From the NCBI RefSeq assembly GCF_000376445.1, contig NZ_AQXI01000001.1, forward strand, positions 2,567,734 to 2,631,733: a DNA stretch of 64,000 nucleotides, in the 5' to 3' direction. The stretch's first letter is position 1; each line of letters opens with the position of its first letter. The position numbers were made by a program, and so were the translations under genes. Shown here piece after piece: positions 1-64,000 of this stretch. Under the pieces are notes generated by a model. The model worked only from the letters and a program-made list of their open reading frames with translations. It made no database searches and was not told where the DNA came from. Source of the stretch: Haladaptatus paucihalophilus DX253. GTDB lineage: Archaea; Halobacteriota; Halobacteria; Halobacteriales; Haladaptataceae.

Positions 1-1
1 C

Positions 2-976
2 CGCGCGATGAACTCCTTCCAGATGTGGCACACCTACGAACGCGGCGTCACGGAGCGCGACATGGGGTTCGCCGACCGACTGAACCTCAACGCGATTCGG
101 ACGTGGCTGAGCTACGAGGCGTGGCACAAGGACCGAGCGTCGTTCGGCCGGGCGCTCGACCACTTCCTCTCGAGCGCCGACTCGCACGGCATCCGCGTTC
201 TGCTCGGCGTCTTCGAGGGCGTCGGTCGTCCGCCGGTTCCGAAGAACCTCTACGACACAGACCCGTGGACGGGCACGTCGGTCTGGTCCCCGGCTAAGCA
301 CGTGATGCGCAATCGCGACGAATGGGACGGGCCGAAGCGGTTCGTCGAGTGGATTATGAACCGCTACCGGGACGACGAGCGAGTGCTGGCCATCGAGGTG
401 ATGAACGAACCGGGGTGGCGGCCGTGGAAGAAGCGTTTCGCCCGCGAAATGTTTCAGTACACCCGCGAGCGCCGCGGCGAGGTGCCGTTGACAATCGGCG
501 CGACGAGCTTTGCGAACGCCACCGACTACTACGATTGGGGCATCGACGTGGTGCAGTTCCATTACAACTACCCGAACACGACGGACATCTACCGCGGCGT
601 GCTCCAGCAGGCGAACGAACTCCGCAACAGCATCAGCAAACCCGTCTGGCTGACGGAGTGGCAACGCGTCGCCAACTTCGGATGGGGACAGAAAGACGTC
701 TCCGCGGCCCAGCGCGGCCCCGATTACGCCTCGCTCGCGCCCGTCATTCGGAAATCCGGCGTCGGCAACTTCTTCTGGTCGCTCATGCTCAAACCGGCCT
801 ACATGTTGAGTCAGCGCAAACGCGGCATCCTGAACGGCGTCTTCCACGAGGACGGCGCTGTTTGGAGCACAGAAGACGCGAGCGCCCTCAAAGCCATGTC
901 CGGCGACGACACGTTCAACGGTCGAGAGCGCAAGGAGTGGCCCGACTGGGCGAAGAAGGTCATCGAGAAGGCGTGA
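2..976 (+). CDS. Glycoside hydrolase of GH5-like (cellulase/mannanase) fold, 5' end cut by window edge
   Basis: The frame is open to the left edge and the first in-window Met (base 8) lies inside a conserved part of the fold, so the true start is upstream. The visible 322 residues form the rest of a TIM-barrel hydrolase. The NEP motif (Glu134, counted from that Met) is the expected acid/base, and LTEW (Glu217) at the end of a late strand is the expected nucleophile; both are the clan GH-A pattern. No signal peptide can be judged because the N-terminus is missing. The 3' end overlaps the convergent beta-helix gene by 17 bases. The substrate cannot be read from sequence; a beta-1,4-glycan is typical of the family. 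The family call is firm and the specificity is open. Confidence 0.8.
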   Translation, partial: RAMNSFQMWHTYERGVTERDMGFADRLNLNAIRTWLSYEAWHKDRASFGRALDHFLSSADSHGIRVLLGVFEGVGRPPVPKNLYDTDPWTGTSVWSPAKHVMRNRDEWDGPKRFVEWIMNRYRDDERVLAIEVMNEPGWRPWKKRFAREMFQYTRERRGEVPLTIGATSFANATDYYDWGIDVVQFHYNYPNTTDIYRGVLQQANELRNSISKPVWLTEWQRVANFGWGQKDVSAAQRGPDYASLAPVIRKSGVGNFFWSLMLKPAYMLSQRKRGILNGVFHEDGAVWSTEDASALKAMSGDDTFNGRERKEWPDWAKKVIEKA

Positions 977-1814
977 GTCCGGCGTAGGCCAGCACGTCGC
1001 CGTGGTCGAAGTTCCCGTCGCCGTCGAAGTCGAGGGCGGACCGTTGCTGTGCCGGGATGTCGGCGACCCCAACCGTCACGGCCACGGCGACGACCGGCAG
1101 CGAAACTGCGTCCCAGACGCCGGTTTTCCCGTTGCCGGTCACGTCCTCGTAGCGACCGTCGCCGTCGAGGTCGAGCGGCGGTCCGACGGTGAGTTGGACG
1201 CCGAAGACGTTCACCAGCGCCATCGGCGCGTAGATGTCGATGACCTCGTTGTGGTGGATTCGATTGCGCCGTAGGTCGTCGTCCCACGCGTCGTCGAGGA
1301 CGAGACCGCGGAGGCCGTCCCTAACGGTGTTGTTCACCAGTGTGGCGTCCGAGTCCGTCACGTCGATTCCGATTGCGTTGTTGTAGGTAACGACGTCGCG
1401 CACCGTCACGGCGGCCGCGTTCTGTACGTAGACTCCGCGATTCCAATCCTTCGTTTGGAGGTTTCGAACCGTCACGTTCGACGCCCCCGCTACGTGGACG
1501 CCGCTCGTGTCGCTGACGCCGAACCCGTCCAACATGTGTCCCCGGCCGTCCAACACCACGTCGTCCGCGCGGATTTTGATACATCCGGTCGAGATGGCCG
1601 TCTTCCCGTTGTGAACGTCCCGTGCGAGGACGTAGCGCCCGGATTTCGTAATCGCCGTACAGGAATCGACGGCCGTGGCGGACTGTGCGGCGGGTGCCGT
1701 TGTTGTGGTCGATGCGGCGGACGCGCTGGCGACCGGCGGGCGGCCGACGTGGCCGACACCGCCGACAACACAGACGAAAACCAACCCGACGACGAGAACG
1801 CGCGAGGGGAGCAT
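960..1814 (-). CDS. Secreted right-handed parallel beta-helix (NosD/pectate-lyase-like) protein with a dockerin-like calcium-binding tail
   Basis: A protein of 284 residues from the ATG at 1814; a GTG at 1826 is an alternative. The first 30 residues form a Sec-type signal peptide with a hydrophobic core, followed by a Ser/Thr/Ala-rich spacer. The middle (about 60-200) has short repeats of the type VTVRNL, VTVRDV and LVNNTV with Asn ladders, as in parallel beta-helix proteins of the NosD/CASH group. The tail carries two DxDGDGxxxD loops about 50 residues apart (starting DLDGDGRYED and DFDGDGNFDH), like EF-hand or dockerin calcium loops. It converges on the upstream hydrolase gene, with their 3' ends overlapping. 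It is probably extracellular and carbohydrate-related. A catalytic role is not evident. Confidence 0.65.
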   Translation of the reverse strand: MLPSRVLVVGLVFVCVVGGVGHVGRPPVASASAASTTTTAPAAQSATAVDSCTAITKSGRYVLARDVHNGKTAISTGCIKIRADDVVLDGRGHMLDGFGVSDTSGVHVAGASNVTVRNLQTKDWNRGVYVQNAAAVTVRDVVTYNNAIGIDVTDSDATLVNNTVRDGLRGLVLDDAWDDDLRRNRIHHNEVIDIYAPMALVNVFGVQLTVGPPLDLDGDGRYEDVTGNGKTGVWDAVSLPVVAVAVTVGVADIPAQQRSALDFDGDGNFDHGDVLAYAGLTPSR

Positions 1815-1920
1815 GGTCCCACGCACAACGGCCCCCGTGTTATACGCTATCCTCGTAAGGGCATCCTACTCGTCGGAACGGTCGCGTGAGGACGCGGAAA
1901 TGGAGCGTACGCGTCGGCAA

Positions 1921-2835
1921 TCAGAGCATGTCGAGCGCGCGAAGGTCGGATTCGAGCGCCGCGCGGTCCGATTCGTTCATCTTCCGGAGCGGACTCCGGA
2001 GCGGGCCGGGGGAGAAGTCCAAATCGAGCACGTCGAGCGTCGTCTTCACGCCCGCCATGTACGACCCGCCCTTCAGGGCGTCCCGAATCGCGTACACGTC
2101 GCTCTGCAGTTCGCGGGCGCGTTCCACGTCGCCCGCGTCGTATGCGTCGTAGAGCGAGACGACCAGTTCGGGGAAGGCGTTCGCAACCGCGCTGACCATG
2201 CCGGTACAGCCGAGTTGGAGGCCGGGGAGGAGCAGGGAGTCCGACCCCGCGAGGAACGTGAGTTCGGGGTGTGCGTCGATGGCCTGCCCGAGCCACGGCA
2301 CGTCCTTGCTCGAATCCTTGAGTCCGGCGAGGTTCGGAATTTCGGCGAGGTCGTCGAGGGTGTCGAGCGACAGCGAGTTGCCGGTCTTGCTCGGGATGTG
2401 GTAAACGTACACCGGCAAATCGACGGCCTCACAGACCCGCCGATAGTGTTCGACCGCCGCGTCGTGGTCCAGCGGGTAGTAGTACGGCGTGACGACGACG
2501 AGGCCGTCCGCGCCGACCGATTCCGCGTGTTCGGCGTGCGCGACGGTCTCGTACGTGCTCGGCGCGCCGACGCCCGCGATGACGGGCACGTCGTCCACGG
2601 CTTCGACCACCGCTTCGACGACGCCGCGCTTTTCCTCGCCGGTCAGCAGGGGGAACTCGCCGTTCGTGCCGAGCGGGAAGACGCCGTGTGCGCCGCCGTC
2701 AACGACGTACTGCGCGTGGGCCGCCGTCGCTTCGTAGTTCACCGACTCGTCTTCGTGAAACGCCGTAATCGTGGGCGGAACGACGCCGTGCAGGGAGAGC
2801 GGGTCGTCCGTCCCCGGTTCTGGTGCGTGCGACAT
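1921..2835 (-). CDS. Dihydrodipicolinate synthase / KDG aldolase family protein
   Basis: A class I aldolase of the DapA/NAL superfamily, 304 residues from the ATG at 2835. The longer frame back to 2979 adds an unrelated lead that overlaps the divergent gene, so I reject it. The GTNGE loop (56-60) stands in for the usual GTTGE carboxylate-binding motif, Tyr145 is the catalytic Tyr and Lys173 in GLKDSS is the Schiff-base lysine. In haloarchaea, members of this family act as 2-keto-3-deoxy(phospho)gluconate aldolases of the semi-phosphorylative Entner-Doudoroff pathway. The glucose dehydrogenase and GfcR regulator later in the window fit that role, but dihydrodipicolinate synthase or another keto-acid aldolase cannot be excluded. 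It is divergent from the MoaD-like gene with about 100 bases between the starts. Confidence 0.8.
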   Translation of the reverse strand: MSHAPEPGTDDPLSLHGVVPPTITAFHEDESVNYEATAAHAQYVVDGGAHGVFPLGTNGEFPLLTGEEKRGVVEAVVEAVDDVPVIAGVGAPSTYETVAHAEHAESVGADGLVVVTPYYYPLDHDAAVEHYRRVCEAVDLPVYVYHIPSKTGNSLSLDTLDDLAEIPNLAGLKDSSKDVPWLGQAIDAHPELTFLAGSDSLLLPGLQLGCTGMVSAVANAFPELVVSLYDAYDAGDVERARELQSDVYAIRDALKGGSYMAGVKTTLDVLDLDFSPGPLRSPLRKMNESDRAALESDLRALDML

Positions 2836-2935
2836 ACTCGGACGCTCGTCCCCCGGCCCAATAAGCGGTTTCGTCTCGGCAGGAGTTTTTCGAGACTGAG
2901 TAAACTTTTTGTCCCGGGGGTGCAAAGATGTGTGT

Positions 2936-3202
2936 ATGAACGTCACAGTCAAACTCACCGGCCCGATGGTCGCGCGCACCGGAACCCGCGACGCACGCGT
3001 GGCAGTCCCCGACGAGGCAACCGTCGAGGATGTCGTCGAACAACTCGGCGAGCGCTACGGCCCGCAAGTCCGCGCGGGAATCGTGGACGGATTCGGCCTT
3101 CGCTCGGACACCAGCCTCGTCCGCGAGTCCGACCACGAACCGCTCTCGGTTCACAGTCCCGTCGAAGCGGGCGACACCGTTCGCGTACAGGTCCACGCCT
3201 GA
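2936..3202 (+). CDS. MoaD/ThiS-like ubiquitin-fold protein without a C-terminal Gly-Gly
   Basis: A small beta-grasp protein of 88 residues starting at ATG 2936; a TTG at 2909 only adds a non-conserved lead. The pattern (VTVKL start, then AVPDEATVEDVVEQLGERYG, later LSVHSPVEAGDTVRV) matches MoaD/ThiS sulfur carriers, including the penultimate 'pV..GDxV' strand. Functional carriers and archaeal SAMPs end in Gly-Gly so they can be adenylated. This protein ends VQVHA, so it cannot be activated that way unless processed. It may be a non-conjugating ubiquitin-fold protein. It is divergent from the aldolase gene. Confidence 0.7.
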   Translation: MNVTVKLTGPMVARTGTRDARVAVPDEATVEDVVEQLGERYGPQVRAGIVDGFGLRSDTSLVRESDHEPLSVHSPVEAGDTVRVQVHA

Positions 3203-3343
3203 TTCGACGCGACGCTTCCCACGACCTCGGAACCTCGGTTTCTCTCTCCGTTTTTCCTTCCGTTTCCCTCGCCGTCTCGGACAGAAAACTTATACTCGAT
3301 TCTGATACCTCTCCGTCATGAACTTCCGGCGAGGTGTGATTCC

Positions 3344-3988
3344 GTGAACCGCCGCCGAGCGGTCGGCGCGCTCTGTGTTCTCTTCGCGGTGGCGTTCGCG
3401 GCGAACACGCTCTGGTTGGTTCCCGGCGGGAACGCTACCCGGTACGAATACCGAACGGTCTCGGTGAACGAGTCGAACGCGAACCACTTCTTGCGCCAAT
3501 CCTCGTCCGTCGCGTACTGCGCCCCGAGGACATCCCGAACCTGCGGGTTCGAACTCGCGGCGATACGCGGCGGCGTCCCGGTGGACGCCGAACTCTCCCA
3601 AACGTACCCGGACTACCAGTACGTCCTGACGAGAGACGGCTTCTACGACCCGACGGCCGAGGTGCAAAACGGGACGACGGTGTTCACAGCGCGGAGCGTG
3701 TCGCTTGCTCCCGTGTTGGCGAACGTTTCGTACCGACCGTTACCGGAGGCTGTTCGAGCCGACAGGAAGTTCGAGAAGGGGATTCGTGTGGGGCACCTGC
3801 GCACCACGTCCGAAATCCCGCCATCCCGCCGACTCGTCAATCGAAGTGGAACGTACTACGGCTTCGAACAGATTAGCGCGAAGGCGGCCCATCCGTTCCT
3901 CGGCCCCAAGCTGTTCGCCATCCGAACCCTCCTTTGGCTTGCGACGGTGCCGCTCTCCGTCCTCGGCATCGTCTTCTGGCACGACTGA
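3344..3988 (+). CDS. Membrane-anchored protein with an extracytoplasmic domain, function unknown
   Basis: A protein of 214 residues beginning with GTG at 3344, just after a purine-rich stretch. The N-terminus is MNRRR followed by a hydrophobic helix (about 6-25), then an outside domain of about 160 residues with two Cys (near YCAP and TCGF) that could form a disulfide, then a second hydrophobic helix at the extreme C-terminus (about 190-212). This topology puts the middle domain outside the cell. I recognise no catalytic motif. It converges on the HAD hydrolase gene with a 5-base gap. Confidence 0.6.
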   Translation: MNRRRAVGALCVLFAVAFAANTLWLVPGGNATRYEYRTVSVNESNANHFLRQSSSVAYCAPRTSRTCGFELAAIRGGVPVDAELSQTYPDYQYVLTRDGFYDPTAEVQNGTTVFTARSVSLAPVLANVSYRPLPEAVRADRKFEKGIRVGHLRTTSEIPPSRRLVNRSGTYYGFEQISAKAAHPFLGPKLFAIRTLLWLATVPLSVLGIVFWHD

Positions 3989-3993
3989 GGGCC

Positions 3994-5217
3994 TTATCCC
4001 AATCGACCCAACCGATTCAGCGCGTACACCGTCCGAAGCACGTCGCCCGCCTTTCCGCGGTCGAAGATGAGTTCGTCGGTGCGAACCACGTGGTCCAGCA
4101 CGTCGCGGGAGGCGTGTTCCGGCGCGGCACCGATGCCACAGTCGTTCTCGTCCACCCACTGCATCACGCGCAGGTCGCTCTTGCTGTCGCCCATGACGAG
4201 CGTGAACGGGTCGTCCACGCCGAGGACGTCCAACGCGGCCTCCACGCCGACAACCTTGTTCAACTCTCGACTGCCGATTTCGGCGGCGTCACCCTCGTAG
4301 TAGGCCACGTCGATTCGGTCGAAGGTGTCCCGCACGTCCTCCGGAATCGCTTCCACGTCCGCGTCCGGCATTCCGCCTTGCGCTTCGAGCACGCCGCGGA
4401 TTTCGGGGTCGCTGTGGGCGTAGTAGGTCCGCGCCCACTCGCTTCCGTCTTCGACGACGGTCTCGCCGAGCAGGTCGAGTTGGTAGACCAGCGCGTCGTC
4501 GATGACTTCCACCGCCTTCGCGCTCCCCGTCTCGAAGTTCGGCTTCATCGTGATGTTGAACTCGTTACCCTGCAGGTGGGTCCCCCGCCGGAGTTCCTCG
4601 GGCGCGGACGAGAGCACCTGCGAGCGCACGGTGTCGAAGACGTCCCGGATGTCGTCGTCCAGGTCCTCGAACAGCAGTCGTTTGGTCTCCGCGCCGTGGC
4701 CCGGCGTGAATACGCCGGTCCCTGCCTCGTAGACGATGCTCACCGTGCCGGAGTGGACGATTTCGTTGCCGAGTCCCTGAATCGTGAATCCCTTGACGTT
4801 CTCCAGCGTCTGTCCGGTACAGACGACGATGGGGACGCCCTTCTCGTGGAATTCGGTCAACAGGTTGAGTACCTCCCGCGGAATCTCGTTGTCCGTTCCG
4901 CCCGCCGACCGGAGCGTCTCGTCCACGTCCAGTACGAGCGCGTTCACCGACCGGCCGTACTTCGAGTAGAGGTCGAGCGCGGTGAACGCCTGGTCGCGCG
5001 TGGCGTGGGCCGCCACGTCAGCGTAGGTTTCGCCCGCGTCGAATCCGTCCCGAATCTCGTCCTTCCGTCGCTCCAGTTCGTCGCTCGCGGACTGCCAGTG
5101 TTCCAACGCGACCCGCGAATCGACCGGCGGAAACACGTCCACGAAGTCCTGATACGCTCTGAGGGTTTTCGCGTCGAACTCGTCGTAGAGCCGATAGAGG
5201 GCGTCGTAGCGTTCCAT
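3994..5217 (-). CDS. HAD-superfamily hydrolase, haloarchaeal 407-residue type
   Basis: The N-terminal 85 residues are helical and unassigned. The HAD core then begins with VLDVDETLRS (nucleophile Asp97 and acid/base Asp99). Motif II is probably the Thr of VVCTGQT, and motifs III/IV correspond to a lysine followed by VMGDSKSDLRVM near the C-terminus. The large cap between them suggests a class II (Cof/sugar-phosphatase-like) enzyme. The substrate is unknown. Because a trehalose-6-phosphate synthase lies 4 kb away without an adjacent phosphatase, a sugar-phosphate role is tempting, but the sequence does not carry the usual OtsB signature, so this is only a possibility. Confidence 0.7.
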   Translation of the reverse strand: MERYDALYRLYDEFDAKTLRAYQDFVDVFPPVDSRVALEHWQSASDELERRKDEIRDGFDAGETYADVAAHATRDQAFTALDLYSKYGRSVNALVLDVDETLRSAGGTDNEIPREVLNLLTEFHEKGVPIVVCTGQTLENVKGFTIQGLGNEIVHSGTVSIVYEAGTGVFTPGHGAETKRLLFEDLDDDIRDVFDTVRSQVLSSAPEELRRGTHLQGNEFNITMKPNFETGSAKAVEVIDDALVYQLDLLGETVVEDGSEWARTYYAHSDPEIRGVLEAQGGMPDADVEAIPEDVRDTFDRIDVAYYEGDAAEIGSRELNKVVGVEAALDVLGVDDPFTLVMGDSKSDLRVMQWVDENDCGIGAAPEHASRDVLDHVVRTDELIFDRGKAGDVLRTVYALNRLGRLG

Positions 5218-5375
5218 ACTGGAAGTCGGTCGCTTTCCGGGATAAAGGTCGGGGGAGGAGGGAATATTGGCGGACTCGGAAAACGGCGACGGCGAACCAC
5301 CGACGCTCCAACACTCCTCCCGCGACGAACATCACCACCGTGACCGCGACCACAACTCCCCACCCCGACGACCGC

Positions 5376-6374
5376 TTACGACCACGATTGAAGCAGTTCA
5401 CACCGTTTTTCCGTCGATGGGTGCGTCCTGAACAGCCAGTTGCCGATGTCGTCGAGCCGATTTCGAACGCGAAGCACCGGCGGCGTCCGCCCGTCGGCCC
5501 AAATCGAAAAGCCGTCGTTCGACGTCCGCGGCGGTTCGACGATGGAGAACGCCGCGACGGTATCGGCCTTCCGGAGGTCCGTCGTCGGTGCATCGACCGC
5601 CTCCGCATCCACTTTTTGCAACGCCGTTGCCAAGGCCGCCGCGGACCCCGCGAGTTCGACGGCGGCGCGGTCGGCGGCGAGTTCGCGCTGTCGGGCGAAC
5701 AGCGCGAGCAGCGACCGCCCGACGAGCCAAATCGCGCCGCCGAAGACCAGCGCACCGATACCCAACAGGTCGTCCGCGTTCGAGGTGACGGGCGTCTCCT
5801 CGTCGTCCACGCCGAGTCCGTTCAGTATCGACCGGCCGAACACCGTCGGGAGGGCGACCAGCGAGACCACGGCGGCGTCTCGATTGCTCACGTGTGCCAT
5901 CTCGTGTGCCACGACCGCGCGCAGTTCCTCGTCGGAGAGGCGGTCCAGCAGACCGGTGGAGACCACGAGCGTGGTGTTTCGACGCGTGAATCCCGAAACG
6001 GAAGCGTGTGGAACCGGCATCTCGGCCACCGAAACGGTCGGTGCCGGAACGTCGAACTGCAACGCGACGCGCTGAACGAGGTCGGCGAGGTCCCGATTCG
6101 AATCCGTCGTTTCCGACGGCGGAACCGCGTCGAGAACCGCCGCGGTGGAAATCCCGCCACGACGGACCGTGGCGACGAGCAGTCTAACGCACGCCACCCC
6201 GCCGACAATCCCGCCGAGGTAGTGCCCCCAGACGCGCGGTGCGAACAGGAAGGGGGCGACGACCCCGCCCACCGTCCACGAGACGAACAGCAGTCCGGCG
6301 ACGAGCGCGCCTGTCAACGCGACGAGCGCCGTCACCGAGAGGAGAATTCGACCGGTGAGACTGTCGGTCCGCAT
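5376..6374 (-). CDS. M48-family (HtpX-like) membrane zinc metalloprotease
   Basis: A protein of 332 residues. Two transmembrane helices at the N-terminus (about 8-70) are followed by the protease domain. HEMAH (His157, Glu158, His161) supplies two zinc ligands and the catalytic Glu, and RQRELAADRAAV about 65 residues later supplies the third, Glu, ligand. Another hydrophobic pair lies between them (about 200-225). Family members cut misfolded or regulatory membrane proteins. The length is a little longer than bacterial HtpX because of a C-terminal extension. It is followed on the same strand by the HAD gene, about 160 bases away. Confidence 0.85.
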   Translation of the reverse strand: MRTDSLTGRILLSVTALVALTGALVAGLLFVSWTVGGVVAPFLFAPRVWGHYLGGIVGGVACVRLLVATVRRGGISTAAVLDAVPPSETTDSNRDLADLVQRVALQFDVPAPTVSVAEMPVPHASVSGFTRRNTTLVVSTGLLDRLSDEELRAVVAHEMAHVSNRDAAVVSLVALPTVFGRSILNGLGVDDEETPVTSNADDLLGIGALVFGGAIWLVGRSLLALFARQRELAADRAAVELAGSAAALATALQKVDAEAVDAPTTDLRKADTVAAFSIVEPPRTSNDGFSIWADGRTPPVLRVRNRLDDIGNWLFRTHPSTEKRCELLQSWS

Positions 6375-6517
6375 CGTCCCTTTCTTTCTCGCCGGCGATT
6401 GTAAAACGGCAACACTTCGTCCGCTCCCGAGCGGCGTCGGTGGGTCCCTTTCCTCCGACTCCCCCTTTTGATTTCTCTCCTCTCGACCTCACTCCCCCAA
6501 CCTCACTTCCCTCAACC

Positions 6518-7855
6518 TCACTCCTCGATGGTGGTGTCCTCCTCGCCCACCCGCTTGCTGATGTCCACTTGGTAGTGTTCGAGGATGTCGCGGCCGAGGA
6601 GGACGGGATTCTCCATGTGGCTTCGGTCCTCGATGTTCGCGGAGACGGTGTAGTGGTTCCCGGCGATGCCGACGACGATATCGACCACCGGACGCGTGCG
6701 ACTCGACTTCGAACTCCCGGAGCGCACCCGCGAGGTTCGACGGATGGGTCCCGCGCCGACGTCCGCCGCGACGCCGGTGTCGATGCTCGTCCGACTCGCA
6801 CCCGTATCAGATTTCGCGACGACCGTCGCCGACCCCGATGTCCCGCTGACGACGACCTCCGTCGTGTAGCCGATGGTCGGTTGCTCCGAGAGGTCTCGGC
6901 GACTCGTCGACGGTTTGCAGGCGGGAACGGTGTCGTCGAGCGTCGCGGTCAGTTCGACGACCCGGTCTTCGTCCACCGACCCGCCCGCCGTTTCGATGGC
7001 GGCGCGAGCGATGTGGGGTGCCGGACTGTGGCCGGTCGCCTCGAAGAACCCCTTGAATCCCGCGGTCGGGTTGACTTCGAGGACGTACCAGTCGCGCTCG
7101 TTTCGGATGAGGTCGACCCCGGCGTAGTCGAGACCGATGGCGTTCGTCGCGTCGAGTGCGGTTCGTGAAACTTCGTCCGTGAGTACGTCGCCCGCCGCGC
7201 GCACGTCTCCCCCCAGCGCGACGTTCGTCCGCCACTCCTCGTCAGGGGCGGAGCGAATCATCCCGCCGATGACGGAATCGCCGACCACGTAGACGCGGAG
7301 GTCGCTGTGCGGGCCGTCGTCGTCCTGTTCGATGAGTTGCTGGACGAACGCCTGTCTTTTCCCGACGCGGGAGCTGATGGGGTCGTTCAGGTCGACCTTC
7401 CACGTGCCGCCGCCGTGGGTCCCGATGGCGGTCTTGTACACGGCCTCGGTGCCGTAAGGTTCACAGAGTTCGTTGAGTCGTTCCGTCGAGAGCGCGAGGA
7501 TGGCGTCCGGAACCCGAACCCCCTCCTCGGCCAACCGCACCGCGGCGGCGAACTTGTGCGTCGCCCGTAACACCGACATCGGTGGGTTGAGCGTCGGGAC
7601 GACGCTCGCGTACAGGTTCACCAGTCCCAACAGTTCGTCGGGATACTCCGTCTTGGAGAGCAACAACCGATTGGCGATGACGTCTACGTCCGGTTCGAGG
7701 ACGAGTTCGCCGTCCCGTATCTCGACCGACGTGTTCTCCCGACGAAGCCAGACGGGCTCGTGACCCAGCGCTTCGACGGCGTTCAAAATCGCTTTCGTCT
7801 CCTTGCTGTTGTGAAGGCTGAAGACTCCGACTCGTACCGACGTTTCTCCCGGCAT
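6518..7855 (-). CDS. RimK-type ATP-grasp ligase fused to a retropepsin-like (putative 'ATP-dependent zinc protease') domain
   Basis: A protein of 445 residues in two parts. Residues 1-300 are a RimK/LysX-type ATP-grasp enzyme: an N-terminal pre-grasp region, an ATP-binding core with GTHGGGTWKV, and the metal-binding YVLEVNPTAGFKGF segment. These enzymes join amino acids (Glu, Lys) to a carboxylate on a protein or small molecule. Residues about 328-435 resemble the aspartyl-protease-fold domain usually encoded as a separate gene next to RimK in bacteria, with a SDTGAS motif (Asp350) and the flap-like NPVLLGRDIL. The two functions are therefore covalently joined here. The substrate is unknown. 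The start at 7855 is an ATG after an AT-rich promoter-like stretch with ttgctaatag. Confidence 0.8.
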   Translation of the reverse strand: MPGETSVRVGVFSLHNSKETKAILNAVEALGHEPVWLRRENTSVEIRDGELVLEPDVDVIANRLLLSKTEYPDELLGLVNLYASVVPTLNPPMSVLRATHKFAAAVRLAEEGVRVPDAILALSTERLNELCEPYGTEAVYKTAIGTHGGGTWKVDLNDPISSRVGKRQAFVQQLIEQDDDGPHSDLRVYVVGDSVIGGMIRSAPDEEWRTNVALGGDVRAAGDVLTDEVSRTALDATNAIGLDYAGVDLIRNERDWYVLEVNPTAGFKGFFEATGHSPAPHIARAAIETAGGSVDEDRVVELTATLDDTVPACKPSTSRRDLSEQPTIGYTTEVVVSGTSGSATVVAKSDTGASRTSIDTGVAADVGAGPIRRTSRVRSGSSKSSRTRPVVDIVVGIAGNHYTVSANIEDRSHMENPVLLGRDILEHYQVDISKRVGEEDTTIEE

Positions 7856-7945
7856 CGGTATGTCATTCGCTAACTCGGCTCAAAACACTTATTGCTCTGT
7901 TGCTAATAGTTGGCTCGACGTTCCCGACCGATTGTTCTTTCTCGA

Positions 7946-8077
7946 CTAACGGATCTTGTCGAAGACCGTGCTCTGACAGCGACTGCACTGCCGTCGGTTA
8001 CGCCAGTATTCCTTCCCGCACGAGTTACACTTCCAGTTCGGCGTGAGGAAATCCGGTTTGAGCGATTCCAAGTTCAT
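7946..8077 (-). CDS. Small zinc-ribbon protein (43 residues)
   Basis: A short frame from the ATG at 8077 encodes a 43-residue protein with two CxxC pairs (CNSCGKEYW and CSRCQSTVF), a complete zinc ribbon. The basic residues between the knuckles suggest nucleic-acid or protein binding. It is divergent from pncB, with about 120 bases between the starts. Tiny zinc-finger proteins of this kind are numerous in haloarchaea and mostly uncharacterised. The frame is otherwise embedded in a long antisense frame over pncB that is not real. Confidence 0.7.
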   Translation of the reverse strand: MNLESLKPDFLTPNWKCNSCGKEYWRNRRQCSRCQSTVFDKIR

Positions 8078-8197
8078 GGAGGGGCGTAAGGTCCCCACGA
8101 ATAAACGCCTCTCGCCGGAGTCGGGTTGCTCGGCGTCCCCCTCTACCTCGCGATTTCCTCCCCTAACTATTACTGACGCGGCGTGGTCCCAGTGGCT

Positions 8198-9571
8198 ATG
8201 GTGGGGACCAACGCGGACGACGAGGACCGATTCGGCTACGTCACGCCCGAGAATCTGGGACTGTTCACCGACCTCTACGAGCTGACGATGTTGCAGGGCT
8301 ATCACGCCGCGGACCACGACCCGCAAGCGACGTTCAGCCTCTTCTTCCGCCGACTTCCGACGGACAGGGGCTTCGTCGTCGCGGCCGGGTTGGAACAGGC
8401 GTTGACGTACATCGAGACCCTCTCGTTCGGCGAGCGAGCCATCGACTATCTTCGAAATCGCGGATTCGACGAGGACTTCCTCGCTCGACTCGCGGACTTC
8501 GAGTTCACGGGACGGGTGCGCGCGCTCCCCGAGGGGACGCCGGTCTTCCCCGACGAACCCCTGCTGGAGGTGACCGCACCCATCTTCGAGGCCCAGTTGT
8601 TCGAGACGCTGGTGTTGAATCAGGTCGGCTTTCAGACCCTCGTGGCGACGAAAGCCGCCCGGATGCGCGAGGCCGTCGAACGTTACGGCGACGACCAGTC
8701 GCTCGTCGATTTCGGTTCCCGACGCGCCCACGGTACCGACGCCGGGATGAAAGCCGCCCGCGCCGCCGTCATCGGCGGCTTCGACGGTACCTCGCTCGTG
8801 GCGGCCGGAGAGGCGTTCTCGCTCCCCGTTTACGGGACGATGGCCCACTCGTGGGTCCAGAGTTTCGAGAACGAACGGGAGGCGTTCGAGACGTTCCTCG
8901 AACAGTATCACGAGGACACGATTCTGCTCGTGGACACCTACGATACCGTCGAGGGCGCGAAACTGGCGATGGACGTGGCGGAAAACCACGATGCCGAAGT
9001 CGGCGTGCGCCTCGATTCGGGCGACCTCGCCCCGCTCTCGAATGAGGTCGCGGAAATCGTCGACGGCCGACCCATCTTCGTCTCCTCGGGCATGGACGAG
9101 TACAAAATCGCGGACTTCCTCCGGGACGGCGGCGTGGCGACCGGGTTCGGTCCCGGCACCGCGCTGACGACGAGCAGGGACGCCCCGTCGCTCGACCTCG
9201 TGTACAAACTCACGGAAATCGAGCGCGACGGCGAGATGCGCCCGAGCATGAAACTGTCGTCGGGCAAGGTCACGTACCCCGGCGCGAAGAGCGTTCGCCG
9301 CGTCGGAGACGGCGGCTACGAGAAGGACGTGCTCGCGTTGCGCGGCGAGGACGTCGCGGGCGAGGAACAACTCGTCACCATCTTCGAGGACGGGGACAGG
9401 GTGGCCGACTCGCCCGAACTCGGCGCGATTGCGGACCGGGCGGGGACGCGCCGTCGAAAACTGCCCGACGACTGCCGCGAATTGCGCTCCCCCGGCACCT
9501 ATCCGGTCGAAATCAGCGACGGCCTCCGTCAGTTGACGAACGACGTGGAAGCCGAACTGGAAGCGCGGTGA
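8198..9571 (+). CDS. pncB: Nicotinate phosphoribosyltransferase
   Basis: Converts nicotinate and PRPP to nicotinate mononucleotide in NAD salvage. It has 457 residues from the ATG at 8198; upstream GTG codons at 8183 and 8192 are less likely. Family signatures include the N-terminal LFTDLYELTMLQGY, DFGSRRAHGTDAG (with the conserved Arg and the catalytic His), GTMAHSWVQSF and the phosphate-binding region VGVRLDSGDL. The length is normal for archaeal PncB. It ends 1 base before the stop codon of the convergent otsA gene, so the two genes are tail to tail. Confidence 0.93.
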   Translation: MVGTNADDEDRFGYVTPENLGLFTDLYELTMLQGYHAADHDPQATFSLFFRRLPTDRGFVVAAGLEQALTYIETLSFGERAIDYLRNRGFDEDFLARLADFEFTGRVRALPEGTPVFPDEPLLEVTAPIFEAQLFETLVLNQVGFQTLVATKAARMREAVERYGDDQSLVDFGSRRAHGTDAGMKAARAAVIGGFDGTSLVAAGEAFSLPVYGTMAHSWVQSFENEREAFETFLEQYHEDTILLVDTYDTVEGAKLAMDVAENHDAEVGVRLDSGDLAPLSNEVAEIVDGRPIFVSSGMDEYKIADFLRDGGVATGFGPGTALTTSRDAPSLDLVYKLTEIERDGEMRPSMKLSSGKVTYPGAKSVRRVGDGGYEKDVLALRGEDVAGEEQLVTIFEDGDRVADSPELGAIADRAGTRRRKLPDDCRELRSPGTYPVEISDGLRQLTNDVEAELEAR

Positions 9572-9572
9572 G

Positions 9573-11102
9573 TCACGCGCCGTCGCGGTCCGCACGTCGC
9601 TTCCGGTTCAAGACCTCTCCGGCGTGCCGGAGCACGTCGTTCTTCCACGCCTCGATGTCGTTCTCTTCGACCTCGGCTTGCAGCTGCGTCATGCGGTTCG
9701 ACCGTTCCGGGCGGTCCATCGTCAGCGCTCGCTCGATGCCGTCCGTGAACGCTTCGGCGTCGTTCGGATGCACCGTCATCGCCGCCTCTCCGAGTTCCTC
9801 GTGTGCGCCGACGAGTTCGCTGAGGACCAACACGCCGGGGTCGTCCACTTGCGAGGCGACGAACTCCTTCGCCACGAGGTTCATCCCGTCACGGAGGGAA
9901 CTCACGAGCCCCACGTCCGCTTCTCGGTACAGGGCGGCCAGTTCGGCCGTCGAGAGTCGGTCGTCGATGTACACGATGGGTCGCCACGCGTCCGTTCCAA
10001 ATCGCTCGTTTATTCGCTCGATTTCCCCCGTCACGGTCGCTTGGACGCGCTGATAGTCGTTGATTCGGCTCCGGCTCTCGCTCGCCTTCTGGACGTACGT
10101 GACCCGTCCGCGCCACTCCGGTCGCTCCTCCCAGAGCCGTTCGAGGGCGGTCAGCCGCTGTTCGATTCCCTTCGTGTAATCGAGTCTATCGACGCCGAGC
10201 GCCAACCGCTCCGCCCCGAGCGGGTACGCGTCCCGGAGGGATTCCCACGCTTCGTCAGCCTCCGCCGACCCCGCGAGCCGTCGTCGCTCCACGGCGTCGA
10301 TGCCGAGCGGGAAGGACTCGACGCGAACCGTTCGCCCGTCGTAGCGAATCACTCCCGTTTCGCGGTTCACGTCCGCGCCCAACGCTTTCGAGGCGCAGTC
10401 GAGGAAATTCCGGCAGTAGCGGTCGGTGTGGAAGCCGAGCAGGTCGTTCGCCAGCAACCCGTCGAGGAGTTCGTCGTGTTCCGGGCAACTTCGAAACACG
10501 TCCCACGACGGCCACGGAATGTGCCAGAACTGCATGCAGAACGCATCGGGTGCCGACTCGCGGATCAGCCGTGGCGCGAGTGCGAAGTGGTAATCCTGAA
10601 ACCAGACGACCGCTTCCGACGGGTCCACCCGCTCCCGTATCGCGTCCGCGAAGCGCTCGTTCGCCTCGCGGTAGTGTCGCCAGAACTCCGGTTTCGGCGT
10701 CATCTTGGCGATGTCCGAGTGACAGAGGGGCCACAACACCTGATTGCTGTAGCCGTAGTAGTAGTTGGTCACCTGTTCCTCCGAGAGGGCGACGCGCTTC
10801 AGCTCGTAGGAGGGTGACTCCGGGGGGACGCGAACGCACCCGTTCTCGTCGCTCATCTCCTCGTCGCCGTCGCCGCTCCCCCACGCGACCCACGTCCCGC
10901 CCGTGCTCGCCATCATCGGGTCGAGCGCGGAGGTCAGGCCACCCGCTGGACGGGCGACGCTGATGCCGTCGTCGTCGCGTTCGTGCACGTATGGTTCCCT
11001 GTTGGATACGAGGACCAATTCTCGGTCTCCGAACGGCGGTGTCGCGGAAACGGCCTCCCGCTCCTCCGTATCGGAGACGGTACCGTCAACGGTTTTGTTC
11101 AT
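9573..11102 (-). CDS. otsA: Trehalose-6-phosphate synthase (GT20)
   Basis: Joins a nucleotide-activated glucose to glucose-6-phosphate. It has 509 residues from the ATG at 11102; the frame continues upstream to 11267 without conservation. GT20 hallmarks are RPAGGLTSAL near the N-terminus, FWHIPWPSWDVFR, GVDRLDYTKGI (nucleotide-sugar and phosphate binding) and the late SLRDGMNLVAKEFVA segment. The first 25 residues are a variable lead. No phosphatase (OtsB) sits next to it. A GH15 family hydrolase, possibly a trehalase, lies at 56.9 kb. Trehalose is a compatible solute in some haloarchaea, which would explain this gene. Confidence 0.9.
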   Translation of the reverse strand: MNKTVDGTVSDTEEREAVSATPPFGDRELVLVSNREPYVHERDDDGISVARPAGGLTSALDPMMASTGGTWVAWGSGDGDEEMSDENGCVRVPPESPSYELKRVALSEEQVTNYYYGYSNQVLWPLCHSDIAKMTPKPEFWRHYREANERFADAIRERVDPSEAVVWFQDYHFALAPRLIRESAPDAFCMQFWHIPWPSWDVFRSCPEHDELLDGLLANDLLGFHTDRYCRNFLDCASKALGADVNRETGVIRYDGRTVRVESFPLGIDAVERRRLAGSAEADEAWESLRDAYPLGAERLALGVDRLDYTKGIEQRLTALERLWEERPEWRGRVTYVQKASESRSRINDYQRVQATVTGEIERINERFGTDAWRPIVYIDDRLSTAELAALYREADVGLVSSLRDGMNLVAKEFVASQVDDPGVLVLSELVGAHEELGEAAMTVHPNDAEAFTDGIERALTMDRPERSNRMTQLQAEVEENDIEAWKNDVLRHAGEVLNRKRRADRDGA

Positions 11103-11235
11103 TATGTCGCTCGTCCCGTATCTGGGCCACTGAAACGAATCACTGCGTGGGTTGCGCTCGCAAGTTACTTTATTATCGTGTGGAATCGCGCACGCTTTGC
11201 GGCCGACCCTCCCACTCGGCCACTGTCTCGACGCC

Positions 11236-11748
11236 CTACTCGAACAGCGCACCGTGGCGCTTCGCAAGCCCGGTGTACTCCCCGGAGGAGTACGACTCGA
11301 AGATTTCCTCCGCGTCGATGGTCGTCTCCGACAGCGGCGTCACCCGCGCGGGAATCCCCCGAACGAACGACTCCGGCGGAATATCGGCCGATTCGAGCGT
11401 CACGGTCCCGGCCGCGACGATGCTCCGCTCGCCGATTCGAACGTCGCTGTTTATCGTCGCGTTGAACCCGACGAGCGACCCGTCGCCGACCTCCGCGTCG
11501 TTCAACACCGCGCCGTGACCGACCATCACCCGGTCGCCGACCGTCGAGGCGTGCAGGACCGCGTTGTCTCCGACGTGCGACTCCCGGCCGACGCGCACCG
11601 GTGCCACGTCACCTCGGAGGACGGCACCGGGCCAGACGCTCGCGTCGGCCCCGATTTCGACGTCCCCCACCACGGTCGCCTCCCGGCAGACGTGGGCGTC
11701 CTCGTGCACCGACGGCTCACCCCCTTCGAACCCGTACGTTCGAACCAT
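11236..11748 (-). CDS. Gamma-carbonic-anhydrase-like left-handed beta-helix protein with an incomplete zinc site
   Basis: A protein of 170 residues with hexapeptide repeats (IGADASVWPGAVLRGD and similar) typical of the gamma-CA / PaaY / YrdA group. In the family, three His residues bind the metal. Two are present (His66 in LHAST and His78 in GHGA), but the third, normally in LHGC, is replaced by Asn83 (AVLNDAEVGD). That weakens the case for carbonic anhydrase activity and suggests a scaffold or other acyltransferase-like role. It lies upstream of otsA on the same strand, separated by more than 130 bases. Confidence 0.75.
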   Translation of the reverse strand: MVRTYGFEGGEPSVHEDAHVCREATVVGDVEIGADASVWPGAVLRGDVAPVRVGRESHVGDNAVLHASTVGDRVMVGHGAVLNDAEVGDGSLVGFNATINSDVRIGERSIVAAGTVTLESADIPPESFVRGIPARVTPLSETTIDAEEIFESYSSGEYTGLAKRHGALFE

Positions 11749-11810
11749 ACCCCTGACACGACGTTCTCGACCAAAGCTTTGGCGGGGTCATTTTTTAGGT
11801 CGCGCCGGTC

Positions 11811-11993
11811 GTGTGTGTCCCCCTGTTCAAGGCACAGATTTCCGACGGCGAGCAGATAGAGTGCGCCGAGTACGAAATCGAAGGTCCCGGCGTTCGACTG
11901 TTCGACGAGGACGGCGACTTCCTCGCGTTCGTCCCCTTCGCACACCTGCTCTGGGTCGGACAGGTGGACGAGAACGGGCGAACGCTCTGGTAG
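11811..11993 (+). CDS. Small acidic haloarchaeal protein (60 residues), function unknown
   Basis: Starts with GTG at 11811 and encodes 60 residues with a compact pattern: a Glu-rich first half (ECAEYEIEGPGV), then FDEDGDFLAFVPFAHLLWV and a short tail. The composition and in-frame codon use match neighbouring real genes. It is divergent from the gamma-CA-like gene, with a T-rich stretch and a promoter-like region between. No domain is recognised. Confidence 0.55.
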   Translation: MCVPLFKAQISDGEQIECAEYEIEGPGVRLFDEDGDFLAFVPFAHLLWVGQVDENGRTLW

Positions 11994-12137
11994 TCGTCTC
12001 GACCACTCGCACCACACGTCTCCCGAGACCCATCCCGTTCGTCCCCGCGACTCCAGCCACGAGTACGCGTTACGGTCGTTCCGGTGGAACGACGTGGAGG
12101 TGGTGGCCGAGTCGCGCGGTCGGTGTCGCCGCGGGGT

Positions 12138-12518
12138 TCAATCGACCCACGGGGTGATTTCGATTCCCGACCGCCGTATCTCGATGCCTAACCCTCGGTC
12201 GGGACCGTCCGCCGGGACCTCCCACGACGTCCGTGCCGACGGGCCAGCAGAAACCTCGACGGAGAGGTCGTAGCTTCCGGGTCCGAACTCGTCGGGAACG
12301 TCCCACGACCCCGACGCGGGAATCGATTCGCGCCCGGAGAAGACGCGCTTCTCGGGTCGCCGCACGTCGAGCGAAACGGTCGCCTTCCTGTCGAGGCGGT
12401 TATACACCGTTATCGTCTCTGTGTGCGGGTTCGTTCCCCACCCGTCGGAGAGACACCCCCCGGTACCGCCCAAAAGGGGGAGCGAGCAACCGTATCGGAC
12501 GAATCCCCGTCGATTCAT
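12138..12518 (-). CDS. Small lipoprotein with a Tat-like signal
   Basis: A frame of 126 residues from the ATG at 12518. The N-terminus MNRRGFVRYG has a twin-Arg and Phe, then a short hydrophobic run ending in GGTGGCLS. Cys21 fits a haloarchaeal lipobox exported by the Tat route. The mature part has alternating beta-type segments (ETITVYNRLDRKATVSLDV; SYDLSVEVSAG), suggesting a small beta-sandwich outside the cell. The function is unknown. The much longer frame extending across the RuBisCO gene is a shadow. It is divergent from the RuBisCO gene with 135 bases between the starts. Confidence 0.65.
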   Translation of the reverse strand: MNRRGFVRYGCSLPLLGGTGGCLSDGWGTNPHTETITVYNRLDRKATVSLDVRRPEKRVFSGRESIPASGSWDVPDEFGPGSYDLSVEVSAGPSARTSWEVPADGPDRGLGIEIRRSGIEITPWVD

Positions 12519-12653
12519 ACGAGTCGATTTTCGGACGGTAGCGTAAGCGTTCCGTTCTCCGACACGAATCGCCGCACATCGCTCCCCCCGTTCACCCACG
12601 TTTCCCGGAATCGGCGGGGGGATTTTTAACCAACGACGGTGAACGTACGGGTT

Positions 12654-13901
12654 ATGCCCGGCATAAAGTACGAGGACTTCCTCGACCTCGGATACACCCC
12701 CGCCGAATCGGAACTCGTCTGCACCTTCCACGTCGAACCGGCCGCCGACATGGACATGGAGGACGCGGCGAGCCGCGTCGCCAGCGAGAGTTCGAACGGG
12801 ACGTGGGCCGAACTCCAAGTCGAAGGGAGCATCACCGACTTGAGCGCCACGACGTTCAGCATCGAGGGGAACGAAGTGAAAGTCGCCTACCCGGACGCAC
12901 TGTTCGAGGACGGGAGCATGCCACAGGTACTCTCCTGCATCGCGGGCAACATCATGGGCATGAAGGCCGTCGAGCGGATTCGCCTGCTCGATTGCGACTG
13001 GCCCGAACCGCTCACCACCTCCTTCCCCGGCCCGCAGTTCGGCAGCGGCGTTCGAAACGAGATTTTCGACGCGGGCGAGCGACCCATCACCGCCACGGTC
13101 CCCAAGCCCAAGGTCGGCCTCTCGACCGACCAGCACGCCCAAATCGGCTACGAGGCGTGGGTCGGCGGCCTCGACCTACTGAAGGACGACGAGAACCTCA
13201 CCGACCAAGAGTTCAACCCCTTCGCCGACCGCCTCACCCAGAGCCTCGCCATGCGGGACGACGCACAGGACGAGACGGGCGAGAAGAAGAGCTACCTCGT
13301 CAACATCACGGCGGACACGAACACCATGCTCGAACGCGCCGACATGGTGGCCGAACAGGGCTGTGAGTACGTGATGGTGGACGTCATCACGACCGGCTGG
13401 GGCGCCGTCCAGAGCGTCCGCGAGCGCTGTGAGGAACTCGGCCTCGCCATCCACGCCCACCGCGCGATGCACGCCGCGTTCGACCGTATTCCGAGCCACG
13501 GCGTCTCGATGCGCGTCCTCGCGCAAATCGCCCGCATCTGCGGCGTGGACCAACTCCACACCGGCACCGCCGACCTCGGCAAACTCGAAAACGAGGACAC
13601 GGTGGGTATCAACGAGTGGCTCTACTCCGACCTCTACGGTATGAACGACGTGCTCCCCGTCGCCTCCGGCGGCCTGCACCCCGGCCTCGTCGCCGAACTT
13701 ATCGACCGCGAGGGGACGAACATCTGCATCCAGGCGGGCGGCGGCGTCCACGGCCACCCCGACGGCACCCGCGCGGGCGCGGCCGCGCTCCGCCAATCCG
13801 TCGATGCCACGGTGGCGGACATCCCGCTCGAAGCGTACGCCGAGGACCACCCCGAACTGAAAGTCGCCCTCGACAAGTGGGGCACCGAGACGCCGCGCTA
13901 G
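12654..13901 (+). CDS. rbcL: Ribulose-bisphosphate carboxylase, archaeal form III
   Basis: A protein of 415 residues from the ATG at 12654. Catalytic residues are intact: the VPKPKVGLS lysines (151 and 153) and GGLDLLKDDE with Lys177 as the carbamylated lysine and Asp179/Glu180 as magnesium ligands. HRAMHAA supplies the active-site His. In archaea, form III RuBisCO works with AMP phosphorylase and ribose-1,5-bisphosphate isomerase to turn the ribose of nucleosides into 3-phosphoglycerate rather than in a Calvin cycle. Those partners are not in this window. No small subunit is encoded. A hairpin-rich repeated element begins about 55 bases after the stop codon. Confidence 0.93.
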   Translation: MPGIKYEDFLDLGYTPAESELVCTFHVEPAADMDMEDAASRVASESSNGTWAELQVEGSITDLSATTFSIEGNEVKVAYPDALFEDGSMPQVLSCIAGNIMGMKAVERIRLLDCDWPEPLTTSFPGPQFGSGVRNEIFDAGERPITATVPKPKVGLSTDQHAQIGYEAWVGGLDLLKDDENLTDQEFNPFADRLTQSLAMRDDAQDETGEKKSYLVNITADTNTMLERADMVAEQGCEYVMVDVITTGWGAVQSVRERCEELGLAIHAHRAMHAAFDRIPSHGVSMRVLAQIARICGVDQLHTGTADLGKLENEDTVGINEWLYSDLYGMNDVLPVASGGLHPGLVAELIDREGTNICIQAGGGVHGHPDGTRAGAAALRQSVDATVADIPLEAYAEDHPELKVALDKWGTETPR

Positions 13902-13956
13902 AGCCGATTTCCCGGTTTCGGCCCGGTTCGAGAGTTGACGGTGTGACGACCACTGG

Positions 13957-14394
13957 TTTTTCGATATGGCGCGCGCTGGCACAGCCCAGAGGACAGCGGT
14001 CGTCCGACGGGCTGTGGTGATAGCATGCGAGGTCTTCGTGAGTGACGAAGGAACGAACGAATGGCTCGTCAGAGCTCTGCTCTGACGGTGGATGAGCGGA
14101 ACGGAGTTCTCGTGAGTGCAACGAACGAGAGCACGGAAGAGCGTGCTCTTCCGGAGTGGAGTGAGTCGTTTGGGGAGGGAGTGGCGTGCGAGGGTTCGAA
14201 GAAACCTCGAATGCGAATAGCGCGGAACGACGTTCCGCGGACAGTCGAGCGGGCACGGCCCGCGAGACGACGGCAACGCCGCGAGCACGCGGTGTGGTTG
14301 CGGTGCGGTGGTGGTTTCATTGACGTCTGTACACGCGGTCACAGAAGAACTACCAATTCGGAGCGGGCGGGCAGGGGCGTTCGAAGTTTGCTAC
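13957..14394 (+). repeat. Hairpin-bearing intergenic element, copy 1 (about 440 bases)
   Basis: Fills most of the 626-base gap between rbcL and the thermosome gene. Its two ends match, base for base over long runs, the reverse complement of 50885-51176. It carries: an outer stem CACAGCCC/GGGCTGTG (13980-13987 with 14009-14016); CTTCGT/ACGAAG (14034-14050); CGTCAGAGC/GCTCTGACG with a 3-base loop (14067-14087); CGGAAGAGC/GCTCTTCCG (14134-14153); CGCGGAAC/GTTCCGCG with a 3-base loop (14221-14239); and GCGGGC/GCCCGC with a 3-base loop (14249-14263). A 39-codon frame (13966-14085) is open in it. It may be a mobile repeat, a structured RNA downstream of rbcL, or both. The remaining 130 bases to 14527 show nothing else. 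Confidence 0.7.
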
Positions 14395-14527
14395 GAATCG
14401 TACTCACGACAACTCACATCCCGCGCGAGGTATGCCGAGAATATTCCCCGCTCGTCGCTGTCCACAAACTCCGCGAACACCGTCCCTCGTTGGGAATAAA
14501 AACGAGAAACGGAATCCCACTCCCGTC

Positions 14528-16177
14528 CTACATCATACCGCCCATTCCTCCCATACCGCCCATGCCACCCATCTCGGGGGCGCCCGCTTCGTCCTCGCTC
14601 CCTCCGAGGTCGCCCGCGGAAATCACGTCGTCGATGCGCAACAGGAGTTCGGCAACGTCGGTCGCGCTCTGGATGGCTTGGGTCTTGACGCGGAGGGGTT
14701 CGACCACGCCCGCGTCGAGCATGTCCACGACGTCGCCGGTTTCGGCGTTCATTCCGGCGCTCTCCTCCCCGGCGTCGTGCCGACTTCGGAGCTCCGTGAT
14801 TCCATCGACGGGGCTGACGCCCGCGTTTTCGGCCAACGTGCGGGGAATCGCCTCCATCGCGTCGGCGAACGCCTCGACCGCGAGTTGTTCCCGACCTCCC
14901 ACGCCGTCCGCATACTCCCGGAGGGCGAGCGCGAGCGCGGTTTCGGGTGCGCCGCCGCCCGGTAACACCCGCCCGTCCAGCAGGGCCACGCGGACGACGC
15001 CGAGGCTGTCGTGAACGGCCCGCTCGACCTCCTCGACGACGTGTTCGGTGCCGCCGCGGAGGAGCAGGGTGACGCTTCGCGGGTTGTCACACCCCTCGAC
15101 GAAAATCCGGGTGTCCCCCGCCACGTCGCGTTCGGCCACGAGTCCGGCGTGCCCGAGGTCGTCGGGGTCGATGTCGTCGAGGCTGGAGACGACGCGGCCG
15201 TCCGTTGCCCGCGCGAGGTGGTTCACGTCGCTCTGTTTCGCACGGCGAACGGCGAGGATGCCCTCCTGTGCGAGGAAGTGCTGTGCGAGGTCGTCGATGC
15301 CCTTCTGGCAGACGACGACGTTCGCGCCGCTGTCGACGATTCTATCGACCATCTCCCGGAGTTGTGCCTCCTCACGGTCGAGGAACTCCTGGAGTTGGTC
15401 CGGGTCGGTGACGCTGACCGCCGTATCCGCCTCCGTCTCCTGCACCTCGATGGGCGTATCGACCAGCGCGATGGTGGCGTCCTCGACGTGCCACGGCATG
15501 TCGTCGTTCACGCGCTGCTTGTCCACCACGACGCCCTCCACGAGTTCCGATCCCGAGATGGCTCCCCCGACGACCGTCTCCACGGTGACGTTCGAGAGGT
15601 CGATGTCGTCGCTCTCGTCGTCCCGGACCGCGCGAACCGCCTGCACGACGATTTCCGAGAGTGCCTGTTTGGCCGCTTCGGCCCCCTTCCCCGTCATCGC
15701 CGTCTGAGCGATTTCGACGAGCAGGCCGCTCTCTTCGACCGGATGCGCCGCCGATTCGAGTACCCGTGACGCTTCCCTGCTCGCTTGTCGGTAGCCCCGC
15801 GCGACCGTGGTCGGATGGACGCCCTGTTCGAGCAGTTCCTCCGCCCGGCGAAGCAGGTCCCCGGCGAGGATGACCGCCGTTGTCGTCCCGTCCCCCGTCT
15901 CGTCCTCTTGGGTTTCGGCGGCTTCGACGACCATCGTCGCCGCCGGATGTTCGATGTCCATCTCCGTGAGGATTGTCACGCCGTCGTTGGTGACGACGAC
16001 GTCGCCCATCGAATCGACGAGCATCTTGTCCATTCCTCGCGGGCCGAGCGTGGTGCGTACCGCCTCTGCGACCGCTCGCCCGGCGGTGACGTTCATCTCG
16101 CGGGCGTCGCGTCCGCTCGTTCGCTGTGCCTCCTCCCCCAGTATCAGGACCGGTCCGGTCTGCATTCTGTCTGCCAT
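14528..16177 (-). CDS. Thermosome (group II chaperonin) subunit
   Basis: ATP-driven protein folding in the cytoplasm as a double ring. It has 549 residues with all family marks: [10 protein letters not shown], the ATP-binding TNDGVTIL and GDGTTT (95-100), a GGGAPE segment in the equatorial domain and the Gly-Met-rich tail (repeated GGM) typical of archaeal subunits. ATG at 16177 is chosen as the start; an internal ATG four codons on is possible. Which of the usual two or three paralogous subunits this is cannot be told from one window. Confidence 0.95.
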
Positions 16178-16283
16178 GATACCCCCACACCGGATACGAC
16201 AGCATGCACAAAAGAACTAGTCCCGTGACGCGAGCGGAGCGGTCGTCTCGTAGCGCGCCGAAATCATCGTGGTGAATTCGACG

Positions 16284-16346
16284 ACCGCGCCACGACGAAA
16301 CAGACGACCACACCGCGACGAAACTGCAACCGCGCCACGACGAAAC
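16284..16346. repeat. Short direct repeats upstream of the AIR-synthase-like gene
   Basis: ACCGCGCCACGACGAAAC occurs at 16284-16301 and again, perfectly, at 16329-16346, with a shortened copy (ACCGCGACGAAAC, 16312-16324) between. They lie 32-94 bases before the ATG at 16378 and about 110 bases upstream of the divergent thermosome start. Spaced repeats in a divergent promoter region could be binding sites; this is inference from position only. Confidence 0.4.
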
Positions 16347-16377
16347 GCACATTGGCACGTCGTGTGAACGTCGGAGC

Positions 16378-17325
16378 ATGATCGGTAAACTCGACCCTGA
16401 GCACCTCGCGCTCGTCGTCTCCCGAACCGGCGCGAGCGACGAGGCCGTCTCCGTGGGTCCCGGCTACGGCGAGGACGCCGCCGCAATCGAGGTGGGAGAA
16501 CGAACGCTCGTCGTCAGTTCCGACCCGCTCTCGTTGGCCCGCGAACGACTCGGCACGCTCGCGGTCAACGTCGCCAGCAACGACGTGGCCTGCTCCGGAG
16601 CCGACCCGCGATGGCTGACGAACGTCGTCTTCCTCCCCGACGACGACCGGGAGACGCTGGACGTCGTGACCCGACAGATAGACGAGGCGGCGACCGAACT
16701 CGACATCGCCATCGTCGGCGGCCACTCCGAGTACGCGCCCGACCTCTCGCGGCCGATGGTCACGATGACTTGCATGGGACTCGCCGACGAGTTCGTCCCG
16801 ACCGGCGGGGCGGAACCGGGCGACCGACTGATTCTGACGAAGGGTGCCGGAATCGAGGGCACGGCCATCCTCGCCACCGACTTCCGCGCGGAAGTCGGCC
16901 CAGCGGCCGAACGCGGCGAATCGTTCTTCGAGGAAATCAGCGTCGCCGAGGACGCCCGCCACCTCCGCGAGTACGCCCACGCCATGCACGACCCGACGGA
17001 GGGGGGCGTGGTCACCGGACTGTTGGAGATGGCGGAAGCTTCCGGCGTGCGCCTCGAAGTCGCCCGCGACGACGTGCCGGTCCGGGACGCGACCCGCGAC
17101 CTCTGTGACACCATGGGCGTGGACCCGCTCCGCATCTTCGGGTCCGGGGCGCTCCTCGCGGCGGTCCCCGAAGGGTCGGTCGAGGAGGCGCTCGACGCGG
17201 TTCGAGGGGCCGGAATCCCGGCCGCCGTCGTCGGGCGCGTCGTCGAAGGCGACGGCGCGCTCGCGCTGGACGACGCGGAAGTCACCGACCCGCCGCGGGA
17301 CGAGTTGTACGCCCTCTGGGAGTAG
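16378..17325 (+). CDS. AIR-synthase/HypE-fold ATP-dependent enzyme
   Basis: A protein of 315 residues of the PurM/ThiL/HypE/SelD superfamily. Visible marks are VGPGYGEDAAAI near the N-terminus, NVASNDVACSGADPRWL (the conserved Asn-Asp-aminobinding loop), GHSEY, PGDRLILTKG and HDPTEGGVVTGLLEMAE (metal/phosphate loop). Members phosphorylate or activate carboxamides and carbonyls with ATP. Without hydrogenase genes nearby, HypE itself is unlikely. Two more members of the fold are encoded at 48.2-50.3 kb but are not close relatives of this one. The substrate is unknown. Confidence 0.8.
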   Translation: MIGKLDPEHLALVVSRTGASDEAVSVGPGYGEDAAAIEVGERTLVVSSDPLSLARERLGTLAVNVASNDVACSGADPRWLTNVVFLPDDDRETLDVVTRQIDEAATELDIAIVGGHSEYAPDLSRPMVTMTCMGLADEFVPTGGAEPGDRLILTKGAGIEGTAILATDFRAEVGPAAERGESFFEEISVAEDARHLREYAHAMHDPTEGGVVTGLLEMAEASGVRLEVARDDVPVRDATRDLCDTMGVDPLRIFGSGALLAAVPEGSVEEALDAVRGAGIPAAVVGRVVEGDGALALDDAEVTDPPRDELYALWE

Positions 17326-17341
17326 CGTCGCGTGGCTTCGG

Positions 17342-18311
17342 TTACGAAATCGAGTGTTCAACGACGCTCAGTTCCTCGTCCACGACGAGTTCGAGCGTGT
17401 CGCCGTCGAGGGAAACGCGAAGCGCGACTTCCCACGGGTCCGTGGAGCGGACGGTCACGTGGCGGTCGGTCGCGGCGAATTCGAGCTTCCAGATGGGCGT
17501 CGCCGTCACGTCGAGACCTCGCTCGTGGCAGAACGAGATGAGAGCGGGGTTTCCGAGGAGGGCTTCGCCGAGCCGCAAGTAGTTCCGGTGATTACAGCGG
17601 TCACACGAGCGGTTGATGCACACCGCGCGCTTGTCGGGGCGCGGATAGCCCGTCTCGGACGGCTCGACGAACGTCGTGTCCACCGAATTTCCACAGAGGT
17701 GACAGACCCCCCGCGCGAACGCGAGGCGAACCGACCGGTTGTACTCGCTGGCCTGTGCGACGATGCTCCCGTCGTCGCCGTGCAGGACGCCGGGGGGCGT
17801 GAAGTCGTACTCGTACAGGTACGAACAGCCCGGACACTGTATCTTGAACAGGGCGTGTTCGTACATCGCCTCGACGGGTTCCCCGCAGAAGTAACAGTCC
17901 GTATCGAGTTCCGTCGGGGAGAGGGACGCGCCGTCTCCGTCCGTCGTGGCGCGTAATCGTTCGCGTGAGCATCGTGCCCTCCGGGCGGAGCGCGTAGCCG
18001 GTCCCCTCCTGCTCGACGACCGTTTCGACGAGTTGTGAGTGGCCGTCGTCCCGCCGCTCGACGAACTCACCGACGAGCTGTTGGAGATGATAGTTGAACC
18101 GACTGCTGTCAACGTCCGCGCCCACGCGCGAGCGCAACTCCGAGAACGAGAGCGCGGGCGGGTTTCCCTCCCCGCCCCGGGCGTCGCTGAGCGCGTGGAG
18201 GATTCCCGCCCGAACGTCGTTGCCGATGAGCGTGAGCGCCTCGGTCGATGCGACCGACGATTCGGTCGCCGATTCGAACTCGTCCTGCATCTCGTGACGG
18301 CGGTTTTCCAC
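17342..18311 (-). pseudogene. Winged-helix plus zinc-ribbon regulator interrupted by a frameshift
   Basis: The N-terminal part (start 18311 or 18290) reads [12 protein letters not shown], then [18 protein letters not shown] and [21 protein letters not shown], a winged helix, up to GTMLTRTI. The frame then runs off. The downstream part, in another frame, continues [19 protein letters not shown] into two CxxC zinc knuckles ([26 protein letters not shown]) and ends at 17342. Dropping one base near 17954 joins the two into a single coherent protein of about 320 residues, as found in haloarchaeal regulators of this architecture. Either a real pseudogene or a sequencing error explains it. Confidence 0.7.
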
Positions 18312-18420
18312 CGACCGGGTAATCTCTTCTGGTCGGTTCGGCGGACGTGACAGACTGACAACTGTATCCGTCTTCAGCGAGCGCTTTAGTGGCTGTCGGC
18401 GGTAGCCTCTTCCGACGAAA

Positions 18421-19002
18421 ATGGAACCCGATACTCACGTCGTCGCGCTGTGCGGGAGTTTGCGCGACGAAAGCGGAACGCGGGCCGCCCTCGGGACGGC
18501 ACTCGACGCGGCGGAAGCGGCCGGTGCGGTGACGACGCTCGTGGACTTGCGCACCTACGACCTGCCGCTGGTGGACGCGGACGAAGCGTCCCCGGCAGAC
18601 GCCGAATCGCTTCGACGGACGCTCCGAGACGCCGACGCAATCTTGCTCGGCACGCCGATGTACCACGGGTCGTACTCCTCGCCGCTGAAGACGGCGCTCG
18701 ACTACTGCGGCTTCGAGGAGTTCGAAGACAAGACGGTCGGGTTGCTCGCCGTGTCCGGCGGCCGGTTTCCGACGTCCGCCCTCGAACACCTTCGGTCCGT
18801 CTGCCGAGCGTTGAACGCGTGGACGCTTCCCCTCGAAGTCGGCGTCTCCGACGCGGATTCGTCGTTTGCGGACGGCGAATTGACCGACCCGGCCGCCGCG
18901 GAGCGCGTCCGTCGCCTCGGCGAACACCTCGTCCTGTTCGCCGGTGTCGAGCAGTATCCCGAGGTCGCCAGCGCGACCATCGAATCGGTCACCGGATTCT
19001 AA
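18421..19002 (+). CDS. NADPH-dependent FMN reductase family protein
   Basis: A flavodoxin-like fold protein of 193 residues. [10 protein letters not shown] near the N-terminus is the FMN-phosphate loop, [20 protein letters not shown] is the family signature around the flavin ring, and [10 protein letters not shown] follows. Members reduce quinones, azo dyes or flavins with NAD(P)H in the cytoplasm. It is followed 6 bases later by the N-acetyltransferase gene, so the two are probably co-transcribed. It is divergent from the frameshifted regulator, with about 110 bases between. Confidence 0.85.
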
Positions 19003-19008
19003 GCCAGC

Positions 19009-19827
19009 ATGAATCACGAACGATACTGCGCTCGAATCGGCCTCGACCCGTCGAGCGTGCGGGACGCGGACCTCGAAACGCTCGCCCGACTGCAACGCGC
19101 GCACGTCACGACGGTCCCCTTCGAGAACGTCGCCATCACCGGCGACCCGTTCGGGAACCGCGAGGGAGCGGGCGTATCGCTCGCCGCCGATGACTGTTAC
19201 GACAAAATCGTCGAGAATCGCCGCGGCGGATTCTGTTTCGAACTCAACGGTCTCTTCGGCGACTTCCTCGCCGAACTCGGGTTCGACGTGAGCCGACGCG
19301 CCGCGATGATGCTCTCGGACGGGGAGGCGCGTCCCCCCGCGAACCACCTCACGAACGTCGTCACGCTCGACCGGCCGTACGTCGTGGATGTGGGGATGGG
19401 AGTCCCGACGATGCGGCGTCCGCTCCCGCTCGACGGCGACGCGACGCGGGACGGCATCGGCGTCGAATGGCGCACCGTCGAAAGCGACCGTCCCGATTCG
19501 GACTACGCGACCCAGTTCCGGGACTCGCCAGCGGAGAATCCCGAATGGAAAACGCGGTACGTCTTCCGCGACGTCCCGAGGGAGCGGTCGTACTTCGAGG
19601 CGACGTGCGAGTACCTCGCATCCGCACCCGAGTCGCCGTTCACGGGCGACCCCGTGGTCACCATCGCGACCGATTCCGGACACGCGAAGCTCACCACCGA
19701 CGCGCTGACCCGGCACGAAAACGGCGAGGAGCGCGAGCGATCGCTCGCCGAGGCAGAGTGGTACGACGCGCTCGAAACCGAGTTCGGCGTGACCGACCGT
19801 CCCGAGGCGACACGCCCCAAACGCTAA
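19009..19827 (+). CDS. Arylamine N-acetyltransferase family protein
   Basis: Transfers an acetyl group from acetyl-CoA to arylamines or similar acceptors. It has 272 residues, the normal length. The catalytic triad is visible: Cys76 in RRGGFCFELN, His113 in ANHLTNVV and Asp127 in YVVDVGMG. The gene starts 6 bases after the flavin reductase gene and is followed 26 bases later by the Gfo/Idh/MocA gene, which suggests one transcript. The natural acceptor in archaea is not known. Confidence 0.88.
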   Translation: MNHERYCARIGLDPSSVRDADLETLARLQRAHVTTVPFENVAITGDPFGNREGAGVSLAADDCYDKIVENRRGGFCFELNGLFGDFLAELGFDVSRRAAMMLSDGEARPPANHLTNVVTLDRPYVVDVGMGVPTMRRPLPLDGDATRDGIGVEWRTVESDRPDSDYATQFRDSPAENPEWKTRYVFRDVPRERSYFEATCEYLASAPESPFTGDPVVTIATDSGHAKLTTDALTRHENGEERERSLAEAEWYDALETEFGVTDRPEATRPKR

Positions 19828-19853
19828 CCGCCACAGGCTCGTTCCTGTGGAAG

Positions 19854-20930
19854 ATGACGCTCGCAGACCATCTCGACGACTTCACCCGGCGCGATTGGGA
19901 GACCGCGACCGACTCGGACGAACGAGTTCGCTTCGCGCTCGTCGGCCTCGGCTGGTTCACGACGGAGATGGTCGTCCCGGCCCTTCGGGACAGCGACCGC
20001 TGTGAAATCGGGGCGCTCGTCAGCGGCTCGGCGGAAAAGGCCGTTCGACTCCGCGACGAAACGGGGGCCGCCCGCGCGTTGAGTTACGAGGAATTCCACG
20101 CGGGGGAAGGCGTGGACGCGTACGACGCGGTGTACATCGCCACGCCGAACGCGACACACCTCGAATTCGCGGAGACGGCGGCCGACCTCGGCAAGGCCGT
20201 TTTGTGCGAGAAACCGATGGAGGTCTCGGCCGCGCGAGCGGAGCGGTTGGTCGAGGTCTGTGACGAGGCCGGGGTGCAGTTGATGGTCGGCTACCGGATG
20301 CACGTGAATCCGGCCGTCCGGCGGATGCGCGACCTCGTGCGGGAAGGATTCGTCGGCGACCCCGTACTGGTCGAGGGGTCGATGTGCCAGAACGTCTTCG
20401 AGCAGATAACGCCCGACCCGAACCAGTGGCGACTCGACGCCGACCTCGCCGGTGGCTCGGCGCTCATCGACCTCGGTATCTATCCGCTGAACACCGCCCG
20501 ATTCGTCCTCGATTCCGACCCGGTGAGCGCGCAGGGGACGACGCGGAGTCCGCACGAACACTTCGCCGGGGTGGACCAACACGTCTCGTTCGAGGTCGCG
20601 TTCGACAACGGCGTCACCGCGGCCTGCGTCGCCAGCCAGTACGCCCAGAAGGGAAGCGAGTTCTCGGTGACGGGGACCGAGGGAAAACTGACGCTCTCCC
20701 CGGCGTTCTTCGGCGAGGCCCAGTTGACGGTCGAACGCGGCGACGCGGCGGCCGCGTTCTCGGTCGCGCCCGTGAACGAGGAACGGGAGGAGTTCGACTA
20801 CTTCGCCGACCGTTTGCTCGCCGACCGCGACCCCGGACCAGACGGCGCGCACGGACTGGTCGATATGCGAACCATCGAAGCCATCTACGAGTCGGCGGAA
20901 ACCGGCGAGCGCGTGGCGGTCGAACGCTAA
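19854..20930 (+). CDS. Gfo/Idh/MocA family NAD(P)-dependent dehydrogenase, possibly D-xylose 1-dehydrogenase
   Basis: A protein of 358 residues from the ATG at 19854. The Rossmann region is FALVGLGWFTTEMVVPAL, the conserved strand-end CEKPMEVS holds the catalytic Lys, and the C-terminal domain has the GGSALIDLGIYPLN signature. Haloarchaeal sugar dehydrogenases of this family (xylose dehydrogenase, Gfo6) resemble it, and the next gene is a glucose dehydrogenase, which supports a sugar substrate. It is downstream of the NAT gene on the same strand, separated by 26 bases. Confidence 0.8.
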   Translation: MTLADHLDDFTRRDWETATDSDERVRFALVGLGWFTTEMVVPALRDSDRCEIGALVSGSAEKAVRLRDETGAARALSYEEFHAGEGVDAYDAVYIATPNATHLEFAETAADLGKAVLCEKPMEVSAARAERLVEVCDEAGVQLMVGYRMHVNPAVRRMRDLVREGFVGDPVLVEGSMCQNVFEQITPDPNQWRLDADLAGGSALIDLGIYPLNTARFVLDSDPVSAQGTTRSPHEHFAGVDQHVSFEVAFDNGVTAACVASQYAQKGSEFSVTGTEGKLTLSPAFFGEAQLTVERGDAAAAFSVAPVNEEREEFDYFADRLLADRDPGPDGAHGLVDMRTIEAIYESAETGERVAVER

Positions 20931-21191
20931 CGAGCGTCCGCGAACGGCGGAAACCGGGCACTTCGGGAACCAGTTCGGTGGCGCAGATTTCGACGACGCA
21001 GAGTTCGGCGACGCGGTTGTGACTCGCGGAACAGCGCACGGGAAAACGCGAGCGGCCAGAACTGCATATTGGACAGACGTTCGGGTTCGTGTGAGCATAC
21101 TACCATGGACGCTCGCGGCCGCTCGCCTGCATCCGAACGATTTACTCGGCAAAGAATAAATGTTTTGAATACCGGGCTGTAAGGGTGTGAC

Positions 21192-22265
21192 ATGCACGCA
21201 GTCGCACTCAAGCGCGGCGCGAGTGCTCCCGAAGTCATCGACAAACCCCGACCGGACCCCGATTCCGGCGAGGTGCTGGTGCGGACACTCCGAGTAGGCA
21301 TCGACGGAACCGATTACGAAGTCATCGCCGGGCATCACGGCGGCTTTCCCGCGGACGACGACCATCTCGTCCTCGGCCACGAGGCGGTCGGCGTGGTGGT
21401 GGACCCGAACGACACCGCGTTCAAGGAGGGGGACGTGGTCGTGCCGACCGTTCGCCGTCCGCTTCCCGACGGCCCGACGGAGTACTTCGAGCGCGGCGAA
21501 CCGGACATGGCTCCCCCGGAGGACGTCGTCGAGCGCGGCATCACCGGCGGTCACGGCTTCATGAGCGACTACTTCACGAGTCCCGCGGAGTTCCTACTTC
21601 CCATCCCGGACGACCTCGCCGAGTGGGGCTTTCTGGTCGAACCCATCAGCATCGCCGAGAAGGCCGTCGAACACGCCTACGCCTCGCGCTCGGCGTTCGA
21701 CTGGCAACCGGAGAGCGCGCTCGTCCTCGGCAACGGGTCGCTCGGCCTGCTCACGCTGGCGATGCTCGGCCAATCCTTCGAGCGGACCTACTGCCTCGGC
21801 CGCCGCGACCGGCCGGACCCGACCATCGACATCATCGAGGAACTGGGCGCGACGTACGTCGATTCGCGCGAGACGCCCGTCTCGGAGATACCCGACGTGT
21901 ACGAACCGATGGACTTCATCTTCGAGGCGACCGGTTATCCGAAACACGCCTTCGAGAGCATCGAGGCGCTCGCGCCGAACGGCGTCGCCGCGCTGCTCGG
22001 CGTCCCGGATTCGTGGCCGTTCGAAATCGACGGCGGGAAACTCCACCGCGAACTCGTGATGCACAACAAGGCGCTCGTCGGGAGCGTCAACTCCGGCTAC
22101 CGGCACTTCGAGGCCGCGACCGAGACGCTCTCGTCGCTCCCCGACTGGCTCTTGGACGACCTCGTGACCGACATCTACGACACCTCGAACCTCGCGGACG
22201 CATTTGCGGACGACGAAACGACAATAAAGGCCGCGGTGAAATTCTACGACCATGAAGAACGTTGA
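21192..22265 (+). CDS. gdh: Glucose 1-dehydrogenase (zinc-dependent, MDR family)
   Basis: Oxidises glucose to gluconolactone with NAD(P), the first step of the haloarchaeal semi-phosphorylative Entner-Doudoroff pathway. It has 357 residues. The N-terminal stretch (KRGASAPEVIDKPRPDPDSG, then RTLRVGIDGTDYEVIAGHHG) is the Haloferax-type enzyme. Zinc ligands Asp38 and His63 with Glu64 fall at the same positions as in the characterised Haloferax mediterranei enzyme. The nucleotide fold starts at ALVLGNGSLGLL. The last 14 bases overlap the start of gfcR. The 260 bases upstream hold an AT-rich promoter (aagaataaatg) and no gene. Confidence 0.93.
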   Translation: MHAVALKRGASAPEVIDKPRPDPDSGEVLVRTLRVGIDGTDYEVIAGHHGGFPADDDHLVLGHEAVGVVVDPNDTAFKEGDVVVPTVRRPLPDGPTEYFERGEPDMAPPEDVVERGITGGHGFMSDYFTSPAEFLLPIPDDLAEWGFLVEPISIAEKAVEHAYASRSAFDWQPESALVLGNGSLGLLTLAMLGQSFERTYCLGRRDRPDPTIDIIEELGATYVDSRETPVSEIPDVYEPMDFIFEATGYPKHAFESIEALAPNGVAALLGVPDSWPFEIDGGKLHRELVMHNKALVGSVNSGYRHFEAATETLSSLPDWLLDDLVTDIYDTSNLADAFADDETTIKAAVKFYDHEER

Positions 22266-22878
22266 CGACCTCATCGAGAGCGCGGCCGAGCTAGCGGAGC
22301 GCGGCCTCTCGAAGGGCGAAATCGCGGACGAACTGAACGTCTCGCGCGAGACGGCGAGTTGGCTCGTCGAACGGAGCGGAAGCGCGCCGACCCCCGAACC
22401 GACCGGCGGCCCGCAGGACATTCACGTCGATTGGAGCGCCATCGGCCGCGACAGCGCCCGCCTCTCGCACGTCGGCGCGGCGATGGCCGACATGCTGTCG
22501 AAACACGGCGAGGAGGTCGATTTGACCATCGGAATCGAGAAGGCGGGTGCGCCGCTGGCGACCACCGTCGCCCGCGAACTCGGCACCGACCTCGGAACCT
22601 ACGCGCCGCGGAAACACCAGTGGGACGAGGGCGACATCGACGAGTACGGCGGCAGTTTCTCGCGCAATTTCGCACAGATTCGAGACCGCGAGTGCTACGT
22701 CGTGGACGACACCATCACCAGCGGAACGACGATGACCGAGACCATCGAGGCCATCAAGGACCGCGGCGGCGACCCGGTCGCCTGCATCGTCCTCGCCGAC
22801 AAGCGCGGTATCGAGGAGCTAGACGGCGTTCCCGTCTACTCGCTGGTGCAGGTCATCGGCGTCGGCAGCGACGAATAA
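22252..22878 (+). CDS. gfcR: Transcriptional regulator GfcR (HTH plus phosphoribosyltransferase-like domain)
   Basis: A protein of 208 residues. Residues 1-45 form a helix-turn-helix (GLSKGEIADELNVSRETASWLV); the rest is an orotate-phosphoribosyltransferase-like fold with the PRPP loop YVVDDTITSGTTM. In Haloferax, GfcR activates genes for glucose and fructose degradation, including the Entner-Doudoroff genes. Its ATG lies 14 bases inside gdh, so regulator and target enzyme are translationally coupled. The phosphoribosyl-like domain probably senses a sugar-phosphate intermediate rather than acting in pyrimidine synthesis. Confidence 0.9.
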   Translation: MKNVDDLIESAAELAERGLSKGEIADELNVSRETASWLVERSGSAPTPEPTGGPQDIHVDWSAIGRDSARLSHVGAAMADMLSKHGEEVDLTIGIEKAGAPLATTVARELGTDLGTYAPRKHQWDEGDIDEYGGSFSRNFAQIRDRECYVVDDTITSGTTMTETIEAIKDRGGDPVACIVLADKRGIEELDGVPVYSLVQVIGVGSDE

Positions 22879-22943
22879 CGTCACGAAGACCGACCCGGAC
22901 CCGCGGCAGAAAGCATTTATTTTTCGATGATAACTCCCGGAGT

Positions 22944-23465
22944 ATGACCTCCAGACGGGTTCTCGTCGGAACTCTTTCCCTCGGATTAGTCGTCGGCCTC
23001 GTCGTCGGGTCCGCCGGATCATCGCTGTTCGAGTCTCCCGCGGGCGCGAGGAACGGCGTCGAGATACCGTCCGAGTCTCTCGTCACCGCCACCGGGACGG
23101 GTTGTTCTGCGACGGTCGATACCGGCGGCTGGGTCGGCCAGCAACCGATTCACGACGTGATGGCCGTCTCGTTTAACGACACCATCGCGCACGAGGCGAC
23201 CGTCATCGACGTGAACGCGACGCTGGAGTCCGGCGCTGACGGAAACTATTTCCTCCGCATCGAGACGAGTCTCGACCGCGCCGCGTCGGCGAAGAAGGGG
23301 TCGCCGCCGGACGACTGTCAGCCGCGGACGACCATCGACGCGGCCGTTACGGTGCCGCGCGATTACGACACGATAACCGTCGTCATCGATGGCGAGACGG
23401 TGACGACCATCGAAAACGACGGCAGTTCCTTCGCTCGTTACCGTCCCGTCAACGGCACGGCGTGA
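22944..23465 (+). CDS. Exported or membrane-anchored protein, function unknown
   Basis: A protein of 173 residues from the ATG at 22944. It begins MTSRRVLVGTLSLGLVVGLVVGSAG, an N-terminal hydrophobic anchor or signal peptide. The mature region is mostly beta, with one Cys near the front (GTGCSATVDTGGW) and another later (DDCQPRT) that may pair, and several N-glycosylation-type NxT sites. No known motif. It is preceded by an AT-rich promoter (gcatttatttttcgatgataac). Confidence 0.6.
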   Translation: MTSRRVLVGTLSLGLVVGLVVGSAGSSLFESPAGARNGVEIPSESLVTATGTGCSATVDTGGWVGQQPIHDVMAVSFNDTIAHEATVIDVNATLESGADGNYFLRIETSLDRAASAKKGSPPDDCQPRTTIDAAVTVPRDYDTITVVIDGETVTTIENDGSSFARYRPVNGTA

Positions 23466-23508
23466 CGCGGGCGCAACTTCTTTGCGGCGTGGGTGCCTAC
23501 GCAACGGT

Positions 23509-23856
23509 ATGACCTTCACACCCGGCGAACAGCTATCGGCCGAGGAAGTCGAGGAACGGGTCGATTCTACCATCGCGGACGAGGACGTCGTGCTTTTCAT
23601 GAAGGGAACGCGCCTCATGCCGCAGTGCGGTTTCTCCATGCGCGCGGTCGAACTCCTCGACGCGCATCTCGGGGACGAGTTCGAGACGGTGAACGTGCTC
23701 GATAACCTAGATGCCTACCGCGAGGCGCTGTCGAGTCACAGCGGCTGGGAAACGATACCGCAGACGTACGTTGACGGCGAATTCATCGGCGGAAGCGACA
23801 TCCTCGCAGAGATGGACGAACGAAATGACCTCGAATCGACACTTCGAGCGGACTGA
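23509..23856 (+). CDS. Monothiol CGFS-type glutaredoxin
   Basis: A protein of 115 residues from the ATG at 23509. It carries MPQCGFSM (Cys40) and the later TIPQTYVDGEFIGGSDIL segment, with the cis-Pro and glutathione-binding Gly-Gly. CGFS glutaredoxins carry and insert iron-sulfur clusters rather than acting as simple disulfide reductases. Haloarchaea use gamma-glutamylcysteine in place of glutathione, so the thiol partner may be that. Confidence 0.9.
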   Translation: MTFTPGEQLSAEEVEERVDSTIADEDVVLFMKGTRLMPQCGFSMRAVELLDAHLGDEFETVNVLDNLDAYREALSSHSGWETIPQTYVDGEFIGGSDILAEMDERNDLESTLRAD

Positions 23857-23961
23857 TGTCAGTCCGCGGGTTGCACACGCAACGCAAAGAGTAGACCCTA
23901 TAAGTGCGGGGCGCGTATACAAATACGTACCGCCGACGGGAGACGGAACCCACGACTACAA

Positions 23962-24537
23962 ATGAGCCAGGTATACCGACTACATTCGACGCTCGAATTG
24001 CCGCTTGAAACTGTTTACGACTACTTCGAAAGTGACCCAGAACTACCGGACGGAATCGACAGCGTCGATATCACCCGCCGGAACAACACTCTCATCATCA
24101 GCGCAGTTTCCTCGGACGAGAGCATCAGCAAGTACACACCGACCGCGCAACTGAAAGCCAGCGTCTCCGAGACGCGCGTCTTCACCGAGGAGGAGGAGGC
24201 GCGACGCAACGCGCCCCGATGGGGGACTCCGGAAGAGGAAGAAGAGGAGGAACCGACCGGCGAACTCATCGAGATGGCCGCGTTCAAAGGCGACCGCGAG
24301 ACGGTGCTCCAGAACAGCGCGGTGCAGTACCCGATGTTCGAGGTGCTCTGCACTATCGCGCGAAAGGCCGAGAAGGGCACGCTGACCGCCATCGCCGAAG
24401 TCGGTGGCGAACTGGAAGCCACCCGAATCGTCGATGGCGACGACCGTCCGGCGTCCATCGAAGTCGTCGAAGGACCGCGAAACGAAAACTCCTCGTCCAG
24501 TGGCGTGAACTGGCGCGACAACAAGTTCATCAGCTAA
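23962..24537 (+). CDS. Conserved haloarchaeal protein with acidic low-complexity segment, function unknown
   Basis: A protein of 191 residues. The N-terminal half (YRLHSTLELPLETVYDYF then SVDITRRNNTLIISAVSS) looks like a small alpha/beta domain. It is followed by an Arg/Glu-rich linker with a run of Glu around residue 90 (TPEEEEEEEPTGEL), then a second domain (FKGDRETVLQNSAVQYPMFE onward). The Ser/Asn tail is flexible. No catalytic motif is seen. A TATA-like cctataagtg lies about 65 bases upstream of the ATG. Confidence 0.6.
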   Translation: MSQVYRLHSTLELPLETVYDYFESDPELPDGIDSVDITRRNNTLIISAVSSDESISKYTPTAQLKASVSETRVFTEEEEARRNAPRWGTPEEEEEEEPTGELIEMAAFKGDRETVLQNSAVQYPMFEVLCTIARKAEKGTLTAIAEVGGELEATRIVDGDDRPASIEVVEGPRNENSSSSGVNWRDNKFIS

Positions 24538-24676
24538 TCGTCGTCCTGCTCCCCGTCCTCCCATCGATGCAAACTCCATCTCGCACGGATTCGCCCGCGA
24601 GAACTGACCGTTCGATTTTTGCCGCCGTCCCTCGTCGTGTGAGCCACGGCTCGAAAACGAGACGTATCAGGTCGAT

Positions 24677-24686
24677 TATTTTAAAT
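24677..24686 (+). promoter_or_regulatory. Likely TATA box of the PAPS-reductase-like gene
   Basis: TATTTTAAAT sits in a locally AT-rich stretch in an otherwise GC-rich region, 60 bases before the ATG at 24746, preceded by a possible purine-rich BRE. A second AT-rich run (taattatatctaat) lies just before the start codon. Archaeal promoters place the transcript start 22-27 bases after the TATA centre. Confidence 0.45.
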
Positions 24687-24745
24687 GGTTCCTCACGCCG
24701 AGCCGAAAAGCACTTTAGCGACCTAATTATATCTAATTACACGTC

Positions 24746-25717
24746 ATGGCAAACGACTTCCCCGACTACCTCGACGTGGATTACACGGACGGCGAAGGCG
24801 AGAACCCCGAAGACTATCCCTCGCTCGAAGACAAGATCGAGAAGGCGATAGACGTCACGCGCAAGGGTCTCGAAGAGTACGAGAATCCCGCCGTCATGTG
24901 GACCGGCGGTAAGGACTCCACGCTCACGCTCTACTTCATCAAGGAAGTCGCGGAGCGCTACGACTTGGAAGTCCCCCCGGCGGTGTTCATCGACCACTAC
25001 CAGCACTTCCAGGAGATTCACGACTTCGTGGACTACTGGGCCGACGAGTGGGACTTGGAGGTTATCTACGCCCGCAACGAGGACGTGGGCGGCTACGTGG
25101 ACGAACACGACCTCGAACCCGGTGACGACATCGAAATCGACGCGCTCTCGGAGCACAACCAACACCACGTCCGGGAGCTCCTCGAATACGAGGAGGACAC
25201 GTTCCCGTTCCTCCTCGACACCTACGTGGGCAACCACCTGCTGAAAACCGTCGCGCTCAACGACGCGCTCGAAGAGTACGACGTTGACGGCGTTATCTCC
25301 GGCGTCCGCTGGGACGAACAGGAAGCCCGCGCCGACGAGACGTTCTTCAGCCCGCGCCACGACCCCGAAATCTACCCGCCGCACGACCGCGTTCAACCCA
25401 TCCTCCACTTCGACGAACCCGCGGTCTGGGACGCGTTCTGGTACTTCGTCGTCCCGGACACCGTGGAGGACTACCCCGACGACGGCTACGTCCCGCAAGG
25501 CTTCGACGACCTGCCGAACGACCTCACGCAGGACGACATCCCCGTCTCGCCCAAGTACTTCGAAGGGTTCCGCTCGCTCGGCAGCGAAATCAGCACCGAG
25601 AAGAGCGACCAGGAACCGGCTTGGCTGCAGGACATGGAGAACACCACCGAGCGTGCGGGCCGCGCCCAAGACAAAGAGGACCTGATGGAGCGCCTGCGCG
25701 ACTTGGGTTACATGTAA
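24746..25717 (+). CDS. PAPS-reductase / ATP-sulfurylase-like PP-loop protein
   Basis: A protein of 323 residues. AVMWTGGKDSTLTL (SGGKDS-type loop at 53-58) is the pyrophosphate-binding motif of the PP-loop ATP-pyrophosphatase / CysH family. It has no C-terminal cysteine signature (ECGLH) of assimilatory PAPS reductases, and in the haloarchaeal version the second half is very acidic. It could be a sulfur-relay or nucleotide-modifying enzyme rather than a true reductase. No other sulfur-assimilation gene is next to it. It is followed by a gene-free palindrome block. Confidence 0.75.
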   Translation: MANDFPDYLDVDYTDGEGENPEDYPSLEDKIEKAIDVTRKGLEEYENPAVMWTGGKDSTLTLYFIKEVAERYDLEVPPAVFIDHYQHFQEIHDFVDYWADEWDLEVIYARNEDVGGYVDEHDLEPGDDIEIDALSEHNQHHVRELLEYEEDTFPFLLDTYVGNHLLKTVALNDALEEYDVDGVISGVRWDEQEARADETFFSPRHDPEIYPPHDRVQPILHFDEPAVWDAFWYFVVPDTVEDYPDDGYVPQGFDDLPNDLTQDDIPVSPKYFEGFRSLGSEISTEKSDQEPAWLQDMENTTERAGRAQDKEDLMERLRDLGYM

Positions 25718-25742
25718 GACCCACCTTTTACGACGGTCGCAA

Positions 25743-26106
25743 GTGGAAGCGCCGACGGTTACCGTCGGCGCTTCCACGGGCATCTTCACGGCTTCGCCGT
25801 GAAGGAACGAGGGAGCTTTGCTCCCTCGCATTCCCTGTAAAAGCTGGACCAAAAGCAGCAGAAGACGTTCCTGCTCGCTTCGCTCCGCGGGCTGCGACTT
25901 CCTGGCCTTCGTTCGCTCCGCTCACGAAGACATTCCTCCTTCATTTCGCAGGAACCACTCGCACCGCGAGTGGTTCCTGCTCCATTCAGTCGTCGGCCAG
26001 GAAAATCTCCGATTTTCCGGTGTCTCACAATCGCGGGGCGATTGTGATGGCTCGAAAGACCGCAGGTCTTTCCGTGGGTGAGCTAGCGACGGACGGTTGT
26101 GTCGCT
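25743..26106. repeat. Block of seven unrelated perfect hairpins with 3-base centres
   Basis: Stems in order: 25743-25777 (16 bp, centre TTA); 25784-25804 (9 bp, TTC); 25808-25828 (9 bp, TTT); 25948-25980 (15 bp, ACC); 26000-26018 (8 bp, TCC); 26025-26047 (10 bp, GGG); and 26054-26072 (8 bp, GCA). Two weaker stems with longer loops lie at 25907-25929 (6 bp) and 26085-26106 (6 bp). The stems share no sequence with one another. The segment 25908-25931 resembles part of the element at 51074-51102. No coding frame here is convincing. It begins 26 bases after the PAPS-reductase-like gene, and the rest of the gap to 26332 shows only a likely promoter for the methyltransferase. Confidence 0.75.
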
Positions 26107-26332
26107 TGCCGATTTTAGGCTCATTCCACTTGCGGGTTCAGTCGTCGTATCAGTCGTTCGTTTTTCGTGGTCGCGTCGCTGGTCGATTCCCGGCGGCAGT
26201 GTCATTGGCCTATCGCTCGGCTCACGTTCGTTCGCCGTTCGCTGGCCGGGATTCGTTTCGATGCAGAGACGCGTCAAACGATACCGATTCACAAAAATTG
26301 CTTTTGTTTCTTCATTCCAATCGACAGATAGA

Positions 26333-27181
26333 ATGACGAACGACCCGCGAAACCGCATCGACCCGGCGAACTACTACGACCGCCTCGGCGAGGGCGAGTG
26401 GGAGCGCCTCGAAGAGTCGTTCAAGAATTCCCTCGAATTCGAGAACACGACCGACTATCTCGACCGCTTCTTGCCCGAATCGGGGCGCGTCCTCGACGCT
26501 GGCGGGGCCGCGGGACGGTACTCGATTTGGCTGGCCGAGAAGGGGTACGACGTCACCGTGCTCGACCTCTCGGCGGAACAGGTCGCCATCGCAAAGCGGC
26601 GTGTCGCGGAGCGCGACCTCGAATCCCGCGTCAGCGTCCAACGCGGAGACATCCGGGACCTCCCGTTTTCCGACGACCGGTTCGACGCGACGCTCTGTCT
26701 CGGCGGGCCGCTCTCGCACGTCATCGACGCCGACGGACGGGACGCGGCGGTTCGGGAACTCCGTCGCGTCGCCAAATCAGACGCTCCCGTCTTCGTCTCG
26801 GTGATGGGGTTCGTCGCCGTCGTCCAAAACCTCATCAAGAGCGCGCCGCACTTCCAGGCGGGCGTTCGACAGCTTCCCGATGTGGTCGAAACGCGGGACT
26901 ACTCGCCGGAACTGATAGCGAAACACGGCATCGACGACCCGTCGTTCGTCGAGTGTCATTTCTTCCGGAGCGACGAACTCCGCCGTCTCCTCGAAGCCCG
27001 CGGCATCGCCGTCGAAGTCGTCGCCGGACTGGAAGGCCCGGCCTCGAACTTCGGAGCGAACCTCGAAGAAATAGACGAGGAGGCACAGGAGACCGTCGCG
27101 GAAGTCGTCGAAACGCTTCGGGAAGACCCGACGATTGCCGACCTGTCGAACCACATCCTCGCGGTCGGGCGGGTCGAGTGA
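26333..27181 (+). CDS. SAM-dependent methyltransferase (class I), substrate unknown
   Basis: A protein of 282 residues from the ATG at 26333; the frame is open further upstream across the palindrome block, without conservation. Motif I is RVLDAGGAAGRYS, followed by the acidic loop VTVLDLS and DLPFSDDRFDATLCLGG (motifs II/III). This is the UbiE/ubiquinone-type Methyltransf_11 pattern. The C-terminal 60 residues include a Glu-rich helix that may cap the active site. The gene-free block lies upstream and a small membrane gene converges downstream. Confidence 0.8.
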   Translation: MTNDPRNRIDPANYYDRLGEGEWERLEESFKNSLEFENTTDYLDRFLPESGRVLDAGGAAGRYSIWLAEKGYDVTVLDLSAEQVAIAKRRVAERDLESRVSVQRGDIRDLPFSDDRFDATLCLGGPLSHVIDADGRDAAVRELRRVAKSDAPVFVSVMGFVAVVQNLIKSAPHFQAGVRQLPDVVETRDYSPELIAKHGIDDPSFVECHFFRSDELRRLLEARGIAVEVVAGLEGPASNFGANLEEIDEEAQETVAEVVETLREDPTIADLSNHILAVGRVE

Positions 27182-27195
27182 GCGATTCGGGTCCG

Positions 27196-27387
27196 CTATC
27201 TCGTCGCGCGGTACTCCCCGTGTTTCACGCCGAGGAAGAGCGCTATCAGGCCGAAAACAAGCATCGAGGGTGTCACCATCATCAGCACTGTACTCGTCGC
27301 CATCGCTCCCATCCCGATGAGGCCCGCCGTACCGATGGCGACGATCGCCACCAGTGCTGCGGCGGTCACAGGTAAATTGAACTCCAT
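27196..27387 (-). CDS. Small membrane protein (63 residues)
   Basis: A two-helix membrane protein: MEFNLPVTAAALVAIVAIG followed by a Gly/Met-rich loop and MLVFGLIALFLGVKHGEYRATR. Such short proteins with a charged C-terminal tail are common in haloarchaea and unassigned. It ends 14 bases from the methyltransferase stop (convergent) and lies downstream of the next membrane-protein gene on the same strand. Confidence 0.6.
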   Translation of the reverse strand: MEFNLPVTAAALVAIVAIGTAGLIGMGAMATSTVLMMVTPSMLVFGLIALFLGVKHGEYRATR

Positions 27388-27418
27388 ACGGGACCGTTCG
27401 GCGACCGACAGAAAAGCG

Positions 27419-28162
27419 TTACTCCGATTTCGGGCGCATGAGATTCGCCAGCGTCACTAAGAACCCGAGGACCCAACCGACCGGCACCGCGATTCCGAAC
27501 CACATACCGACGTAGGCGAGTCCTTCGAGGTCGAAGCGCGCCCGGAGTATCTCGTCGATGCCGCGGTAGGTGAGCACGTTGTTCAGCAACCACACCGCGA
27601 GGTTCGTGCTGTTGGGGAAGATGACGTTCGAGAGTGCAGGGGAGTACAACGCCGCGACGACCGGCGGCAGGAAGATAGCCGTCATCCCGGACGGGTAGGC
27701 GAACAGCACAGTCGTTATTCGACCCCTGTATCGGCTGGTGAGATACGAGAACACGGCCGCGACCGTCGCTACGCCACCTGCGGCGGCGACCGCGTAGAAC
27801 CCCTCCGTCGAGAAGCGATATCTCGCCAGCGCCGCCAAGCCCCCCCAGACGACCACCGAGAGCACGATGACGCCGAGCACCCCGAGGCTCGCCGCCGTTC
27901 GGTCGATGCGACTCGTGTAGTAGCGCGCGGCGAACCCGAACAGGACGAAGGGATAGAGCAGGGCGACGACGACCGTTCCGACCACGCTCCAGACGCTGTA
28001 GGCGACTTTCCCCGTCGTACTCTGTGGTTGCCACTTTCCGAGGACCGAGTGGGCCTGCTGTCGCTGTCGCGGGAAGAACAGCGCCATCCATCCGGTGTGT
28101 AACTGTGCGATGTCGTATCGTATTGCGTCGGTGAGTCCTCCCTGACTCGTCCCGCGTGCCAT
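27419..28162 (-). CDS. Polytopic membrane protein, haloarchaeal, function unknown
   Basis: A protein of 247 residues with about six hydrophobic helices (around residues 58-80, 90-112, 122-142, 152-175, 180-198 and 218-240). The soluble N-terminus contains a short Arg/Gln-rich segment (FFPRQRQQAHS). No transporter motif is recognised. It is transcribed away from mutL and is probably co-transcribed with the 63-residue membrane gene 31 bases downstream. Confidence 0.6.
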   Translation of the reverse strand: MARGTSQGGLTDAIRYDIAQLHTGWMALFFPRQRQQAHSVLGKWQPQSTTGKVAYSVWSVVGTVVVALLYPFVLFGFAARYYTSRIDRTAASLGVLGVIVLSVVVWGGLAALARYRFSTEGFYAVAAAGGVATVAAVFSYLTSRYRGRITTVLFAYPSGMTAIFLPPVVAALYSPALSNVIFPNSTNLAVWLLNNVLTYRGIDEILRARFDLEGLAYVGMWFGIAVPVGWVLGFLVTLANLMRPKSE

Positions 28163-28247
28163 ACTGTGGCTCCATTCGGCCAGCCGATATGAAGGTTATC
28201 CTTACGGGTCCGAAAACGGACAGTCTCGGTCGGAGAACATGTCTTTC

Positions 28248-30452
28248 TCACTCGGCACGTCGTCCGGCGTGACCCGGATAGTCCCGTTCGAACCGGTCCT
28301 CGATTTCCTCCCGGTTGAACTCGATGACCACCGGTCGCCCGTGCGGGCAGGCGTAGGGGTTTTCACACTCGTCGAGCGCGGCGAGCAGACTCACCACGTC
28401 TCCCTCTCGAAGCGACGTGTTGCCGGTTATCGACGGATAGCACGCCAAATCCGAGATGAGTTCGTCGGCGACCGCCTCGGCCGAATTGGCGCCACCCGAT
28501 TCGACCGAGATGAACTCGGAGAGCACGTCTCGGAGCAGGTCCGGCGAGAGTGTCTTCTCGAAGACGGCGGGAACGGTCGTCACCTCGACGGTCCTGTCAT
28601 CGACGAGCGCGGCGTGAAAGCCCAGTCGCGCCAGCGCCTCGCGGTAGTCGTCGAACAGCGCCGCCTCCGCCGCCGTCAGTTCGAGTTCGACCGACGATGC
28701 GAGGACTTGCGTGGTCGTATCGCCCGCGAACTGCCGACAGAGGCGCTCGTAGTTCACCCGCTCGTCGGCGGCGTGCTGGTCGATGAGCACCAAGCCGTCG
28801 TCGGTTTCGGCGACGACGTAGGTGTCGTGGAGCTGCCCGAGAATCCGCATGCTCGGCAGTCGCTCGAACGAGGCTTCGTCCGCTTCTTTCGCTCCCTCCC
28901 CGCCCGTTTCGGGGAGCGTCGTCGTCGCCGTCGGCGCGCTGAACTTCCGTTCCGGGTCGCGGGCGGCGTCGGTCGTCGAACCCGTTCCCGCCGAATTCCC
29001 TTCCGCGGAACGTCGCTCCGTCGCCGTATCTCCGTTCGTCGTCGCGGTCCCGTTCGTCGTAGAATCGCCGCTCGTCGGTGATTCCGTACGGGATTCAGTC
29101 GCGGTTCGTTCGGTGGTCGAACCGTGGCCGCTCGACGTCGTTCGGTCCTGTTCCGTCGCCTCCGCATCACTGGATTCGGCGCGGTGGGAATCGGACGCGG
29201 CGGTCCGAGACCCCGACTTCGATGCTGTCGCCGCGTTCGACCGACCCGAGCGGGCCGTTTCCTGCCCGCGGCCGCTCTCCCCGTCGCGGGTCGTCGCATG
29301 CGACTCCGCCGCGTTCGAATCCGCCGTCTCTCCGCTCGCGTTCTTTCGCCCCGCCGAATCCCCGTCGCCGAGTTCCGACTGCACGGGTTCGGGCGTCACG
29401 TCCGTCTCGTCGGGAGCGGACCGACCGCGCGGGGCGGATGCCCGAACCAGTCCGTTGTCGAGGAGGGCGTCTTGCACGGCGTCACGAACCGCCGTCTTCA
29501 CCCGCGCTTCGTCGCCGAACCGGACCTCCATCTTGCGCGGATGGACGTTCACGTCAACCGAGTCGGCGGGCACGTCGAGGAAGAGGACGGCGAAGGGATA
29601 GCGGTCGGGCGCGAGTTGGTTGCCGTAGGCATCGAGGATGGCCTCCCGAACCACCGAGGAGCGGACGTACCGCCCGTTGACGTACGTTGCGACGTACTCG
29701 CGGGTGCTTCGCGTCGTCTCGGGATGGCTGACGTACCCCGAGGCGTCCACCGCGTCCCCGCCATCGACGGCGATCATCGCGGTGGCGACTTCCCGACCGT
29801 ACACCGACAGGATGGTGGACTGGAGGTTTCCGCGTCCGGTCGTCGAGAACACCTCGCGCCCGTCGTGTTCCAGCGAGAACGCCACGTCGGGGTTCGCCAG
29901 CGCGTACTGGGTGACGACGCGGTTGACGTGGGCGAACTCCGTGGAATCGGTCTTCAGGTACTTCCGGCGCGCTGGGGTGTTGAAAAAGAGGTCCTCGACT
30001 TCCACCGTCGTCCCCTCGGGACAGCCCGCCGGTCCCACACCCTCCACGTCGCCGCCGACGAGACGGAGTTCGGTGCCCGACTCGCCGCCGCGCGGTTTCG
30101 TTCGAATCTTCGTCCGCGACACCGCGCCGATGGTGTACAGCGCCTCGCCGCGAAAGCCGAGGGTTGCGACCCCGGATTCGAGGTCGTCGATGTCCCGAAT
30201 CTTGCTCGTCGTGTGCTCCTCGACCGCGATTTGAACGTCCTCCCTGCTCATCCCGATGCCGTCGTCAGTGACGGCGATTCGCTCCGTCCCGCCGCCATCG
30301 ACCCGCACCGAAATCCGCGAAGCGTCCGCGTCGAGGCTGTTCTCGACCAGTTCCTTGACCACCGAGGCCGGTCGCTCGACGACCTCCCCCGCCGCGATTC
30401 GCTGTATCGTCGTCTCGGAAAGCGCCCGGATGTTGGTCTCCCCGTCGCTCAT
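28248..30452 (-). CDS. mutL: DNA mismatch repair protein MutL with endonuclease motifs
   Basis: A protein of 734 residues. The N-terminal GHKL ATPase has VENSLDADA, DDGIGM and GFRGEALYTIGAVSR. The C-terminal half contains DQHAADERVNYE (Asp558 region), the metal-binding DQHA(X)2E(X)4E endonuclease motif, and CPHGRP near the end, so the protein should nick DNA itself, as in organisms without MutH. Between them (about 345-525) is a long Ser/Thr/Asp/Glu-rich linker of low complexity. It is the partner of the two MutS proteins in this window, though 12 kb and 22 kb away. Confidence 0.95.
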   Translation of the reverse strand: MSDGETNIRALSETTIQRIAAGEVVERPASVVKELVENSLDADASRISVRVDGGGTERIAVTDDGIGMSREDVQIAVEEHTTSKIRDIDDLESGVATLGFRGEALYTIGAVSRTKIRTKPRGGESGTELRLVGGDVEGVGPAGCPEGTTVEVEDLFFNTPARRKYLKTDSTEFAHVNRVVTQYALANPDVAFSLEHDGREVFSTTGRGNLQSTILSVYGREVATAMIAVDGGDAVDASGYVSHPETTRSTREYVATYVNGRYVRSSVVREAILDAYGNQLAPDRYPFAVLFLDVPADSVDVNVHPRKMEVRFGDEARVKTAVRDAVQDALLDNGLVRASAPRGRSAPDETDVTPEPVQSELGDGDSAGRKNASGETADSNAAESHATTRDGESGRGQETARSGRSNAATASKSGSRTAASDSHRAESSDAEATEQDRTTSSGHGSTTERTATESRTESPTSGDSTTNGTATTNGDTATERRSAEGNSAGTGSTTDAARDPERKFSAPTATTTLPETGGEGAKEADEASFERLPSMRILGQLHDTYVVAETDDGLVLIDQHAADERVNYERLCRQFAGDTTTQVLASSVELELTAAEAALFDDYREALARLGFHAALVDDRTVEVTTVPAVFEKTLSPDLLRDVLSEFISVESGGANSAEAVADELISDLACYPSITGNTSLREGDVVSLLAALDECENPYACPHGRPVVIEFNREEIEDRFERDYPGHAGRRAE

Positions 30453-30573
30453 TTCTCGAATCCTTTCGGCCCGACGTAATCAAGGTTCGTGTGTCGGTTC
30501 GAATCCATGTCCTTAACGAATAATAGGTATAGAATCGCAACGTTTACTCACGTTCGTCGCGTGTACTCCTGCC

Positions 30574-30861
30574 ATGGAATCGTTTACCGAAACGCTGGAA
30601 GTCGTGACCTTGGGGAACCACGTTCGCATCGAACTCAAGGACGGGCGGGCGTTCGAAGGCCCGGCCAGTCCCATCGACTACATGCCCGACGACCGCTTCC
30701 GACTGGAAATCGAGCCGCGACACGAGAAGATTCGGCGCTGTGAAATCAGCGCCGTCTGTGTCGATGGGTCGTGGACGACGCCGGAGGTCCGCCACTACAG
30801 CCTCGGCGACGAGGATTGGACGGTCGCCGGAGAAGCGCTCGACATGGAAATCACGCGATAA
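30574..30861 (+). CDS. Small haloarchaeal protein (95 residues), function unknown
   Basis: Begins ESFTETLEVVTLGNHVRIELKDGRAFEG, a beta-rich pattern loosely like an Sm or SH3-type barrel, then EIEPRHEKIRRCEISAVCVDGSW and an acidic tail. Two Cys residues are present. No motif is recognised. It is divergent from mutL, with a promoter-like AT-rich stretch (cttaacgaataataggtatag) between. Confidence 0.6.
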   Translation: MESFTETLEVVTLGNHVRIELKDGRAFEGPASPIDYMPDDRFRLEIEPRHEKIRRCEISAVCVDGSWTTPEVRHYSLGDEDWTVAGEALDMEITR

Positions 30862-30915
30862 CTGCTGACTCGCCGTCGTCGATGGCCGACTCGACCGGTC
30901 CCTATCAAACGGCGG

Positions 30916-31059
30916 TCAGCGTTCGACGGGTACGGTCACGCAGGAGCGAATCCACGCGTTCGAGTTCTCGGGGTCGTACATCATCACGACTCGACCCGAA
31001 CCGTCGGCGTATTCGGTACAGTGTAATTCTTCCGTTCGTTCGTCGCTGGTAGTCGTCAT
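30916..31059 (-). CDS. Very small protein (47 residues), haloarchaeal type
   Basis: A reading frame from ATG 31059 to TGA 30916. The product starts MTTTSDERTEELHCTEY and continues GRVVMMYDPENSNAWIRSC. The 'YDPEN..AWI' pattern is like other tiny haloarchaeal proteins that resemble signal-output or sensor stubs. Codon use matches neighbouring genes and the spacing to the next genes is tight. The function is unknown, and it could belong to the downstream cluster of small regulators. Confidence 0.5.
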   Translation of the reverse strand: MTTTSDERTEELHCTEYADGSGRVVMMYDPENSNAWIRSCVTVPVER

Positions 31060-31120
31060 GGTTGGGGAGGGGGTGAGAGCGTCGCTGTCGAGCGAATCGC
31101 TGGGAACGCCGAATGGAGGT

Positions 31121-31327
31121 TCATTGGCGACTCCACGCCGCTTGACACGTTTCGTCGCAGAACGAGTGGAGAACGACCGACCCGTCCTCTTTCGTTTCCG
31201 TGACGATAGGATACCACGCGGTGGTGTCGATGGGCCTATCGCAGTGGGAACAGACGGGCGTCACGGACCGAGTGATGGTGACGTCACGACGACCGTCCCG
31301 CTTCTCCATTCCGGGGGTATCGTTCAT
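31121..31327 (-). CDS. Small zinc-ribbon protein (68 residues)
   Basis: The C-terminal part has CSHCDRPIDTTAWYP and then FCDETCQAAW: four zinc-binding Cys residues in two pairs. The lead region is a charged, unconserved extension. The start codon overlaps the stop of the upstream HalOD1 gene by 4 bases (ATGA type), so the two genes are translationally coupled. Haloarchaea carry many such zinc fingers, often linked to signalling genes. Confidence 0.65.
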   Translation of the reverse strand: MNDTPGMEKRDGRRDVTITRSVTPVCSHCDRPIDTTAWYPIVTETKEDGSVVLHSFCDETCQAAWSRQ

Positions 31328-31605
31328 GCCTCTACTTGCGAGAGGAGCGTGGCGGAGACGGTTCGATTGTCGGAAACCACCACTTCACAGCCAGCCATGG
31401 TGAAGTTGATACTGGACTCGACCTCTCGCGTTACCGATGAGGTCGGTCGGAATAGTCTGTCGAGCGCGTCCGGGTCGATGATATCGTACAGTGGTGTCAT
31501 ATCGGCGGGATCGACTTCGGCGGCGTCGGCGACGGCACGTATCACGGCCTCGCTAACACGTCCGTTTTTGACGGGTATCGTTGCGGTAGTTCCTCGTTCA
31601 CTCAT
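31324..31605 (-). CDS. HalOD1-type signalling output protein
   Basis: A protein of 93 residues from ATG 31605 (an ATG at 31614 is possible). The pattern VSEAVIRAVADAAEVDPADMTPLYDIIDPDALDRLF and the later FTMAGCEVVVSDNRTVSA is the haloarchaeal HalOD1 output domain, usually the tail of two-component or PAS-containing regulators; here it is free-standing. It lies directly downstream of the large PAS/GAF regulator on the same strand, suggesting one functional unit. Confidence 0.75.
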   Translation of the reverse strand: MSERGTTATIPVKNGRVSEAVIRAVADAAEVDPADMTPLYDIIDPDALDRLFRPTSSVTREVESSINFTMAGCEVVVSDNRTVSATLLSQVEA

Positions 31606-31695
31606 GCGTTCCACGACCGGAGGCAGGACAAGTATCGGTAAAGCGATTCCAGCTAGGTATGCAGTACCATACCGAGACTGGCGCTAGATGCCTAG

Positions 31696-34600
31696 CTACT
31701 CGACCTCGTAGAGCCGGTCGAATAGCTTCCGCTGGGCGGTTCGGAGGTGGTTGATGAACGTCGGTTGAGTGATGCCGAGGGACTTCGCGACTTCCTGCCC
31801 AGTGGTGCCGCGAGGAGAGTCGAAATAGCCGCTCAGGTAGGCCGTCTTCAACACCTGTTGCTGCCGGTCGGTGAGACCTTCTTCGAAGGCCGCACGGCAG
31901 GTTTGAACCGTCTGTACCGGCCGTTCCCGGTCGCGCCGTGCGGCGAGTTCGAGCCCCGAGTAGCGCGTCCGGAGCGTCTCGACGAGTTCTCGGACCTCCG
32001 TCGTGGGCGGGACGGTAACGACCGCCCGGATTCGCTCCTCGGTGGCGGTTATCGATTCGGGTACTGCACCCCGTTCCCCGAACACCGACGGAATGAGTGG
32101 CTCCGTCACCGTGATTTCGAACAGCGCCTCGTCGTCGCGTTCGGTAACGGGGCGACTGCGTTTCACCGCGATGGCCTCGTCCAGATACGCCTCGACTGCA
32201 TCGACATCCGTCCCGTGGACCGTGATGAAGAGGTGGTCCGTCTCCTCGTCGTTGACGATGCCTTCGTAGGTGACACGGCAGTCGAGGCTCGTGGCGAGTC
32301 GTTGGAGCAAGTCGTCGGAACCGGTGACCCGAAAGTCGAGTTCGACACTCCGGTCGGTCAACAGGCCACGCTTCGTTTCGAGGGCGTCGATGGTGTACGC
32401 GATGGTCTCTCCGAGTTCGGTGAACACTGCCTGTGAGAGCGCGTCGAACGCGTTCGAGCGCGTCGCGTACACCATCAGAACGCCGTAGGAGTACTCCCGG
32501 TAGACGAGCGGGATTCCGATAACCGACTGATAGCCCCTCGTGAGCGCTTCGAACCGCCACGCCTCGCGTTGGACGCCCCCGGCCACGTTCATTACGGTCG
32601 TGAGGGAACCGTTTTTCACCGTACTCACCGCCGGTTCAACCGTCGTCGAGTCCGCCTCCAACTCCAACGAAACACTGTCCAAATATCCGCGCTCCATGCC
32701 GGACCACGCTTCCGGGACGACCTTCGATGTCGCTTCGTCGAGCGTGCCGACCCACGCCATGGAGAATCGGTCGGTCGCGGCGAGGCGCTCACACACTTCG
32801 TCCACGACGTCCGAGCGAGAGTCCGCGAGGACGAGCAGATGTTCGATGTCGCGGAGCAGTTCCGTCGTCTCGTGCAATCGTTCGAGACGAGCGGCCTGTT
32901 CTTCGAGTTCGTGCTCCCGTTTGCGGAGCGCGGCCTCTCGGCTCACCCGGTCGAGCGCGGCCTGCGTCGTGGCGGCGAAGACGGTGGCCAGTTCGACGGC
33001 GTCAGTTTCGAACGTTCCCGGTTCGTCGTCGACGGACATGAACACCCCGTGGTTCCCGAGCGGGACGTACAGCCCGCTCCTGAGACGCGTCTCCGGATTG
33101 TATACGTGTTCGGACTCTCGAACGTCGTCGAACACCCGCGTCTCCCCCGTGGCGAACACCTGCCACGTGATGCTCTCGCCCGCTTCGAAGGAAACCGGCG
33201 GTCCGACGAGCGGTGGGACGTCGTCCGAATGGGCCACCGGTTCCAGCGTGTTCGTCTCCTCGTCGAAGAGGAAGACGACGACGCCGGGGAGGTCGAGCAC
33301 CGACGCACCCGCGTCGGCGGCGATTCGTGCCACTTCCTCCGTCGAGGACGCTTCGAGCATTTCTTGTGTCGCAGTGTGCAACGCCGTGAGCGCCTGCTCG
33401 TGACGCATCCGCGCGGTGACGTCCATCGAGACGCCGATGACACCCGTCACCTCGCCGTCCTCGTCGTGCATCGGTTGGAACCACGTCTCGAGATGCAGGT
33501 TCTCCAGTTCGTGGACGGCGTTGACGGGTTCTCCCGAGAGCGCCCGCCGAACGTCGGCGATAGCCTCGGGATATTCGGAGAGGCTGTCGAAAACCGACTC
33601 GCCGATGACCTCTTCGGAGGACGTATCGAATGCGGCCAACCCACGACCCTCACAAAGGGTGTACCGTCCGTCGGCATCGAGCGCGAACAGGATGACCGGA
33701 ACGTTCTCGACGACCGATTCGAGGCGCGTCTTGGTCTCTTCGAGTTCGCGCTTGCGCTCTTTCCGCTCGGTGATGTCTGTGTACACGGCGTAGGACTGCT
33801 CACCGGATTCGCCGGGGTGAACCGGAATCGACCGCAGGAAGAAGTCCCGGACGCCGTCGGCCGTCTCGCGCCTGACCTCGTCCTCGATGTACTCCCCTGC
33901 TTTTACCCGGCGATTGATAGCTTTCCCTTCCGCGGCGAGTTCCGTCGGCAGAACCACGTCGTCTATCGAGCGACCGACCATCTCGTCTACGGGGTAGCCG
34001 AACGTCCGCTCGAACGCGGCGTTCACCGATCTAATCGTCGGAACGTCGCCCTCGTACTCGCAGTAGACGGTTGCGTCACCCGAATCCTCGAACAACGCCG
34101 CGACCCGGTCGCGTTCGAGTTGGAGACGCCGTTCGCGCTCGACCCGTTCAGATATGTCGCGCATGACTCCGACCGTTCCCTCGAACGTGCCGTCCTCGGA
34201 TGGAAGCGACGTGAATCGCACTTCGACGGGAACCGTCTCGCCGTCGGCCCTCCGAATTTCGATTTCGTACGTGCCGACGTCCCTCTCGCCGTCGAGAAGG
34301 CGTTCACGCTGTCGAAACGCTTCCGAGACGGTTTCGTCGTCCGAAATGAGCGACCCGTGAGCGCCGACGAGTTCGTCCCGACCGTACCCCGTCAACTCCT
34401 CCATCGCTTCGTTGACGGCGAGAAGATAGAACTCGTCGTCCAGCGCGTAAATACCGTCGTTGACGGTATCGAACATCGTTTCGTACCGTTCGAGGTCGCG
34501 TTCGTGCGCCGTCCGTTCTGGCGGTTCCTCGGCCAACTCGGCGACGCCGAAGAGATGGTCACTTTCGGGGAGTCGAACCAGGTGGCAGTCACCGGACCGT

Positions 34601-34938
34601 TCCCGCCCGTCCGCCGTGACGAAGCCGACGGAGACGGTGGCGTTGCCGTCATCGAGCGCCGTGGTACACGCGGCGTCGAAGCGTTCGCGGTCGGATTCGG
34701 TCACGAGGGCTCCGGCCCGCTGTGAGGCGAGGTCGGTCTCGGAACGTCCGGTCAGGTCGGCCACGCGGTCGGACCACCACGAGAGGGGTTCCTCGTGCCG
34801 GAACGCGAACGCGAACACCGCGTCGTCGAACGCCGAGAACAGTTTCGTAAGCGACCGAGAATCATCACCGAAACTCGACACGAGGGCGTCGAACCCGTTG
34901 ACGTTCTGCGACGTCCGGTTGTCGGGAAATGACGTCAT
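31696..34938 (-). CDS. Multi-PAS/GAF sensor regulator with bacterioopsin-activator and HTH_10 domains
   Basis: A protein of 1080 residues. Domains in order: a divergent PAS-like region (about 30-130); PAS at about 150-270 and 275-395, and another at 400-515; GAF at about 525-660; a coiled helix; a second GAF at about 690-835; the bacterioopsin-activator region (about 850-1010); and a C-terminal HTH_10 (LTDRQQQVLKTAYLSGYFD then GITQPTFINHL). It has no kinase or receiver domain, so it probably senses a small molecule or redox state directly and binds DNA. Bat-type proteins in haloarchaea control redox- and light-related genes. It stands upstream of the HalOD1 and zinc-finger genes. Confidence 0.85.
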   Translation of the reverse strand: MTSFPDNRTSQNVNGFDALVSSFGDDSRSLTKLFSAFDDAVFAFAFRHEEPLSWWSDRVADLTGRSETDLASQRAGALVTESDRERFDAACTTALDDGNATVSVGFVTADGRERSGDCHLVRLPESDHLFGVAELAEEPPERTAHERDLERYETMFDTVNDGIYALDDEFYLLAVNEAMEELTGYGRDELVGAHGSLISDDETVSEAFRQRERLLDGERDVGTYEIEIRRADGETVPVEVRFTSLPSEDGTFEGTVGVMRDISERVERERRLQLERDRVAALFEDSGDATVYCEYEGDVPTIRSVNAAFERTFGYPVDEMVGRSIDDVVLPTELAAEGKAINRRVKAGEYIEDEVRRETADGVRDFFLRSIPVHPGESGEQSYAVYTDITERKERKRELEETKTRLESVVENVPVILFALDADGRYTLCEGRGLAAFDTSSEEVIGESVFDSLSEYPEAIADVRRALSGEPVNAVHELENLHLETWFQPMHDEDGEVTGVIGVSMDVTARMRHEQALTALHTATQEMLEASSTEEVARIAADAGASVLDLPGVVVFLFDEETNTLEPVAHSDDVPPLVGPPVSFEAGESITWQVFATGETRVFDDVRESEHVYNPETRLRSGLYVPLGNHGVFMSVDDEPGTFETDAVELATVFAATTQAALDRVSREAALRKREHELEEQAARLERLHETTELLRDIEHLLVLADSRSDVVDEVCERLAATDRFSMAWVGTLDEATSKVVPEAWSGMERGYLDSVSLELEADSTTVEPAVSTVKNGSLTTVMNVAGGVQREAWRFEALTRGYQSVIGIPLVYREYSYGVLMVYATRSNAFDALSQAVFTELGETIAYTIDALETKRGLLTDRSVELDFRVTGSDDLLQRLATSLDCRVTYEGIVNDEETDHLFITVHGTDVDAVEAYLDEAIAVKRSRPVTERDDEALFEITVTEPLIPSVFGERGAVPESITATEERIRAVVTVPPTTEVRELVETLRTRYSGLELAARRDRERPVQTVQTCRAAFEEGLTDRQQQVLKTAYLSGYFDSPRGTTGQEVAKSLGITQPTFINHLRTAQRKLFDRLYEVE

Positions 34939-34948
34939 TGAATCATCC

Positions 34949-34964
34949 CCCTCGATAACGAGGG
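34949..34964. promoter_or_regulatory. Short hairpin just upstream of the PAS/GAF regulator start
   Basis: CCCTCG-ATAA-CGAGGG is a perfect 6-bp stem whose near edge is 10 bases from the start codon. It could be an operator or part of a 5' leader structure. The rest of the roughly 270-base gap to the RNA ligase gene shows an AT-rich promoter-like stretch (gaaataaatgccgatttaaaaac) and no gene. Confidence 0.4.
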
Positions 34965-35208
34965 TCGTTGAGGGATAGAATGGGTGGCACGGTCATGAAT
35001 CCACTGCTCGTCGTGCCGCCCGATTACGACTTCTCATCGTGAATTCTCCGCGAATCGAAATAAATGCCGATTTAAAAACACGTTCACCACTATCCGCGAC
35101 CGGTTTCACAACCGAACCGCCATCGAACAGAACGGCCGTAGCGGGTCGTGGCTCGTCCGGCATTCGAGCCGTTTACGCGCTGCTCCTCGACTATCGCTCA
35201 TTTGACGA

Positions 35209-36048
35209 CTAGTTCGAACGCTCGGCCACGAACTCGCTCGCAAGCGCCGCGAGTTCCGAGCGGAACGCCCCCTCGTCGAAGTCCGCGGCGTCGTGAAACA
35301 GACGGTCGTGTTCCTCCCGAACGATGTCCTCGAACACGCGGTCGTAGAGGGTATCGACCGTAACCGCCCGGTTCCGGGCTTCGACCGCCGTCGCAACCGT
35401 CCGGAACCGGCGATCGGTTGCGAGTTCCGTTGCGACTTCCTCGGCGGGTCCCTCGACGGGTTTCACGTCCGTCGTCGCCTCCACGTTCGGGTGTGTGAGT
35501 TCCGCCCGCTCGCCCGTCTTGTTTCTGATGACGACGCCCGCCGCGGGCCCGTCGTACCAGTTCGACTCCGGAATCTCGTAGGCGTCGGGGTCGAAATCGA
35601 CCGCTCGAACCTCCTTTTGGACGGTATTCACGGGATTGAGCCCGAGTCGTTCGTACACCTTCTCGACGGCATCAGGCGGGAGAAACCGCTCCTCGTTCGT
35701 CTCCCAGATGTCGTAGCCCAGAAACGACGGCGTGCGACGCCACTCGTAGTCGATGGTTCGTTTGACCGTCGCTTCGCCGAAGAAGACGACGGATTCGACG
35801 TCGCCGACCGCGGCGCGCAACGCCTCGCGGTCGAGGTTCTCCCGGAGGTGTCGGATCAGATGCTGGTATCGAGCAGGGAGTTCTCCGGCTTCGTAGACCC
35901 GTTCCCGGTCGCCGACGCGAATCACGCCGGACTCCTGCAGTTGGAAGCGGACGCCCCACCCGTCTATCTTCTCCTGAATCCAGAGGTGGCCTCGTTCGAA
36001 CAGGGCGGATGCGGCGTCGGCGCGCGGAATCGATGGATACCGTTTCAT
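35209..36048 (-). CDS. RNA ligase family protein (nucleotidyltransferase fold)
   Basis: A protein of 279 residues. LWIQEKIDGW gives motif I (KxDG, with Lys27 as the adenylated lysine). Later motifs include VVFFGEATVKRT (motif III region) and AGVVIRNKTGERAE (motifs IV/V). This is the Rnl-type covalent-nucleotidyltransferase fold without an obvious kinase or phosphatase partner. It could seal RNA ends during repair or tRNA maturation. The start ATG at 36048 lies inside a 9-bp inverted repeat. Its neighbours are regulators and a CHAT protease, an unusual setting for an RNA-repair gene. Confidence 0.7.
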   Translation of the reverse strand: MKRYPSIPRADAASALFERGHLWIQEKIDGWGVRFQLQESGVIRVGDRERVYEAGELPARYQHLIRHLRENLDREALRAAVGDVESVVFFGEATVKRTIDYEWRRTPSFLGYDIWETNEERFLPPDAVEKVYERLGLNPVNTVQKEVRAVDFDPDAYEIPESNWYDGPAAGVVIRNKTGERAELTHPNVEATTDVKPVEGPAEEVATELATDRRFRTVATAVEARNRAVTVDTLYDRVFEDIVREEHDRLFHDAADFDEGAFRSELAALASEFVAERSN

Positions 36049-36119
36049 GGTGTTGGGTGGCGGTACAGGCGGCGGGACGGGCGGCGGTCGGTGCGGGCGG
36101 CGGACTGCTGTGAAACGGT
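36039..36119. promoter_or_regulatory. Inverted repeat around the RNA ligase start codon
   Basis: ACCGTTTCA (36039-36047, covering the start codon) is matched by TGAAACGGT at 36111-36119, a perfect 9-bp inverted repeat with a 63-base, GC-rich spacer. It could be an operator for self-regulation or a leader hairpin. The rest of the divergent gap to the winged-helix gene (36235) has no gene. Confidence 0.35.
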
Positions 36120-36234
36120 AGCGGCGCGGGCTACTCGTAGTTTTTCATGCATCCTCCGCTCTTCGTGTTCGACTCGTTGCGACAGAACGGTCTTCTGGGA
36201 TTCGTTCCTCCCTCCGAGGTAGTTCTTCCCCACG

Positions 36235-36588
36235 ATGTGCGCGAACCAGTTCAGTCCGGCGCTGTCGCAGGTGCTCGGCTCAGAAGCGCGGTGTGACCTG
36301 TTCGCCGTCCTCGTCGAGCGTCGCGGCGAGTGGCTTACCGCCGCCGAGTGGTGCGACCAAGCGGGCGTTTCGCGCTCGGGTTTCCACCGCGACCACAAAT
36401 CCCTCTTCCTCGGGTTCGACCTCGTTGCCCTCCGAGACGGTGGCTCGGACGCCAGCACCCATCCGACCTATTCCCTCGCCGACACCGAGCAGGCCGACCT
36501 GCTCGCCGACCTCCACTACGCGCTGGAGGACGAACTCGAAAACACCGGTCCCCTCCTCTCCGCTGCCCTCGACGGATTCGTCCGATAG
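36235..36588 (+). CDS. Winged-helix transcription regulator (117 residues)
   Basis: The N-terminal half is a winged helix: LGSEARCDLFAVLVERRGEW followed by LTAAEWCDQAGVSRSGFHRD. The C-terminal half is an acidic helix (LADLHYALEDEL). It is divergent from the RNA ligase gene, with about 190 bases between, and stands upstream of the small membrane gene on the same strand. By position it is a candidate regulator of the RNA ligase or the CHAT-protease cluster. Confidence 0.65.
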   Translation: MCANQFSPALSQVLGSEARCDLFAVLVERRGEWLTAAEWCDQAGVSRSGFHRDHKSLFLGFDLVALRDGGSDASTHPTYSLADTEQADLLADLHYALEDELENTGPLLSAALDGFVR

Positions 36589-36760
36589 CTCCGTCGGCCA
36601 CCGCGCGGAATCGTATTCTGTCGGTATTTACACGACACGAATGTGTCGGAAGGCATTCACGAATCAGCCGTATCCCGTCGATTCGACCGGGAATAGCGCG
36701 TAAATTCACCATTTTGTCGTATATAATTTCGTTTATTTATATATTACATGGGTGAGTAGC

Positions 36761-36788
36761 TTTAAGAAAAGTCTACATTTATGTGGAC
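36761..36788 (+). promoter_or_regulatory. TATA-like box and quasi-palindrome before the 44-residue membrane gene
   Basis: TTTAAGA (36761-36767) is a TATA-like box in an AT-rich stretch. GTCTACAT-TT-ATGTGGAC (36771-36788) is a near-perfect palindrome with one mismatch, lying between that box and the ATG at 36804. A second AT-rich run, tttatatatta, starts at 36737. The placement over the expected transcript start is typical of a repressor site. Confidence 0.4.
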
Positions 36789-36803
36789 AGTCGGTTTGAT
36801 TGC

Positions 36804-36938
36804 ATGTCGGAGGACAACCTACAATCGTATCTCGCACAGCACCCACGTATGATAGGCGTTTTGTTCGCTATCTGCGCACTGTTAGTACAAGTGGGAAATG
36901 TCATGGCTGCATCAGGGAATGCATCAAACGGACCATAG
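36804..36938 (+). CDS. 44-residue single-helix membrane protein next to the CHAT protease
   Basis: Starts MSEDNLQSYLAQHPRMIGV and has one hydrophobic helix (about residues 16-36, GVLFAICALLVQVGNVMAA) before a short polar tail. The VMAA end of the helix looks like a signal-peptidase site, so the tail could be released. Small haloarchaeal proteins of just this layout recur in my memory as an uncharacterised family (possibly DUF7503), which I cannot verify here. The stop codon is 4 bases from the stop codon of the convergent CHAT gene. Its GC content is well below that of most of the window. Confidence 0.7.
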   Translation: MSEDNLQSYLAQHPRMIGVLFAICALLVQVGNVMAASGNASNGP

Positions 36939-36942
36939 AATA

Positions 36943-39021
36943 TTATAGATCAGTGACTGAAAGTTCGTCACTCCAGTGAAGTTCCCTATCAATTTTCACA
37001 GGTAGTAATTCAAGCTGTAATGCTTGCTTAAATTCAACAGTTGATAACCGAAATTGTGCAAATGAATCTGAAGCAAGATACCGTTTAACAGATCCTTCTA
37101 TCTCTGAGGACATGATTGTTCCTAAACCATAGTTGGATGTTGGAAAGGCAGAATGTTTGAGTAAAAACTCGTCACCGTCTCGGCTAACTCGATACATCAT
37201 CGGAGTTCCGCTTTCACTCTGACACAGCGTCACGCCACCGTCTCCGACCGTGACGTATTCGACGCCGACGACCAACTCCTCTTTCGCAACGCTGAGGGCG
37301 GCACGAAGCGAGAATCCACAGTTCAACAGTCTGGCGAGCGAACGGCCGATCTTCGTCGCCGAGGAGTTGACGACCTCGGCGAGGGTGACGACGCCGCCCT
37401 TGCTCCCCTTCTGGACGAGGGTTTCGCCCTGTCGGTACGAGCGGCAGGCGTTCAGCAGGAAGGCATCGACGTTAACCTCCGAGAGGGAATTCGCGTCGAG
37501 CGACCCGTCCGAACAGTGGAAGCCGTCGTCGTCAACGTGGCCGATGTAGTGGATGAAGTCGGCGTCGGACCGGAACAGGGTCGCCAGTTCGTCCGTCGTC
37601 GTCTCCTCGTGAATCGACACGTCGAAGGCGACGAAATCGCGGAGTCCGTAGAATCGACTGACGACGTTCTCCTCGTCCATCGACACGTCGTTGCAGACGA
37701 CGTGGACCGTCAGCGCCGACTCGTCCGGCGCGGTGTAATCGTCCTTCTGACGCAACGACTCTATCGACACCTTGTTGGCCCCGATGGGATAGCCGTTGCC
37801 GACCCATGCGTGTTCGATGGTGTCCGCCGACTCTATCTGAAACAGTTCGTCGTCGCCCCAGTCCCACGCGTCGTCCGCACTCCGCGTGAAGTCACCCGCC
37901 GCGACCGCCGTGCGCGTGAAGTCGTCGAACATCTTCGGCTTGGGCCGCGAGGTGTACGTATCGGGGTGCTGTGGCGTTCGCAACAGCGACAACTCGCTTG
38001 CGAAGTGCGGGAGCGCGGGGAGCGTCTCCGCCGTCGGTACCACGTCCGTCGTGAGGTGCCAATCGAGGATGTGCGGTTCGAGCGTCTCGAACGGAACCGA
38101 GAGGTATTCGGGCAGTTGCTCCGCGAGCGGTCGGTCGTACAGGTCGGCGAAATCGAGGTCCACCAGCGGTTCGACCCGCTCGCGCTCGTGCAGTTCGACC
38201 TTGTAGTAGCCCTCCGTCCGCGTGAGACAGTCGAGGAAGAACACCTGCCGGAGGATGCGGTTGACGGTGGCTTCGTACCCGCCAGGTCCCGAAAGCGAGC
38301 GTTCGAACTCCCCGACCCGCAATCGCGGCGCGTCGCCGACGACGAGTTCCGCGCCGAGGTAGTACGCCAGCGACGCCGCCGGGTACACGTAGCTCCGTTC
38401 GGGCGGCAGGACGAGTTCGACGCCCGTATCCGGCCGCTCGATGCCGTCCGGTACGTCGAAGGACTCGCCTCGCTCGATGAGGGGTGGATGGCCGCGAAGC
38501 GTCGGAAACGACCGCTCACAGGTCGTCGTCTTCAGCGCCGACCCGAGCAGTGAGAGGGCGGCCATCGCGTCCTCCACGTCGTCGGTGACGGTGATGGTCC
38601 CCGCGGGGCGTTCGTGGAACGACCGCGCGCCGACGCGCGCCCGGCGACGCCCGTCGAACCGAATCATGGCGGACGTTTCGCCGTGGTCGAGCACCAGCGA
38701 ACTCTCGACCGCGATGTAGAGCTTCATCGGCGTGCTCTGCACTTCGAGCAGGTAGTCGTCGAACGGGAGTTCCAACCCGTCGAACGTCGTCGCGTCGGTG
38801 ACTATCGACCCGTCTTGGGTGCGGACCACGACCGAGAGGTGATTCGGAATCTCGATGCCCGCCGCCTCGAACCCGACCGCCGCGTCGATGGGGAAGTAAA
38901 ACCCCGTCGTCCCGGCGGGTTCCATCGCGGGAGGGTCCTCAGTGTAGAGTTCAAATCGGGCGTTCTCGACGGGGTCGAAGATGGTGAGCCCGGAACGCCG
39001 GTCGAGTGTATCGAACTCCAT
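36943..39021 (-). CDS. CHAT-domain (caspase-like) cysteine protease, haloarchaeal type
   Basis: A protein of 692 residues. The N-terminal 450 residues are beta-rich and unassigned. The C-terminal CHAT domain has the catalytic dyad: His495 in FIHYIGHVDDDGF and Cys526 in FLLNACRSYRQ. CHAT proteases in bacteria are often the executing subunit of defence or programmed-death modules. The last 85 residues (from about 608) are encoded by an AT-rich stretch unlike the rest. Upstream on the same strand, 33 bases away, is a 229-residue gene, probably co-transcribed. Downstream, tail to tail, is the 44-residue membrane gene. Confidence 0.8.
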   Translation of the reverse strand: MEFDTLDRRSGLTIFDPVENARFELYTEDPPAMEPAGTTGFYFPIDAAVGFEAAGIEIPNHLSVVVRTQDGSIVTDATTFDGLELPFDDYLLEVQSTPMKLYIAVESSLVLDHGETSAMIRFDGRRRARVGARSFHERPAGTITVTDDVEDAMAALSLLGSALKTTTCERSFPTLRGHPPLIERGESFDVPDGIERPDTGVELVLPPERSYVYPAASLAYYLGAELVVGDAPRLRVGEFERSLSGPGGYEATVNRILRQVFFLDCLTRTEGYYKVELHERERVEPLVDLDFADLYDRPLAEQLPEYLSVPFETLEPHILDWHLTTDVVPTAETLPALPHFASELSLLRTPQHPDTYTSRPKPKMFDDFTRTAVAAGDFTRSADDAWDWGDDELFQIESADTIEHAWVGNGYPIGANKVSIESLRQKDDYTAPDESALTVHVVCNDVSMDEENVVSRFYGLRDFVAFDVSIHEETTTDELATLFRSDADFIHYIGHVDDDGFHCSDGSLDANSLSEVNVDAFLLNACRSYRQGETLVQKGSKGGVVTLAEVVNSSATKIGRSLARLLNCGFSLRAALSVAKEELVVGVEYVTVGDGGVTLCQSESGTPMMYRVSRDGDEFLLKHSAFPTSNYGLGTIMSSEIEGSVKRYLASDSFAQFRLSTVEFKQALQLELLPVKIDRELHWSDELSVTDL

Positions 39022-39054
39022 GTGTCTGATTCTCTGTTGTATGCTTCGGGAGGA

Positions 39055-39744
39055 TTATAGCTCTACCCACACCGTCGTTTTGTCGAGTTCCGGGACGTGC
39101 CAGCGCTGTTCGGCCTTCATTCCGGGGTTCCGTCGAAGTTCGATTCGCGCGTCGAACAGCGGTGTCAGGTTGCTCACGACGTCCTCCTCGTCTGCCACCC
39201 GAAGGTGATAGTGTGCCATCCCGTGAACGCCTCGAACGGTCGCGCCGAGGGTACGGAGGGACTGTTTCGTCGCTCGCATATCCCGCTGAATGAGCGGGAA
39301 GAGCGAATCGACGCCGACCCGGAGTTCGGCGGGAGCGAGACCGTTCTCGCGCTCTTCGTAGTAACTGATGGCCGTCTGGATTTCGTCCCGGAGTTGGTGT
39401 ACGTCGTCTTTCTCCGGCGGGTCGAGATAGGACGCCGCCGACGTCGCGGCGGCCGGAATCGACCGCTCCCCGTTTCGCTGGTCGATCATCCACGTCGTCG
39501 CGTCGGCGGCGGACGCGTGCTTCGGAAGCCGGGATTCGGGGCTGTCGATGGTTCGGTCGATGAGCGCGAGGATTCGATACCGTCGCTCCCCGTAGCCGAA
39601 CAGCACGCGGGTCGCCTTCGCGGAAATCCAATCGGGCACGTTCCCGGTCACGAGAATGTTGCTTCCTCGCTGTTTCAACCGCTGTAACCACGTCTGAAAG
39701 TTCGAATCGGGTTCGTCCCCCCGAAACCGGAGCTCCGAAGTCAT
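39055..39744 (-). CDS. 229-residue partner of the CHAT protease, possible degenerate ATPase-like fold
   Basis: The region around SNILVTGNVPDWISAKATRVLFGYGERRYRILALIDRTI looks like the start of a RecA/KaiC-type fold whose nucleotide loop is not the classical GxxxxGK, so it may not bind ATP. A helical middle and a C-terminal alpha/beta part (LGATVRGVHGMAHYHL; FDARIELRRN) follow. I do not recognise the family with certainty; it resembles haloarchaeal proteins catalogued as DUF7504 in my memory. It is the first gene of the CHAT operon, behind a palindromic operator-like site. Confidence 0.6.
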   Translation of the reverse strand: MTSELRFRGDEPDSNFQTWLQRLKQRGSNILVTGNVPDWISAKATRVLFGYGERRYRILALIDRTIDSPESRLPKHASAADATTWMIDQRNGERSIPAAATSAASYLDPPEKDDVHQLRDEIQTAISYYEERENGLAPAELRVGVDSLFPLIQRDMRATKQSLRTLGATVRGVHGMAHYHLRVADEEDVVSNLTPLFDARIELRRNPGMKAEQRWHVPELDKTTVWVEL

Positions 39745-39754
39745 GCCGATTATA

Positions 39755-39769
39755 TTGGAATTCTTCCAA
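39755..39769. promoter_or_regulatory. Palindromic operator-like site of the CHAT operon
   Basis: TTGGAA-TTC-TTCCAA is a perfect 6-bp inverted repeat 11 bases upstream of the start codon (ATG at 39744, minus strand). It lies between the TATA box and the start, where a bound repressor would block transcription. Confidence 0.55.
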
Positions 39770-39776
39770 ATAAATA
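39770..39776 (-). promoter_or_regulatory. TATA box of the CHAT operon
   Basis: TATTTAT on the minus strand, centred 29 bases from the start codon, predicts a transcript with almost no leader, as is common in haloarchaea. The remaining part of the roughly 380-base gap to the next gene on the other strand (from 40125) shows only AT-rich, promoter-like sequence and no gene. Confidence 0.5.
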
Positions 39777-40124
39777 TTCCGAGTTAGATAAGTCGGAAGG
39801 AATAGAGCCCCGTCCGCCGTCGGTGAGGTCTCCCGTTCGACGCTTCGCGGCCGCTCCCTCGGGTCTCGCTTCCCCGCGTTCGGCCGCTTTCGAACCGTTA
39901 GTTCGGACATGTGTCATTGATGGTTGTACGATTGGTCAGTTGTTAGGACAAGCACGGATGGGTCGATACCAACGGCGTGCCGGTATCTCTCGTCGTCCAC
40001 GAAATCGAACTACGCTCCTCGATTCTCCGACGTGTATTTCATACTCTGTTTGTTGTAACTAACGAAAAAATGCTGCAAAGTTATGGGTCAGTACGTGGAT
40101 TTCTGCCCGAGGTCATTCGTAAAT

Positions 40125-40838
40125 ATGACGAGAACGAGTATCACGCTCCTGTTGGTCCTCGCCGTGGTCTTCGCCGGTTGCGCGTCGCTCACCGGTAACG
40201 ACGACCAGACGACCACGACGACGACCATCGAAAAGCCGACGAACACGACGGCATCGACGACGAGCACATCGACCGACGCGGGCGACGGAACGACGGACAC
40301 GTCGTCCGACGTCACGACGACAACGACGGCACAGGCGACGACAACGCAAGCGACGACTACGACCGCCGAGTCGTCGTGGTCGGAACCGAAAGCCCCGAAC
40401 ACGCCGCTCCAGAACAAGATGGACTCGGAGGACGGCGGTAACTGGATACAGAGCGTTTCGGTCGTGAACACGAAGTCCGGAAACGGTGGCTACGCCGCCT
40501 TCGACCTGAAGGTCGAGGCCAACACCGACATGCATCACGTTGACCCCGCGGAGCACGGCACGGTGAACGGCGAACCGTTCTTCCTCGTGTACGCCGACGG
40601 GTCGCTTGACAACGGGTCCCGGTTCACCCGGACCGAGGGGACGCTCATCGAGCGGATGGACGTTTCCCGGGACGAAAACGGCGAGTTCACCATCACCATT
40701 CGACCCGGCGGACTGGAGAAAGCCGGTGTCGAAGACGGCGAAGTTAAGCTCATGGTCCTGCTGATGGACGAGGACAAAGACTGGGACGACATCTACGGCG
40801 TCGCCACGGTCACGGTCGATTACTCGTCCGGCGAATAG
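40125..40838 (+). CDS. Thr-rich haloarchaeal lipoprotein
   Basis: A protein of 237 residues from the ATG at 40125. The signal is TRTSITLLLVLAVVFAGCASL, with a lipobox FAGC. It is followed by a long Thr/Ser/Asp-rich, low-complexity linker (about 25-85), typical of haloarchaeal cell-surface proteins, then a beta-type domain (YAAFDLKVEANTDMHHVDP; FTITIRPGGLEKAGVEDGE). The domain probably acts outside the cell; its function is unknown. Confidence 0.7.
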   Translation: MTRTSITLLLVLAVVFAGCASLTGNDDQTTTTTTIEKPTNTTASTTSTSTDAGDGTTDTSSDVTTTTTAQATTTQATTTTAESSWSEPKAPNTPLQNKMDSEDGGNWIQSVSVVNTKSGNGGYAAFDLKVEANTDMHHVDPAEHGTVNGEPFFLVYADGSLDNGSRFTRTEGTLIERMDVSRDENGEFTITIRPGGLEKAGVEDGEVKLMVLLMDEDKDWDDIYGVATVTVDYSSGE

Positions 40839-40883
40839 TCGGCGACCGCTCGCCCGCTCCGACCCGTTCGGGGCGCAACACAG

Positions 40884-40889
40884 TTTTTT
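40884..40889. terminator. T-run in the convergent lipoprotein/mutS gap
   Basis: A run of six Ts between two tail-to-tail genes (stops at 40838 and 40897). Archaeal terminators are usually short T-runs; no stem is needed. On the plus strand it would end the lipoprotein transcript. Confidence 0.35.
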
Positions 40890-40896
40890 ACTCGAT

Positions 40897-43584
40897 TTAT
40901 CGCTCTTCGACCCGCTGTTGCCACTCCTGCACCTTCGACATCAAATCGATGGGCGAGATGTCGGCGACTTCGACCCCCGCGAGTTCCGAGAGCACGGCCT
41001 CCGTTTCCGGGTCGAGCGAGGGACCGGCGGCGTCTGATTCCTCGCCATCGTTCGTCCCGTCCGCGTCGCTTCCGCTCCCGTTTCCGCCCGCTCCGTTCGT
41101 TTGGAACTGCCCCGACCCGAGGTCGAACACCGCCTGCACCGATTCGTTCGACCCCGACCCGCGCGCCTCGATGGCCTTCTCCTGTCTGAGTTTGTCGAGC
41201 ACGTCCCGCGAGCGCTCGACCACGGGCATCGGCACGCCCGCCAAGTCGGCGACGTGAATCCCGTAGGAGCGGTTCGTCGGGCCATCCCGAACGGTTCGGA
41301 GGAAGGTCACGTCCCCGTCCCGTTCGTCCGCCGCCACGTGGACGTTCTCGACGCGCTCCAAGTGGTCGGCCAGCGTCGTCAGTTCGTGGTAGTGGGTCGC
41401 AAAGAGCGTCTTCGCCCGGACCTCGTTGTGCAGGTACTCCGTCGCGGCCCACGCGATGGAGATGCCGTCGTAGGTCGCGGTTCCGCGACCCACCTCGTCC
41501 AGGATGACGAGCGAGTCCTCGCTCGCGGAGTGGAGGATGTTGCTCAACTCCTGCATCTCGACCATGAACGTCGAGCGACCCTGTGCCAACTCGTCCAGCG
41601 CCCCGACGCGGGTGAAGATGCCGTCCACTACTCCGATGCGGGCCGACCGCGCGGGGACGAAACTGCCGACCTGCGCCAGCAGGGTGATGAGCGCGACCTG
41701 CCGCATGTACGTCGATTTTCCGCTCATGTTCGGGCCGGTGACGATGAGGAACTCGCGGTCGTCGTCCATCCGCACGTCGTTCGGCACGAACTCGGTCGTT
41801 CGCTCCACGACGGGGTGACGGCCCTGTTCGATGTCGAGTCCCGATTCGACGAGTTCGGGTCGCACCCAGCCGTTTTCGACGGCGTGGACGGCGAGGCTCG
41901 CCAGTACGTCTAACTCCGCCAGCGTCCGTCCGACGTCCTGCAGGAGTTCGGCGTGCTCGGCCACTCGCTCCCTGAGTTCTCCGAACAGTTCGTACTCCAG
42001 TTCCCCGCGCCGCTCTTCGAGGCGGAGGATTTCGCGTTCGCGCTCCCGGAGTTCGTCGGTGACGTACCGCTCGGAGTTCTTCAGCGTCTTGACGGCCTCG
42101 TACTCCTCGGGCACCTTGTCCGTGTCCGACTTTCCGACCTGCAGGTAGTAGCCGTCCGTCTTGTTGCGGTCCACCTGCAGGTGCGAGATGCCGGTCCGGG
42201 ACTTCTCTCGGTCCGCCAGCGTGTCGAACCACTCCAGATTCTCCTCGTGGCTGTCGATGATGTCGTCCAACTCCTCGTCGTAGCCACGCCGCAAGAGACC
42301 GCCTTGCGTGACCGTGTTCGGCGGGTCCTCCGCGACGGCTTCGGCCAATTCTTCGCGTAATCGCTCCACCTCTTCCCGGTTCGGTCGGGAGACGAGTTCG
42401 GCCAGCGGCGACCCGGAAAGCGACGGCGCGTTGGCCACGGCGTCGGCGACGGTCGGGAGGACGGCGAGGCTGTCCCGAACCCGGAGGAGGTCGTGGGCGT
42501 CGGCGCTCCCGGAGACGGCCTTGCTCGCCAACCGTTCGAGGTCGTAGGCGTCCGCGAGCGTCTCCCGAATCTCCTCGCGGGCGAGCGCCGACTCCGCGAA
42601 GGCGGCGACACTCGACTGGCGTTCCCGAAGGGCGTCGGGCGACCGGCGAGGTCGCTGCAGCCACTCCTTCAGCAACCGCCGTCCGGCGCTCGTCTTCGTG
42701 TGGTCCACCGTCTCGAACAGCGACCCTTTCCGGTCACCGTGCATGGTCTCGGTGAGTTCGAGGTTGCGCTGTGTCGTCGCGTCGAGTTCCACGTGGTCGT
42801 CGGCGTGGTACGACTGCAACCGCGTCATGGACCCGAGGACGCCCGCGCCGGTCTCCTCGACGTAGGAGAGGACCGCACCCGCGGCCCGCACCTCCGCTCC
42901 GTCGCCCGAATCCAACCCGAGGCTGGACAGGGCCTCCGTCCCGAACTGCTCGCGGGTTCGGTGGGCGGCCTTGCCGGGCGCGAACGCGTTCGCGTCGTGA
43001 ACCGACAGGGAGGCGTCGGTCCGCTCGCGGACCCGTTCGAGGAACGAATCGTCGTTCCGGAGTTCGGGACCCGGAAGGACCTCGGCGGGGTCGAACCGGT
43101 ACAGTTCCGTCAGCGCCTTGGAATCGGCGTCGGGACCCGAAACGGCGCTGACGAGGAAGCGACCGGTCGTCACGTCCGCGAAGGCCAACCCGTAGCCGTC
43201 GTCCACGCGGACGATTCCCGCGAGGTACTGGGCGTCCGCCGAGGTCGTTTCGAGGAGCGTGCCGGGCGTCACGACCCGCGAAATCCGTCGGGCGTGGCCG
43301 CCGTCCGTCTCGTACTGGTCGGCCACCGCCACGCGGTAGCCCCGCTCGACCAGCCCTTTCACGTACGGCGTCAGTTCCGAGAGCGGGACGCCCGCCATCG
43401 GATAGCTACTGCCGTGGCTGGACTTCTTCGAGACGTTCAGGTCGAGCACGTCGCCGACCAACTCCGCGTCGTCCGCGAAGAACTCGTAGAAGTCGCCGAC
43501 CTGCATCGTCAACACGTCCGCGTCCGTCTCCGCTTTGAGCGAGAGAAACTCCCCGACGATGCCGCCCTCACTCACGGCGGACAC
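40897..43584 (-). CDS. mutS: DNA mismatch repair protein MutS (first of two)
   Basis: A protein of 895 residues. The mismatch-reading FYE motif is VGDFYEFF (Phe32, Glu34), so this is a true MutS1-type protein, not the shorter MutS2. The ATPase has GPNMSGKSTYM (Walker A), the FVPARSARIGVVDGIFTRVGA and STFMVEM segments and [16 protein letters not shown] (Walker B). The C-terminus holds a low-complexity Gly/Asn/Asp-rich linker and then a helical end. Together with the second copy at 52.8 kb and mutL it makes up the window's MutS/MutL system. It is divergent from the arylsulfotransferase-like gene. Confidence 0.95.
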   Translation of the reverse strand: MSAVSEGGIVGEFLSLKAETDADVLTMQVGDFYEFFADDAELVGDVLDLNVSKKSSHGSSYPMAGVPLSELTPYVKGLVERGYRVAVADQYETDGGHARRISRVVTPGTLLETTSADAQYLAGIVRVDDGYGLAFADVTTGRFLVSAVSGPDADSKALTELYRFDPAEVLPGPELRNDDSFLERVRERTDASLSVHDANAFAPGKAAHRTREQFGTEALSSLGLDSGDGAEVRAAGAVLSYVEETGAGVLGSMTRLQSYHADDHVELDATTQRNLELTETMHGDRKGSLFETVDHTKTSAGRRLLKEWLQRPRRSPDALRERQSSVAAFAESALAREEIRETLADAYDLERLASKAVSGSADAHDLLRVRDSLAVLPTVADAVANAPSLSGSPLAELVSRPNREEVERLREELAEAVAEDPPNTVTQGGLLRRGYDEELDDIIDSHEENLEWFDTLADREKSRTGISHLQVDRNKTDGYYLQVGKSDTDKVPEEYEAVKTLKNSERYVTDELREREREILRLEERRGELEYELFGELRERVAEHAELLQDVGRTLAELDVLASLAVHAVENGWVRPELVESGLDIEQGRHPVVERTTEFVPNDVRMDDDREFLIVTGPNMSGKSTYMRQVALITLLAQVGSFVPARSARIGVVDGIFTRVGALDELAQGRSTFMVEMQELSNILHSASEDSLVILDEVGRGTATYDGISIAWAATEYLHNEVRAKTLFATHYHELTTLADHLERVENVHVAADERDGDVTFLRTVRDGPTNRSYGIHVADLAGVPMPVVERSRDVLDKLRQEKAIEARGSGSNESVQAVFDLGSGQFQTNGAGGNGSGSDADGTNDGEESDAAGPSLDPETEAVLSELAGVEVADISPIDLMSKVQEWQQRVEER

Positions 43585-43728
43585 CCCCGGAGACGAGAAC
43601 CGAAATCATGTACGACAGTGGGGTGGACGCCGACTAAAACGGTGCGGATTCGGCGCGAAACCCCCCGTCCAACGCAGCGGGTCCCGCCGGTACGGTTTTG
43701 CCGCCCGACGGCGTTGATTCCCCCTCGC

Positions 43729-44967
43729 GTGGTTTCCGCTCGTCCCCGTTCCCGTCGGCAACTGGGTGCGACGCTGATGGGACTCGCCGTCGTCGGCCTC
43801 GTCTGCACGCTCGTCGTCAGCGCCGCCCTCACGCCGCCAATTTCCAACGTTTCGTCGGGTCCGGTTTCCAACCGAACCGTCGTCGGCGTCCAGTCCACGA
43901 CGACCGACGGGCGGGTCGTCGCGCTCGACGCTGACGGCCATCGCGTCTGGCAGTACGGTCACGCCAACGGCTATCACGACGTGTCGTGGCTCCCGAACGG
44001 GACGGTGCGCGCGGCGTTCATCGATAACGGCTATCGGAACTGTGGCCCGTACGAGTCGCCCTGTGCCCGGACGGGCGTGCGAATCATCGACCCGAAGCCC
44101 TCGCCGCACGTCGTCTACGAGTGGACGTTCCCCGTCCGCTCGGGCTTGAACAGCGAACTCCACGACGCCGAACTGCTCCCCTCGGGCGAACTGCTCGTCG
44201 CGGACATGGACAGAGAGCAGGTGTTCACGCTCGCGCCGAACGGGACGAGAACGTGGCAGTGGAACGCGAGCGAGCGGTACGACCCGCCGTCCGACCCGAC
44301 GCGAACCGATTGGCTCCACATCAACGACGTGGACCGAATCGGTCCCGGTCGCTACCTTGTCAGCGTCCGGAACGCGAACCAACTCCTCGTCCTCCAGCGC
44401 GGTGAGGGTGTCGTCGATGTCGTGAACGCCGAGGGGAACTGGCGACTGCTGAACAAGCAACACAATCCCCAGTACCTCTCGAAGGACGCCGTTCTCGTCG
44501 CCGACAGCGAGAACGACCGCGTGGTCGAACTCCACCGGACGGACGGGGAGTGGAGCGTCGCGTGGCAGGCCCACGGCGCGGGCGGCATCGGTTTCAACTG
44601 GCCGCGGGACGCGGACCGACTACCGAGCGGCCACACGCTCGTCACCGACAGTCGAAACAACCGGGTCGTCGAACTGAACGAGTCGGGGGCGATGGTCTGG
44701 AGCGCCCGCGTCCCCACGCTCCCCTACGAGGCTGACCGCTATCCGGGCGAGTATCCCGCCGGACCGCCCACGGACGAGACGGGCGACGTCGGAACCGGGA
44801 CCACGAAACTTCCCGTCTTCGACTACCTGCTCGACAGCGCCCGGCACGTCGTCGCGCTTCCGTATTGGGTCGCCGGGTGGCATCTCGCGGTCGGATGCGT
44901 CGCGCTCCTCGTCTTCCTCGTGGGACTGTGGCTGTTCGTCCGGGCGTCGGAAAAGCCGATTGCGTGA
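43729..44967 (+). CDS. Arylsulfotransferase-like (ASST) beta-propeller protein with membrane anchors
   Basis: A protein of 412 residues if the GTG at 43729 is the start; the lead SARPRSRRQLGATL is basic and the next 20 residues are hydrophobic (MGLAVVGLVCTLVVSAAL). The body has repeats such as HDVSWLPNGTV, HDAELLPSGELLVADM, HINDVDRIGPGRYLVS and RDADRLPSGHTLVTDS, blades of a beta-propeller like arylsulfate sulfotransferases. A hydrophobic helix close to the C-terminus (ALLVFLVGLWLFV) anchors it. Acting outside the cell, it may handle sulfated or phenolic compounds; the specificity is not readable. Confidence 0.7.
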   Translation: MVSARPRSRRQLGATLMGLAVVGLVCTLVVSAALTPPISNVSSGPVSNRTVVGVQSTTTDGRVVALDADGHRVWQYGHANGYHDVSWLPNGTVRAAFIDNGYRNCGPYESPCARTGVRIIDPKPSPHVVYEWTFPVRSGLNSELHDAELLPSGELLVADMDREQVFTLAPNGTRTWQWNASERYDPPSDPTRTDWLHINDVDRIGPGRYLVSVRNANQLLVLQRGEGVVDVVNAEGNWRLLNKQHNPQYLSKDAVLVADSENDRVVELHRTDGEWSVAWQAHGAGGIGFNWPRDADRLPSGHTLVTDSRNNRVVELNESGAMVWSARVPTLPYEADRYPGEYPAGPPTDETGDVGTGTTKLPVFDYLLDSARHVVALPYWVAGWHLAVGCVALLVFLVGLWLFVRASEKPIA

Positions 44968-45009
44968 GCAACCAGAATCGACACTCGTCGTTCTCCCGTC
45001 CGTCGTTCC

Positions 45010-45354
45010 GTGGCGCTCACTCAAATCGACCACTTGGACGCCGAGATGGACAACTGCATCAACGACTGCTTCGAGGCGACGCAAGCCTGTGAATGGTGTG
45101 CGGACCGGTGTGCCGACGAGGACGAGGAGATGGCCGAGTGCATCCGGCTCTGCCGCGACGTGGCCGACATCGCGTCGATGCACGCCCGATTCATGGCGCG
45201 AAACTCGAACTACAGCGACCAGCTCGCCGAAGCCTGCGCCGGTATGTGCGAGGAGTGCGCCGAGGAGTGTTCCCGACACGACCACGACCACTGTCAGGTC
45301 TGTGCCGACGTGGTGGAAGACTGTGCCGAAAGCTGTCGGCAGATGATGGCGTAG
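45010..45354 (+). CDS. Cys-rich four-helix-bundle protein, copper-storage-like
   Basis: A protein of 114 residues, starting at GTG 45010 (43 bases after the previous gene). It has 15 Cys residues, mostly in CxxxC pairs spread along helices (NCINDCFEATQACEWCADRC, then MCEECAEEC). This is the pattern of four-helix-bundle copper-binding proteins (DUF326 / Csp type), which store Cu(I) inside a cysteine-lined bundle. No signal peptide is present, so it would be cytoplasmic. No copper regulator or ATPase is next to it in this window. Confidence 0.85.
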   Translation: MALTQIDHLDAEMDNCINDCFEATQACEWCADRCADEDEEMAECIRLCRDVADIASMHARFMARNSNYSDQLAEACAGMCEECAEECSRHDHDHCQVCADVVEDCAESCRQMMA

Positions 45355-45478
45355 ACGACGCGAGCGGACGGTCCCCGCTTCGGTTTCCCGGGGTTCGTTC
45401 GACGGTCGGGTCGCGTCTTCCCAGACTCGATATGTGATTTTGAGAAGATATTCACCGGTCTATCGGTAGTCGCTTCTC

Positions 45479-45871
45479 ATGCCTTCACTCGACAGTCGAG
45501 CCCTGCTCGCGTCTCTTGTACTGCTACTGGTGGCTGTGCCCCTCTCCGGCTGTGCCTCGCCGCAAAACGAGTTCCCCGAACACCGCGTTTCGATACGCAA
45601 CTCCGACGACGAGCCACACGACGTCGCGTTCGTCGTCGAATACGACGGCGAGCGACTGTCGAACGAGTCACTCCGCCTCTCCGCGAATTCGTCCGAACCG
45701 CTGTCCACGTTGAACCGTTCCGGCCGGTACACCCTCCGGTTGACCGTGGACGGCAGAACCGTCTCCCGAACGGTCGAACTGCCGGTCGTCGAGGGCGACC
45801 GGCGGTCGTTCACCGAGTTCACGATAGCGGATAACGGCACGGTATCCGTCTTGAACTATCATGAGGACTGA
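45479..45871 (+). CDS. Small lipoprotein, function unknown
   Basis: A protein of 130 residues. The signal reads ALLASLVLLLVAVPLSGCAS (lipobox LSGC). The mature part is a small beta-sandwich-like domain (HDVAFVVEYDGERLSNESL; YTLRLTVDGRTVSRTVELPV) with several Asn-x-Ser/Thr sites. It converges on the LLM-oxidoreductase gene. No motif beyond the lipoprotein signal. Confidence 0.7.
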   Translation: MPSLDSRALLASLVLLLVAVPLSGCASPQNEFPEHRVSIRNSDDEPHDVAFVVEYDGERLSNESLRLSANSSEPLSTLNRSGRYTLRLTVDGRTVSRTVELPVVEGDRRSFTEFTIADNGTVSVLNYHED

Positions 45872-45898
45872 GGAGAACGGCGGCCGCGAACCGCGGAC

Positions 45899-46849
45899 TC
45901 AAACGATTCCGTCCGCAAGAATGCCTAAACTGTCGTCTCGGGGCGCGTCCGGCACGCTAAGCATGAACGCCTCGATACCGACGTCCGCGTAGCGTTCCAG
46001 TTCCGTCCGAACCTCGTCCGGCGTCCCGACCAGCGCGGTCTCCAGATAGCCCGCGAGGAAGAACTCCCGGGGTTCGCTCGGGTCGTTCGGCAGGTGGCGC
46101 TCGGCGAACCGCTCGCGCTTTTTCTCCGCCGCCGCCCGCGAATCGGCGACGAACGCGAACAGTTCCGCGGATTTCGTGATGTCCTCATAGCGTTCCTCGT
46201 CCTCGCAGTGGTTCTCGAGCACCGCCAACTTCTCCGCGAAGCCGTCCGGGTCGAGGGTACCGTAGTTCCATCCGTCCGCGAGTTCGGCCGTGTACCGGAG
46301 CGTGAACTGCTCACCACCGCCGCCGATCCAGACGGGTGGATGCGGGTCCTGAACCGGTTTCGGGCGACAAAAGGCATCTTCGAGAGTGAAGTGCTCACTG
46401 CGATGCGAAAATCGCTCGTTCGTCCACAGCCCGCGGAGAATCTCGACCGTTTCGCGCAGTCGTTCGATGCGCGCGGCGGGCGGTTCCCGGAACTCGTAGT
46501 CGAAGCGCTCGAACTCGTCCCGGTACCACCCCGCGCCGAGTCCGAGGTCGAGGCGGCCGTCGCTCACGCGGTCCACGGTCGCGGCCATCTTCGCCAGCAA
46601 CGACGGGTGGCGGTACGCCTGACAGGTGACGAGTGTCCCGAGTCGAACGTCTTCGGTCGCCTCCGCGAGCGCCGAGAGCGTCGTCCAGCACTCGTAGGTG
46701 TCCCGTTCGGCGTCCCCTATCCACGACTGGAAGTGGTCTTCGAGCCACACGCCGTCGAACCCGCACGCTTCCGCGTCGAGCGCCACGTCACGGACGGCAT
46801 CGTAATCGCGGCCGTACTGCGGGAGGACGATTCCGACGTCGGCATTCAC
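45899..46849 (-). CDS. Luciferase-like (LLM class, F420-dependent) oxidoreductase
   Basis: A protein of 316 residues with the TIM-barrel marks of the luciferase-like family: GFDGVWLEDHFQ, LGTLVTCQAYRHPSLLAKM and LGLGAGWYRDEFERF. In archaea such proteins usually use coenzyme F420. The start overlaps the end of thiD-thiN by 4 bases, so it is probably the last gene of the thiamine-type operon. The substrate is unknown. Confidence 0.8.
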   Translation of the reverse strand: MNADVGIVLPQYGRDYDAVRDVALDAEACGFDGVWLEDHFQSWIGDAERDTYECWTTLSALAEATEDVRLGTLVTCQAYRHPSLLAKMAATVDRVSDGRLDLGLGAGWYRDEFERFDYEFREPPAARIERLRETVEILRGLWTNERFSHRSEHFTLEDAFCRPKPVQDPHPPVWIGGGGEQFTLRYTAELADGWNYGTLDPDGFAEKLAVLENHCEDEERYEDITKSAELFAFVADSRAAAEKKRERFAERHLPNDPSEPREFFLAGYLETALVGTPDEVRTELERYADVGIEAFMLSVPDAPRDDSLGILADGIV

Positions 46850-48228
46850 GACCCGTCACCCGGTTCGGCTTCCAACGCGGAGAGCACCGCGAACGTCCGG
46901 CGCTGAAGCGTCTCCGCGTCGTCCGCCAGCAGTTTCACGATGGCTTCCTTTCCAACCTCGCCCCGGTCGATTATCGCCACGGGCGTTCCGTCCGCCGACT
47001 GAAACGCCCGTTTCGCACCCCAGCCCATCGTGCTGCCCTCTTCCGCCTTGACGTCCTCGGGTTCCGCGTCGCGGTCGAACTCCGCGACTTCGCCGCGCAG
47101 GGTCGAGAGCGCGTCTTCCACGTCGGCGTCGAACCGGCAGTTGACGGCGAACCGCAAACTGGGGTCGAATTCCCGTGCCGAGAGCAGGAATCGGGCCACG
47201 TGACTCGACGCGCCGAAGCGCACGCCGCGGTTCGGATTCACGCCGGACAGCGTGCGGGTGATTCGCCCTTCGACGGCGGCGGTCTCTCCCACGCTCTCGG
47301 CGGAGGGCGTCGCCCCGACGACGTTCATGCCGACTTCGGGGACCAGCGCGCTCACGTCCCGTTCGACGAAGGAGCGGACGACCGCTTCGACCGCTTCCGC
47401 GGTGTCGGTTTGGGCCGCTCGGTTCCGAAGTTCGGCGAGGTGGTGGACCGCTCCCGGTCCTTCGCCGACGTCGAGGTTATATCGGACCGCCCGCTCCATG
47501 AAGTCGGTAGCACCCGCCACGGCGGTTTCGAGGTCGTCACCGAGCGCGAGTCGGGCCGCGACGGCGCTGGCGAGCGTGCACCCCGACCCGTGGGTCGCCT
47601 CGGTGTCGATGCGCGGGTGTTCGAAGACGGTCGCGCCGTCGCCCGTGACGAGCACGTCCCGGACCGTCTCGCCGGGGACGTGGCCACCCTTCACGAGGGC
47701 GGCGTCCGCACCGAGTTCGCGGAGGGCTTCGCCCGCCGCTTCGGCGCGTTCGTCGTCGGTCGGTTCGATGCCGGTCAGGACCGCGACCTCGTCCGTGTTC
47801 GGCGTGACGAGCGTCGCGTGCTCGAACAGGTCCTCGTAGGCTTCCTCGCCCGCCGAGTCGAGCAGTCGGTCGCCCGACGCCGCGACCATCACGGGGTCCA
47901 CGACGACCGGGACGTCCACCTCGGCGACCTGCTCGGCGACGCTCCGCACGACGGGAGCCTCCGCGAGCATGCCGGTCTTGACCGCCCGCACGTCGAAGTC
48001 GGAGAGGACGGCCTCGCATTGAGCCTCAATTTCCGCGACGGGAAGCGTGGCGAACCCCTCGACGGCGCGGGTGTTCTGTGCCGTGACGCTCGTGATTGCG
48101 CTGGTGCCGAACACGCCGTGGGCCTCCATCGTCTTCAGGTCCGCCTGAATCCCCGCCCCGCCGCCGGAGTCGCTTCCGGCGATGGTCAGCGCGACGGGGA
48201 GCGAGACGGGTGCGGCGGTTCGCGTCAT
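46846..48228 (-). CDS. thiD: Hydroxymethylpyrimidine kinase (ThiD) fused to thiamine-phosphate synthase ThiN
   Basis: A protein of 460 residues in two parts. Residues 1-265 are ThiD: TIAGSDSGGGAGIQADLKTM, VVDPVMVAASGDRLL and THGSGCTLASAVAA (phosphate loop) are diagnostic. Residues about 290-455 are a ThiN domain: MNVVGATPSAESVGETAAVEG and SSHVARFLL, which replaces ThiE in many archaea. Together they make and join the pyrimidine half of thiamine. It sits between an AIR-synthase-fold gene and the LLM gene, each overlapping it by 4 bases, so the three are co-transcribed. Confidence 0.92.
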   Translation of the reverse strand: MTRTAAPVSLPVALTIAGSDSGGGAGIQADLKTMEAHGVFGTSAITSVTAQNTRAVEGFATLPVAEIEAQCEAVLSDFDVRAVKTGMLAEAPVVRSVAEQVAEVDVPVVVDPVMVAASGDRLLDSAGEEAYEDLFEHATLVTPNTDEVAVLTGIEPTDDERAEAAGEALRELGADAALVKGGHVPGETVRDVLVTGDGATVFEHPRIDTEATHGSGCTLASAVAARLALGDDLETAVAGATDFMERAVRYNLDVGEGPGAVHHLAELRNRAAQTDTAEAVEAVVRSFVERDVSALVPEVGMNVVGATPSAESVGETAAVEGRITRTLSGVNPNRGVRFGASSHVARFLLSAREFDPSLRFAVNCRFDADVEDALSTLRGEVAEFDRDAEPEDVKAEEGSTMGWGAKRAFQSADGTPVAIIDRGEVGKEAIVKLLADDAETLQRRTFAVLSALEAEPGDGS

Positions 48229-49283
48229 GTCGATTTCTCCATGAACTCCTCGAAGGCGGCCCAGAACGGGTCCGACTCGGGATGTTCGATTTCTTCTCCA
48301 TCGACGGTAACGCCTTCTCCTTCGCGGACGTCACCGATGATTCCCGCGGGGATGTCGGCGTCGTCGAGCGCGGACACGACGCGTTCCGCGTCCTCCGGCG
48401 CGACGGTCAACAGAAGCGTCCCTTCGCTGATGGACGACCATGGGTCGATGTCGAAGAACTCGCACGCCTCCAGTACGCCGGGAAGCACCGGCATATCGTC
48501 GCGGCTCACGTCGAGGTGGACGCCGCTGGCAGTCGCCGTCTCGACCAGCGCGCCGTGGACGCCGCCCTCCGTGGCGTCGTGCATGGCCGACACGTCGCCC
48601 GTCTCGGCGGCGATGCGGGCGTCCTCCACCGGACTCATGTCGTAAAAGCGGTCCTTGGCTTCCTCGGCGGTCTCCTCGGGGAGGTCCATGAGGTCCGCGA
48701 ACTGGTTGCTCAACAGGCCGGTCGCTTCGACGGCGGGACCTTTCGTGAGCACCACTTTGTCGCCCGGTCGCGCGCCGTTCGGTCGGACGACGTTCTCGGG
48801 GTCGCCAACCGCCATCGCGGTGGCTCCGCCGACCATCGGATAGTTACAACCCGCGTATCTGGCGGTGTGCCCCGTGACGACGCTGACGCCCAGTTTCCTC
48901 GCTTCGCGGTCGAACGTCTGCCAGACCGTTGCGAACTCCTCGTCGGTGATTTCCGGCGGGAGGTTGAAATCCACCGCGAGGTGGGTCGGTTGCAGGCCGC
49001 TGACCGCCACGTCGCTCATCAGGATGTGGAACGCGAACCACGCCGCCCGCTCGAATCCGAGCGAGGGCATGATGAAGATGGGGTCCGTCGCCGTCGCTAT
49101 CGCTTTGCCGCCGACTTCTGACACGTCGCCAGACGCACTTTGACTGCCCACCGAGTCAAGCTCGATGACACCAAAATCCACGCCGTGCTGTGGCTGTAAC
49201 GTCACGTCGTCGCGTTCCGCGCCGAGGTGCGGGAAGATGTACTCCTCGAAGAATTCGCCGTCTACTTTGCCTAACTCGCTCAT
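48225..49283 (-). CDS. AIR-synthase/ThiL-fold protein, paralog 1
   Basis: A protein of 352 residues. Superfamily marks: HGVDFGVIELD, HILMSDVAVSGLQPTHLAVD (conserved Asp loop), GDKVVLTKGPAVEATGLL and HDATEGGVHGAL. It carries a short insertion after FGVIELD (SVGSQSASGDVSEVGGK) that its neighbour lacks. It overlaps thiD-thiN by 4 bases. ThiL, the thiamine-monophosphate kinase, belongs to this superfamily, so a thiamine role is plausible but not shown. The next gene upstream is its close paralog. Confidence 0.8.
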   Translation of the reverse strand: MSELGKVDGEFFEEYIFPHLGAERDDVTLQPQHGVDFGVIELDSVGSQSASGDVSEVGGKAIATATDPIFIMPSLGFERAAWFAFHILMSDVAVSGLQPTHLAVDFNLPPEITDEEFATVWQTFDREARKLGVSVVTGHTARYAGCNYPMVGGATAMAVGDPENVVRPNGARPGDKVVLTKGPAVEATGLLSNQFADLMDLPEETAEEAKDRFYDMSPVEDARIAAETGDVSAMHDATEGGVHGALVETATASGVHLDVSRDDMPVLPGVLEACEFFDIDPWSSISEGTLLLTVAPEDAERVVSALDDADIPAGIIGDVREGEGVTVDGEEIEHPESDPFWAAFEEFMEKST

Positions 49284-49322
49284 CGGTTCGGAATATTACT
49301 TTGTGGTATTTATCGGTGGTGT

Positions 49323-50336
49323 TCACTCCCGTTCGGCCGACAACTCTGCGAACACCTGCAACGAGGGGTCTACGTCGGGATGTTCGATTCGGTCGCCATC
49401 GACGTACACTCCTTCGCCCTCGCGCACCGTCCCCATTTCGGCCGCCGGAATCCCGGCGTCGGAGAGCGCGGCGAGGACCGTCTCCGCCCCCTCCGATGCG
49501 ACCGTCAGCACGAGCGTTCCCTCGGTCGTGGATTCCCACGGGTCGACGTCGAAGTACTCGCACGCCTCCAGCACGCCCGGAAGCACCGGCACGTCGTCGT
49601 GGCTCACGTCGAAGCGCACTCCGGCGGAGCGGGCCATCTCGACCAGCGCGCCGTGAATCCCGCACTCCGTGGCGTCGTGCATGGCCGTGACCGGTCCCGC
49701 GTCGGCCGCCACCAGCGCGTCCTCGACCGGACTCATGTCGTAGAATCGGTCCTTCGCGTTCTCGATGTCGTCCTCGGGGAGGTCGATCTGGTCCTCGAAC
49801 AGCGTCACGAGAAAGCCCGCCGTCTCCACTCCCGGTCCCTTCGTCACGAGCACTTTGTCGCCCGATTGCGCCCCGTCAGGCCGGACGAGGTTCTCTTTCT
49901 CCCCCACCGCGAGCGTCGTCGCGCCGCCGACCCACGGATACTGACACCCGGAGTATCGCGCGGTGTGGCCCGTGACGACGCTGACGCCCAGTTTTCTCGC
50001 TTCGCGGTCGAACGTCTGCCAGACGGTGGCGAACTCCTCGTCGGTGATTTCCGGCGGGAGATTGAAGTCCACCGCCAGATGGGACGGACGCAGGCCGCTC
50101 ACCGCCACGTCGCTCATCACGACGTGGAACGCGAACCACGCCGCCCGCTCGAAGCCCAGTTCGGGCAGGAGCGAGAGCGGGTCCGTGGCGAGCGCGACGA
50201 CGTGAGTGTCCAATTCAATCACGCCGAAGTCCACGCCGTGTTTCGGCCCGAGGAGTTCGTCGTCGCGGTCCGCGCCGAGGTAGGGATAGATGTGTTCATC
50301 GAAGAAATCGCGGTCTATCTTCCCGATGTCGCTCAT
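49323..50336 (-). CDS. AIR-synthase/ThiL-fold protein, paralog 2
   Basis: A protein of 337 residues from ATG 50336; the open frame continues upstream to 50438. It is collinear with the downstream paralog along its whole length (for example HLAVDFNLPPEITDEEFATV and VVTGHTARYSGCQYP in both), clearly a tandem duplication. One difference in the active-site region is HDATECGIHGAL here against HDATEGGVHGAL there (Gly to Cys). The 39-base gap to the second copy is AT-rich and could hold its own promoter. Confidence 0.8.
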   Translation of the reverse strand: MSDIGKIDRDFFDEHIYPYLGADRDDELLGPKHGVDFGVIELDTHVVALATDPLSLLPELGFERAAWFAFHVVMSDVAVSGLRPSHLAVDFNLPPEITDEEFATVWQTFDREARKLGVSVVTGHTARYSGCQYPWVGGATTLAVGEKENLVRPDGAQSGDKVLVTKGPGVETAGFLVTLFEDQIDLPEDDIENAKDRFYDMSPVEDALVAADAGPVTAMHDATECGIHGALVEMARSAGVRFDVSHDDVPVLPGVLEACEYFDVDPWESTTEGTLVLTVASEGAETVLAALSDAGIPAAEMGTVREGEGVYVDGDRIEHPDVDPSLQVFAELSAERE

Positions 50337-50558
50337 ACAGGTGGTATTTGGGCTGCGCACAAATCCGTGCTGATTCGGCCGGTCGGATACGCTCCCGCGG
50401 GTTCGCTTTTTTCTTGGCCTCGAAACCGCATCCGCCAACCTCCCAAACCAATAGAATTAACTCACGACGGACAGATACGTCGAACGAAGCAACAGGGTTT
50501 CGCCGAAAGGCAGGTGGTAGGACACCTACTCTGCTTGCTTCAGGACCCTTCCCAAAGC

Positions 50559-50771
50559 ATGTCGAACAACGAACCTTCTTCGGAAAAACGTATCGCCACC
50601 GAACAACCCTGTCTCCATCTCAACGGCGTCGCCCCCGACGACCTGAACGCGGAGGTCCACCTCGGCATCCACGACCTCTTCGACGAGCACTACCTGCCGC
50701 TTCGAAGCATCTCCGTCGAACGACGGCGTAAACGGCTCCCGAACGCCGGGATTCGGCGGTTCCGCTACTGA
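50559..50771 (+). CDS. Small haloarchaeal protein (70 residues), function unknown
   Basis: Starts MSNNEPSSEKRIATEQPCLHL and continues AEVHLGIHDLFDEHYLPLRS before an Arg-rich end (VERRRKRLP). It has one Cys and a charged, partly helical composition. No motif is recognised. It is divergent from the AIR-synthase paralog. The repeat element, copy 2, begins about 110 bases downstream. Confidence 0.5.
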   Translation: MSNNEPSSEKRIATEQPCLHLNGVAPDDLNAEVHLGIHDLFDEHYLPLRSISVERRRKRLPNAGIRRFRY

Positions 50772-50884
50772 CCCCCTACCGCCGTTTTCCCCGGCATCGA
50801 TTTTTGTTCGATGTCGTGTCTTCGAACGCCCGCAACTCCTTGCTACGAACAAGATTCTCTCTGGTAGATGCCACCGGGAGCGGT

Positions 50885-51176
50885 GTAGAGCAGTTTTCGA
50901 ACGCCTCCGTCCGGTCGCTACGAGATGTGTTCGTGTGACGAGTTGGTAGTTCTTCCGTGAGCGCATGGACAGACGTCAATGAAACCGCCACCGCACAGCA
51001 CCGCGACAACCACTCCCCCCCAACCGATTCGCTTCGCTCATCCACCGTCAGAGCAACGCTCTGACGAGCCATTCGTTCGTTCCGTTGTCACTCACGAAGA
51101 CCTCGCACGCTATCAACACAGCCCTTCGGAGACGTATCCTCAGGGCTGTGCCAGCGCGCGCCACGTCGAAAATCGA
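50885..51176 (-). repeat. Hairpin-bearing intergenic element, copy 2 (about 290 bases)
   Basis: Read on the minus strand it matches copy 1 (13957-14394) over both flanks and the shared core, but lacks the extra block of about 165 bases with several hairpins. It keeps CACAGCCCT/AGGGCTGTG (51117-51125 with 51142-51150), one base pair longer than in copy 1, and CGTCAGAGC/GCTCTGACG (51046-51054 with 51058-51066), whose loop has changed. It lies 19 bases from the stop codon of the GMP reductase gene, in that gene's direction. The 110 bases between it and the 70-residue gene show nothing else. Confidence 0.7.
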
Positions 51177-51195
51177 GATGCGCGACGTCTGTGGA

Positions 51196-52269
51196 TTACT
51201 GCAGCGGAGCCAGTGCTTCTTTCTCCGCTTCCGTTTCGACGTTTGCGAAGACGGAGTGAGCGCCTTCGCGTTCCCGCGCGCTCGGGGCGACTTGGATGAA
51301 TTCGGCGTTCTCGCGGGCGGCGGCGATGTCGTGGCCGCCGCAGTAACTCAGTCCCGAGCGGAGTCCGGCGAGGAAGGTCTCGGCTTCGTCGGCGAGCGGG
51401 CCTTTGTACTCGGTGAGGCCCGCGATTCCCTCGTCGGCGTCGGGGGTGAGGTCCTTGTCGGTGCGGTTCTCGTTCGCGGCGGTGGAGGCCATGCCGCGCG
51501 AGCGCTTGAACGTCCGCCCGTCCACGGTCACGGTTTCGCCGGGCGCTTCCTCGGTTCCCGCGAAGAAACTGCCCATCATCACGGTGTCGGCACCGGCCAT
51601 GAGCGCCTTCGCGGCGTCGCCGGAGGTGCGGATGCCGCCGTCGGCGACGATGGGGATTCCCAACTCGTCCGCCCGGTCCGAGCAGTCGTCCACGGCGGTC
51701 AGTTGGGGGACGCCCGTCCCGGCGACCTTGCGGGTCGTGCAGTGCGAACCGGGGCCGACGCCGACCTTCACGCCGTCCGCGCCCGCCGAGTAGAGGTCCG
51801 AGACGGCTTCCGGCGTGACGACGTTTCCGGCGACGAGTTCCGCGTCGGGGAACTCGGCTTTGATTTCGGACACGGCGTCCAGACAGCGCTCCATGTGGCC
51901 GTGAGCGACGTCGACCATGATACAGTCCCCGCCCGCGTCGAGCGTGGCCTCCGTCCGGCCGATGAATTCCTCGTTGATACCGACGGCGGCGCCGACCAGT
52001 CCACCGGCCGCTTTCACCGAGCGAACCTGTTCGGCCTGCTCCTCGATGCCCATGAAGCGGTGAATCGTTCCGAGGCCGCCCAACTCCGAGAGGGCGATTG
52101 CGGCGTCCGTCTCGGTGACGGTATCCATCGGCGCGGAGAGAAGCGGCGCGTCGAGTTCGAGGGTCGGCGTCAGCTTCGTCGTCAGGGAGACGTCGCTCCG
52201 GCTATCGACCGGGGAGCGTTGCGGCACGAGCAGCACATCGCCGTACGAAAGACCTGTCCTGATGTCCAT
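51196..52269 (-). CDS. IMP dehydrogenase/GMP reductase family protein without CBS domains, probable GMP reductase
   Basis: A protein of 357 residues, much shorter than CBS-containing IMP dehydrogenases (about 490). The active-site loop is [15 protein letters not shown], with the catalytic Cys, and the later [17 protein letters not shown] stretch is closer to GMP reductases than to the GMGS of IMP dehydrogenases. It would return GMP to IMP in purine balance. IMP dehydrogenase activity cannot be ruled out. The repeat element, copy 2, starts immediately after it. Confidence 0.8.
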
Positions 52270-52373
52270 CGGTAACCTTCACTTCCGAGTTTCCGACTCC
52301 ACTTAACTCCACTGAAAACGGACGGAAACGGTCGGCAACAGCGTATTTCGTGTCGCGTGGTGAACGATATTCG

Positions 52374-52694
52374 ATGACGACCATCGACACAGAAACGGAC
52401 GTGACGACCCTCATCAACGTCTTCACCGTGGTTCCCGAGCGACAAGACGAACTGGTGGACCTCCTCGCCGACGCCACCGAGGAGACCATGCGTCACCTCC
52501 CCGGTTTCGTCTCCGCGAACATCCATCGAAGCCGGGACGGAGAACGCGTCGTCAACTACGCCCAGTGGGAGAGCGAGGCCGACTACGAAGCCATCTTCGA
52601 GCGGCCCGACGTGCGCGAACACATGGACGGGGCGCTCGAACTCGCCACGGCGGACTATCACCTCTACGACGTGGCGCTCACGGACGAACGGTAG
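52374..52694 (+). CDS. Antibiotic-biosynthesis-monooxygenase-like (ABM) protein
   Basis: A protein of 106 residues from ATG 52374. [22 protein letters not shown] and [20 protein letters not shown] match the ABM domain of the dimeric alpha+beta barrel fold. Members include monooxygenases, heme-degrading enzymes and unassigned proteins. The gene is divergent from the GMP reductase gene and precedes mutS (second copy) by about 70 bases. Confidence 0.8.
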
Positions 52695-52761
52695 CCACGC
52701 GCCCCGTCCGCTCCGCCGCGATTCCGGTGGCTTATTGCCGTGCGGGAACTGGGTTTCTCGC

Positions 52762-55428
52762 ATGGACGCGGCGCTGGGGGCACCCGAGAAGATGGCCGAA
52801 CACAGCGACGAGCTGACGCCGATGATGCGCCAGTACTTCGAGCTGTGTCGGCAGTACGACGATTCGATGGTACTGTTTCAGGTCGGCGACTTCTACGAGA
52901 CGTTCTGCGAGGCGGCCGAGCGCTGTTCGAGGATTCTCGAAATCACGCTCACGCAACGCGAGGACAACACGGGGACGTATCCGATGGCCGGAATTCCCAT
53001 CGACAACGCCGAATCGTACATCGAGGCGCTGTTGGACGCGGGCTATCGCGTCGCCGTCGCCGACCAAGTGCAGGACCCGGCGGACGCCTCCGGCGTGGTC
53101 GAACGCGCCGTCACCCGCGTCGTCACGCCCGGCACCCTGACCGAGGACGAACTGCTCCACGGCGACGACAACAACTTCGTCGCCAGTCTCGCCCACGACG
53201 AGGGGTACGGCCTCGCCATCCTCGACGTTTCGACGGGGGACTTCTACGCGACGACGGTCGAAACCGCGAGCGAGGTCCGCAACGAAGTGGAGCGGTTCGC
53301 ACCGACGGAAGCCATCGTCGCCCCCGCCCTCGACCCCGACTCGGCCGCGTCCGACGGTGCGACCGACACGCAGACCCCCGACGTCTTCGACGCGGACTGC
53401 ATGGTGACGGAGTACGCCGGAGCCACCTTTGACATCGACGGCGCGAGCGAGTTGGTCGCCGACTACTTCGGCCCGCCGGACCGACTGCTCGCCACCGACG
53501 CCGAAATCCGGGCCTGCGGGGCGCTTCTCTCCTACGCCGAGTACGTCCGCGGCGGCGAAGGCGTGACCGAGGACGACACTGACGACACCGACACCCGTCT
53601 CGACTACCTCAACCACCTCACGCGGTACGACCCGCGCTCGTACATGCTGTTGGACGCCGTGGCGCTCACGAGTCTCGAATTGTTCTCGTCCCGCGCCGTT
53701 CACGGGCAGGACGACGCCACGCTCGTCGGCGTGCTGGACGAAACCGCGTGCGCCCTCGGCAGTCGCAAACTCACGGACTGGCTCCGCCGCCCCCTGCTGG
53801 AACGCGACCGCATCGAAGCCCGACTCGACGCCGTGGAGGAGTGGACGACGACGGTGCAAGCGCGCGAAGAGGTCCACGAGCTTCTCCGAAACGTCTACGA
53901 CATCGAACGCCTCATCTCCCGCGTCTCCCGCGGCCGGGCAAACGCCCGCGATTTGCGCTCGCTGAAGGCCACGCTCGACGTGGTGCCGGACATCGCGGAG
54001 GCGATGGAGGGCGTCGAATCTCCCAAACTACGACGCCTCCACGAGAATCTGGACGAGATGGCCGACGTGCGCGACCGAATCGGACGCGCGATTCCCGAGG
54101 AACCGCCAATCGAAATTACCGAGGGCGGCGTCATCAAATCGGGCTACGACGACGAACTGGACGACCTCCGCGAGACGGAGCGCTCGGGGAAGGCGTGGAT
54201 AGACGACCTCGAAGCGAGCGAACGCGAGCGGACGGGTATCGGGTCGCTCAAGGTCGGCTACAATCAGGTCCACGGCTACTACATCGAGGTCACCGACCCG
54301 AACCTCGACAAGGTGCCCGAGGACTACACGCGACGGCAGACCCTGAAAAATTCGGAGCGATTCTACACGCCGGAACTCAAGGAGCGCGAGGACGAAATCG
54401 TCCGCGCCGAACAGCGCGCGGACGAGTTGGAGTACGACCTCTTTTGCGAGGTGCGCGAGGCCGTCGCCGAGGAATCAGAGCGGGTGCAGTCGCTCGCCGA
54501 GACGCTGGCCGAACTCGACACCCTCGTCGCGCTGGCCGAAGTCGCCGCCAAACACGGCTACTCGCGCCCCGAAATCGTCCCGGAGGGCATCGAGATTCGA
54601 AACGGCCGCCATCCCGTCGTCGAGCGAACCCAATCTTCGTTCGTGCCGAACGACACCCGCCTCGACCACGACACGCTGGCGGTCATCACCGGCCCGAACA
54701 TGGCCGGGAAATCGACGTACATGCGGCAGGTCGCGCTCATCACCATCCTCGCACAGGTCGGGAGTTTCGTCCCCGCCGACGAGGCGCGCCTCGAACTGGT
54801 GGACCGCGTGTTCACCCGCGTCGGCGCGAGCGACGACATCGCGGGCGGCCGCTCGACGTTCATGGTCGAGATGACCGAACTCGCCGACATCCTCGGAAAC
54901 GCGACCGACCGCTCGCTGATTTTGCTGGACGAGGTGGGCCGCGGAACGAGCACGACGGACGGTTTCGCCATCGCCCGCTCGGTGACCGAGCACGTCCACG
55001 ACGAAATCGGCGCGAAGACGCTCTTTGCGACCCACCACCACGACCTCACGGCCGTCGCCGACGACCTTCCGAACGCCATCAACCTCCACTTCGGCGCGAC
55101 CGAGCGGGACGGCGAGGTCGTCTTCGACCACCACATCTCGGAGGGCGCGACGATGGCCTCCTACGGCGTCGAAGTCGCCCAACTCGCCGGTGTCCCGGAG
55201 TCGGTCATCCGCCGCTCGAAGGACCTTCTGGCCGAAGACGAGGGGGACTCGGTGGACGAAGGCACCTGTCTTCGGGACGCCGACCCGAGCGATTCCGCTC
55301 CCCAGTCACCTCCCGTGACATCCGCTTCGAACGACGTGCTCGCCGAACTCCGCCGTACCAACGTCGCCGACACGACGCCGCTCGAAGCGTTGCAACTGCT
55401 CGATAGGCTGAAGAGAGAGTTAGACTGA
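52762..55428 (+). CDS. mutS: DNA mismatch repair protein MutS (second copy)
   Basis: A protein of 888 residues from ATG 52762 (an in-frame start at 52735 lacks conservation). VGDFYETF (Phe44, Glu46) is the mismatch-reading motif; [11 protein letters not shown] and [16 protein letters not shown] are the Walker motifs, and ATHHHDL follows. It is clearly a paralog of, not identical to, the copy at 40.9 kb. Its C-terminus is 12 bases from the stop codon of the convergent nucS gene. Confidence 0.95.
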
Positions 55429-55439
55429 GTTGTGTCCGT

Positions 55440-56174
55440 TCAGGGTTCCAACGAGACGAACTCCAACCCGCTTTCGGCGAGCATGTTGCGGGCGCGTTCC
55501 GTCACCGACGGCGCGACGAGAACGCCGCGAATCTCGGCTTCGGCGTGCAGGTCGCGGCGGAGGGCGTCCACGTAGCGCCGGAGTTGGCCGACCGCATCGG
55601 GGCCGACGCGCCGTCGTTTGAGTTCCACAACCATCGTGGTGCCCTCCGCGTCCGTGCCGTAGATGTCGATGGCACCCGCCGCCGTCTGGCGCTCCGTGGC
55701 GAGCGGCGTGAAACCCGCCTCCACGAGGTCCGGGTCGTCCAGAATCCGCTGTCGGAGGTCCTCTTCCGTCCCGTCCAGGGACAACTCCGTCGCGTCGGTC
55801 ACGTCGAACGCGGACACCTGCGTGAGGCGCTCGAACTCGACTTCGAGCGATTCGCTCGGACTCGTTCGCTGGCTACCGACGCGGAGGCGGTCGCCCACGA
55901 GTTCGGCGTCGAGGGTTCCACCCGGCGGTTGCCAGTTCACCGGTTTCTGTCCCTCCTCGGTGTGGACGAGCGTGGTTCCGTCGGGTTTGAGCACGACGAG
56001 TCGGTCGCCGGGACCGAGATAGCTCTCCGCGCGGCCGTCGTAATCGACCGTACAGCGCCCGAACAGGGTCACGAGGTCTCCCCGTTCGATGGCCGTCTCG
56101 ACGTGTGCCAGCGCCTCGCCGTGCGTCGGCGTCCGGAGCGTGGCGGGGTCCGTCCTGTCGTTCGTCTGCGTCAC
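55440..56174 (-). CDS. nucS: Mismatch-specific endonuclease NucS/EndoMS
   Basis: Cuts both strands at mismatches and works independently of MutS. It has 244 residues from GTG 56174, chosen because the longer frame to 56216 would collide with the next gene and a TATA-like tttttat lies just upstream. The C-terminal nuclease has AAGAIDIYG (Asp170), MVVELKR (Glu184, Lys186) and VGQLRRYVDA, the NucS signature. The N-terminal part has VNWQPPG, whose Trp contributes to base flipping in the Thermococcus enzyme. Tail to tail with mutS. Confidence 0.92.
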   Translation of the reverse strand: MTQTNDRTDPATLRTPTHGEALAHVETAIERGDLVTLFGRCTVDYDGRAESYLGPGDRLVVLKPDGTTLVHTEEGQKPVNWQPPGGTLDAELVGDRLRVGSQRTSPSESLEVEFERLTQVSAFDVTDATELSLDGTEEDLRQRILDDPDLVEAGFTPLATERQTAAGAIDIYGTDAEGTTMVVELKRRRVGPDAVGQLRRYVDALRRDLHAEAEIRGVLVAPSVTERARNMLAESGLEFVSLEP

Positions 56175-56215
56175 TGACCGATGGTAGATGGTAGTCGGAT
56201 AAAAACCGATTGCCA

Positions 56216-56752
56216 TCACCGCACGGAAATCACCTCCCGGCGGCTTCCCGCCCACTCGCCGACGCGAGATGCGAGGTAGTCGTGAGCGTCCTCGACATCG
56301 AGCACGTCACGGCGAACCATGTCCCGAACCACATCCCGCGTCGCGCGAAACCAGCGGCGGACGCGGGCGGCGTCGCGCTCCGACTCGACCGCGACGAGCG
56401 CGCCAGCGTGCACGTCGGCGTCGGCGGTCACGCCGAACCAGAGCGGGAGGTACGCGGCGACGAGCCACGCCAGGGAGACGACGTAGAACGCCTCGAACGC
56501 CCGATAGTCGAACGTCGCGGCATCGTCGAACGCCAGCGCGGTATCTCGGGGCGTCGGGTCGATTGCGGGCGTCCATCTCTCTCCGGTTCGGGTCGTGCGG
56601 TTACCCGCGAAGGGTGTTTCCGGCGTGATTTCGTGACTGAGTTCGAGGTCCGCCGCGCCCCAGTGTGCGTAGTGACGGTCGTACCGGCCGTCGGGTCGCT
56701 CGTAAACGACGAGTGCTCGGTGTCCCACGGTGGCCCGGAGTGCTCCCGTCAT
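56216..56752 (-). CDS. Haloarchaeal protein of unknown function (178 residues)
   Basis: Starts at ATG 56752. It has MTGALRATVGHRALVVYERP, then DRHYAHWGAADLEL with several acidic and aromatic residues, and a C-terminal helical part with WFRATRDVVRDMVRRDVLDV. It resembles a family of uncharacterised haloarchaeal proteins (DUF6735 in my memory, unverified). No catalytic motif is clear. It is divergent from the GH15 gene with a strong palindrome between them. Confidence 0.6.
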   Translation of the reverse strand: MTGALRATVGHRALVVYERPDGRYDRHYAHWGAADLELSHEITPETPFAGNRTTRTGERWTPAIDPTPRDTALAFDDAATFDYRAFEAFYVVSLAWLVAAYLPLWFGVTADADVHAGALVAVESERDAARVRRWFRATRDVVRDMVRRDVLDVEDAHDYLASRVGEWAGSRREVISVR

Positions 56753-56762
56753 CACATAAAAA

Positions 56763-56791
56763 CGTCCGCGTCGTCGCCGACGACGCGGACG
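56763..56791. promoter_or_regulatory. 13-bp palindrome between divergent genes
   Basis: CGTCCGCGTCGTC-GCC-GACGACGCGGACG is a perfect 13-bp stem with a 3-base centre, 10 bases upstream of the start of the 178-residue gene and about 75 bases before the GH15 start. It could be an operator or belong to the same class of 3-base-centred palindromes as the block at 25.7-26.1 kb. Confidence 0.5.
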
Positions 56792-56866
56792 GTGAACCGC
56801 CCAAAGGTTCAATTCGTTGCTCGGTCGAATTCTCGGTATGACGCGGTTCGCTGGGGGTCCGAAACG

Positions 56867-58696
56867 ATGACGCGGTATTCTCCGCTCGAACGGTACGGAC
56901 TCATCGGTAATCTGGAGACCTGTGCGCTGGTCAACGACGAGGGCGAAATCGAGTGGCTCCCCCTGCCACACGTCGAATCATCGAGCGTGTTTACGAGCGT
57001 CTTGGACGCCGAAAACGGGGGATGCTGGCGGATTCAGCCGACCGACTCGTTCGACTCGGAACAGTCGTATCTCGACGGAACGAACGTGTTGCGGACGACG
57101 TTCGAAACGGACTCCGGGCGCGTGCGGGTTACCGATTTCATGCCCGTCCGCGACGACGGCATGGAGCGTGCGGTCTACCGCGAGGTGACGGCCGTCGAGG
57201 GGAGCGTCGAACTCGAACTGACGTTCGCCCCGCGATTTGATTACGCACGGGCGGAATCGGTCGTGGAATCCGCCGACGGCGGGATTCGTGTCTCGGACGG
57301 GGAGTATCCGACTGACGACGCGGAATTCGTCTTTCTCGCGGGCGGTGTCGGATTCGAGGTGGACGGGGCGACCGTCCGCGCCACGTGGTCGCTGTCGGCG
57401 GACGAATCGACGTGGTTCGTGCTGTCGCACGAGGAAACGGGTGAGGCGGCCCCCGACGCTTGTTCCCAACGTCTCGACCGAACGGTGGATTTCTGGCGCG
57501 AGTGGGTGCATTCCTGTCCGGACGGGTGCTCGTTCGACGGAGTGCACCACGACCTCGCGGTCCGGTCGGGATTGGTGCTCAAACTGCTCACCCACCGCGA
57601 AACGGGAGCCATCTGTGCCGCGCCGACCACCTCGCTCCCCGAGAACGTCGGCGGGGTTCGAAACTGGGATTATCGCTACAATTGGATTCGAGACGCCGCG
57701 TTCACGATTCAAGCGCTCGCCAACCTCGGCCACACCGCGGAAGCAGAATCGTACTTCGATTGGTTCCTCAACCTCAGCCACGCCGAGCACCCGACGCAAC
57801 TGCAACCGCTCTACGGACTGCACGGCGCTCCCGACCTACAGGAACGAACGCTCGACCATCTCTCGGGCTACCGCGACTCGTCCCCGGTTCGCGTCGGCAA
57901 CGCGGCGAAGGACCAGCGACAACTCGACATCTTCGGCGAACTCCTCTTGGCGATATTCGAAACGACCGACGGAGACGAGTTCAACCCCCACGACTGGGAC
58001 GCGATTCGCGGTATCGTCGAGCACGTCTGCGACGTCTGGGACGAACCCGACGCGGGAATCTGGGAAGTTCGCGGCGGCCCGCGTCACTTCGTCCACTCGA
58101 AGGTGATGTGTTGGGTCGCGCTCGACCGCGGCTTGCGAATCTCCGACGAGTGGGGGTTCGACGCCCCGACCGGAAAATGGGAGCAGACGCGCGACATGAT
58201 CCGCGGCGAAATCCTCGAACGGGGGTACGACGACGATATCGGGAGTTTCGTCCAATCCTACGGTTCGAAGTCGCTGGATGCGACGGCGTTGCTGATAGCC
58301 ATCGTCGGTTTCCTCCCGTTCGAGGACGGCCGGGTGCAAAACACCATCGACGCCATCCGCGACCGACTCGAAGCGGACGACGACGGTCTCGTCCGGCGCT
58401 ACGACGGCGCGGACGGTCTACCGGGCGAGGAGGGGGCCTTCGTCATCTGCTCGTTCTGGCTCGTCTCCGCGCTGGCGCTCTCCGGTCGCGTCGAGGAAGC
58501 ACGCGACGTGTTCGAGTCGGTCTGTGACCACGCGAGTCCGCTCGGCCTGCTCGCCGAGGAAATCGACCCGGAGACGGGGGAACTGCTGGGAAACTACCCG
58601 CAGGCGTTCAGTCACGTCGGGTTGGTCAACGCCGCGCTGTATCTCGGCATGGCCGAGCGCGGGGAGGAGTCGGTCCCGGAAGCGATCGGAAAATAG
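56867..58696 (+). CDS. GH15 family glycoside hydrolase (glucoamylase or trehalase type)
   Basis: A protein of 609 residues from ATG 56867. The N-terminal beta-sandwich is followed by an (alpha/alpha)6 barrel. Marks of the archaeal GH15 group are NWDYRYNWIRDAAF (with the general-acid neighbourhood) and EEIDPETGELLGNYPQAFSH near the C-terminus. Archaeal members include trehalases and glucoamylases. With an OtsA in the same window, a trehalose-degrading role is plausible. No signal peptide, so cytoplasmic. Confidence 0.88.
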   Translation: MTRYSPLERYGLIGNLETCALVNDEGEIEWLPLPHVESSSVFTSVLDAENGGCWRIQPTDSFDSEQSYLDGTNVLRTTFETDSGRVRVTDFMPVRDDGMERAVYREVTAVEGSVELELTFAPRFDYARAESVVESADGGIRVSDGEYPTDDAEFVFLAGGVGFEVDGATVRATWSLSADESTWFVLSHEETGEAAPDACSQRLDRTVDFWREWVHSCPDGCSFDGVHHDLAVRSGLVLKLLTHRETGAICAAPTTSLPENVGGVRNWDYRYNWIRDAAFTIQALANLGHTAEAESYFDWFLNLSHAEHPTQLQPLYGLHGAPDLQERTLDHLSGYRDSSPVRVGNAAKDQRQLDIFGELLLAIFETTDGDEFNPHDWDAIRGIVEHVCDVWDEPDAGIWEVRGGPRHFVHSKVMCWVALDRGLRISDEWGFDAPTGKWEQTRDMIRGEILERGYDDDIGSFVQSYGSKSLDATALLIAIVGFLPFEDGRVQNTIDAIRDRLEADDDGLVRRYDGADGLPGEEGAFVICSFWLVSALALSGRVEEARDVFESVCDHASPLGLLAEEIDPETGELLGNYPQAFSHVGLVNAALYLGMAERGEESVPEAIGK

Positions 58697-58708
58697 CGGC
58701 TCCGAACC

Positions 58709-59473
58709 TCATTCGAGGACTTCGGTCGCGTTGTCGCGCGGCCGGTAGCCGAGCGCACGCTCCGCCCAGAGCAGGGAGAGGAACCGGTCGTCGTTGCGCG
58801 ACGTGGCGTGGGCGGTGACGGCCCGTTCCGGCAGGTCCGCCGTCACGGCGGCGCGAATCACGTCGCGGCAGTCCCGCGGGCTGAGCCACATGGCGCGGGC
58901 GAAGCGGGCGTGTTCCTCCGGTTCGTCCTGCGTGTCTCGAAGGCCGTCTTCGGGAAGGAGCCACCCGATTCGGAGGTTGACGACCTCGATACCGTGCCGG
59001 TCGGCGTAGTAGGTCCCCAACGCCTCGCCGGTCACCTTGCTCACGCCGTAGTAGGAATCCGGGCGCGGCGGGTCGTCGTGGGAGATCGGTTCGGCCGTCT
59101 CGGTCGTCATCGTCTCCGTCTTCGTTCTGTCGGCGGCGTTGTACATTCCGACGGCGTGGTTCGAGGAGGCGAAGACGACCCGCCGAATCCCGTGTTCCCG
59201 CGCCGCCTCGAAGACGTTCCGCGTTCCCTCGATGTTCACGTCCACGGTGCTCCGCCAGTCCGCCTCGGGCGACGGGTTCGCCGCGAGGTGTACCACCACG
59301 TCGTGTCCCGACAGGGCGTCGGAAAGCGCGTCGTAGTCCGTCACGTCACAGCGCACGCTGTCGATGTCGTCGTGCTCGCTGTGCGTAATCGGCGTCACGT
59401 CGTGGTCTTCGAGCGCGGCCAACGACTCGCGGCCGACGGTGCCTCCGGCACCCGTCACTGCGATCCGTGTCAT
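58709..59473 (-). CDS. Extended SDR, NAD-dependent epimerase/dehydratase, possibly archaeal glucose-6-phosphate dehydrogenase
   Basis: A protein of 254 residues. Rossmann motif VTGAGGTVGRES, VVHLAANPS, and the Tyr-Lys catalytic pair in YYGVSKVTGEAL. Haloarchaeal NAD-dependent glucose-6-phosphate dehydrogenase (Azf) belongs to this family, and the sugar-metabolism genes nearby make that possible, but a general sugar-nucleotide epimerase cannot be excluded. It converges on the GH15 gene with a 12-base gap. Confidence 0.75.
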   Translation of the reverse strand: MTRIAVTGAGGTVGRESLAALEDHDVTPITHSEHDDIDSVRCDVTDYDALSDALSGHDVVVHLAANPSPEADWRSTVDVNIEGTRNVFEAAREHGIRRVVFASSNHAVGMYNAADRTKTETMTTETAEPISHDDPPRPDSYYGVSKVTGEALGTYYADRHGIEVVNLRIGWLLPEDGLRDTQDEPEEHARFARAMWLSPRDCRDVIRAAVTADLPERAVTAHATSRNDDRFLSLLWAERALGYRPRDNATEVLE

Positions 59474-59734
59474 GTCGGCGTGATTCGTCCCCGACGACCC
59501 TATATCCTCCGTCGAACGGTGTCAGGAAACTATCGATTCGTGGATTTGGCGACGTGGCGTCGAACGATTCCACTCCGTTCGTTTTTTGCTACTGAATCCT
59601 ATCGTCGAACACTGATTCGATGCCTGGTTAACTAATAACTACTATAAAGTACTGAATAGTCCTAAATCATACTGAAGAATACTATTCTCGGCGCTTCTCG
59701 CCGTCAGGAACGTCCGATTGCATCCGTCTTCGAA

Positions 59735-60460
59735 TCACGCCCACGACGCGGTATCCGCGACGTCGAACGGGCGGGCGTCGGCGAGGTCGAACAGGTGTAC
59801 GACGTCCTCCCGGCCGTAGTGGTCGAGCAGTTCGTGCAACGACCGGAACGTCAGCGTCTCGGTCGCTCCGGCGGCCGCGAGCGCGATGTACCGCTCGCCG
59901 AACACGGGAACGTCCTTGTTGATGACCTTCCCGAAGCCCCGAAACTTCTCGGGGCGGAGCGCGTCGAGGTCGATACCGTGGTCGTACGTGTCCCAGCGGG
60001 TGTCCTCTGGTCGGATTCCGACCTCTCGGCACGCGGTTTCGAGCCGCGTGTAGTCGCCGAACGCGTCCCACGCCGGACGCCGTAAATCGACGTGCGCGAG
60101 GTCCGCTTCGAGTCGGGTCCGAAGCCGTTCGGCGAGGCCCTCCCGCGTCGAATCGGCCGCCGCCCTTGCTCGGCCGAAGAGTTGCGGCACGTCGAACGTC
60201 TCGCCGCCGTAGGTGATGTACTCGTCCCCGTCCCGCTCGGCGAGCCAATCGAGCGTTCGTGCGACCAAATCGAGTTCGTCGTCGGGCGTGTCGTCCCGTC
60301 GGAACAGCATCTCCGTCTCCCTGTCGCCGCCGGGCGATTCGTAGCCGACCGCGACCGCGAGCAGTTCGAAGTACGCCGGGTCGCGGAAATCCGGCGGCGT
60401 CTCGTAGTGGTCGAGCGTCGGGCTCACCGTTTCGATGTCGAGTGCGAACCGTCCTGCCAT
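59735..60460 (-). CDS. 3'-5' exonuclease of the PolB-like family
   Basis: A protein of 241 residues. FALDIETVS (Asp8, Glu10) is exonuclease motif I, and a later GREDVVHLFDLAD holds a motif-III-like Asp. The ITYGGETFDVPQLFGR stretch (about 81-96) is the conserved motif II region. It should degrade single-stranded DNA ends; no polymerase is attached. It shares no short spacing with its neighbours. Confidence 0.75.
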   Translation of the reverse strand: MAGRFALDIETVSPTLDHYETPPDFRDPAYFELLAVAVGYESPGGDRETEMLFRRDDTPDDELDLVARTLDWLAERDGDEYITYGGETFDVPQLFGRARAAADSTREGLAERLRTRLEADLAHVDLRRPAWDAFGDYTRLETACREVGIRPEDTRWDTYDHGIDLDALRPEKFRGFGKVINKDVPVFGERYIALAAAGATETLTFRSLHELLDHYGREDVVHLFDLADARPFDVADTASWA

Positions 60461-60523
60461 CTATCGTTCACGGCGTCGGGCGGCGATGGTAAAACTATGG
60501 TAATCTGTTTCGGCGACCCCGCG

Positions 60524-61159
60524 TTACCGGTCGCCGTCCACGAGCCGTTCGAGTTGCTCCGGCGGGACCGCACCGCGCGCGGCGTGGCCGTCGTACGCGA
60601 ACGTCGGGACGCCCGTCACACCGCGCCGTTGCGCTTCCGCGGACCTGTCTTGAAGCTCTTCGCGGAGGTCGTCGTCCGCGATTGCGTTCCGAATCTCGTC
60701 CGTATCGAGTCCCGCGCCTTCCGCGAGGTCGGCGAGGACGTCCGCGTCTCCGATGTCCCGTCCATCCTGCCACAGCGCCTCGAAAATCGCCTCGTCGAAG
60801 TCGAGCCAGTCGTCGGGGTGCTCGGATTTGACGTAGTAGGAGGCGACTTGCGCGCGGAGCGAGTCAACGTCGGTCGCTATCTCCTGAGCCATCTCGACGT
60901 CGTACTTCTCCTGTAGCCGCCGGACGTTCTCCCGCGCTTGTCGGTAGTACTGTTCGCCCTTCCCGTCCTCTGCGCTCTGGTCGATGGAGCCGTCGTCGTT
61001 GCGCTTCCCGCTCCGCAGGTCGAACGGATGCCAGTCGAGTACGAGGGGGTCCTCGCGCGTCTCCCGATACCGCTCCAGCGACTGGCGTCCCAGATAGCAG
61101 AACGGGCAGACGTAATCGGAGTACACGACGAGTCGGTCGGCCGCTTCGGGGTGGCTCAT
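60524..61159 (-). CDS. DsbA-family (FrnE-like) thioredoxin-fold protein
   Basis: A protein of 211 residues from ATG 61159; the longer open frame upstream is unconserved. Near the start is YVCPFCYLG (Cys18, Cys21), and GVTGVPTFAYDG near the end holds the cis-Pro of the fold. This matches the FrnE / 2-hydroxychromene-isomerase-like group of DsbA proteins, usually cytoplasmic oxidoreductases. Confidence 0.82.
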   Translation of the reverse strand: MSHPEAADRLVVYSDYVCPFCYLGRQSLERYRETREDPLVLDWHPFDLRSGKRNDDGSIDQSAEDGKGEQYYRQARENVRRLQEKYDVEMAQEIATDVDSLRAQVASYYVKSEHPDDWLDFDEAIFEALWQDGRDIGDADVLADLAEGAGLDTDEIRNAIADDDLREELQDRSAEAQRRGVTGVPTFAYDGHAARGAVPPEQLERLVDGDR

Positions 61160-61356
61160 GGATGGCCGTTGTGCGGTGGGGTGCAAAAAGCGGATGGCCT
61201 CGGAAGCGGTTGCCCCTTCGTCGGATTTCCCGTCGTCAGCTCCGCGAGCACTTCGTCTCGTGACTTCGTTCCGCCATTGCCTTTCTTCGATCGTCTCGCC
61301 AGACCACATACCGGAACCGAACGCCTCAGGTACGTCGAGCACGAAATTCGTGACAG

Positions 61357-61728
61357 ATGGCACCCGCACTGTACCCGCTCCACGCCGTCGCCTCCTCCGG
61401 GGGGCTCGCACTCCACGTCGTGTTGGCGGTGGCGGCGGTCGGGTCCGCGGCCGTCTTCCTGCTGGCGCTGGCGGCGTTTCGACAGCGGCGGACGCTCCCG
61501 TATCTGCTGGTGGCACTCGCGTTCGCGGCGCTCGCGGGCCGCGAACTCGTCGGCGGGATGACGGCGGCGAACTACCTCTCCGCGAACGCCCACCACCTGT
61601 ACGAACACGCGCTCGACATCGTCGTCATCGCCCTCCTCATCGGTGCGGTGTACTACGCCAGAAGCGTCGAAACGCGGCGACTGACCCACGACGACGAAAC
61701 GGTGCCGACGGAAGACGATGACGACTGA
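61357..61728 (+). CDS. Small membrane protein paired with a winged-helix regulator
   Basis: A protein of 123 residues with three hydrophobic helices (about 8-42, 46-68 and 86-104) and a charged cytoplasmic tail with several Asp/Glu (TVPTEDDDD). It is followed 33 bases later by a winged-helix gene, a pair that recurs in haloarchaea. No known motif. Confidence 0.65.
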   Translation: MAPALYPLHAVASSGGLALHVVLAVAAVGSAAVFLLALAAFRQRRTLPYLLVALAFAALAGRELVGGMTAANYLSANAHHLYEHALDIVVIALLIGAVYYARSVETRRLTHDDETVPTEDDDD

Positions 61729-61761
61729 CCCACGACGACGAAACGACAACCACTGAAAACG

Positions 61762-62274
61762 ATGACCGAGACACGAACACGGATAGCCCAATGCGTCGAT
61801 TCCCGTCCGGGAATTCACTTCAACGACCTCGTGCGGGAGTCGGAAATCGCGCCCGGACAGGTACAGTATCACATCCGAGCGTTGCTGACCGAGGGTCGCC
61901 TCGTGAGCGAACAGCTCTACGGCAAAACCCACTACTACACCCCCGAGTACGACGAGTGGGAGCGGGCGGCGCTCGCCCTGCTCCGCCGCGAAACCGCCCG
62001 CGACGTGCTCGTCACGCTCTTGGAGCGCGGAACCGCCCGCCCCGGGACGCTAGCCGACGACCTCGGAATCGCCCGGAGCACGCTCGAATGGCACGTCTCG
62101 CACCTCGAAGAGCAGGACCTCGTGGAGAAACGCCACGACGTTCGAAATCGGGTGACGCTCGCGCCGACGCGACCCGAGGAGACGGCCCACCTGCTGGCGG
62201 CCGTCACGCCGTCGTTCCCCGAGCGGATGGTGGACCGCTTCACCCGCCTGGTGGACGGATTGCTGGCTGAGTAG
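61762..62274 (+). CDS. Transcription regulator with two winged helices
   Basis: A protein of 170 residues. The first winged helix is HFNDLVRESEIAPGQVQYHI and the second is LADDLGIARSTLEWHVSHLE. It is likely a regulator of the preceding membrane-protein gene, and resembles MarR/ArsR-type archaeal regulators. A run of six Ts begins 2 bases after the stop codon (62276-62281), a possible terminator. Confidence 0.78.
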   Translation: MTETRTRIAQCVDSRPGIHFNDLVRESEIAPGQVQYHIRALLTEGRLVSEQLYGKTHYYTPEYDEWERAALALLRRETARDVLVTLLERGTARPGTLADDLGIARSTLEWHVSHLEEQDLVEKRHDVRNRVTLAPTRPEETAHLLAAVTPSFPERMVDRFTRLVDGLLAE

Positions 62275-62308
62275 CTTTTTTCGCACGCCGAATCGTATCG
62301 GAGACGAT

Positions 62309-63478
62309 ATGCGACGTCGGAGATCTATCGCGGTCGTCGGCGGTGCGGTCGGCGGCCTCGCGGCCGCCACCGAATTCCGGCGACTCGGCGACGACGTGAC
62401 CCTCTACGAGCGTCAGCGGTACGACGAAAAACGGGTCAACTGCGGCGAGGCGATGACGGCCGCCTCGGGAATCCCGCTCGAAAAGACCGCCGAAAACGGG
62501 TTTTTGAACCCCGTCCCGTCGTTTCGAGTGGCGGTTCGGGGAGACGAGACGGTCATCGGCAGCGGCACGTTTCCCGCACGGGACGCCTACATCACCGACC
62601 GAAATCTGGTCGAGCGACGGTGGGCGGCGTGGCTGGCCGACCGGGGCGTCGATGTCCGGGCAAACCACGGCGTGAGCAAGGCAGAATTTCGCCGTCTCGG
62701 GGGCGAGTACGACCTGTTGGTGGACGCTACGGGTCAGCCGTCGCTCACGAGCAAGGTTCGCGCGGCGACCGACGAGTACGCCGGTCGGATGGTCGCGCTC
62801 AACGCCGACGTGACGGGCGACTTTTCCGCCCTCTTCCCCCATTCACGCATCGTTTTCGAGGGGTATCTGGGCTACGAGTGGCTGTTCCCGAAGACCGAAA
62901 CGCGGGCCAACGTCGGCGTCGGATGGCACGAGGGCGACGTTCCGGACGACTACTTCGCCGCGTTCCGCGCCGCGTGCGAGCGCAACGACTGGCCGAAACC
63001 GGACCGGAGCCGAACGAACGTCGCCGTCATCCCGCGCGGGCCGAGTTTGGACCCGGCGCGAATCTATCGCCCGGAGAACAACGTCGTTCGCGTCGGCGAC
63101 GCCGCCGGAATCGCAAATCGCTTCACGGGAAAAGGCATCTCACAGGCGATTCACTCAGCGTCCCTGCTCGCGGAGTGCGTTGCGGCGGGAGAACTGGACG
63201 AGTACCCCGACCGCCTCCATCGAGGTATGCGAGCCGAATACCTCCTCTCGTCGCTCGTAACGACCGTTCTGGACGAGGGTCGAACCGACCTGTTGGCCGA
63301 CCTGCTCTCGGCCGCCTCCGGCATCGACATCGAAGCTATCGACAGGAAGCCCTACCGGGCGCTGATTCGTCTTCTCTCCCACCCGTCGCTTGCGGGCCGT
63401 CTGCTGTCGATTTCCGCCGTCCGAACGTCTGTGTGGCGGGCGCTCCGCGACGACTGGGAGTACGACCGGACGAACTGA
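62309..63478 (+). CDS. FAD-dependent oxidoreductase, geranylgeranyl-reductase-like
   Basis: A protein of 389 residues. The N-terminus has IAVVGGAVGGLAAA (FAD-binding) and later CGEAMTAAS; NNVVRVGDAAGIANRFTGKG is the second FAD motif. This is the family that includes digeranylgeranylglycerophospholipid reductase, which saturates archaeal lipid chains, but related members act on carotenoids and other prenyl compounds. The exact substrate is not readable. The gene follows the regulator by 34 bases. Confidence 0.82.
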   Translation: MRRRRSIAVVGGAVGGLAAATEFRRLGDDVTLYERQRYDEKRVNCGEAMTAASGIPLEKTAENGFLNPVPSFRVAVRGDETVIGSGTFPARDAYITDRNLVERRWAAWLADRGVDVRANHGVSKAEFRRLGGEYDLLVDATGQPSLTSKVRAATDEYAGRMVALNADVTGDFSALFPHSRIVFEGYLGYEWLFPKTETRANVGVGWHEGDVPDDYFAAFRAACERNDWPKPDRSRTNVAVIPRGPSLDPARIYRPENNVVRVGDAAGIANRFTGKGISQAIHSASLLAECVAAGELDEYPDRLHRGMRAEYLLSSLVTTVLDEGRTDLLADLLSAASGIDIEAIDRKPYRALIRLLSHPSLAGRLLSISAVRTSVWRALRDDWEYDRTN

Positions 63479-63510
63479 GTTCCCGAGTTCAGTGTACTCG
63501 TTCCCCACCG

Positions 63511-64000
63511 TCACCCGGCGATGGTCACGCCGATGAGCCGACCCACGCCGAACGTCAGGGCCGCCGCCGCGAGTCCGATGAGGACCTGCCGTCCGCCGGA
63601 GTACAGGACGCTTCGTCCGGTGAGAAGCGTGATTCCCGCGCCGATGACGAACAGCGCGAGCGCGCTGGCGAGGAGGCTCACGCCGACTGCGGTGAGTCCG
63701 GCGAAGGCGGCGAACGGCGCGACCGGAACGACCGCGCCGAGCGCGAACAGGACGAACGACGACCCCGCGGCTTCCCACGCCGACCCGCCGAGTCCCTCCG
63801 GGTCGATGCCCAGTTCCTCCCGCGCGAGCGTGTCGAGCGCCGTCTCACGGTCCGAGACGATTTGAGCGGCGAGTTCGTCGGCCTGCTCCTCCGACAGCCC
63901 TTTCGCCCGATAGATGAGGGCGAGTTCGGTCTCCTCTTCCTCCGGCACCTCCGCGAGCTCGTCGGCTTCGACGGCGATCTGCCGCTGGAATAGCTCCCGC
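63511..64000 (-). CDS. VIT1/CCC1-type transporter-like protein, 5' end cut by the window edge
   Basis: The visible part continues off the right edge in frame with RELFQRQIAVEADELAEV, then VPEEEETELALIYRAKGL and several hydrophobic helices (about SFVLFALGAVVPVAPFAAF; GVSLLASALALFVIGAGITLL; QVLIGLAAAALTFGVGRLIG). This is the C-terminal half of the VIT1/CCC1 family, which moves iron or manganese. Its real start lies beyond base 64000. Confidence 0.8.
   Translation of the reverse strand, partial: RELFQRQIAVEADELAEVPEEEETELALIYRAKGLSEEQADELAAQIVSDRETALDTLAREELGIDPEGLGGSAWEAAGSSFVLFALGAVVPVAPFAAFAGLTAVGVSLLASALALFVIGAGITLLTGRSVLYSGGRQVLIGLAAAALTFGVGRLIGVTIAG

Follow-up and report, generated by a model that had tools for sequence, protein, structure and literature searches.

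Bacterial REP and BIME sequences are dispersed intergenic palindromes with short loops, which form mosaics and inverted pairs behind genes and are recognized by three features: numerous extragenic copies, an imperfect palindrome with conserved sequence, and an associated TnpA-REP gene (RAYT, of the Y1 type). In the haloarchaeon Haloquadratum walsbyi, short repeats that carry palindromes or inverted ends but no transposase, and that produce no target duplications, have been described (PMC3119063); these comprise the non-coding, IS605-derived PATEs, which have near-terminal palindromes, and SMR-A and SMR-B, which are approximately 80–110 bp in length, have inverted ends unrelated to known transposons and have no identified mobilizer. 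Perfect stems, multiple compensatory changes and inverted loops have been described as products of template switching (PMC8794818), and T-runs located shortly past the stop codon are a known intergenic termination motif in Haloferax volcanii (PMC7237163).

An element that resembles each of these systems in part was identified in the genome of Haladaptatus paucihalophilus DX253, in a window of 64,000 nucleotides (contig NZ_AQXI01000001.1, positions 2,567,734 to 2,631,733). A preliminary description had drawn attention to a gene-free block of seven perfect palindromes at positions 25743–26106 of the window. The reading that accounts best for this block, to which we assign a probability of approximately 0.6, is that it represents a haloarchaeal non-coding, non-autonomous, mobile palindromic repeat inserting at gene 3′ ends, which is REP- or SMR-like and possibly a two-way terminator. 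No account of the element in haloarchaea was found in the literature consulted on known repeats, which included the PATE/SMR paper (PMC3119063) and a REP survey.

Structure of the element

The block lies in a 615-nt gap (25718–26332) between a plus-strand gene encoding a PAPS-reductase domain (PF01507; 24746–25717) and a class I methyltransferase gene on the same strand (PF13649; 26333–27181), and a codon model trained on the same genome finds no gene in this gap. When the sequence was re-read, the lengths, centers and positions of the seven stems proved to be as first given, except that the first stem is equally readable as 17 bp around a 1-base center. Perfect hairpins with a stem of at least 8 bp and a 3-nt loop number 6 in 25743–26106, compared with a mean of 0.008 and a maximum of 1 in 2000 dinucleotide shuffles of the same segment, which rules out chance palindromes. 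A CRISPR or tandem array was also ruled out, as there is no unit repeating inside the block. The preliminary description had further held that the stems share no sequence and that the block is neither a tandem repeat nor a CRISPR array. The stems do differ among themselves, but further copies of the block and of most hairpins in it are scattered across the genome, and the block is in fact a copy of a dispersed repeat family that spans the order. Its limits are wider than first proposed, extending from just after the stop codon (25717) to approximately 26118, where a degenerate repeat tail takes over.

A common order was recognized in the 16 copies that were read: the stop codon is followed by ACCTTTTACGACGGTC, hairpin A, CCTGTAAAAG..ACCAAAAGC, an optional core of approximately 70 nt, the constant sequence CTCCTTCATTTC, hairpin B, the constant sequence TCCATTCAGTCGTCGGC, hairpin C and a degenerate tail. 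In these 16 copies, the slots between the constant linkers hold different perfect hairpins from copy to copy. The core unit consists of an 11-bp closing stem, P1 (CCACCTTTTAC/GTAAAAGCTGG), around a hairpin of free sequence, followed by GACCAAAA and one or more hairpins.

In the window, the element abuts the stop codon TAA (25715–25717) of the PAPS-reductase gene. The left arm of P1 (CCACCTTTTAC, 25721–25731, plus strand) begins 4 nt past this codon and holds a T-run; its partner is the right arm (GTAAAAGCTGG, 25837–25847, plus strand), with a C.C mismatch at 25724/25844. Between the arms are hairpin A (25743–25777; 17 bp with a 1-nt center or 16 bp with TTA) and two optional modules, namely CTTCACGGC-ttc-GCCGTGAAG (25784–25804), which recurs in L029 and L032, and CGAGGGAGC-ttt-GCTCCCTCG (25808–25828), which recurs with the loops ttc, tcc, aaa and gaa. 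The right arm is followed by a conserved linker (ACCAAAAGCA, 25848–25857, plus strand), in which a second A-run forms a second T-run on the opposite strand, and by the optional core (GCAGAAGACGTTCCTGCTCGCTTCGCTCCGCGGGCTGCGACTTCC..., 25858–25935, plus strand), the most widely shared part between families. This core is also found without the P1 unit, with up to 93% identity across haloarchaeal families. Hairpin B (25948–25980; 15 bp, loop ACC) has CTCCTTCATTTC and TCCATTCAGTCGTCGGC on either side and, like hairpin A, is replaced in other copies by a different perfect hairpin. Hairpin C (GGAAAATC-tcc-GATTTTCC, 26000–26018) carries the loop TCC here versus GGA in the closest relative. The window copy is large: besides the two additional hairpins enclosed by P1, it has two past hairpin C, namely TCACAATCGC-ggg-GCGATTGTGA (26025–26047; related sequence in L030 and L035) and GAAAGACC-gca-GGTCTTTC (26054–26072; recurring in L030). 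The degenerate tail (GCTAGCGAC..CGGTTGTGTC..GCCGATTTT.., 26080–26240, plus strand) leads to the promoter region of the methyltransferase gene. In L044 (9794–9990), the tail consists of degenerate tandem repeats of a unit near 27 nt (GACACAACCGCCAGAAACGGC...). A second row of intergenic hairpins is located at 14067–14239 of the window (CGTCAGAGC-tct, CGGAAGAGC-gt and CGCGGAACG-a), the first two of which recur as a pair in L046 (10148–10345) and in other genera (L248, L249).

The two arms of P1 covary. One P1 pair in 58 Haladaptatus copies is A-T in 37, G-C in 12, T-A in 6 and C-G in 2; in a set of 130 copies drawn from many genera, outer pair 4 is Watson-Crick in 128 (shuffle maximum, 69), with all four pair types used, and outer pair 5 in 126 (shuffle maximum, 102). 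The C.C mismatch is present in 94 of the 130 copies, the remainder being mostly C-G or G-C. The lengths of the T-run and the first A-run are correlated (rho 0.86). The second A-run (ACCAAAA) varies in length along with both (rho 0.58), as though either A-run were an alternative pairing partner for the T-run.

Distribution, position and inheritance

The element is multi-copy, order-wide, chromosome-biased in this genome and flush with stop codons, and is sometimes accompanied by gene-end duplications and sometimes arranged in tandem. Dozens of matches to the block are found in the genome that carries it, with 78–97% identity in the longer ones, and 56 of 59 relatives also have matches. A search with a pattern composed of the P1 right arm and the linker, with copy maps based on sequence stretches around the matches, identified approximately 30 true-looking copies in the genome, all of them on C1, which makes up 2.95 Mb of the 4.32-Mb assembly (chance of about 1e-5 if copies were spread by length). 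The pattern is present in all eight congeners, at 3–26 copies each. Within the order, the core unit was detected in 89 of 146 sampled genomes, belonging to 37 of 57 genera, with a reversed-pattern control near 0; of 164 genomes from other orders or beyond, 1 carried it. In other families the unit is often approximately 95–130 nt in length and in tandem. Viral contigs matched the 16-nt pattern at about the chance rate, and viral carriage was rejected: 13 of 103 scored viral matches exceeded the P1 threshold, and the 12 that were readable are AT-rich chance matches with no flanking framework.

The element starts between −2 and +7 nt from the stop codon in 68 of the 89 copies that follow a gene on the same strand, and copies beside a divergent gene lie most often 37–48 nt upstream of the start of that gene, a distance that falls just beyond a haloarchaeal promoter; the copies in these position counts are not all independent. 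Some copies directly follow tRNA genes (L250, L256, L276), and others lie antisense behind convergent genes. In L256, 17 nt from the 3′ end of the tRNA reappear on the far side of the element, an arrangement like that of integrase att sites. Two elements face each other in L032 (9376–10080) and L036 (9820–10480), one at each border of the intergenic region, and several further pairs in congeners are 280–440 nt apart.

At the site behind the PAPS-reductase gene, the element is present in all nine Haladaptatus genomes in a constant orientation but with different hairpins. The expectation that the stems would be kept in close relatives is thus borne out for their place, while their sequence is often different. 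Each of the six element sites comparable with the congener G004 (800 kb) is kept in the same orientation, and no presence/absence polymorphism within the genus was found among these six; at the L035 site, the copy in the H. paucihalophilus genome is recognizable only as a degenerate one. Outside the genus, the PAPS-reductase site is mostly empty, with scattered gains. In Haloferax, H. profundi and H. marinum have a unit of approximately 100 nt past the stop codon and ahead of the native T-run, which ten other species lack; the empty site is seen, for example, in H. elongans and H. larsenii. The PAPS-reductase-like gene of Haloferax (L178–L219) is followed by a diverged tandem paralogue with approximately 73% DNA identity. 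The element has been gained in some lineages and then inherited in place. Because no polymorphism was found at the six sites, its current mobility is unproven, and no transposition event was observed.

Direct repeats of 17–72 bp, consisting of the 3′ end of the neighboring gene or tRNA, flank 12 of the 130 copies versus none of 258 mismatched controls. The left repeat stops 0–6 nt before CCACC, with the exceptions of L138 (16 nt) and L241 (9 nt), and the right repeat usually begins at the stop codon of the gene; the H. paucihalophilus genome itself contributes two cases, L116 (69/70) and L122 (37/37). In L269, L277 and L290, tandem units include the gene end. The repeats fit two routes that the data do not separate: an insertion that duplicates the gene end, with unequal crossing-over afterwards, or a tandem duplication of the element plus the gene end, with a break at the base of P1.

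Upkeep of the hairpins

Hairpins with 3-nt loops are in excess genome-wide in intergenic DNA. Those with a stem of at least 10 bp number 32 intergenic versus 3 genic in the 464 kb of stretches gathered around element copies; in 800 kb of contiguous stretches from a related genome, 19 intergenic and 4 genic hairpins with 3-nt loops were counted, and 3 nt is the commonest intergenic loop size. The commonest loops among the hairpins of the element are GGA/GAA triloops with a C-G closing pair.

One explanation for such hairpins is that the element is a structured RNA, that is, a 3′-UTR element, an RNA terminator or a small RNA, and that its hairpins persist because the folded transcript is under selection. 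The block folds strongly as RNA (z −8.9 and −9.6 for the two strands), but it does so equally well as DNA (z −9.2 and −9.7), and energy alone therefore cannot pick the strand or the molecule. The covariation of P1, the conservation across the order, the agreement of the T-runs with the termination motif of Haloferax volcanii (PMC7237163), and the placement on the coding strand just past stop codons are all consistent with an RNA; on the other hand, some elements are antisense behind convergent genes, the sequence and number of the hairpins vary freely, and a search of Rfam with the block returned nothing close to any gathering score. The composition of the stems also argues against selection on a transcript: the near-perfect hairpins of 73 copies contain 2033 Watson-Crick, 15 G.U and 18 A.C pairs, compared with 12 G.U and 0 A.C in 19 tRNAs from the same loci, a control in which the selection of tRNAs favored pairable stems. 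We consider a structured RNA rather unlikely.

The loops of hairpin C, counted with the orientation of the framework fixed, are GGA in 11 cases, TCC in 8, TTC in 6 and GAA in 2, and hence comprise no more than two reverse-complement pairs. Comparison of orthologous sites shows flips of the loop between TCC and GGA or between TTC and GAA with unchanged flanks, and hairpin A of L045 differs by paired changes. The absence of a G.U excess and the loop flips fit DNA-level template switching, not RNA selection; together with the GGA/GAA triloops and their C-G closing pair, they uphold the suggestion of the preliminary description that the palindromes have a role in DNA structure over one as a structured RNA. 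Template switching explains the perfect stems, the paired changes and the flips without selection on RNA: a polymerase would repeatedly copy one arm from the other, such that the stems stay perfect while their sequence changes, and the same process would flip the 3-nt loops. Loop inversion and compensatory changes between close relatives are likewise found in the published cases, which are mostly rRNA genes and microRNAs, whereas the element is a dispersed archaeal repeat family (PMC8794818).

The same mechanism, being known (PMC8794818) and able to produce loop inversions and Watson-Crick-only compensatory changes, might be invoked on its own, with the palindromes made and perfected in ordinary intergenic DNA and no mobile element involved. 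Such a view would not account for the number of copies, their fixed placement at stop codons or the direct repeats, nor for the shared framework sequence, which by itself argues strongly against it; we regard it as highly improbable. The C.C mismatch, the linkers and the position are beyond template switching and need recognition or selection; because arm-to-arm copying alone would not leave a conserved C.C mismatch, P1 must be subject to sequence-specific recognition or selection.

Relationship to mobile elements and terminators

No mobilizing enzyme was found among the PF01797, PF07282 and PF00589 candidates in the H. paucihalophilus genome. The Y1 transposase family PF01797 has no match in this genome, with positive controls, and two of the three TnpB genes have end palindromes of the CCCCGCCGT/ACGGCGGGG type, the other having none alike; IS605/TnpB parentage was rejected because there is no Y1 gene and the TnpB ends are unlike the element. 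Seven PF00589 integrase genes are present, and a phage integrase was rejected as the mobilizer since no link between these genes and the element was found. Two integrase genes with equal scores (G000:C1:1981519 and 2009287) lie approximately 28 kb apart and are perhaps a duplicated element.

Hairpins recognized by Y1-type transposases feature a conserved stem mismatch, as P1 does, and the element could be a degenerate relative of the PATEs and SMRs of Haloquadratum walsbyi or of IS200/IS605-type elements, moved in trans by a Y1 transposase. It is small, non-coding, palindromic, haloarchaeal and found in mosaics, and the PATEs and SMRs are equally short and transposase-free, with palindromes or inverted ends (PMC3119063). 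Such a relationship is nevertheless quite unlikely given that the genome has no Y1 transposase, that the resident TnpB ends carry a different palindrome, and that the Haloquadratum repeats, compared by description, lack target duplications whereas 12 of the 130 element copies have long ones.

As in REP/BIME, there are approximately 30 extragenic copies and an imperfect palindrome with conserved sequence (the P1 C.C mismatch), but the associated TnpA-REP gene is missing, with no match to PF01797, and the element differs in the free stem sequence in fixed slots, the T-run/A-run closing stem and the long flanking direct repeats. It departs from the PATEs in that its palindromes are unlike the ends of the resident IS605-type TnpB loci and in the 17–72 bp repeats around some of its copies. 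SMR-A, compared by description, inserts into PATE palindromes without target duplication, while the element is found at stop codons and tRNA ends. With respect to MITEs, for which a parent transposon was sought via PF01797, PF07282 and PF00589, the P1 arms form an 11-bp inverted repeat that encloses only part of the element, and the duplications vary from 17 to 72 bp. The element acts like the REP/SMR-type mobile palindromes, with SMRs compared by description, yet lacks defining features of REPs and PATEs.

New copies would arise by a DNA-level process that breaks at the left end of P1. The gene strand of the element carries a single T-run, and the opposite strand carries two; in contrast to the Haloferax volcanii terminators (PMC7237163), the T-run on the gene strand is a hairpin arm and is accompanied by the two opposite ones. 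T-runs on both strands make a role as a two-way transcription terminator plausible on sequence grounds, a weaker inference than those above; given such activity, an element that inserts just past a stop codon would do no harm or be of use. More tentatively, the family may exemplify a class of enzyme-poor mobile archaeal DNA that targets gene 3′ ends, at stop codons as well as at the ends of tRNAs, leaves a duplicate of the gene end when it inserts, carries its own two-way terminator and has recognition hairpins kept perfect by template switching.

The element is a real, unusual and order-wide repeat family that has a target preference of its own and hairpins that seem to be maintained at the DNA level, and it adds to the haloarchaea a repeat family that is missing from the RNA library and from the literature found. 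It provides a natural system for watching template switching, in which comparison of close relatives allows loop flips to be scored directly, and raises the question of what positions a small DNA element only a few bases from stop codons. Should it prove to terminate transcription, the element would constitute a mobile supply of terminators in archaea.
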